From positions 1-27,493 of the IMG/VR virus record IMGVR_UViG_3300035189_000030: a stretch of DNA of 27,493 bases; one strand, written 5' to 3'. This DNA is from a virus. Under the pieces are notes generated by a model. That model worked only from the letters and a program-made list of their open reading frames with translations. It did no database searches and was not told the DNA's origin. Shown here piece by piece: positions 1 to 27,493 of the stretch. Every line of letters begins with the position of its first letter. The stretch's first letter is position 1. A program made the translations under genes and the position numbers.

Positions 1-1
1 C

Positions 2-211
2 GCCCAGTTCCTCCCGGCACACACCACCACAGTGCTGCCGGGTCGCGATAGAGAGTTGCGGGCACACCACATGCAAACCACCTCTCTTTACCGCGCTACC
101 AAGACACGGATGTCTTGGGTTGCTGCCTTTTCCACCACAGATTGGGCAGCTGTTGCGCCAGAGGTGAACAATGGATTGTTCGCCTCGGCACGGTGCCGGT
201 TCGATCCCTAG
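2..211 (+). CDS. Doubtful partial hypothetical ORF at left edge
   Basis: This reading frame is open from the left edge and stops at TAG 209-211. An internal ATG at 71 would give a 46-residue product ending in ASARCRFDP. I do not recognise a domain. It ends about 90 bases upstream of the CII-type gene, where lambdoid phages often carry very small early genes (Cro-like, Kil/Icd-like), and that position is the main support. No clear ribosome site precedes ATG 71, and several palindromes lie within or just beyond the frame, so it may be non-coding leader sequence. Confidence 0.28.
   Translation, partial: AQFLPAHTTTVLPGRDRELRAHHMQTTSLYRATKTRMSWVAAFSTTDWAAVAPEVNNGLFASARCRFDP
99..118. promoter_or_regulatory. 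8-bp inverted repeat, candidate operator
   Basis: CCAAGACA (99-106) and TGTCTTGG (111-118) are perfect inverted arms separated by CGGA. Together they form a 20-bp dyad about 190 bases upstream of the CII-type gene, in the early control region. The form suits a dimeric repressor or Cro operator. No repressor gene is present in the window, so the assignment rests only on symmetry and position. Confidence 0.3.
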
Positions 212-217
212 ATCTAG
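186..217. promoter_or_regulatory. Two adjacent palindromes upstream of CII-type gene
   Basis: CGGCAC-G-GTGCCG (186-198) and CTAGATCTAG (208-217) are two perfect palindromes, ten bases apart, between the left-edge ORF and the CII-type gene. They could be operator half-site pairs or small leader hairpins. No function can be proved from the sequence alone. Confidence 0.25.
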
Positions 218-304
218 CCGGCGTTTTGGGCCCTTTCAAGCCACGCGGCAAATGTATCACCACTGCATGTCGCGGGGCACTGGCAACTTTGTAGGAGTAA
301 TGCC

Positions 305-823
305 ATGAGCCGAATAGCTTTAAGCTGTGTTGATCGAGCGCAAAGGGAAGTCCTGACGCTCGAATTAGCCCTGTACCACGCCGCACGGGACTATCCCGGC
401 GGTGCCGCCGCAATCGCCGCCACCACCGGACGTAATGCCACCACGCTGCAGCACAAGCTGTCTCCCACCCATCCGTCTCACACCGTGAACATCCAGGAGT
501 TCGGCGAGATCCTCGAACTGACGAAGGACCGCCGCATTCTTGATGCGGTGCATGCCCTGGTCGGCGATACCACATGGCAGGAGCTGGCTGAAACCTATAC
601 CAGTGACATGCCCGAGACCCTCACCACGGGTATCGCCTCGTACTTCCGTCAGGTGGCTGATTTGGCTGATACGTGGGCCAAAAGCATTGGCGACGGTGTC
701 GTCAGCGATCAGGAACTGGCCGAGATTCGCCTGCAGGTGTTTCGCGGTATTCAGGGGCTGTTGGGGATGCTCAACCGGGCCACATACGTAAACCAGACTA
801 CGCGGGGTACTGACCGTGGCTGA
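305..823 (+). CDS. CII-type phage regulatory protein
   Basis: The 172-residue product resembles the phage regulatory CII/CP76 family, DNA-binding proteins that help set the lysis-lysogeny decision. Residues about 33-54 (GGAAAIAATTGRNATTLQHK) look like a helix-turn-helix with a conserved 'AA..TG.....LQ.KL' pattern, followed by a helical segment typical of the family (residues 62-90). The start at ATG 305 is set by AGGAG at 293-297, seven bases upstream. It is the first clear gene of the early operon and overlaps the next gene by 8 bases, which suggests translational coupling. The family call rests on pattern recognition; the exact regulatory role is inferred. Confidence 0.75.
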   Translation: MSRIALSCVDRAQREVLTLELALYHAARDYPGGAAAIAATTGRNATTLQHKLSPTHPSHTVNIQEFGEILELTKDRRILDAVHALVGDTTWQELAETYTSDMPETLTTGIASYFRQVADLADTWAKSIGDGVVSDQELAEIRLQVFRGIQGLLGMLNRATYVNQTTRGTDRG

Positions 824-1043
824 CGTTATCGATTTTGCCAACGACCTGGTGCAAGAGCGGATGGATCAGGCCCTTGCAGCGCGCAGTGCGAATAAAACGG
901 CCACCGCTGCACATTCGTTCATGTTCTGCGAAAGCTGCGACACGCCGATCCCGTTGGCGCGCCGTGTTGCGATCCCTGGTTGCACCCAGTGTGTGACATG
1001 CCAGTCCATCGACGAAGCCAGGAAGGACCGCCATGCTCGATGA
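816..1043 (+). CDS. TraR/DksA-type C4 zinc-finger protein
   Basis: This is a 75-residue protein with a DksA/TraR-like zinc finger: C38-x2-C41 and C59-x2-C62, with an extra Cys at 56. The N-terminal part (IDFANDLVQERMDQALAARS) is a short amphipathic helix, as in phage-encoded mini-DksA proteins. Family members bind the RNA polymerase secondary channel and adjust transcription, and that role is inferred here. The start codon is GTG 816, with GGGG at 804-807 as a weak ribosome site. It overlaps the regulator upstream by 8 bases and the primase gene downstream by 11, so all three are probably translated from one message. Confidence 0.72.
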   Translation: MADVIDFANDLVQERMDQALAARSANKTATAAHSFMFCESCDTPIPLARRVAIPGCTQCVTCQSIDEARKDRHAR

Positions 1044-3249
1044 GGTACTCAATCAATTCTCTGATTACGGCTTGGAGCCTGATCAACCCTTGGTGTTCGG
1101 CAAGCTGACCCGTTGCAAAACCTCCCAGGATAAGGGCAAGGAAAAAAACGGCTGGTACGTGGTCCACGAGCATCTCACCGAGAAGAACGGAACGTTGATC
1201 TTCGGCAGCTTCGGTGATTGGCGATCCGGTGAGTCTCAGAAGATCAAGGTCAAGGCTGGACGTATGAGCCCTGAGGAACGCGAAGTCATGCGCGCTCGCC
1301 AGGAAGAGGCCAAGCGCAAGGCTGCCGAGGTTGCGGCGAATGCCTCACGTCGAGCGGCAAGCCGTGCAGCGGCTCTGTTCAAGCGCATGCCCGAGAAGGG
1401 CAAGAGCGCCTACCTGGATCGAAAGCAAATCGTCGGCTTCAAGGTTCGCTATGCGCCACGTACCGGCGCATTTTTGGTGCCTATGTGCAACGTGCGCGAC
1501 CAGATCGTGGGCCTGCAGGTTATCTTCCCGGCAAAGCAGGAAGACACCGGGCGTGACAAGGCCTATTGGCCCTACGGCATGTCGAAAGAGGGTGCCTTCC
1601 ACTTGATCGGCCCGCACCCTGAACCGGGTGAGCCGGTGCTGGTGTGTGAGGGCTACGCCACGGGCGCCAGCCTGCACATGGCGACTTCGCTGACGGTCGC
1701 TATCGCCTTCGATGCGGGCAACCTGTTGCCAGTCTCCAAGGCCATGCGCGAGCGCTTCCCGGGCTGCCCGCTGATCATTTGTCGTGATGATGACTGGAAG
1801 ACCAAACGCCCCAACGGTGATCCTTGGAACCCCGGCGAAGAGAAGGCCAGCAACGCCGCACTGATTGTCGGTGGCCAGGTAGTCGCCCCCGTCTTCTCCG
1901 GTGAACGTGAAATCAAGTGGACCGATTTCAACGACCTGCACATCGCCGAAGGATTGGAGGCTGTCCGCCGCCAGGTGCTGGCGGTGGTAAAGCCTCCTGC
2001 AGCTGGTGGTTGGAAGGACCAGCTTGCACGCACCGAGAACGGCTCCCTGATCGCGCACATGCAAAACGTGGAGTTGATCCTTGGTAACGATGAGCGATGG
2101 GCTGGCGTCATCAGCTACAGCGCTTTCAGTTCGAAGCTGGTGAAGTTGCGATCTGCACCCTATGGCGGCGGAGCGGGGGACTGGGCCGATATCGATGATG
2201 TGCGGGTGATGAAGTGGCTGGCACAGCACTACAACCTTCGTGTGAAGGCGTCTCATGTGATCGAGGCGGTCAGCGTTGTCGCACACGATCATGCTTTTCA
2301 TCCGGTGCGTGACTACTTACAAAAGCTGGAATGGGATCGCGTACGACGGCTCGACACATGGTTGACCGATGTGATGGGCGTCCACCCCAGTGATTACACG
2401 ACGAAAGTGGGTAAGCGCTGGATCTTATCGGCGGTTGCTCGTGTGATGAAGCCTGGCTGCAAGGCTGACTCGGTCATGATTTTGGAGGGTGCCCAGGGCG
2501 CTGGTAAGTCCACGGCCATGAGCATTTTGGGAGGCGAGTGGTTTATGGATACGCCCTTTGCTCTGGGTGACAAAGACGGGTTCCAGGCCATTCGCGGCAA
2601 GTGGATCGTTGAATTGGGGGAGCTAGATAGCTTCAACAAGGCAGAAAGTACCAAGGCAAAGCAGTTCTTCTCGGCTTCGACAGACACCTACCGAGAGAGC
2701 TACGGCCGTCGAACGAACGACGTGCCACGCCAGTGTGTGTTCGTGGGTACCACTAACCAAGATGAATACCTTAAGGACGCTACGGGCAACCGGCGTTATT
2801 GGCCTGTCGCGTGTACCAAGGTTGACCTGATAAAGCTTCGTGAGATTCGCGATCAGCTCTGGGCTGAGGCGATGTTCTGTTATGAGGCTGGAGATATTTG
2901 GTGGGTCACGCCTGCGGAGGCGCCGTTGTTTGCCGAGGCACAGGATCAACGCTTCGTTGTTGATGAGTGGGAAGGGCCGATCCTAAGCTGGCTTGAGGAT
3001 ATCCAGATTGGTGAAACCACGTCGGGCAGCGACGTGTTGAGCCAGGCGCTTAGGTTGGACTTGGGGCACTGGGGTAAGCCTGAACAAATCCGTGTCGGCG
3101 CAATCATGCATCGACTGGGCTGGCGACGTGTTCGCATGCCAGCATTACCGAAAAGCGGGAAACGGCCCTGGGCTTACAAAAAACCCAAGGACTGGGGTAA
3201 CACCTCAGCACTGCAACGTGTTGCTAGCGAGGAGCCTTGTTTTGATTAA
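1033..3249 (+). CDS. TOPRIM primase / VapE-like helicase fusion
   Basis: This 738-residue replication protein combines two enzymes. A TOPRIM primase domain covers roughly residues 195-300, with the acidic Glu in CEGYATGAS (about 205) and the CRDDDW metal-binding acids (about 250). A VapE/D5-like P-loop helicase follows, with Walker A GAQGAGKST near residue 486, a Walker B-like acidic stretch IVELGELDSF near 527, and the conserved TTNQDEYL...GNRRYWP sensor region near 572-590. The N-terminal part (WYVVHEHL...FGDWRSG) resembles that of phage and satellite primases. It would unwind and prime phage DNA at the origin. ATG 1033 is preceded by GGAAGGA at 1021-1027. No separate DnaB or DnaC loader is seen, so this protein may do the whole initiation job. 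Confidence 0.88.
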   Translation: MLDEVLNQFSDYGLEPDQPLVFGKLTRCKTSQDKGKEKNGWYVVHEHLTEKNGTLIFGSFGDWRSGESQKIKVKAGRMSPEEREVMRARQEEAKRKAAEVAANASRRAASRAAALFKRMPEKGKSAYLDRKQIVGFKVRYAPRTGAFLVPMCNVRDQIVGLQVIFPAKQEDTGRDKAYWPYGMSKEGAFHLIGPHPEPGEPVLVCEGYATGASLHMATSLTVAIAFDAGNLLPVSKAMRERFPGCPLIICRDDDWKTKRPNGDPWNPGEEKASNAALIVGGQVVAPVFSGEREIKWTDFNDLHIAEGLEAVRRQVLAVVKPPAAGGWKDQLARTENGSLIAHMQNVELILGNDERWAGVISYSAFSSKLVKLRSAPYGGGAGDWADIDDVRVMKWLAQHYNLRVKASHVIEAVSVVAHDHAFHPVRDYLQKLEWDRVRRLDTWLTDVMGVHPSDYTTKVGKRWILSAVARVMKPGCKADSVMILEGAQGAGKSTAMSILGGEWFMDTPFALGDKDGFQAIRGKWIVELGELDSFNKAESTKAKQFFSASTDTYRESYGRRTNDVPRQCVFVGTTNQDEYLKDATGNRRYWPVACTKVDLIKLREIRDQLWAEAMFCYEAGDIWWVTPAEAPLFAEAQDQRFVVDEWEGPILSWLEDIQIGETTSGSDVLSQALRLDLGHWGKPEQIRVGAIMHRLGWRRVRMPALPKSGKRPWAYKKPKDWGNTSALQRVASEEPCFD

Positions 3250-3607
3250 GCGAATCGATGAAATGTTGAAGCTCTGGGCGGAGGATCTGCATTCGCCAAT
3301 GAACCCCGATGGAGGTGGAACTGGCGGCGGCAACATGATCGCCATGCTGATGGAATGTAAGGGAGAGCTCATACGCGGGACACGCGGTAGTCGTGTGCTG
3401 TTGGACGAGTCAGTGGACATAGAGTTGATCGTCAACAAACACCTGCCAGCGCAGCTGTCGTTGGTGGTGCGGGAGCACTACTGCAACCATGAGAGCTTTC
3501 TGGCACAAAAGATCACTCACTGTGGTTGCTGTCGTAAAACCTACTATGAGCGCCTGCACGAAGCGCATGTAAGCATTGCAGGTTTACTGATGAAGCAGGC
3601 TGCATGA
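3242..3607 (+). CDS. Q-like late antitermination protein
   Basis: The 121-residue product resembles lambdoid antiterminator Q proteins of the phage 21/82 type: an N-terminal helix with Trp (MLKLWAEDL), a central 'LP..LS.VVREHY' segment, and a C-terminal helix-turn-helix-like end (HCGCCRKTYYERLHEAH, then a hydrophobic helix). An in-frame ATG lies at 3092, but the more likely start is TTG 3242: GAGGAG at 3229-3234 sits seven bases before it, and starting there leaves only 8 bases of overlap with the primase-helicase. The gene ends the early operon and is followed directly by a repeat-rich region with a promoter candidate and a terminator before the holin, as in the lambda Q-pR'-tR' arrangement. 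The Q assignment is moderate; the family diverges strongly. Confidence 0.55.
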   Translation: MIKRIDEMLKLWAEDLHSPMNPDGGGTGGGNMIAMLMECKGELIRGTRGSRVLLDESVDIELIVNKHLPAQLSLVVREHYCNHESFLAQKITHCGCCRKTYYERLHEAHVSIAGLLMKQAA

Positions 3608-3631
3608 TACTTGTCGGCACTGTGCTTGGAT

Positions 3632-3897
3632 CTGTCCCACAGTCCTACCTTGTCCCACTATCATTTGATGTGGTGGGACAGCTACAGGCCACGCCGTTAG
3701 CGGGCTGTCCCACTGCCCAACCAAAAAAACATCCCGCGTATGTGAGCGTAGCGCCAATGCGTGCGCGTGCCTCGCGCACGCGTGTTATTTATTTACTCTC
3801 TATATGCGAAGAAAAGGAATAAATAGTAGGACAGTGGGACAGAGCCTTTATTTGTGGGGCTCGCAGCTGTCCCACCTGACTCTATAGCAATGGGACA
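3632..3897. repeat. Cluster of CTGTCCCAC sites in both orientations
   Basis: Perfect TGTCCCAC or its complement occurs at 3633-3640 (+), 3651-3658 (+), 3673-3680 (-), 3706-3713 (+), 3834-3841 (-) and 3868-3875 (+). Five of these extend to the 9-mer CTGTCCCAC. Near matches lie at 3891-3897 (TGGGACA) and 3939-3946 (TGTCCCTC), and looser TAGGACAG forms at 3827 and 3900. They fill the gene-free stretch after the Q-like gene, on both sides of a GC-rich hairpin. Repeats of this density usually mark multiple binding sites for one protein, such as a replication initiator, late activator or antiterminator. Nothing in the window identifies the binder. Confidence 0.75.
3759..3795 (+). terminator. Candidate early-operon terminator hairpin
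   Basis: GCGTGCGCG (3759-3767) pairs perfectly with CGCGCACGC (3773-3781) around a TGCCT loop. The 9-bp GC stem is followed by a T-rich but interrupted tract, GTGTTATTTATTT. It sits about 150 bases after the Q-like gene and could end early transcription. The imperfect U-tract lowers confidence, and it might instead be an isolated dyad within the surrounding site cluster. Confidence 0.4.
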
Positions 3898-3936
3898 GGT
3901 AGGACAGCGATTAAGGAGCGATAGCCGATTGAATGC

Positions 3937-3991
3937 ATTGTCCCTCCGTTGTACCTGTGTCATACCTGCATTGCACCTGTATTGCGCCATG
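3937..3991 (+). repeat. Five contiguous 11-bp direct repeats before late genes
   Basis: Five 11-mers follow each other without gaps: ATTGTCCCTCC (3937), GTTGTACCTGT (3948), GTCATACCTGC (3959), ATTGCACCTGT (3970) and ATTGCGCCATG (3981). The core ACCTG recurs at 3953, 3964 and 3975, one helical turn apart. A degenerate ATTGAATGC precedes the array at 3928. The array lies just upstream of a promoter candidate and the holin. This is the position of PrtN-bound P boxes in P. aeruginosa pyocin clusters, which also start with ATTG and contain GT, but the internal spacing differs. It is best read as a phased activator-binding array, and the binder is unknown. Confidence 0.6.
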
Positions 3992-4005
3992 GCATTAAAA
4001 CTCGC

Positions 4006-4034
4006 TTGCTGCCAGGAAACTCAGCCTGTAAAAA
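4006..4034 (+). promoter_or_regulatory. Weak late-promoter candidate
   Basis: TTGCTG (4006-4011) and TAAAAA (4029-4034) are separated by 17 bases and form a weak sigma70-type pair. It lies 15 bases after the 11-bp repeat array and about 50 bases before an intrinsic terminator. A weak core with phased sites upstream fits an activated promoter, and a terminator close downstream fits Q-dependent control. It is inferred from spacing and context only. Confidence 0.3.
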
Positions 4035-4086
4035 GTACCCATCTTCGATAGGTGCGACCGCAAGCAGCGGGACTCACCACCACACT

Positions 4087-4112
4087 AAACCCGGCCATCG
4101 CGCCGGGTTTTT
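4087..4112 (+). terminator. Intrinsic terminator between late promoter and holin
   Basis: AAACCCGGC (4087-4095) pairs with GCCGGGTTT (4102-4110) around a 6-base loop and runs into a T-tract that ends at 4112. It ends 19 bases before the holin start and would block late transcription unless read through. This is the tR' position relative to the Q-like gene at 3242-3607. Confidence 0.7.
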
Positions 4113-4131
4113 GCGTTTATGGGGTAGGGCG

Positions 4132-4476
4132 ATGACGAACGAGCAGCAAGCGCTTATTGATATGCCGATCTGGATGGTGATCGTGCTGTCCCTGGTCGGT
4201 GGGATATCGGGCGAGGCATGGCGGGCAGACAAAGCCGGGGTAAGCGGCTGGTCATTGATTCGCCGGTTGCTCCTTCGGTCTGGTGCCTGCGTGGTCTGTG
4301 GGCTCTCCACCATGATGTTGCTGCATGCATCAGGCATGTCGGTACTGGCGGCGGGCAGCATTGGCTGCCTCACGGCGATGGCAGGCGCTGATGTCGCGAT
4401 TGGCTTGTACGAACGCTGGGCAGCCAAGCGGTTGGGCGTGTGCGATGTGCCGCCCTCGGGCAGCGGGCAGGCATGA
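4132..4476 (+). CDS. Holin (R-pyocin PA0614-like)
   Basis: This 114-residue integral membrane protein forms the inner-membrane lesion that releases the endolysin at the end of the lytic cycle. Three hydrophobic segments are visible: about residues 12-28 (MPIWMVIVLSLVGGISGE starts at 11), 48-65 and 69-93. They are followed by a charged tail (YERWAAKRLG). The pattern GEAWRADK...RSGAC...GADVAIGLYERWAAKR matches the holin family found in pseudomonad prophages and R-pyocin clusters. ATG 4132 was chosen because an upstream extension in the same frame would run through the terminator at 4087-4112. It is the first late gene and is physically separate from the endolysin and spanins near 25.6-26.7 kb. 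Confidence 0.82.
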   Translation: MTNEQQALIDMPIWMVIVLSLVGGISGEAWRADKAGVSGWSLIRRLLLRSGACVVCGLSTMMLLHASGMSVLAAGSIGCLTAMAGADVAIGLYERWAAKRLGVCDVPPSGSGQA

Positions 4477-4525
4477 AGCGCTGGAGGCCACGGAATACGT
4501 GGCTTGTAGTGGGGTGCGCAAAAAT

Positions 4526-4543
4526 GGTGCACCGAAAGGCACC
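4526..4543 (+). other. Hairpin in candidate cos region
   Basis: GGTGC (4526-4530) and GCACC (4539-4543) form a short hairpin, and GGTGCACC at 4526-4533 is itself a palindrome. It precedes the GC-rich CGGGGACCCTGGCGGC stretch (4543-4558) in the gap before the small terminase gene, where lambda-type phages carry cos. The cleavage site itself cannot be read from this. Confidence 0.25.
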
Positions 4544-4619
4544 GGGGACCCTGGCGGCATTTGAGGGACACGGGGCATGAAACCCGCGGGAAAGCGTTAG
4601 CGGCAGGGCTGCCAGCTTA

Positions 4620-4671
4620 CTGAAATTCAATCCATTGAAATTGAAAGGTTTCCATTGAAAAGCCGTTGAAA
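4620..4671 (+). repeat. TTGAAA repeat cluster before small terminase
   Basis: CTGAAA at 4620 and TTGAAA at 4635, 4641, 4655 and 4666 lie in a 52-base AT-rich stretch. The 10-mer TCCATTGAAA is repeated exactly at 4631 and 4651, 20 bases apart, about two helical turns. The cluster ends in the ribosome site AAGGAGG (4671-4677) of the small terminase gene. Small terminase proteins commonly bind repeats near their own gene, so this may be the packaging recognition site. Confidence 0.45.
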
Positions 4672-4681
4672 AGGAGGGCTT

Positions 4682-5284
4682 ATGACGGATCCACTGTTCC
4701 TGTCTAAAAGCGCTTTCGCGGTTCGCATCGGCAGGACGCCGAGCTACATCACCTGGCTGAAAGACAACAATCGCCTAGTGCTTTCGCCGGATGGCAAGAA
4801 GGTGGACGTTCTGGCAACTGAAGCGCTGATCCTCGAAACCGCCGACCCCAGCAAGGCTGCCGTCGCGGCTCGACACCAGCAGGACCGGATCCAGCGTGAC
4901 GTTTACAGTCAACTGTCCCCCCTGGTCGAGCCGACTAACACGGCTGCGCCGCAGCAGCCTATCTCCGGCGGTGCGAAGGGCCACGACTTCCAGAAAGCTC
5001 GCGCCATGCGCGAACACAACCTGGCGCAACTGGCCGAGATCGAGTTGCACAAGGCTCAGGGCTCGCTGGTCGCCAGGGACGCCGTTGAGCTTGGCGCCTA
5101 CAACGCGGGGCGCCATCTGCGTGACCAGTTGTTCGGCCTGCTGCCCCAGCTGTCCCACAAGCTGGCAGCCATGACCGACCCCTGGGACATCGAAAAACAC
5201 CTGACGGCGACACTCCGTAAATCACTGGAAGAGGCTGAACGCATGTCCTCGTCCGACCTTGAACGAGCGATGACGACGAGCTGA
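4682..5284 (+). CDS. Terminase small subunit (Nu1-like)
   Basis: This 200-residue protein recognises the packaging site and recruits the large terminase. Residues about 7-35 (LSKSAFAVRIGRTPSYITWL) form an excisionase/Nu1-type winged helix-turn-helix with a DNA-facing 'SK..FA...G.....IT.W' pattern. The central region (residues 98-140) is helical and charged, as expected for oligomerisation, and the C-terminus is acidic for binding the large subunit. ATG 4682 follows AAGGAGG with a four-base gap. The large subunit starts four bases after its stop, so the two are co-translated. Length is close to that of the lambda counterpart (181 residues). Confidence 0.85.
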   Translation: MTDPLFLSKSAFAVRIGRTPSYITWLKDNNRLVLSPDGKKVDVLATEALILETADPSKAAVAARHQQDRIQRDVYSQLSPLVEPTNTAAPQQPISGGAKGHDFQKARAMREHNLAQLAEIELHKAQGSLVARDAVELGAYNAGRHLRDQLFGLLPQLSHKLAAMTDPWDIEKHLTATLRKSLEEAERMSSSDLERAMTTS

Positions 5285-5287
5285 CCT

Positions 5288-7312
5288 ATGACCACGGAAT
5301 TTCCTGACGGTGACCGTGCGTACCGTGAGGCGTATTTCCGTGGGCTACGACCCGACCCAGACCTCTGGATCGACGAGTGGGCCGACGAGTACATGCGCAT
5401 CCCGCGAGATACTGGCGCGCCTGAACCGGGCCAGTACCGCACCGACCGGACGCCCTATGCCCGAGAGCCGATGCGGTGCCTGTCACCGGCGCATCCGTGT
5501 CGGCGAGTGGTCACCATGGTGGCTTCGCAGTTGATGAAAACGCAGATCGCCTTGAACTGGATGGGTGGCCTGATCCATATGGCCCCGTCCAACATCTTGG
5601 CGCTGTTGCCCAGCCTGGGCCTGTCCAAACGTGTTTCCGGGCGGATTAGCAAAACGATCAAGGCAACCCCGGAGTTGGCAAAGCGGGTAGCGGCCAGCCG
5701 CTCGCGGGATGCCCGCAATACCATGGACACCAAGGAGTTCGAGGGCGGCGCCTTGTACGTCACGACGGCGGGCTCTGCGGCCAACCTGTCCGAGCTGTCG
5801 GCACGCTACATCTACGGCGACGAGGTTGACCGCTGGGAGAACGACGTCGGCCAGGAAGGTGACCCCATCGTGCTGGCGGAAACGCGTGCTACCAACTTCG
5901 GGCGCAACGCCAAGATCTACTTCTCCAGCTCGCCGACGATCAAGGGCGCCTCGCGGATCTCGGACTTGTTCGAGTCCAGCGACCAGCGTTACTACTACGT
6001 GCCATGCCCCACCTGCGGGCATATGCAGGTGTTGGAATGGGAGAGGTTGCTCTACAGCAAGGACTACAGCACGGTTCACTACCAGTGCGCCGCGCCTGAA
6101 TGTGATGTGCTGATCGAGGAGTATCACAAGACCGACATGCTCGCCCGTGGTGAGTGGCGTGCCCATGGCAGCGGCGACGGCAAGACGGTGGGTTTCCACC
6201 TGAACGCGCTCTATTCGCCGATTGGTTGGAAGGACTGGGCCTCCCTTGCCGAGGAGTTCGAAGACGCCAAGAAGGCCCAAGCCAAGGGCGACATGGGCTT
6301 GATGCAGGTGTTCTACAACACCCGTCTCGCCAAGGTATGGGACAGCGCGCAAGAGCAGACCAAGGCTGAGGTGTTGGTCGCTCGTGCACGGCTGGAGACC
6401 TACACCCTCGGCAGCATGCCAGTGGGCGTACTAATGCTGACCGGCGCCGTCGACGTTCAGGCCAACCGCCTGGAACTGATGGTAATGGGCTTCGGCGTCG
6501 GCATGGAACGTTGGGTGGTCGACCACCAGGTAATCTGGGGCGACCCTGCCGATGAGCGCACCTGGGCGGTGTTGGACGAGAAACTCAAGCTTCGATACCG
6601 CCATCCCTGCGGCGTCGGTTTGGCGATCCTGGCCACGGGCGTCGACTCCGGCGGTCATCACACTGACGAGGTATACCAGTTCTGCCGTGTGCGGCGCTGG
6701 CGCAACATCTTCGCCATCAAGGGCGCGAGCAAGCCCGGCAAACCGGTGATTGCTCAGCGGCCGTCCATGGTCGACGTGACCTGGAAGGGCCAGACCGAAC
6801 GCGGCGGCGCCGAGTTGTGGTTTGTCGGCACCGACACCGCGAAGGACTGGATCTACAACCGCTACGCCTTCGAGGATGGCCCAGGCTCGCTGCACTTTGC
6901 CAACGACTTACCGGACGAATTTTTCGCCCAGTGCGTTGCCGAGCGCAAGGTCGCCCGATACGTCAAAGGCTATAAGCGTATCGAGTGGGTCAAGGGCAAG
7001 GCAGAGCGCAACGAAGCGCTCGACCTGATGGTGTACTGCCTGGCAATGGCGCACTACCTCGGCATCAACCGGTACCAGGAACACGACTGGGAGCGGGTGC
7101 GACAAGCGTTGGCTCAGTCCGGTTTGTTCGACGATGTGGTGGGCGTAAAGCCGGTGCAGGGCGAACGCGTCGACGCTGACGACACACCGGCACCGGTTGC
7201 GGCGCGTCAGTCGCTTCCATCACCCGCACCGGTTGCACCTGTCGCCCAATCGCGACCTGCCGCACCCCCGCAACGCCGTCGTTCCACCAGCGGCTATCTG
7301 AAGAGAAATTGA
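5288..7312 (+). CDS. Terminase large subunit, GpA family
   Basis: This 674-residue protein is the ATP-driven packaging motor and nuclease. The N-terminal ATPase has the GpA-type variant P-loop ASQLMKTQIALNW at about residues 78-90 and a Walker B IYGDEVDRW near 175-183. The 'SSPT' coupling motif follows near 216. A zinc ribbon-like pair CPTCGH and CAAPEC lies near residues 240-275. The C-terminal nuclease has the acidic strand TGAVDVQANRLEL near 384, TGVDSGG near 454 and the family-typical ending RNEALDLMVYCLAMAHYL. The tail is Pro/Ala rich. Length fits the GpA family (lambda A is 641). With the Nu1-like partner this points to cos-type packaging. Confidence 0.95.
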   Translation: MTTEFPDGDRAYREAYFRGLRPDPDLWIDEWADEYMRIPRDTGAPEPGQYRTDRTPYAREPMRCLSPAHPCRRVVTMVASQLMKTQIALNWMGGLIHMAPSNILALLPSLGLSKRVSGRISKTIKATPELAKRVAASRSRDARNTMDTKEFEGGALYVTTAGSAANLSELSARYIYGDEVDRWENDVGQEGDPIVLAETRATNFGRNAKIYFSSSPTIKGASRISDLFESSDQRYYYVPCPTCGHMQVLEWERLLYSKDYSTVHYQCAAPECDVLIEEYHKTDMLARGEWRAHGSGDGKTVGFHLNALYSPIGWKDWASLAEEFEDAKKAQAKGDMGLMQVFYNTRLAKVWDSAQEQTKAEVLVARARLETYTLGSMPVGVLMLTGAVDVQANRLELMVMGFGVGMERWVVDHQVIWGDPADERTWAVLDEKLKLRYRHPCGVGLAILATGVDSGGHHTDEVYQFCRVRRWRNIFAIKGASKPGKPVIAQRPSMVDVTWKGQTERGGAELWFVGTDTAKDWIYNRYAFEDGPGSLHFANDLPDEFFAQCVAERKVARYVKGYKRIEWVKGKAERNEALDLMVYCLAMAHYLGINRYQEHDWERVRQALAQSGLFDDVVGVKPVQGERVDADDTPAPVAARQSLPSPAPVAPVAQSRPAAPPQRRRSTSGYLKRN

Positions 7313-7313
7313 T

Positions 7314-7520
7314 ATGTCGTTTACCCCGAAGCACCTCGAAGTCATCGAGCGCGCCATCGCACGCGGTGAAAAGACCGTGCGCTACAGCGACCGCACGGTG
7401 GAATACCGCTCCATCGACGAACTGCTCAAGGCCCGCGACGAGATCCGCACGTCGCTGAGCCAAGCCGCCGGGCCGCGCTCTCGCGTGATCCGGCTTACCC
7501 ACGGAGGCAAGGGAATCTAA
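7314..7520 (+). CDS. Head-tail joining protein, gpW-like
   Basis: This 68-residue protein sits between the large terminase and the portal, exactly the place of lambda gpW (also 68 residues), which plugs the portal before tail attachment. It has two helices (KHLEVIERAIARGEK and IDELLKARDEIRTSL) around a short beta hairpin (TVRYSDRTVEYRS), the gpW fold pattern. The basic C-terminus resembles that of gpW. Its stop and the portal start share the sequence TAATG. Confidence 0.85.
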   Translation: MSFTPKHLEVIERAIARGEKTVRYSDRTVEYRSIDELLKARDEIRTSLSQAAGPRSRVIRLTHGGKGI

Positions 7521-9001
7521 TGGCCCGACATTATCCGACGCTGACCCGTAACGGATTCTTGCTGCCGTCGAACATCAAGGCCAGTTACGAAGGCGCCGGT
7601 GAGGGCCGACGTTCGGCCAGTTGGGAAGCCACGGACAACGGCATCAATAGCATCAACACCCCGGCCCTGCGCAATCTACGTGCGCGTTCGCGGGCGGCGG
7701 TGCGCAATGACCCGTACGCGTTCAACGTCATCGACAAACGCGTAAGCAACCTGATCGGCACCGGCATCACGCCCAGGCCGACCACGGACGACGCCGAGCT
7801 GCGCAAGCTCAAGCAGCAGCTGTGGGATGACTGGGTGGATGAGGCGGATGCCGATGAACTGACCGACTTCTACGGCATGCAGGCCCTGGTGGCGCGCACC
7901 GTTGAAACGGCCGGTGAATGCTTTGTGCGATTGCGACCCCGCACCCCGAGCGAAGGGTTGGCAGTACCGCTGCAGCTGCAGGCGCTGGCCCCTGAATTTG
8001 TCCCTCACGATAAATTCGATATGGCCAAAAACGGCAACGTGATCCGCGCCGGGATCGAGTTCAACCCGGCGGGCAAGCGTGTGGCGTATTACATGTACCT
8101 ATCGCATCCCCGCGACTCGTCGTCGTTGAACGCTGGCTACAACCAGTTGGTGCGAGTACCGGCAACACAGGTGCTGCATATCTTCGAACCGATGGAGCCT
8201 GGGCAGTTGCGCGGCGTCCCACGTTTGGCCCCGGTGCTGAAGCGCCTGCGCAGCTTGGATAACTACGACGACGCGGTGCTGTTCCGGCAGGAAGTGGCGA
8301 ACCTGTTCGCGGGCTTCATCAAGCGCCCGGCACCTGAGGCTACGCAGCAGCCTCGTGATCCCGTTACTGGCATGCCATTGAACGTTGACCGCGACGGCTT
8401 CACGCCGATGGTCGCCTTGGAGCCCGGCACCATGCAGGAGCTGGGGCCAGGTGAAGAGGTGGAGTTCTCCAAACCACCGGACGCCGGTAACAACTATCCG
8501 GACTTCATGCGTCAGCAGCTGATGGCTGCGGCGGCGGGATCGGGCACGCCTTACGAAATCCTCACTGGCGACATGCGAGAGGTCAACGACCGAGCGCTGC
8601 GGGTGGTACTCAACGAGTTCCGGCGCCGCCTGGAGCAGCTGCAGTTCGGCGTGTACGTGCATCAGCTCTGTCGCCCGGTGCGTGCGGCCTGGATGGACAT
8701 GGCAGTGCTGTCCGGCGCCCTGGTGCTGGATGACTACGCGCAACGTCGGCGCGAATACCTGCGCACACGTTGGGTGCCGCAAGGCTGGGCCTACATCCAG
8801 CCGGTGCAGGACGTACAGGCGCGGCGGATGGAAGTGCAGGCCGGCTTCGGTTCGCGCAGTGAGATGTGTCTGCGCAATGGCTACGACGCGGAAACCATCG
8901 ACGCGGAAAACGCCGCGGACCTCGCCAGGTCCACGGATCTGGGCCTCAACTACACCACGCTTGATGCCATCGAGCCGATTGATGACAAGGAACAACCATG
9001 A
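7520..9001 (+). CDS. Portal protein, lambda family
   Basis: This 493-residue protein would form the dodecameric ring at the capsid vertex, through which DNA passes. Family hallmarks are 'TPALRNLRARSRAAVRNDPYA' split around residues 49-70, 'GECFVRLRP' near 133, the 'VPATQVLHIFEPMEPGQLRGVPRLAPVL' stretch near 214-240, and 'GTPYEILTGDMREVNDRALR' near 346. Length is close to the lambda portal (533). It is coupled to the upstream joiner and overlaps the protease gene by 4 bases. Confidence 0.93.
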   Translation: MARHYPTLTRNGFLLPSNIKASYEGAGEGRRSASWEATDNGINSINTPALRNLRARSRAAVRNDPYAFNVIDKRVSNLIGTGITPRPTTDDAELRKLKQQLWDDWVDEADADELTDFYGMQALVARTVETAGECFVRLRPRTPSEGLAVPLQLQALAPEFVPHDKFDMAKNGNVIRAGIEFNPAGKRVAYYMYLSHPRDSSSLNAGYNQLVRVPATQVLHIFEPMEPGQLRGVPRLAPVLKRLRSLDNYDDAVLFRQEVANLFAGFIKRPAPEATQQPRDPVTGMPLNVDRDGFTPMVALEPGTMQELGPGEEVEFSKPPDAGNNYPDFMRQQLMAAAAGSGTPYEILTGDMREVNDRALRVVLNEFRRRLEQLQFGVYVHQLCRPVRAAWMDMAVLSGALVLDDYAQRRREYLRTRWVPQGWAYIQPVQDVQARRMEVQAGFGSRSEMCLRNGYDAETIDAENAADLARSTDLGLNYTTLDAIEPIDDKEQP

Positions 9002-10140
9002 GTAAAAAAGCGATCCCGCGCATTTATGACAAGGCTGGCAAGCAGGTAAAAGTCGCGGATAAAAGTTGGTACACCTTCCAGGCTAGCGGTGAAGCCGAGC
9101 AGCAAACTATTGAGGTATTTGTATACGGTGAGATTGGTACCTGGGGCGTCAGCGCTAATCAGTTTGTCCAGGACCTGCGGGCCATGGACGACGGCACGTC
9201 ACCGGTAATTGTTGCGTTCAACAGCATCGGCGGCGACTTGTTCGACGGCCTGGCGATCCACAACGCGCTGTCGCGCTTGGGCGAGCGCTGTACCGGACGC
9301 ATTGATGCGCTTGCGGCAAGCGCGGCCAGTGTCGCGGTGTGCGGCGCTCACCGGGTAGTGATCGCGGCCAATGCCATGCTGATGATCCACAACCCCTATA
9401 CCTTTACCGGCGGTGATGCTGAAGACTTCCGGCGTGTCGCCGACGTGTTGGACCAGACCCTGGAAGCGATCATTGCAGCCTACAAGTCCAAGGCAACGGA
9501 CATTGATGAGGCCGAGCTGCGGCGCATGGTCAACGCTGAAACCTGGCTCACTGCCAATGAGGCGGTGGCCCTGGGCTTGGCCGACGAAGTGGGTGACGGC
9601 CTCAAGGTCAAAGCCTGTCTCGGCCAGGGCAGTGTGTTGCAGCGCTTTCAGCATGCCCCGGCTGAATTGCTCGCCCAGCTGGATGAAGAGCCGGATGTCG
9701 AGCTGCCTGAACCTTTCGATCCGCCGGAACCGGCTCCTGTAGTGGACGCTGCCGGATTGGCGCTGATGGTCACCAAGGGATGCGCGGCGGCCGGCATCGA
9801 TAACCTGGTGGAACCACTGCTTGCCTCCACCCGGCTGGAAAGCGAGGCGGTAGTCACTGCTGCGCTGACCAAGGCGAAAGTGCTGCACGGCCTTTGTGTC
9901 GCAGCACGATTGCCGGAACTGACCGGCGAGTTCATCGCTGCCGGACTGGATGAAGCTGCTGTCAGGGCGCGTCTGTTCGACAAACTGGTCAGCAGTGGCG
10001 GCGGATTTGAAATCAACAATAGCCTGCCGTTGGACGATGATCCTGCACCCGCAATAAAGGCCAAACAGGTCGATACCCAATCAATCTGGGCTACCCGCCA
10101 GGCGGCACAGAACGGAACCTCGAAAGGAGTAAGAACATGA
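8998..10140 (+). CDS. ClpP-like head maturation protease with C-terminal extension
   Basis: The first roughly 205 of 380 residues form a ClpP/S49-like fold. The nucleophile is Ser108 in DALAASAASV, the base is His131 in MLMIHNPYTF, and the ETWLTANEAVALGLADEV strand follows near 181-198. The NSIGGDLFDG oxyanion region is at 75-84. It would cleave scaffold and capsid precursors during head assembly. An acidic, Pro-rich linker (residues 223-245) leads to a 130-residue helical C-terminal region. In lambda the equivalent region overlaps the scaffold gene Nu3, and no separate scaffold gene is seen here, so this region may act as scaffold. That part is inference. Confidence 0.88.
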   Translation: MSKKAIPRIYDKAGKQVKVADKSWYTFQASGEAEQQTIEVFVYGEIGTWGVSANQFVQDLRAMDDGTSPVIVAFNSIGGDLFDGLAIHNALSRLGERCTGRIDALAASAASVAVCGAHRVVIAANAMLMIHNPYTFTGGDAEDFRRVADVLDQTLEAIIAAYKSKATDIDEAELRRMVNAETWLTANEAVALGLADEVGDGLKVKACLGQGSVLQRFQHAPAELLAQLDEEPDVELPEPFDPPEPAPVVDAAGLALMVTKGCAAAGIDNLVEPLLASTRLESEAVVTAALTKAKVLHGLCVAARLPELTGEFIAAGLDEAAVRARLFDKLVSSGGGFEINNSLPLDDDPAPAIKAKQVDTQSIWATRQAAQNGTSKGVRT

Positions 10141-10475
10141 AAATTGAATCGATGCACGCGGGTGAGTTCCTGCTGTCCGAAGGCGCCGGCAATATTTCCC
10201 GCGAAGCGATCAATGTCGCCGCCGGGCCAGCCCTGGAGCCGGGCCAGATCCTCGGCCTAGTCACTGCCACCAGCGAGTTTGCCCCGTACCAGCCGACCGC
10301 AGAGGACGGCACCGAGAACGCAATTGCGATCCTCTACGGTCCGCTGGGCGAATCGGATGTGGTTCGGCGTGGTCGTGCCATCGTGCGGTTGGCCGAAGTC
10401 AGCGAGGGGCACTTGACTGGCCTCGACCTTGCCGCTGAAAAAGCCCTGGCTGCCCATTTCGTGATCGTCCGTTAA
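10137..10475 (+). CDS. Head decoration protein, lambda D-like
   Basis: This 112-residue protein is similar in length to lambda gpD (110 residues). Features of the family are the N-terminal 'GEFLLSEGAGNISRE', the beta-rich core 'LEPGQILGLVTAT..FAPY.P...DGTENAIAILYGPL', and the end 'AHFVIVR'. It would trimerise on the capsid surface and stabilise the DNA-filled head. It lies between the protease and the capsid gene as in lambda, follows a good ribosome site (AAAGGAG, 10122-10128), and overlaps the protease by 4 bases. Confidence 0.88.
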   Translation: MKIESMHAGEFLLSEGAGNISREAINVAAGPALEPGQILGLVTATSEFAPYQPTAEDGTENAIAILYGPLGESDVVRRGRAIVRLAEVSEGHLTGLDLAAEKALAAHFVIVR

Positions 10476-10496
10476 GACGCTTACCCTAATTTATCC

Positions 10497-10519
10497 ATCC
10501 CGCCGAGTGCGGGATTTTT
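10497..10519 (+). terminator. Intrinsic terminator hairpin before capsid gene
   Basis: ATCCCGC (10497-10503) pairs with GCGGGAT (10509-10515) around CGAGT and runs into TTTTT. It is followed at 10522-10530 by TTTCTGGAG, the ribosome site of the major capsid gene, 23 bases separating the stem from the ATG. The same hairpin-plus-TTTCTGGAG design recurs at 13610 and 18113. Confidence 0.7.
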
Positions 10520-10538
10520 CTTTTCTGGAGAGTACCCC

Positions 10539-11534
10539 ATGGCCGATATCGCCATTTTTGAAGACGATGCGTTCAGCGTCTCCTCGTTGACCGCTGCAAT
10601 CAATGAACAGGAATACCTGCCGGGCCGCATCAGCAGCCTCGGTCTTTTCCGCGAAGAGGGCATCAGCACGTTGACTGTGCAGATCGAGAAGGACGGCGAC
10701 ACCCTGGCTCTGGTGCCGGCGGGTGAGCGTGGTACCTCTGGCTTGGTGGTCGGCGCGACCAAGCGCACTTTGATTCCGTTCAACACCGTGCACCTGCCGG
10801 AACGCTTCACCATCAAGGCTGATGAGATCCAGGGCATCCGCGCCTTCGGCTCTCTCACTGAGTTGCAGGCTGTGCAGGACGTGGTTAACAAACGTCTGGG
10901 CAAGGCGCGACGCCAGTTGGATGCCACCCACGAATTTCAACGCATGGGTGCATTGAACGGCTTGGTGCTGGACGCGGATGGTAAGACGGTACTGTTGGAC
11001 ATCTATGACCGTTTCGGTGTGAAGCGACAGAAGCTTTCCATGGAACTAGGCAACCCGGCCACTAAAGTCCGTGTTAAGTGTGGCGAAGCCTTGGATATGC
11101 AGGAAGAAGCGCTGGGTAGTGTCACTACTACGGGCTCTCGTGCCTTCTGCGGCAAAAACTTCTGGAACAAACTGCTCGACCACGAATCGATCAAAACAAC
11201 CTACCTCAACACCATGCAGGCCGCATCACTGCGTGGAGATGCCCGTGAAGCCTTCGAGTTCGGCGGGATCGTCTGGGAGCGTTATCGCGGCAAGGTTGCC
11301 GGCGTTGCATTCGTCCACGACGACAAGGCGCTGCTGGTTCCCGAGGGCGTCCCTGATCTGTACATCTCGTCCTTTGCACCGGCCGACTACATGGAAACGG
11401 TCAACACCCAGGGTATCCCGTACTACAGCAAGATCGAGCCGCTGCCATTCAACAAAGGCGTTGCCGGTGAAGCCCAATCCAACCCGCTGCACCTGTGCAC
11501 GCGGCCTCGGGCGCAGATCCTGCTGGAGATGTGA
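10539..11534 (+). CDS. Major capsid protein, lambda E family
   Basis: This 331-residue protein builds the icosahedral head. It matches the lambda E family in length (341) and in motifs: the N-terminal 'IFEDDAFSVSSLTAAINEQEYLPG' split around residues 5-28, 'ALVPAGERGTSG' near 57, the 'RTLIPFNTVHLPE' strand near 77, and the C-terminal 'PLPFNKGVAGEAQSNPLHLCTRP', which ends in the usual capsid-fold strand. It has its own strong ribosome site behind a hairpin, which fits a protein made in hundreds of copies. Confidence 0.93.
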   Translation: MADIAIFEDDAFSVSSLTAAINEQEYLPGRISSLGLFREEGISTLTVQIEKDGDTLALVPAGERGTSGLVVGATKRTLIPFNTVHLPERFTIKADEIQGIRAFGSLTELQAVQDVVNKRLGKARRQLDATHEFQRMGALNGLVLDADGKTVLLDIYDRFGVKRQKLSMELGNPATKVRVKCGEALDMQEEALGSVTTTGSRAFCGKNFWNKLLDHESIKTTYLNTMQAASLRGDAREAFEFGGIVWERYRGKVAGVAFVHDDKALLVPEGVPDLYISSFAPADYMETVNTQGIPYYSKIEPLPFNKGVAGEAQSNPLHLCTRPRAQILLEM

Positions 11535-11536
11535 TT

Positions 11537-11857
11537 GTGGCCTTCCGCGATCTGATCGACGACATCGACGACGTGGTCTTTGAAACCCTGGGCGACAGCG
11601 CCATGATCGAAGGTCGCGCTGAACCGATACTGGGGATGTTTTCGGCGCCTTGGAAACAGCCTCAGTTCGGCAAGCTCAATACCGGCCTGCGGGAACCGCG
11701 CTTCGAGATCCGCGTCAAGGATTCGGACGGATTGGTGAAGGGCTTACGGGTCAGTGTTGATCTGCCGGCGTTGGATGGCGGCGGTGACTATGACCTGCTG
11801 CAGCTTGAGCCTAACGGTAATGGCCTGGTGGCCTTGATTTTGAGGAAGCGACCATGA
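11537..11857 (+). CDS. Head-tail joining protein, lambda FII-like
   Basis: This 106-residue product (MFSAPWKQPQFGKLNTGLRE in the centre) resembles the FII/Phage_attach family, which caps the portal-W neck and gives the tail its docking surface. GTG 11537 is chosen as start because GGAG at 11525-11528 lies eight bases upstream. An earlier in-frame GTG at 11531 overlaps the capsid stop but is too close to that site. Length is near lambda FII (117). It overlaps the Z-like gene by 4 bases. Confidence 0.75.
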   Translation: MAFRDLIDDIDDVVFETLGDSAMIEGRAEPILGMFSAPWKQPQFGKLNTGLREPRFEIRVKDSDGLVKGLRVSVDLPALDGGGDYDLLQLEPNGNGLVALILRKRP

Positions 11858-12510
11858 GTATCGGCAGCTATCCCCAGCAGAGGCGCGACGGTGGGATGAT
11901 CACTATCCAACCGTCGGCGGTTCATGTTCAGGCTCTGAAAGAGTTCGGCGAGCTGGTGCCCAAGGCAGCGGCGGCGGCCCAGCGGCGTGCAATCAACAAG
12001 ACAATCCGTTGGCTGCGCACCCACATTGCACGGGCTGTCGGCAAGCAGGAGCGGATCGCCATCGGCGCTGTCCGGCAGCGTCTTCGGGCGTATCCCGTGA
12101 CCGGCGGCGATATGCGCGGCAAGTTGTGGTTCGGCATCAATGCCATTGAAGCCAGCCGCACTGGCCGGGCACGGCAAACCGGTGCCGGTGTTTCGGTTGC
12201 CGGTCGGCGTTACCAGGGGGCTTTCTTCAAGAAGGTCTACGGCAGTAACGCGGATATCTGGATTCGCACGTCCAGCAAACACTTCAATAGCACCGACTAC
12301 CCGGATGCCGCTCAGGGTGGCAGACGCTCGGGCTTTGTCGAGGAAAACGACAACCGTTTCCCCCTGGCTAAAGGCAAGGTGTCGTTGGAGCAGGTGCGAC
12401 CGCACTTCGATGCCTGGGTGAAACGTGCCGATGAACGCCTGCTGGAGATCCTCACGCAGGAACTCAACTTTGAACTGCATAAGTATTTGAAGGGGACGCC
12501 GCGTGTCTGA
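11854..12510 (+). CDS. Minor tail protein Z-like (neck/tail completion)
   Basis: This 218-residue basic protein resembles lambda gpZ, a tail-completion protein at the head-proximal end (lambda Z has 192 residues). Typical features are AAAAAQRRAINKTIRWLRTH near residues 39-60, the 'FGINAIEASRTGRARQTGAGV' region, 'RYQGAFFKK' near 113 and 'VEENDNRFPLAKGKV' near 165. ATG 11854 overlaps the upstream stop. A second ATG at 11896 would remove 14 residues and gives a shorter product that also fits the family. A lambda-type neck protein next to a contractile tail marks the junction of the two modules. Confidence 0.75.
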   Translation: MSIGSYPQQRRDGGMITIQPSAVHVQALKEFGELVPKAAAAAQRRAINKTIRWLRTHIARAVGKQERIAIGAVRQRLRAYPVTGGDMRGKLWFGINAIEASRTGRARQTGAGVSVAGRRYQGAFFKKVYGSNADIWIRTSSKHFNSTDYPDAAQGGRRSGFVEENDNRFPLAKGKVSLEQVRPHFDAWVKRADERLLEILTQELNFELHKYLKGTPRV

Positions 12511-13033
12511 CGAAACGTTGAGCCTCGACCAACTTTATCAAGCTATTGAGCAGCACCTGCAGCAACACCTGCCGGGTGTTCAAAGCGTTGCGGCCTGGCC
12601 GAACATTGAGGATCACATTGCCTTGCCGGCGGTGTTCCTGGAGATGTCTGAGATCGAGCCAGGTACTGATCTCGGAACGGGTGAAACCACCCTGGTCTGC
12701 AAGTTCGAAGCGCGGATCATTGTTGACCCGATTAGGCCCGATCATCACCGCCAGATCGTGCAGCTAGCGACCCAACTGATCGTGTTACTGCGGGCGCAGA
12801 ACTGGGGCCTGGAAGTCGAATGTGCTGAGTTTATCCAAGCGGTACAGGACTGGACCCGCCCTGAGCTGGATGGCTACACCGTCTGGCTTGTGGAGTGGAA
12901 TCAGACGATTTATCTCGGTACCGAAGAATGGCCTTGGCCGGATGAGCCCCCGGGCACGCTGCTGATCGGTGTCAGCCCGGACATCGGCCCGGGCAGCCGA
13001 GATCAGTACGTCGCGCCGGAGCGCTTGGAATGA
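12503..13033 (+). CDS. Unknown protein, candidate tail terminator
   Basis: I do not recognise this 176-residue acidic protein. It begins with a helix (LSLDQLYQAIEQHLQQHLPG) followed by strands (ALPAVFLEMSEIEPG, TTLVCKFEARIIVD) and a helix (IVQLATQLIVLLRAQNWG), an alpha/beta layout seen in small tail-terminator or completion proteins. It occupies the place of lambda U, after Z and before V. R-pyocin clusters also carry an uncharacterised gene just upstream of V. It overlaps the upstream gene by 8 bases and V by 4. The tail-completion role is inferred from position and likely fold only. Confidence 0.6.
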   Translation: MSDETLSLDQLYQAIEQHLQQHLPGVQSVAAWPNIEDHIALPAVFLEMSEIEPGTDLGTGETTLVCKFEARIIVDPIRPDHHRQIVQLATQLIVLLRAQNWGLEVECAEFIQAVQDWTRPELDGYTVWLVEWNQTIYLGTEEWPWPDEPPGTLLIGVSPDIGPGSRDQYVAPERLE

Positions 13034-13593
13034 GTTACACCAGCGGCGAGAGCGACCGCATGATCGCCGCCATGTTGATGGATTGCGTGGTGGCCGCCGT
13101 CGATACCACCGCATCACCGCCTGTTGTACGTGTCAGGGCGGGGGAGTGGACCAGTGCGTGGGTACGTTGGCACAGCGTAGCCGCCGGTAAGGCGCGCCAC
13201 TGGCGAGTGCCCAGCCTGGGCGAGCAGGGCAAGTTGTTCAGTCCCAGCGGCAACCCGGCGATGGGCACGTTTATCCCAGGCTTGTACGGGGATGCAGGCC
13301 CGCCGCCGGACAATCGCGATCACGTCGAGGTGTGGCGCTTTGACGATGGCGGCTCGCTGGTCTACGACTGGCAGGCCAGTAGCTACAGCATTACGCTGCC
13401 TTCCGGGACCGTCACCATCAAGGTCGGCGACACCGTAGCCACCGTCACTGAAAGCGCCGTCACGGTGGTGGCCGGGGATATCGGACTCACCGGCAATGTG
13501 ACGATCACCGGGCCACTGACAGTGTCGGGTGATATCAACGGCGCCGGCAAGATCATTGACGCGGGCGGCAATACCGCGAACCACAAACACTGA
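13030..13593 (+). CDS. V: Baseplate assembly protein V (membrane-piercing spike)
   Basis: This 187-residue protein is the central spike at the tail tip. After an N-terminal OB-fold region (residues about 12-95, with VVRVRAGEWTSAWVRWHS and FIPGLYGD), the C-terminal part is a run of short beta repeats (LPSGTVTIKVGDTVATVTES, then GDIGLTGNVTITGPLTVSGD) expected to form a trimeric beta helix. It ends in NHKH, a His-x-His that in P2 gpV binds a metal ion at the needle apex. It is shorter than P2 V (211) but complete. It overlaps the upstream gene by 4 bases. Confidence 0.9.
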   Translation: MSYTSGESDRMIAAMLMDCVVAAVDTTASPPVVRVRAGEWTSAWVRWHSVAAGKARHWRVPSLGEQGKLFSPSGNPAMGTFIPGLYGDAGPPPDNRDHVEVWRFDDGGSLVYDWQASSYSITLPSGTVTIKVGDTVATVTESAVTVVAGDIGLTGNVTITGPLTVSGDINGAGKIIDAGGNTANHKH

Positions 13594-13609
13594 TTCATCG
13601 TTTATTTCT

Positions 13610-13631
13610 GCCCGCCGTGTGCGGGCGTTTT
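13610..13631 (+). terminator. Terminator hairpin before small tail gene
   Basis: GCCCGC (13610-13615) pairs with GCGGGC (13621-13626) around CGTGT, followed by GTTTT. TTTCTGGAG (13634-13642) follows and serves as ribosome site for the small gene at 13650. Stem end to ATG is 23 bases, the same distance as at the capsid and sheath genes. Confidence 0.65.
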
Positions 13632-13649
13632 CATTTCTGGAGTGCCCTT

Positions 13650-13892
13650 ATGAATAAGCCAAAGCCGGACGAGCAGCCGCCCGTGGGCCAGCCATTGGTG
13701 GCGAAGGTAGAGCCGCCACCGAAATCCCCCGATCTGCCTCGGACCTTTCGCGACAAGGTGTTTACCTCGCGAACCTTGATATCGCCTGAAGGCCAGAGCC
13801 TCGCCGTCGCCAAAGGGCTGGTGATAGCCACCACCCCAGATCAATACCAGTTCCTCCAACGTCACCCTGACCTCGAACCCGTGCCGGAGTAG
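13650..13892 (+). CDS. Small hypothetical tail-cluster protein
   Basis: This 80-residue protein is unrecognised. The first 30 residues are rich in Pro and Lys (MNKPKPDEQPPVGQPLVAKV) and probably unfolded. The rest (RDKVFTSRTLISPEGQSLAVAKGLVIATTPDQYQFLQRHPDLEPV) looks like a small beta-rich domain ending in a helix. The core resembles short proteins that repeat a 'f.s..v.....g..l.f..G...t.d......l' pattern in phage baseplate clusters. It lies between V and W with its own TGGAG ribosome site, so a baseplate or spike accessory role is likely but unproven. The start is set by that site at ATG 13650. Confidence 0.65.
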   Translation: MNKPKPDEQPPVGQPLVAKVEPPPKSPDLPRTFRDKVFTSRTLISPEGQSLAVAKGLVIATTPDQYQFLQRHPDLEPVPE

Positions 13893-13897
13893 CCCAG

Positions 13898-14224
13898 ATG
13901 ATCGGAATGGATCGCCACACTGGGCAGCCCATCTCCGGCATCGAGCATCTGCAGCAGTCGATTGAAGACATTTTGACAACGCCACTGGGCAGCCGCCGGC
14001 ACCGGCCGGACTACGGCAGCCAGTTGCGGCGTTTTGTCGACCTGCCCGTCACCGAGGGCTGGAAAAGCGCGGTGCAGGCTGAAGTGGCCCGGGCGCTGGG
14101 GCGTTGGGAGCCTCGGCTGAGCATTAGCCAGGTTCGAGTGGTGGCCGTATTGGATGGCCGCATCGAGTTTGAACTCAAGGGCCTGTTCAAAGGCGATAAC
14201 GCGCTAGTGAGGGTCACCGCATGA
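13898..14224 (+). CDS. W: Baseplate wedge protein W (gp25-like)
   Basis: This 108-residue protein belongs to the GPW/gp25 family, the sheath-polymerisation starter of the baseplate. Hallmarks are 'IGMDRHTGQPISGIEHLQQSI' split around residues 2-22, 'LTTPLGSRRHRPDYGSQL' near 27-44 and the closing 'IEFELKGLF' strand. P2 W has 115 residues. It overlaps J by four bases (ATGA), the usual coupling in this cluster. Confidence 0.9.
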   Translation: MIGMDRHTGQPISGIEHLQQSIEDILTTPLGSRRHRPDYGSQLRRFVDLPVTEGWKSAVQAEVARALGRWEPRLSISQVRVVAVLDGRIEFELKGLFKGDNALVRVTA

Positions 14225-15108
14225 GCACCGTGGATTTATCAGCGCTGCCGGCGCCGGCTGTGCTGGAGGAACTCGACTTTGAGCAAGCCTACGCTGAGGA
14301 GCTGGCCGCGTTTCGTTTGTACATGGGCGATAACTGGACCGCCGAGCTGGAAAGCGATCCGGTGGTCAAACTGTTGGAGCTGGGTGTCTACCGCCGCATT
14401 CAGAACCGGGCACGGGTGAACGATGGGGCCAAGGCGCTGCTGTTGGCTTACGCCATTGATGGGGATCTCGATCAACTCGCTGGCAACGTCCGTCTGAAAC
14501 GCCTGGTGATTCAGGAAGAAAACCTCAACACCGTCCCCCCGACTCCCCGGGTGATGGAATCCAACGATGCCCTGCGCGAGCGGGTGCAGCTGGTGTACGA
14601 AGGGCTGACAACGGCCGGCCCGCGTAACAGCTACATCCTGCATGCCCGCAACGCTTCGGCGCTGGTGGCCGATGCCACGGCTGAAAGCCCGTCTCCTGCG
14701 GAGGTGGTGGTCACGGTGCTGCACCTGCAGGGCAATGGCGTGGCCGAGCAGCCGCTGCTGGATGTGGTCATGAGATACCTCAGTGATGACGACATTCGGC
14801 CTGTTGGGGATCGTCTCACCGTGCAAAGCGCTGAGGTCATTGAATACCGCATTGATGCAGTGCTGCACATGGCCGGAACCGGCTCTGAAAACGAGGCGAT
14901 CCTGGCAGCGGCTGAGCAACGCTTGGCTGGTTGGGTCAATCCTCGACGGCGGCTGGGCGTTGAAGTGCCACGTTCGGCCATTGATGCGCAGTTGCACATC
15001 AGCGGTGTTGGCCGTGTGGACCTGCTCGATTGGCAGGACATCAAGCCTACCAAGTACCAGGCGGCTTACTGCGTTGGCTTTACCGTCAAGCAGGGAGGCA
15101 CGCCATGA
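14221..15108 (+). CDS. J: Baseplate protein J
   Basis: This 295-residue protein is a baseplate J family wedge component, the inner ring that links spike hub and sheath. The N-terminus has 'LDFEQAYAEELAAFRLYMG' and the long helix VYRRIQNRARVNDGAKALLL. The core has 'LRERVQLVYEGLTTAGPRNSYILHA' and 'VVTVLHLQGNGVAEQPLLDVV' (each split here for length). P2 J has 302 residues. It overlaps W and I by four bases each. Confidence 0.92.
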   Translation: MSTVDLSALPAPAVLEELDFEQAYAEELAAFRLYMGDNWTAELESDPVVKLLELGVYRRIQNRARVNDGAKALLLAYAIDGDLDQLAGNVRLKRLVIQEENLNTVPPTPRVMESNDALRERVQLVYEGLTTAGPRNSYILHARNASALVADATAESPSPAEVVVTVLHLQGNGVAEQPLLDVVMRYLSDDDIRPVGDRLTVQSAEVIEYRIDAVLHMAGTGSENEAILAAAEQRLAGWVNPRRRLGVEVPRSAIDAQLHISGVGRVDLLDWQDIKPTKYQAAYCVGFTVKQGGTP

Positions 15109-15794
15109 AGAGCCTGCTACCTATCAACAGCACTCAGCTGGAGCGGGCCATTGAAGCGGCCACCGACGAAGTCACCGATGTTCCGTTGCGCAAACTGTAC
15201 AACCCCGATACCTGCCCGGCGCATTTGCTGCACCAATTGGCCTGGGCCTGGTCGGTGGACCGCTGGGACAACAAGTGGTCGGAAGCGGTCAAGCGCTCGG
15301 CCATCCGCTCGGCGTTCTACGTGCATGCCCACAAGGGCACCATTGGAGCGTTACGCCGGGTGGTTGAGCCGCTCGGCTATCTGATCGAAGTGCTGGAATG
15401 GTGGCAGACAACGCCCAAGGGGGTGCCGGGTACCTTCGCGTTGAAGGTGGGTGTGCTGGAAACCGGTATCACCGAAGAGATGTATCAGGAACTGACCTGG
15501 TTGATTGACGACGCTAAGCCGGTCAGTCGGCACATGACTGGCCTGGCGATCAGCCTGGAAACCACTGGGCGCATAAACATCTTCGCCAGTGCGTACGACG
15601 GCGATGAGATCGACGTCTATCCGCCCGTGCTGCAGGACATTGAAGTCACTGGCGTTATCGGTGGCGGAGGGCGTGAGCATTCCATTGACGCGCTGGATAT
15701 TTACCCGCCGTCACCGGGCGTTATCTCGGTTGACTGTGTGATCGGGGTGTCTGCCCGCGAACATTCCATAGACTTTTTGGACGTATACCCATGA
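15105..15794 (+). CDS. I: Tail protein I with C-terminal tandem repeat
   Basis: This 229-residue protein is of the P2 gpI family, which attaches the tail fibre to the baseplate. The conserved N-terminal domain covers about residues 1-150, including CPAHLLHQLAWAWSVDRWD, 'RSAIRSAFYVHAHKGTIGAL' near 64-83, and 'LIEVLEWW'. Beyond it the C-terminus carries a repeat of about 28 residues: copies begin near 169 (IDVYPP...VIG...REHS) and 197 (LDIYPP...VIG...REHS), and a truncated third ends in LDVYP. ATG 15105 is used because it overlaps the J stop. The stop overlaps the fibre start in ATGA. Confidence 0.88.
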   Translation: MKSLLPINSTQLERAIEAATDEVTDVPLRKLYNPDTCPAHLLHQLAWAWSVDRWDNKWSEAVKRSAIRSAFYVHAHKGTIGALRRVVEPLGYLIEVLEWWQTTPKGVPGTFALKVGVLETGITEEMYQELTWLIDDAKPVSRHMTGLAISLETTGRINIFASAYDGDEIDVYPPVLQDIEVTGVIGGGGREHSIDALDIYPPSPGVISVDCVIGVSAREHSIDFLDVYP

Positions 15795-17680
15795 TTGATG
15801 CCAATTCAAAGTTCTACGCCATCCTGACTGCGGTCGGGGAGGCCAAGCAGGTAAAGGCCGATGCCGGTTTGCTGACCTGGAAAATCACCCACATGGCGGT
15901 GGGCGATGCCAACGGCACCGACCCACTACCAGACCGCTTGCAGAAAGTGTTGATCAACGAACGCCGCCGGGCTCCCTTGAACTCCTTGGCCCCCGATCCT
16001 GCCAACTCGGCCATCTTGGTTGCTGAGCAGGTTATTCCCGCTGATGAGGGCGGCTTCTGGGTTCGGGAGCTGGGGTTGTTTGATTCGGACGGCGATCTAG
16101 TGGCAGTCGCCAACTGCGCGCCGAGCTTCAAGCCTAAGCTGTCTCAAGGATCAGGTCGTACGCAAACGCTGCGTATGAACTTTGTGGTCAGCAGCTCAAA
16201 TAACATTGTGCTGACCATTGACCCGGCAGTGGTTCTGGCAACACGCAAGTATGTCGACGACTCGGTAGCGAACGCGGTCAACCGGCTGGATGCCAAGCAG
16301 TCGGTCCTGGTTGCAACAACCACCCCGATGGTGCTGGCTGGCATTCAGGAGATTGATGGGCTGGCAGTGCCAGCGGGATCCCGTGTGCTGGTTAAAGATC
16401 AGGATCAGGCGAAGGATAATGGCCTGTACCTGGTGAGCGCTGATAGTTGGATACGCACAGTTGATGCCGACCATAGCGAAAAGGTCTCGCCAGGGCTGCT
16501 GGTGACGGTAGAACGGGGTGCAGTGAATGCTGACACTATTTGGCAGCTTGTTACTGACGCGCCAATCGTATTGGGCTCATCGTCCCTGACATTTCAATGG
16601 GCAGCAGGGCAGAACGCGCCTACTGCTCCCATCGATGATCGTTCTAAGCGGCTGGCAAATACAGAGTCAGTTCGTCGGCAGATTGAAAGCTCCAACCAGA
16701 GTTTTCCAGCGCACGTATACCGCAAGAATCGATTGATCAATGGCAACTTCGATATCTGGCAGCGCGGAACGGCAGGCTTGGTTGGCGACCTGTCGGGTTC
16801 ACCCCAGGCAGTCTATGGCCCTGATCGTTGGGTTGTTTACATGCCAGCAAATTCAGCCGCAACCTGGGAAAGAATCGCCTTTGAACCAGGTGCGGGATTC
16901 AACGAAGGGCGTTACGCCTTAAGGGTCTCGCGCTCAGGTAGTAGTGACGGTGTAAACCTCAGTCAGCGCATAGAGGGCGTAGAAACCTTCGCAGGTAAAA
17001 CCGTCACTGTCTCTTTCTATCTGCGTTCGTCCATAAGTCATAAATGCGGCGTGCTTTTGCGCCAGGCATTTGGTCTGGGTGGATCTGATGGTGGTCCAGC
17101 TGCTGGTACAGAGGTGACCCTTACGACAGCGTTCAAGAAGCATGTCGTCACGTTAGACGTGCCGCCCATAACCGGCAAAAAACGGGGCTCGGAGGGCGAC
17201 TACCTTGAGCTGGTGTTTGGAAGTTTGGGCAAGGGAACGTATACGCTGGATATCGCTTCTGTCCAGCTTGAAGCAGGATTTGTTGCCACTGACTTTGAAT
17301 TGAGGCCGTTGGCTGAAGAGTTGATGTTGTGCCAGCGGTACTACGAAAAGACCTTCTCCCAAAATATCGCTCCGAAAAATGGTGTCGATGTTTCTGGCTC
17401 GTTAATCTCAATTGTATATGCCGGTCAAAATGGCCCAGGTAGCCAGCCGGTTGGACATTGGGTATTCAGGGTGGAAAAACGTACCACTCCCAGTATCAGG
17501 CTTTACAGACCGATGGGAGATGGGCCTGACGGGCAATGGCGCTCGGGTAGCAACAGCATCTCAAGTGCAAATGCACGCGCCTTGATTGTTGGCACGCGTC
17601 AAGCGTCAGTTGATAACAGTGATGTCGGCATCACTCCTCAAACTTATTACATTCATGCCACGGCCGATGCCGAGCTTTAG
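15791..17680 (+). CDS. Tail fibre protein
   Basis: This 629-residue receptor-binding fibre has a modular layout. Residues 1-150 are a conserved tail-collar attachment domain (YAILTAVGEAKQVKADAG, 'ERRRAPLNSL', 'GGFWVRELGLFDSDG'). Residues about 168-268 are a fibre repeat domain (VLVATTTPMVLAGIQEIDGL, AGSRVLVKDQDQAKDNGLYL). From about 313 an 'NRLINGNFDIWQRGT...PDRW' module with jelly-roll-like strands follows, as in many phage fibres that bind sugars. The last roughly 130 residues look unique and would bind the host surface. The attachment domain fits P2/R-pyocin fibres, and the distal half should set host range. Confidence 0.9.
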   Translation: MIDANSKFYAILTAVGEAKQVKADAGLLTWKITHMAVGDANGTDPLPDRLQKVLINERRRAPLNSLAPDPANSAILVAEQVIPADEGGFWVRELGLFDSDGDLVAVANCAPSFKPKLSQGSGRTQTLRMNFVVSSSNNIVLTIDPAVVLATRKYVDDSVANAVNRLDAKQSVLVATTTPMVLAGIQEIDGLAVPAGSRVLVKDQDQAKDNGLYLVSADSWIRTVDADHSEKVSPGLLVTVERGAVNADTIWQLVTDAPIVLGSSSLTFQWAAGQNAPTAPIDDRSKRLANTESVRRQIESSNQSFPAHVYRKNRLINGNFDIWQRGTAGLVGDLSGSPQAVYGPDRWVVYMPANSAATWERIAFEPGAGFNEGRYALRVSRSGSSDGVNLSQRIEGVETFAGKTVTVSFYLRSSISHKCGVLLRQAFGLGGSDGGPAAGTEVTLTTAFKKHVVTLDVPPITGKKRGSEGDYLELVFGSLGKGTYTLDIASVQLEAGFVATDFELRPLAEELMLCQRYYEKTFSQNIAPKNGVDVSGSLISIVYAGQNGPGSQPVGHWVFRVEKRTTPSIRLYRPMGDGPDGQWRSGSNSISSANARALIVGTRQASVDNSDVGITPQTYYIHATADAEL

Positions 17681-17688
17681 GAGGCTTA

Positions 17689-18066
17689 ATGAGTTACCGG
17701 CTCACCGATAATCCCGATACCGTTATTCTACTATCCGACGGAGCAACTGTTCCGCGTGGGCATCGGTTTTGGGTTGATTATGAAGAGTGGTTGAAGTCTG
17801 GCGGAGCGCCTGAACCGGCATTTCTACTCGATCCCGCTATCGCCGAAAGAGTGTGGCGTGACGCTGAGATAGAAGGCGTCAAGTGGCTACGTGAGCGCCA
17901 CCGTGATGAGGTCGATTCTGCTCGCCCAACCACGCTAACGGTCGAACAGTCGGGGGAGTTGCTGGATTACGTGCAGGCGCTACGTGATTGGCCTCAATCC
18001 CCAAAATTTCCGACCGTAAAGCATCGGCCTAAAAAGCCAGACTGGATCGCACTGCAGACTCAATAA
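17689..18066 (+). CDS. Tail fibre assembly chaperone
   Basis: This 125-residue protein lies nine bases after the fibre gene. It shows the small pseudomonad fibre-chaperone pattern: a conserved RLTDNPDTV start, a central helix (VWRDAEIEGVKWLRERHRDE) and the C-terminal 'LLDYVQALRDWP..P.FP......KPDW' signature. It should help the fibre fold and trimerise. TAGGAGG (17679-17685) directly overlaps the fibre stop codon and gives strong, coupled translation. The pair of fibre and chaperone is usually exchanged together. Confidence 0.85.
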   Translation: MSYRLTDNPDTVILLSDGATVPRGHRFWVDYEEWLKSGGAPEPAFLLDPAIAERVWRDAEIEGVKWLRERHRDEVDSARPTTLTVEQSGELLDYVQALRDWPQSPKFPTVKHRPKKPDWIALQTQ

Positions 18067-18091
18067 CGCTCCGCATCGTCGGGGCGTTTTT
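18065..18091 (+). terminator. Intrinsic terminator after fibre chaperone
   Basis: AACGCTCC (18065-18072) pairs with GGGGCGTT (18081-18088, one G-T pair) around an 8-base loop, followed by a run of T to 18091. It overlaps the chaperone stop codon and is followed 22 bases later by a second hairpin at 18113. Confidence 0.72.
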
Positions 18092-18112
18092 GTATCCACT
18101 GTTTAACCCTCT

Positions 18113-18149
18113 AAAGCCTCGCACATGCGGGGCTTTGTCATTTCTGGAG
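18113..18149 (+). repeat. Hairpin-plus-RBS cassette before sheath gene
   Basis: AAAGCCTCGC (18113-18122) pairs with GCGGGGCTTT (18127-18136, one G-T pair) around ACAT. It is followed by GTCA and TTTCTGGAG (18141-18149), the sheath ribosome site. The block is almost identical to the one at 24495-24526, differing by one base in the loop and one after the stem. The stem ends 23 bases before the sheath ATG. Confidence 0.7.
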
Positions 18150-18159
18150 AACTCGAACT

Positions 18160-19332
18160 ATGGCCTCTTCCGGTCGTTTTCACGGCGTTACCGTCACCCT
18201 GGTGGATACCGGGGCACGGACCATTGCGCTGCCGTCGTCGTCCATTATTGGGTTGTGCGACACCTTTACTGTTATGCCAGCGGCATCCGCCAAACCCAAC
18301 GAACTGACGTTGATCACCAGTGAGCGCGAAGCGGTTGCCGCTTGGGGCGAAGACTCGGCGATCACGCGTGCATGCAAGGCGATTTTCGTTCGTGCGAAAG
18401 CCGTGGTCATTGGCTGCGGTGTCGCCAAAGTTGAAGACCCTGCCCAGCAGACCTCCTCAATTATCGGCGGTGTCCTGGCGTCGGGGCAGCGTACCGGCAT
18501 GCAGGCGTTGCTGGACGGCAAAAGCCGCTTCAACGCACAGCCGCGGCTGCTGATTGCCCCGGGTCACACCGCGACCCAGGCGGTTGCTACTGCGCTGGAT
18601 GCGCTGGCCGGCAAGCTGCGGGCTATGGCGCTCCTCGACGGGCCGAACACCACTGATGAGGCTGCGATGGCCTACGCCCAGGAGTTCGGCAGCAAGCGCT
18701 GTTTCCTGGTCGATCCGGGTGTGCAGCTGTGGGACACGTTGCAGAGCAAAACCGTCAACGCGCCGGCCTCGGCCTTCGCCGCTGGTTTGTTCGCCTGGAC
18801 GGATGCGGAGTACGGCTTCTGGTCATCGCCGTCGAACAAGGAGTTCGTTGGCATTACCGGCACCTCGCGCCCAGTCGAGTTTCTGGATGGCGACGAAACC
18901 TGCCGGGCCAACCTGCTCAACAACGCCAATATCACCACGATCATCCGTGACGGCGGCTACCGCTTGTGGGGCAACCGCACGCTGTCGGCGGATCCGAAGT
19001 GGGCGTTTGTCACCAGGGTGCGCACGGTCGACATTGTGATGGACGCGATTCTCGCCGGGCACAAGTGGGCGGTCGACCGTGGAATCACCAAGACCTACAT
19101 CAAGGATGTGACCGACGGCCTGCAGGCGTTCATGCAGGACCTGAAAAACCAAGGCGCGGTGATCAACTTCGAGGTGTTCGCCGACACCGAGCTGAACACC
19201 GTCAGTCAGCTGGAGCAGGGCAAGGTGTACTGGAACATTCGCTTCACCGACGTGCCGCCTGCCGAGAACCCGATTTTCCGGGTCGAGGTCACCAATCAGT
19301 GGCTCACCGAAGTCCTGGAAACCGCTGCCTAA
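18160..19332 (+). CDS. FI: Contractile tail sheath protein
   Basis: This 390-residue sheath subunit has the same length class as P2 FI (396) and R-pyocin sheath. Typical stretches are FHGVTVTLVDTGARTIALPS near the N-terminus, 'RLLIAPGHTATQAVATALDALAGKLRAMALLDGP' near 128-160, 'SNKEFVGITGTSRPVEF' near 225 and the C-terminal 'YWNIRFTDVPPAENPIFRVEVTNQWLTEVL' strand that links neighbours. It contracts to drive the tube through the host envelope, and its presence shows the particle is a myovirus-type phage despite its lambda-like head. Confidence 0.95.
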   Translation: MASSGRFHGVTVTLVDTGARTIALPSSSIIGLCDTFTVMPAASAKPNELTLITSEREAVAAWGEDSAITRACKAIFVRAKAVVIGCGVAKVEDPAQQTSSIIGGVLASGQRTGMQALLDGKSRFNAQPRLLIAPGHTATQAVATALDALAGKLRAMALLDGPNTTDEAAMAYAQEFGSKRCFLVDPGVQLWDTLQSKTVNAPASAFAAGLFAWTDAEYGFWSSPSNKEFVGITGTSRPVEFLDGDETCRANLLNNANITTIIRDGGYRLWGNRTLSADPKWAFVTRVRTVDIVMDAILAGHKWAVDRGITKTYIKDVTDGLQAFMQDLKNQGAVINFEVFADTELNTVSQLEQGKVYWNIRFTDVPPAENPIFRVEVTNQWLTEVLETAA

Positions 19333-19344
19333 GGAGGCCGCTCA

Positions 19345-19848
19345 ATGATTCCTCAAGTGCTTTACAACACCAACCTGTTCGTCGACGGCATCAACTTCAC
19401 CGGCGACGTGCCCAGTCTGGGCTTGCCCAAATTGGCAGTTAAGACCGATGAATACCGTGGCGGCGGCATGGCTGGCCCCATCGAGATGGATGTCGGCCTG
19501 GAGAAGATGGAAGCCACCTTCACCACCAACGGCGTGCGCCGCGAATCCATGAAGTTCTTCGGGCTGGCAGATCAAACCGCCTTCAACGGCGTGTATCGCG
19601 GATCCTTCAAGGGGCAGAAAGGGCAGACCACAGCAGTGGTGGCGACCTTGCGCGGCATGCTCAAGGAACTGGATCCGGGCGACTGGAAGCCCGGTGACAA
19701 GGCCGAGTTCAAATACTCGATTGCGGTCAGCTATTACAAGCTGGAAATCGCTGGCCGCCTCATTTACGAAATCGACATGGTTGCCGCGATCCGCGTGATC
19801 GACGGTGTGGATCAACTCGCCTCAATGCGCAGCGACCTGGGCCTCTAA
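19345..19848 (+). CDS. FII: Tail tube protein
   Basis: This 167-residue protein builds the inner tube within the sheath (P2 FII has 172 residues). Family features include 'PQVLYNTNLFVDGINFTGD' at the start, LGLPKLAVKTDEYRGGGMAG near 34, 'EMDVGLEKMEATFTTNG' near 54, and 'YKLEIAGRLIYEIDMV' near 132. It follows the sheath gene after a strong AAGGAGG ribosome site. Confidence 0.95.
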   Translation: MIPQVLYNTNLFVDGINFTGDVPSLGLPKLAVKTDEYRGGGMAGPIEMDVGLEKMEATFTTNGVRRESMKFFGLADQTAFNGVYRGSFKGQKGQTTAVVATLRGMLKELDPGDWKPGDKAEFKYSIAVSYYKLEIAGRLIYEIDMVAAIRVIDGVDQLASMRSDLGL

Positions 19849-19860
19849 GGAATTAATCGA

Positions 19861-20169
19861 ATGGCTACCCCTGAACTGAAAAAGCTTCCCACCTGGCTGA
19901 AGCTGACCGCTGAACACGCAACAGTTACCCTGTCCCGGCCTTCCGAGGTCAATGGCGTCAAGGTCGATACCTTGACCATTCGCTCGCCCACGGTGCGCGA
20001 AGTGCGTGCTGCAGATCGTGCCTCGGGCGACGACGAAGAGCAGCGCGAGCTGATGCTGTTCGCCGGTCTGTGCGAAGCCGGTCAGCAGGATCTGGAGGGC
20101 CTGAAGCTGGTGGACTACCACCGCCTGCAGGCCGGTTATTTTCGCCTGGTGCAGGACGACGGGGTTTAA
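19861..20169 (+). CDS. E: Tail assembly chaperone E
   Basis: This 102-residue protein lies between tube and tape measure genes, where tail assembly chaperones coat the tape measure during tube growth. The stretch VDTLTIRSPTVREVRAADRA followed by 'SGDDEEQRELMLFAGLCEAG' and 'LKLVDYHRLQAGYF' fits the TAC_7 (Mu gp41-type/P2 E-like) family. Its 3' end overlaps a second open frame at 20105-20281, so a minor frameshifted E-E' product is likely. Confidence 0.85.
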   Translation: MATPELKKLPTWLKLTAEHATVTLSRPSEVNGVKVDTLTIRSPTVREVRAADRASGDDEEQRELMLFAGLCEAGQQDLEGLKLVDYHRLQAGYFRLVQDDGV

Positions 20170-20281
20170 CCCCGCGCTGCTGAAACTGGCGGCCAAGCGC
20201 TTGGCGGCGGAAACCGGATTTTCCGCCGCCGAGATCCAGGCCATGCCGTTTGCCGAGATGGTCTGGTGGCTCTCGGATTGA
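20162..20281 (+). CDS. E' frameshift extension of tail chaperone
   Basis: In the +1 frame relative to E, codons are open from 20105 to TGA 20279-20281. They encode FNPALLKLAAKRLAAETGFS, then AAEIQAMPFAEMVWWLSD after the overlap. There is no convincing independent start with a ribosome site. The -1 frame closes within about seven codons of the E stop, so the common -1 slip cannot make E'. The likely slip is +1 at GGG-G (20161-20164), directly before GTT-TAA, giving a product of about 139 residues. A second slip-prone codon, TTT-C, is at 20140. The extension is coding-like and sits where E' is expected. Confidence 0.6.
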   Translation, partial: GFNPALLKLAAKRLAAETGFSAAEIQAMPFAEMVWWLSD

Positions 20282-20319
20282 GCCACCCGCCGTAATCACT
20301 CGCTACAGGGAGCCACGAC

Positions 20320-23300
20320 ATGGCAAACAAACTCGCGCTCGGCCTGGTGATTGGCGGCGCCGTCAGCTCTACGGTTGGCACCGCGTTCAAGGATGTTCAG
20401 GGACGAATCAAGCAGCTCGAAGCCCAAGGCACCAAGGCTCGGGTCCTGCAGCGCACGATTGGCGACACTATCCGTCTGCGGGAAGAATGGAAGAAGGCCA
20501 ACGACAGCGGCGCCGCTGGTGCCAGCACGTTGCTGCGCAAATTGGAATCCAACCTCAGCACCCTGAAGAAGCAGGGTGTCGAGGTACGCAATCTCGCCAA
20601 GGCTTACCAGACCATGGAGCAAGTCGCCCGTAAGGCTGATCTGAAAGCCACCGGGTACTCTCAAATCAAGGAGGGCAAAGAGGGGCTTACTGGCACGCTG
20701 GGCAGGGCGGCGGCCGCGACTGCGCTAATCGCTATTCCCACCAAGGTTTCGGCCAACTATCAGACGCAAATTCGGCAAATGGCGTTGTGGGCACACACCG
20801 CCGGAACGGACGCCGAACAGCAGATGGCCGACAAAATCAGTGAAGTGGCCGCGAAAAAGGGCATGGGCCAGCAGGCTTTGGCCCGGGCGGTCGGTGGCTT
20901 GATCGAGAAGGGTATCGACTGGGAGGAGTCGGTGGACTATGCCCCGCTGATTGCTGACCTGGTCGACGGGCAAGGCATGGAAGCGGAAACCATCGCCACC
21001 TTGTTCAGCGCCTTCAAGGAGGCCGGGGTCAAGAAGGAAGACATGGGCGCTATGCTCGGCCAGGTGGCGGCTGCTGGTGACATTGGCGCCTTCGGTCCCA
21101 AGGACATGGCCAAGTACATGCCGGCTCTGCTCGGCACGATTAAACGTTTGGGCATGGAAGGACCGGAGGCCGTGCGTTTCCTCGGTGCGAGTTTGCAGTC
21201 ACAGTTCTCGCAAACCCAGGACGCGGCAGCGGCCGCGACCAACATGAATAACCTGCTCAACGCGGTGATCAGCAGCACCAGCCAGGAGCGGTTCGCGAAG
21301 CAGGGTTATGACCTGGCGGGCTCGATCCTGGCGGCTACCAAAAGCGGCAAGGCGTCCAACCCCGTCGAAGCCTTCATCATGCTCAGCGAGCAGCTGATCC
21401 AAAAACAGGATCCAGCCACGGCCAAAAAGGTCGCGGCGCTCAAGGCCAAAATTAAGGCGTCCAAGGATGGCAGCGCCGAGGAAGAGCAGGCGATGGTCGC
21501 GCTGATTCAGGCGGCTGGCTTGGCGAACATCGTCAGTGACCAGAGTGCCAGTGACGGCTTGCTCGCCCAGATCAAGTACGGCAATACGATCAAAGACAAC
21601 ATGAACACCATCAAGGAGACCGATGGTAAGGCCAAGATCGAGGCCGATGCCGCCAAGGCTCGCGAAACGTCCAACTCCAAGTGGAGCGCGGCGACATCGA
21701 GCATGGAAGCGACGATGACAAGTCTAGGTGATGCTTTGCGGCCTCTCACCGATTTGGCGGCCGATGGTCTGACCAAGGTTGGTAACAGCATGGCGGGCCT
21801 TGCCAATGAGTTCCCGAAAATCGTCAGCGGGACGACAGTGGCTATTGGGGCGATTGGCGCAGCGGTGGCGGCTTTTCAGACTTTCAAGATCGGCAAGGGG
21901 CTGCTCAACCTGGCCCGTGGTGGTCTGGGTGGAAAATCGGTTGGCGTGCAGAAGGTTTTTGTCACCAATGCGGATTCAGGGGGCGGTGAGGGGGGCATCA
22001 AGGGAAAGGCCGGTACCGCGTTGTCGGTGGTTGAGAAAGGACTGAAAGCCGTCGCCGCTGTCCGAGGTAAGGAGAGCTTGGAGGAGGGGGCTGATCCGAG
22101 GGCCGGTGGGTTCGATCCAGTCGCTACGGGTTTGGATGTCGTATCGATGATTCAGGATGCTGTGGGGGCAGAGGGCGGAGCTGAATCTGCCGGTGGTGGT
22201 GATGGCGGGGTTCGACGTGTATTCGTCGTCAACATGGCATCCATGGGCGGTATGGGTGATAGACGTCCGGGACGGCGGCGGAACAGAAACCCGCCTACTT
22301 CTCGACCGTCGCGTCGAAGACCAGCAGCCCCGCCACGGCCACCTCGTCCAGCTGGACCGGTGCAGGCGTCTCCAGCAGCACCGCGATCTTCGGTCCCGCC
22401 GCGCAGCCCGGTTGTTAGGCCTTTGCCACCGCCGGTTACCGTACCGTCGCCGGCATCAAGGCCGCCTGCTCCAGTGCCTCGTCCTCCTGCAGTACCGAGT
22501 CCCGGCAGACAGATGTTGACCTCGGTCGCCGGAGGCGTCGGTAAGGTTGGTAAGGCGGTCAAAGCAGTTCCAGGCGCTTCCCTGGTTGAGGCGGGCAGCA
22601 TGGTGCTAAACACCTACCTTACCGCTGAAACTCAGGACGAAAAGGCGCAAGGCTATGGTGAAGCGGCTGGAACCCTCGCTGGGACTATGGCGGGCGCCGC
22701 TGCTGGTGCAGCTATTGGTTCGGTGGTGCCGATCATAGGCACAGCCATCGGAGGAATGGTAGGTGCTTACCTTGGCAGCATGGGAGGGCAGCAACTGGGC
22801 GGATGGGCAGGATTGTCGATGTTTGGCAGTGACAAACCCAAAGAGCCCGCCGCTCCGATTACACCGATGCTGTTGGCACCGCGACCTGGCCCTGCTGTAC
22901 CCAGTCTGGCGACTATGGCCAACAGCTTTGCCCGGCAACCCGCTGCCATAGTGGTCGAGGCTGCACCTGCTGCACCTGCTGTGCCAGATATAGGAACGGC
23001 TGTCGCTCCGGTGTCGCCTGTTGCCAGACCGTTGATCCAGGCGGCTTCTGCGCCGGTAAACCGTATTGTCGACTCTCAAACCCGTCGACAGCCTCTAATC
23101 GCGGCGTCAGCACCGAAGCCAGCAGCTCCAATGATGATGCCAATGGGACCCGCGCTGGGTGACGTGACTCGCTCGTTGGCGGCGCCTGCTGCTACCAAAC
23201 CTGCGAACCTGGTTATTCAAACGCCTGCTGCACCCAAGCCAGACCCGGCACGGGTCGACCAGAAGTTCAGCTACTCGCTGAGCATGCCGGTCACGGTCGA

Positions 23301-23421
23301 GGGAGATGCCAAGGATCCGCAGCAGTTTGTTCAGCAGTTGCTGCCTTTGATGCAGCGCGCACTCAGTGACGCCGCGCAGCAGGAAGCCAGGCGCAATCTT
23401 TACGACGATGCTCATACATAA
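20320..23421 (+). CDS. Tail tape measure protein
   Basis: This 1033-residue protein sets tail length and enters the host envelope during DNA delivery. The N-terminal half is a helical tape measure (LKKQGVEVRNLAKAYQTMEQ; the family domain spans about residues 150-400). A hydrophobic stretch lies near 505-540. Residues about 645-730 form an Arg- then Pro-rich linker. A Gly-zipper membrane-like segment lies near 780-835 (GTMAGAAAGAAIGSVVPIIG within it). The C-terminus 'VTVEGDAKDPQQFVQQLLPLMQRAL...QEARRNLYDD' is typical of R-pyocin-type tape measures. It is the longest gene in the window. Confidence 0.92.
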   Translation: MANKLALGLVIGGAVSSTVGTAFKDVQGRIKQLEAQGTKARVLQRTIGDTIRLREEWKKANDSGAAGASTLLRKLESNLSTLKKQGVEVRNLAKAYQTMEQVARKADLKATGYSQIKEGKEGLTGTLGRAAAATALIAIPTKVSANYQTQIRQMALWAHTAGTDAEQQMADKISEVAAKKGMGQQALARAVGGLIEKGIDWEESVDYAPLIADLVDGQGMEAETIATLFSAFKEAGVKKEDMGAMLGQVAAAGDIGAFGPKDMAKYMPALLGTIKRLGMEGPEAVRFLGASLQSQFSQTQDAAAAATNMNNLLNAVISSTSQERFAKQGYDLAGSILAATKSGKASNPVEAFIMLSEQLIQKQDPATAKKVAALKAKIKASKDGSAEEEQAMVALIQAAGLANIVSDQSASDGLLAQIKYGNTIKDNMNTIKETDGKAKIEADAAKARETSNSKWSAATSSMEATMTSLGDALRPLTDLAADGLTKVGNSMAGLANEFPKIVSGTTVAIGAIGAAVAAFQTFKIGKGLLNLARGGLGGKSVGVQKVFVTNADSGGGEGGIKGKAGTALSVVEKGLKAVAAVRGKESLEEGADPRAGGFDPVATGLDVVSMIQDAVGAEGGAESAGGGDGGVRRVFVVNMASMGGMGDRRPGRRRNRNPPTSRPSRRRPAAPPRPPRPAGPVQASPAAPRSSVPPRSPVVRPLPPPVTVPSPASRPPAPVPRPPAVPSPGRQMLTSVAGGVGKVGKAVKAVPGASLVEAGSMVLNTYLTAETQDEKAQGYGEAAGTLAGTMAGAAAGAAIGSVVPIIGTAIGGMVGAYLGSMGGQQLGGWAGLSMFGSDKPKEPAAPITPMLLAPRPGPAVPSLATMANSFARQPAAIVVEAAPAAPAVPDIGTAVAPVSPVARPLIQAASAPVNRIVDSQTRRQPLIAASAPKPAAPMMMPMGPALGDVTRSLAAPAATKPANLVIQTPAAPKPDPARVDQKFSYSLSMPVTVEGDAKDPQQFVQQLLPLMQRALSDAAQQEARRNLYDDAHT

Positions 23422-23430
23422 GGAGAGACC

Positions 23431-24276
23431 ATGGAGTACCTGGAGCAGATGCAATCGGGCTTCAAATACCTAGTCAGCGCGGGCGAGGCGGGCCGACGCA
23501 GCTTGGACGGGATGCTCGGGCCGGTGAACGGCGCGATCAGCGAAATCACTGGCGCCGCCGCTGAACTTGAAAATGTGCCGTTCATTCCCGACGGTGTCGG
23601 GGAAAAGCTGCAGCGGGTGATGCGGGGCGTTGGCGCGGCCCAGGCCAAGGTCGGCGCCGTGGTGGAAACTTACAGCCGCGCTTCACGTGCGGCGTCGCAG
23701 ATTGACGAACGCCTGGGCGTGCTGAAGGAACAGGCCGCGAAAGCGGGCGCCGCGATCAATCAGGTCGCAGGCAAGGTCAGCCCATCGCTGGCAAACATCT
23801 TTCCGACTGAAGCGCTGGGGCTGTCACAGACGCCGCTCGCTGAGGCCGTGAAGCCGTTCCCGCACCTGCTGATCATCCAACCGCTCAAGCCCAACACCCA
23901 ACCGTACTACTTCAACCTGGATACGGCAGCCTTTGATGAACTGCGCCGGCAGACGGAGTTTCGCTGGGCCTCGCAAGAGCGCCTTAGTCGCCGGCCGGCG
24001 CAGCAAGCCATTGGGATGGGTGAAGAAAAAATGACCCTCAAGGGCTCAATCTTTCCCGGCTTCAAGGGAGGACTCAAGCAACTGGATACCCTGCGCAGTA
24101 TCGGTGCCCAGTTGCTTCCGCTAACGCTCACCACGGGCTATGGGGAAGTGTTGGGCACCTGGTGCCTGAAGACTCTCGACGAAGAACAGAGCGCACTGCT
24201 GCAGGGCGGGATCCCGCGCAAGCAAGTATTTACGTTGGAGTTTGTACGCTATGGCGATGACCTGCAGAACGTCTGA
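23431..24276 (+). CDS. U: Tail protein U with helical N-terminal extension
   Basis: Residues about 143-281 match the P2 gpU family, a baseplate-hub-associated tail protein: PFPHLLIIQPLKPNTQPYYF, 'FRWASQERLSRRPAQQAIG', 'LKGSIFPGFKGGLKQLDTLR' and GYGEVLGTWCLKTLDEEQSA. The first roughly 140 residues are extra compared with P2 U (159 residues). They are helical and Ala-rich (VGAAQAKVGAVVETYSRASR), possibly a coiled coil touching the tape measure. The frame is continuous, so this is an extension or fusion rather than a frameshift. Confidence 0.85.
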   Translation: MEYLEQMQSGFKYLVSAGEAGRRSLDGMLGPVNGAISEITGAAAELENVPFIPDGVGEKLQRVMRGVGAAQAKVGAVVETYSRASRAASQIDERLGVLKEQAAKAGAAINQVAGKVSPSLANIFPTEALGLSQTPLAEAVKPFPHLLIIQPLKPNTQPYYFNLDTAAFDELRRQTEFRWASQERLSRRPAQQAIGMGEEKMTLKGSIFPGFKGGLKQLDTLRSIGAQLLPLTLTTGYGEVLGTWCLKTLDEEQSALLQGGIPRKQVFTLEFVRYGDDLQNV

Positions 24277-24457
24277 CGGCGACGTGCTGGATACCTTGTG
24301 CAATCAGTTTTATGGGCACCTGAACGGCACGGTGGAGGCAGTGCTGGCTCACAACCAAGGGCTGGCCGACCAGCCGCAACCACTCAAGGCTGGGCTGCTG
24401 ATTGTCTTCCCAGACCTGCCGCCGGTCACGGATGAAACGGTGCAACTGTGGGATTGA
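24251..24457 (+). CDS. X: Tail protein X (LysM-like)
   Basis: This 68-residue protein is similar in length to P2 gpX (67). The pattern CRTSDGDVLDTLCNQFYGH...VLAHNQGLADQPQPLKAGLLI followed by 'VFPDL' resembles a small LysM-like fold that bridges tube end and hub. ATG 24251 is chosen because GGAG at 24237-24240 lies ten bases upstream. An in-frame TTG at 24242 is too close to that site. It overlaps the end of U by 26 bases. Confidence 0.85.
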   Translation: MAMTCRTSDGDVLDTLCNQFYGHLNGTVEAVLAHNQGLADQPQPLKAGLLIVFPDLPPVTDETVQLWD

Positions 24458-24491
24458 TGGTTGTGAGTCAAACATTTGAGTAGCTGTTCAT

Positions 24492-24530
24492 GACAAAGCC
24501 TCGCACTGCGGGGCTTTGTCGTTTCTAGGG
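24492..24530 (+). repeat. Second copy of hairpin-plus-RBS cassette, before D
   Basis: GACAAAGCCTCGC (24492-24504) pairs with GCGGGGCTTTGTC (24508-24520) as a 13-bp stem with one G-T pair and an ACT loop. TTTCTAGGG (24522-24530) follows as ribosome site of gene D. Positions 24495-24526 are nearly identical to the block before the sheath gene. The stem ends 17 bases before the D start, shorter than the 23 at the other copies. Confidence 0.7.
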
Positions 24531-24537
24531 TATTGAG

Positions 24538-25578
24538 ATGAAACCAACTTTTAGAATTGTTGCTGACGGGACCGATATCACGGCCCTGATCAATGACCGC
24601 CTGCTGTACCTGCGCACCGTCGATAAACCTGGCATGGAGTCGGATGACTTCGAGTTGCGTATCGATGACCGCGACGGTGCGGTGTCATTGCCCAAACGCG
24701 GTGCCGGCATTGAGATCTACCTGGGCTACGCCGGCAACAGTCTGACGCGCCTCGGCCGCTACGTCGTAGATGAGGTCGAAGCATCCGGCCCGCCGGACAC
24801 CATTGTGATTCGCGGTAAAGCCAGCGACATGCGTGGATCCGGCAAAACTACCCGCACCGGTAGTTGGGAAAACGTCACCCTCGCGCAGATCGTCGCTGAC
24901 GTGGCGGCTCGCAATGGCTGGCAACCGGTCTGTTCCATCACCACGGTAGTGCCCCGGGTCGACCAGATCGGCGAGTCCGACTTCAACTTCATCACTCGTC
25001 TGTCCAAACAATACGACTGCACCGCCAAGGTCGCTGACGGCAAGTTGCTGGTGATGCAGCGTCAGGCGGGCCAGAGCGCGAGTGGCAAAACCCTCGGTGT
25101 GGTCACCATCACGAAAAGCGACGTCAGCCGCTGGCAGTTTCGTTTCGCTGACCGAACCACGCAAAAGGCCGTCAAGACGCGCTACCAGAACAAGAAGAGC
25201 GGCGAGCTGGTGACCCTGGAGCTGGGAAACGATGACGCGCCGGAAGGCATGCCGCCGGTCCATACCGACCGACATATCCATCCCAACAAGTCAGCAGCGG
25301 AACAGGCTGCCAAGGCGCGGCTGAATGCGTTCAACCGTTCTACGGCAGCGGTTCGACTGGAGATGGTGGGGCGCACCGACCTGTTCGCCGAGCGCCACAT
25401 CAATGCGCAGGGCTTCAAGGACGGATTGGATGGGGACTTTCTCGTGGACTCGGTGGAACAGGTGTTCACCCAGGCCGGCTGGTCCACCACGGTCGAGTGT
25501 AATGCCGGTAAGAAAGGCAAAGCCAAGGCCAAAGGGAAGAAAGAGAAAAAGCCGCTCACCGTGCTGACGGTGCCGTGA
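24538..25578 (+). CDS. D: Baseplate hub protein D (late control D family)
   Basis: This 346-residue protein is of the gpD/gp27-like hub family. The N-terminal 'FRIVADGTDITALINDRLLYLRTVDKPG' region, DDFELRIDDRDG, the GAGIEIYLGYAGNSL strand and 'IRGKASDMRGSGKTTRTGSWENVTLAQIV' are typical (each shown in pieces). The end is a Lys-rich tail (KKGKAKAKGKKEKKP, about residues 325-339) that may contact nucleic acid or tape measure. P2 D has 387 residues. In R-pyocin order it follows X and precedes the endolysin, as here. Confidence 0.92.
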   Translation: MKPTFRIVADGTDITALINDRLLYLRTVDKPGMESDDFELRIDDRDGAVSLPKRGAGIEIYLGYAGNSLTRLGRYVVDEVEASGPPDTIVIRGKASDMRGSGKTTRTGSWENVTLAQIVADVAARNGWQPVCSITTVVPRVDQIGESDFNFITRLSKQYDCTAKVADGKLLVMQRQAGQSASGKTLGVVTITKSDVSRWQFRFADRTTQKAVKTRYQNKKSGELVTLELGNDDAPEGMPPVHTDRHIHPNKSAAEQAAKARLNAFNRSTAAVRLEMVGRTDLFAERHINAQGFKDGLDGDFLVDSVEQVFTQAGWSTTVECNAGKKGKAKAKGKKEKKPLTVLTVP

Positions 25579-25626
25579 TCGCTTAACGCACTTGCCCGAT
25601 CCGCAACGATAAACTCAGGAGGCGTC

Positions 25627-26190
25627 ATGCCCATCACCGAGCAACAACTTCAACGCATCATGCCCAACGCCCGCCGCCAAGCGGGCGTTTTTGTATCTGC
25701 CTTAAACGCAGCGATGACCAACAGGAAGATCGATACACCCAAGCGCCAGGCCGCATTCCTCGCCCAGGTCGGACACGAATCGGGTCAGCTGCAGTACGTA
25801 CGCGAACTGGGCAGCGATCAGTACCTCAGCAAATACGACACCGGCTCTCTGGCGGCCAAGCTCGGCAATACCCCGGAAGCCGATGGGGACGGTCAGCGTT
25901 ACCGTGGCCGTGGGTTGATCCAGATCACCGGGCACGATAACTACCTGCGCTGCAGTCTGGCGCTGTTCGGTGATGAACGATTGTTGCGCACACCGGAGCT
26001 GCTCGAGCAGCCGCAATGGGCGGCAGAGTCGGCGGCGTGGTTCTGGTCGGTGAACGGGTTGAATGCCCTAGCGGATCAGGAGCAGTTCAACACCATCACC
26101 CGTCGGATCAATGGCGGCCTCAACGGTCTGGAGGAACGCCTGCAGCTGTGGGCCAGGGCGAGGGCGGTGTTATGCGTCTCTTCGACCTGA
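25627..26190 (+). CDS. Endolysin, GH19 chitinase-like
   Basis: This 187-residue muramidase-type endolysin is of the glycoside hydrolase 19 fold. Glu51 in VGHESGQ and Glu60 in YVRELG, nine residues apart, fit the catalytic pair of phage GH19 endolysins. RYRGRGLIQITGHDNY (91-106) is the conserved substrate-binding signature, and WFWSVNGLNALADQ follows. No signal peptide is seen, so export depends on the holin at 4132. AGGAGG lies at 25617-25622. A perfect terminator-like hairpin lies within codons 14-22 (25668-25692). It overlaps the Rz gene by 19 bases. Confidence 0.9.
   Translation: MPITEQQLQRIMPNARRQAGVFVSALNAAMTNRKIDTPKRQAAFLAQVGHESGQLQYVRELGSDQYLSKYDTGSLAAKLGNTPEADGDGQRYRGRGLIQITGHDNYLRCSLALFGDERLLRTPELLEQPQWAAESAAWFWSVNGLNALADQEQFNTITRRINGGLNGLEERLQLWARARAVLCVSST
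25668..25692 (+). terminator. Terminator-like hairpin inside the endolysin gene
   Basis: CGCCCGC (25668-25674) pairs perfectly with GCGGGCG (25681-25687) around CGCCAA, then TTTTT (25688-25692). Structurally it is a complete intrinsic terminator, but it lies about 40 bases inside the endolysin coding sequence. It might attenuate lysis gene transcription when translation or antitermination is weak, or be a coincidence of codons for NARRQAGVF. Confidence 0.5.
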
Positions 26191-26720
26191 TCCCTGCGCA
26201 GTTCCGTATCGCTGCTACCGGCGTGCTGTTGTTGATGGTGGGCGCCGGATCTGCGGCGTTGGCCTGGACTGCGCAGGACTGGCGTTATGGCCTTGTGTTG
26301 GAGCGCCAGGCCCGGCTGCAGGCGGACACCCTCAACGAGATATCCAAAGCGTCTGCTGACCTGCAGCGCATCGAGCAGGAAAAACGCCTGGCCCTGGAAC
26401 TACGCCTGCAGAACAAAGACGAAACCCACCACAAGGAACTGACCGATGAGCAAACCAAGCAGGCTCGCCTGCGTGATCGCCTGGCTACTGCTGATCTGCG
26501 GCTGTCAGTCGTACACGCAGCCACCGAAATCACCGGCAACTGTGCAATGCCAACCACCCCCGCCTCCGGCCGCGTGGTTCATGGCACCACAAGAGCCCAA
26601 CTTGACCCAGCGCATGCTCAACGAATTATCGGAATCACCGATACCGGCGACCAAGGATTGATTGCGCTTAAAGCTTGTCAAGCTTACGTTACGACGATAT
26701 CCCTCCGGCACCATGAATGA
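26172..26720 (+). CDS. Rz: Rz-like inner-membrane spanin
   Basis: This 182-residue i-spanin links the inner membrane to Rz1 in the outer membrane and fuses them in the final lysis step. One membrane helix is visible at about residues 12-32 (FRIAATGVLLLMVGAGSAAL), followed by a long periplasmic coiled-coil region (about 38-112, ERQARLQADTLNEISKASAD and onward, rich in Lys/Glu/Gln). ATG 26172 is chosen because the upstream extension in this frame is only the endolysin read in another frame. The stop directly abuts the stop of the opposite-strand gene at 26721. Confidence 0.8.
   Translation: MRLFDLIPAQFRIAATGVLLLMVGAGSAALAWTAQDWRYGLVLERQARLQADTLNEISKASADLQRIEQEKRLALELRLQNKDETHHKELTDEQTKQARLRDRLATADLRLSVVHAATEITGNCAMPTTPASGRVVHGTTRAQLDPAHAQRIIGITDTGDQGLIALKACQAYVTTISLRHHE
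26446..26661 (+). CDS. Rz1: Rz1-like outer-membrane lipoprotein spanin, nested in Rz
   Basis: This 71-residue reading frame lies wholly within Rz in the +1 frame, as Rz1 does in lambda. It starts with a short signal sequence (residues 1-19, SRLACVIAWLLLICG) ending in an LICGC lipobox, so Cys20 should be lipidated. The mature part is Pro-rich (CQPPPPPAAW), as in Rz1 proteins. These features, not just an open frame, support it as a real gene. Confidence 0.78.
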   Translation: MSKPSRLACVIAWLLLICGCQSYTQPPKSPATVQCQPPPPPAAWFMAPQEPNLTQRMLNELSESPIPATKD

Positions 26721-27257
26721 TTACTTTAAGCTAGGGCTAAACTTAATAGGGTTTTTTATATATGGTCTGGTGGTTTGCTCTATTAACGTATCTTTCCCAA
26801 GGGCGAGCGCGCAATTAGTAAGGGTGAGTGAAAGTATCATCACGATTAATGTCATGATTTGCTGGCTGTTGATCGTAATAATATCAGTGGTAAGCCCTAA
26901 TACTAAAACTCCAAGTGTTGCACCTAAGCCAGTTCTGGTGATAGTAAGAAATCCTGCTCCTACTTCTGCGATGTTTTTATGGATAAAATTAAAGGTGTCT
27001 ATGCTTTTGTCAGAGCTGAACCGTATACCATACTTAATGATAAATACTAGGGCGTAAGGAGCAATAAGATATGCCGAGTACTGAATTAGTGGGCCGATTG
27101 CAAGGAGACCTTGTACGATTTCATTAACATCTTTTTCGGTAGAGCTAAAGAATACAGTCGGTAGAGTTCCCAATAGAGATGCTAAGATAAATTCGCTTGG
27201 AAATTTACTTATTAAAGCAATCGTATCCCTTTTGAAATTGCTAGGTTTTTTGTTCAT
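26721..27257 (-). CDS. Unknown four-helix membrane protein, probable moron
   Basis: This 178-residue protein is encoded opposite to the late genes. About four membrane segments are visible at residues 22-38, 50-78, 101-122 and 132-153, with a basic N-terminus (MNKKPSNFKRD) and a short polar C-terminus. I recognise no family. The gene is markedly AT-rich: sampled 60-base lines hold about 37-47% G+C, while flanking late genes are richer, which suggests later acquisition. ATG 27257 is preceded by a weak GGGG ribosome site. The frame extends to 27329, but that part covers the hairpin at 27306-27342. Such isolated prophage membrane genes often alter the host surface or block other phages; that is inference. 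Confidence 0.65.
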   Translation of the reverse strand: MNKKPSNFKRDTIALISKFPSEFILASLLGTLPTVFFSSTEKDVNEIVQGLLAIGPLIQYSAYLIAPYALVFIIKYGIRFSSDKSIDTFNFIHKNIAEVGAGFLTITRTGLGATLGVLVLGLTTDIITINSQQIMTLIVMILSLTLTNCALALGKDTLIEQTTRPYIKNPIKFSPSLK

Positions 27258-27296
27258 TGGCGAGATCCCCGAGGGTGCGCGATGAAATGATTTTGT

Positions 27297-27342
27297 AAAA
27301 AGGAACGAGCCGGATGGATGCGTCAACATTCATACCGGCTCG
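27297..27342 (-). terminator. Minus-strand hairpin upstream of membrane gene
   Basis: CGAGCCGG (27306-27313) and CCGGCTCG (27335-27342) are perfect arms. Inner ATGGATG and CATTCAT extend the pairing with one mismatch and a bulge. Read leftward, the stem is followed by TTCCTTTTT (complement of 27297-27305), so it works as a terminator only on the minus strand. It could shield the membrane gene from transcription entering from the right, or act as an attenuator in its leader. Confidence 0.35.
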
Positions 27343-27416
27343 CCAAACCCGCAGACCAACCCTGCAAGCCCGGCCATGGCTCCTGCCTTGTGCACAAAGC
27401 ACGGCGAGCCTAGCAC

Positions 27417-27432
27417 CTGTTCATCCATACAG
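27417..27432 (+). promoter_or_regulatory. LexA-type SOS box before methylase
   Basis: CTGTTCATCCATACAG has the exact CTG-N10-CAG form of LexA sites. With the flanking TA it matches 14 of 20 positions of the enterobacterial consensus. The half CATACAGTA is almost ideal. It ends 16 bases before the methylase ATG, where bound repressor would block transcription. A perfect palindrome TTGTGCACAA (27388-27397) lies 20 bases upstream. No strong -35/-10 pair can be named. Confidence 0.62.
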
Positions 27433-27448
27433 TAAAGGTCTTGCACCC

Positions 27449-27493
27449 ATGTCCACACCCATCGTCCCTTGGATGGGCGGTAAACGCCGTCTG
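27449..27493 (+). CDS. DNA adenine methylase, D12 class (5' fragment)
   Basis: Only the first 15 codons are inside the window: MSTPIVPWMGGKRRL. The PW-x-GGK-RRL start is the conserved N-terminal motif of Dam-like D12-class N6-adenine methyltransferases, where it forms part of the S-adenosylmethionine site. AAAGG at 27434-27438 lies ten bases before ATG 27449. Phage methylases of this type protect phage DNA or change GATC marking. The rest of the protein lies beyond the right edge, so completeness is unknown. Confidence 0.72.
   Translation, partial: MSTPIVPWMGGKRRL

Follow-up and report, generated by a model that had tools for sequence, protein, structure and literature searches.

Morons and superinfection-exclusion proteins are already known kinds, and the role proposed below for the product of one such cargo gene is a predicted one. 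A proven minus-strand moron of the late region is the gene of Tab in Pseudomonas phage JBD26; Tab is a protein of 83 residues that disturbs virion assembly, and its gene is located between those of the terminase and has a promoter to itself (PMC10884400). Blocking of DNA entry by an inner-membrane protein is proven for SieA of phage P22 (PMC11436027). Antiviral hotspots are described for P2-like phages and satellites (PMC9122126). Like that of Tab, the gene studied here is minus-strand cargo within the late region of its Pseudomonas prophage, where conserved genes flank the fixed site that it occupies. Unlike Tab, its product is a membrane protein of 178 amino acids, the gene follows Rz, and no promoter was found. 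With exclusion proteins of the P22 SieA type the product shares, as far as prediction goes, that it is prophage-encoded, integral to the membrane and outside the lytic core, whereas it differs from SieA and other inner-membrane exclusion proteins in matching no profile of a described family and in that exclusion is putative here. A limited literature search found neither this protein family nor the site between Rz and dam (Rz-dam slot) described.

The window (the whole stretch of DNA that was analysed, 27,493 bases) is the entire IMG/VR record. It is a prophage or phage fragment of the contractile-tailed type from Pseudomonas, and it carries the markers of such a prophage: a CII-like regulator, a VapE-type primase, sheath, gpU, gpD and a GH19 endolysin. 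The features around the cargo gene are collected in Table 1. The record ends within the dam gene, whose PF02086 match (E=1.2e-22) was obtained with a full-length homologue. No Rfam match and no tRNA were detected in the window.

Table 1. Features in and around the Rz-dam slot, in coordinates of the window
Feature	Position	Strand	Basis or remark
Endolysin, glycoside hydrolase 19 family, lysis cassette	25627..26190	+	PF00182, E=9.9e-07
Rz-like inner spanin, left border of cargo slot	26172..26720	+	PHROG 2466, E=6.6e-48
Cargo gene, 178-aa four-helix membrane protein (predicted)	26721..27257	-	ORF, hydropathy, model
Leader, G-rich SD-like stretch just 5' of the cargo-gene ATG	27258..27275	-	Alignment of 12 upstream regions
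Hairpin (27306-27342) and T run, right border of slot	27296..27342	-	Terminator-like, 5' of cargo gene
LexA-like box CTGTTCATCCATACAG before dam, flanking, outside cargo	27417..27432	+	68/69 Rz-dam loci
Start of dam (D12-class DNA adenine methylase), right flank of slot	27449..27493	+	Record ends inside gene

The original prediction had described an opposite-strand ORF of low G+C whose stop codon touches that of Rz, and this description proved accurate. The ORF runs on the minus strand from the ATG at 27255-27257 to the TAA at 26721-26723 (178 codons), and the TAA abuts the Rz TGA at 26718-26720. Its G+C content is 0.378, as compared to 0.56-0.64 in windows of the 22.0-26.75 kb region. An alternative, longer ORF begins at 27329; the start at 27257 was preferred because homology across the family begins there and because the G-rich SD-like stretch precedes it. 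Among the slot-borne relatives dN/dS was 0.06-0.17, and the cargo frame is open in all relatives, with 2-28 stops in the remaining five frames. Since this is the sole frame that stays open and the dN/dS values are this low, the ORF is, beyond chance, a real gene under purifying selection.

To compare the slot between related prophages, as the original prediction had proposed, IMG/VR was scanned with Rz, which yielded 80 loci, and dam could be placed downstream in 69 of these. The gap between the two genes was empty (138-151 nt) in 60 of the 69 relatives and filled in nine, where dam stood at 639-1614 nt. The nine inserts were the cargo gene (three loci), a GrlR-like gene (three), a 193-aa gene (two) and a membrane acyltransferase (one), i.e. 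three cargo kinds in addition to the one under study. The left border of the slot falls within the final Rz codons, and the Rz C-termini of filled and empty loci are unlike each other. Taking into account that empty and filled sites occur at one fixed place in related prophages, and that the base composition of the gene is unlike that of the flanking phage genes, these observations support the conclusion that the cargo gene is a moron, which in a contractile-tailed prophage of Pseudomonas was inserted between the last late gene, Rz, and dam. Twelve slot-borne members of the family were collected (including that of the window, and one of 90% identity in Pseudomonas palleroniana LMG 23076), the lowest identity being 48%. 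All 12 are antisense to Rz, and touching stops are retained in the members of at least 67% identity.

As to the other occupants, the GrlR-like gene (PF16518; L058, L075, L085) codes for 111 aa and is antisense to Rz. The 193-aa gene (L074, L077) is also antisense and gave no Pfam match, whereas the acyltransferase (PF01757; L047) is on the same strand as Rz and is a candidate surface-modifying cargo gene. The Rz-dam gap of Pseudomonas prophages can thus be read as a list of cargo genes, some of them perhaps new phage-resistance or lysogenic-conversion genes. The slot resembles the P2-like hotspots in being a fixed site with exchangeable cargo in related prophages, and differs from them in its Pseudomonas host, in the phages concerned and in that its occupants are not recognised defence systems.

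The minus-strand hairpin predicted between the cargo gene and the methylase gene is real and conserved across the slot-borne loci; it sits upstream of the cargo gene and stands in empty slots as well, in one copy per locus whether filled or empty. Its loop and core are near-constant (GATGCGTCAACATC on the plus strand), the outer stem is variable, with changes that partly compensate each other, and directly after the hairpin on the minus strand comes a run of five T (complement of 27297-27301). The arrangement resembles that of an intrinsic terminator acting on minus-strand transcription that arrives from the right. A role as terminator of the cargo gene itself was rejected, because of the upstream position and the presence of the hairpin without the gene. 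In the leader, relatives of 67-70% identity carry AAGGA where the window has the G-rich SD-like stretch. A search of the minus strand for sigma-70-like sites found none. Because the terminator-like hairpin precedes the gene, a promoter, if any, must be a non-canonical one within the ~45-nt leader between hairpin and ATG, or expression must be of another type or mode. Thus, of the claim that a moron is expressed from the prophage, the moron part stood, whereas for expression no support was obtained; that the gene is expressed in the lysogen is something we infer, and it is the weak point of the claim.

Hydropathy analysis revealed four hydrophobic segments in the cargo protein (residues 19-37, 56-75, about 102-130 and 133-155). 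An AlphaFold model made from a 21-sequence alignment consisted of four long helices (7-36, 56-77, 83-123 and 131-160; pLDDT 76, pTM 0.65), in accord with the hydropathy, while a model made from only the five closest sequences had a pLDDT of 39. The protein is thus predicted to be integral to the membrane, with four helices joined by loops that are very short on the periplasmic side, and by the positive-inside rule both termini are probably cytoplasmic. No significant match was obtained in Pfam, PHROGs, NCBIfam, PADLOC or PDB sequences (the single PADLOC match had E=0.13), in agreement with the prediction of a four-helix protein of no recognised family. The structure-based search that had been suggested gave no confident match either: nothing scored below E 0.2 when the model was compared with PDB and BFVD, a viral structure library. 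Strong homology to structural or lysis proteins, named in the original prediction as an argument against it, was looked for and none was found. Searching phage and plasmid records by tblastn revealed no relatives.

Several weak similarities were considered and set aside. GPCR chains (best E 0.00018 in the PDB-sequence profile search) were dismissed as a chance similarity of hydrophobic helices, and ~310-aa proteins of other Pseudomonas genomes, which match profile positions about 93-145, as weak, partial and near threshold. The membrane effectors PycTM (best E 0.045, one member; not found in 60 Pseudomonas genomes) and ThsA (best E 0.13, one member) were dropped, as was Colicin_im (PF03857), which matched 0 of 11 members at E<=1.

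The protein family was built iteratively through alignments of 5 (A1), 11 (A2) and 21 (A3) sequences. With the A1 profile a family gene was found in 13 of 400 Pseudomonas-group genomes, and with the A2 profile (E<1e-10) in about 17 of the 400. The A3 profile matched 7 of 299 genomes of the family-level group, and among 369 genomes drawn from the class (Gammaproteobacteria) nothing except the centre genome. A relative of 68% identity (L087/L099) occupies the same Rz-dam slot, whereas divergent members (18-49% identity) are scattered on Pseudomonas chromosomes, outside this prophage type; some of these chromosomal relatives are broken. Length, start and invariant residues are conserved in the family. 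The residues invariant in the 21-sequence alignment are E22 in helix 1, G30, P33, and R108 and G112, the last two in a motif like GFLTxxRTGLGA in the third long helix. What was an orphan ORF thereby belongs to a defined family of proteins, and its role can be put to the test.

The chromosomal relatives were inspected for their neighbours. In a related trio of loci (L109, L110 and L158) the family member has a SIR2 protein (PDC-S65) on one side and a ThsB-type TIR protein on the other, and one of the three is near Septu PtuAB. Other relatives, one in each case, adjoin DUF4917 (PDC-S21) together with DUF2971 (PDC-S31), adjoin an AAA_13 protein (PDC-S06) and DUF4238, or have PDC-S39 at a distance of about 2.6 kb. 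A phage-integrase-family gene, of integron type in our reading, is near one relative, another relative adjoins the integrase of what we read as a putative filamentous-phage-like element, and several adjoin ordinary host genes. In 15 independent neighbourhoods 43 PADLOC families were matched at E<=1e-25, as compared to 3 in 15 windows placed at random in these genomes; many PADLOC models are redundant, and the tally by locus is about 4-5 of 15 neighbourhoods and 0-1 of 15 random windows. For this small sample the enrichment of candidate defence genes near the relatives is suggestive. The SIR2 gene occurs in 13 of the 400 genomes and has a family member alongside in only 2 of the 13; an obligate system of SIR2, membrane protein and TIR protein was therefore rejected, and the data speak for co-location in defence neighbourhoods. 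The gene order in the trio is SIR2, family membrane protein, a ~195-aa protein and the TIR protein, and in two of the three loci the membrane-protein gene is apparently frame-broken.

Because the gene is cargo by its setting and has relatives beside candidate defence genes, we consider that there is an even chance that the moron encodes a putative inner-membrane superinfection-exclusion (antiphage) protein which would protect the host cell. The protein would act from the prophage in the inner membrane (superinfection exclusion in the wide sense), where it would interfere with DNA entry of another phage or with a membrane step of that phage's growth, in the manner of P22 SieA. SieA-like action requires an integral membrane protein, and the four hydrophobic segments and the four-helix model predict one. 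The entry block, suggested only by the membrane location, is the least certain step. What counts against an antiphage role is the lack of a minus-strand sigma-70-like site, the terminator-like hairpin upstream, a defence link confined to about 4-5 of 15 loci (0-1 of 15 in the controls), the pairing with SIR2 in only 2 of 13 cases and the several relatives located by ordinary host genes. Somewhat short of an even chance is the wider proposal, made tentatively, that four-helix membrane proteins with invariant E22 and R108/G112 form an undescribed family of single-gene antiphage proteins, restricted to Pseudomonas and common to the Rz-dam slot and to chromosomal defence neighbourhoods. If the antiphage role is true, prophages and chromosomes would have in common a small membrane defence made up of a single gene.

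The alternative that survives best, unlikely as we consider it, is lysogenic conversion, in which the cargo protein would alter the host envelope (surface polysaccharide or membrane properties) and phage resistance would be at most a side effect. Membrane acyltransferases of the PF01757 type are enzymes that modify surface polysaccharides, and one of them occupies the same slot in another relative (L047, see above). The cargo protein, however, belongs to no catalytic family or known fold and exposes only short loops beyond the membrane, and no envelope-synthesis genes were recognised next to its relatives.

Distinctly unlikely, in our judgement, is an orphan immunity function, by which the protein would shield the inner membrane from a pore-forming bacteriocin or a secreted antibacterial effector. 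Immunity proteins of the colicin A type (PF03857) have about 178 amino acids and four membrane helices, so that they resemble the cargo protein in both length and helix number, and a pair of relatives (L105, L106) adjoins a gene that may be read as PAAR-like. Unlike these immunity proteins, the cargo protein has no profile similarity to Colicin_im (alignment of the family profile with a Pseudomonas Colicin_im protein by hhalign gave a probability of 0.2%) and no adjoining bacteriocin gene.

A modulator of lysis, antiholin-like or timing lysis with the neighbouring endolysin and Rz, would fit a membrane protein encoded next to the lysis cassette, but the gene is on the strand opposite to the lysis genes, matches no PHROG or Pfam lysis family (holin, antiholin, spanin), is missing from 60 of 69 relatives that share the cassette and has relatives outside prophages, which makes this role very improbable. 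That the gene is a passenger without current function in the prophage, as the lack of a recognisable promoter and the broken chromosomal relatives could suggest, is extremely improbable and already disfavoured by the selection data (dN/dS 0.06-0.17; conserved length, start and invariant residues).

The LexA-like box on the right flank of the slot has the form CTG-N10-CAG and lies 16 nt upstream of the dam start codon; this, with its occurrence in 68 of 69 Rz-dam loci, suggests a putative SOS control of dam.
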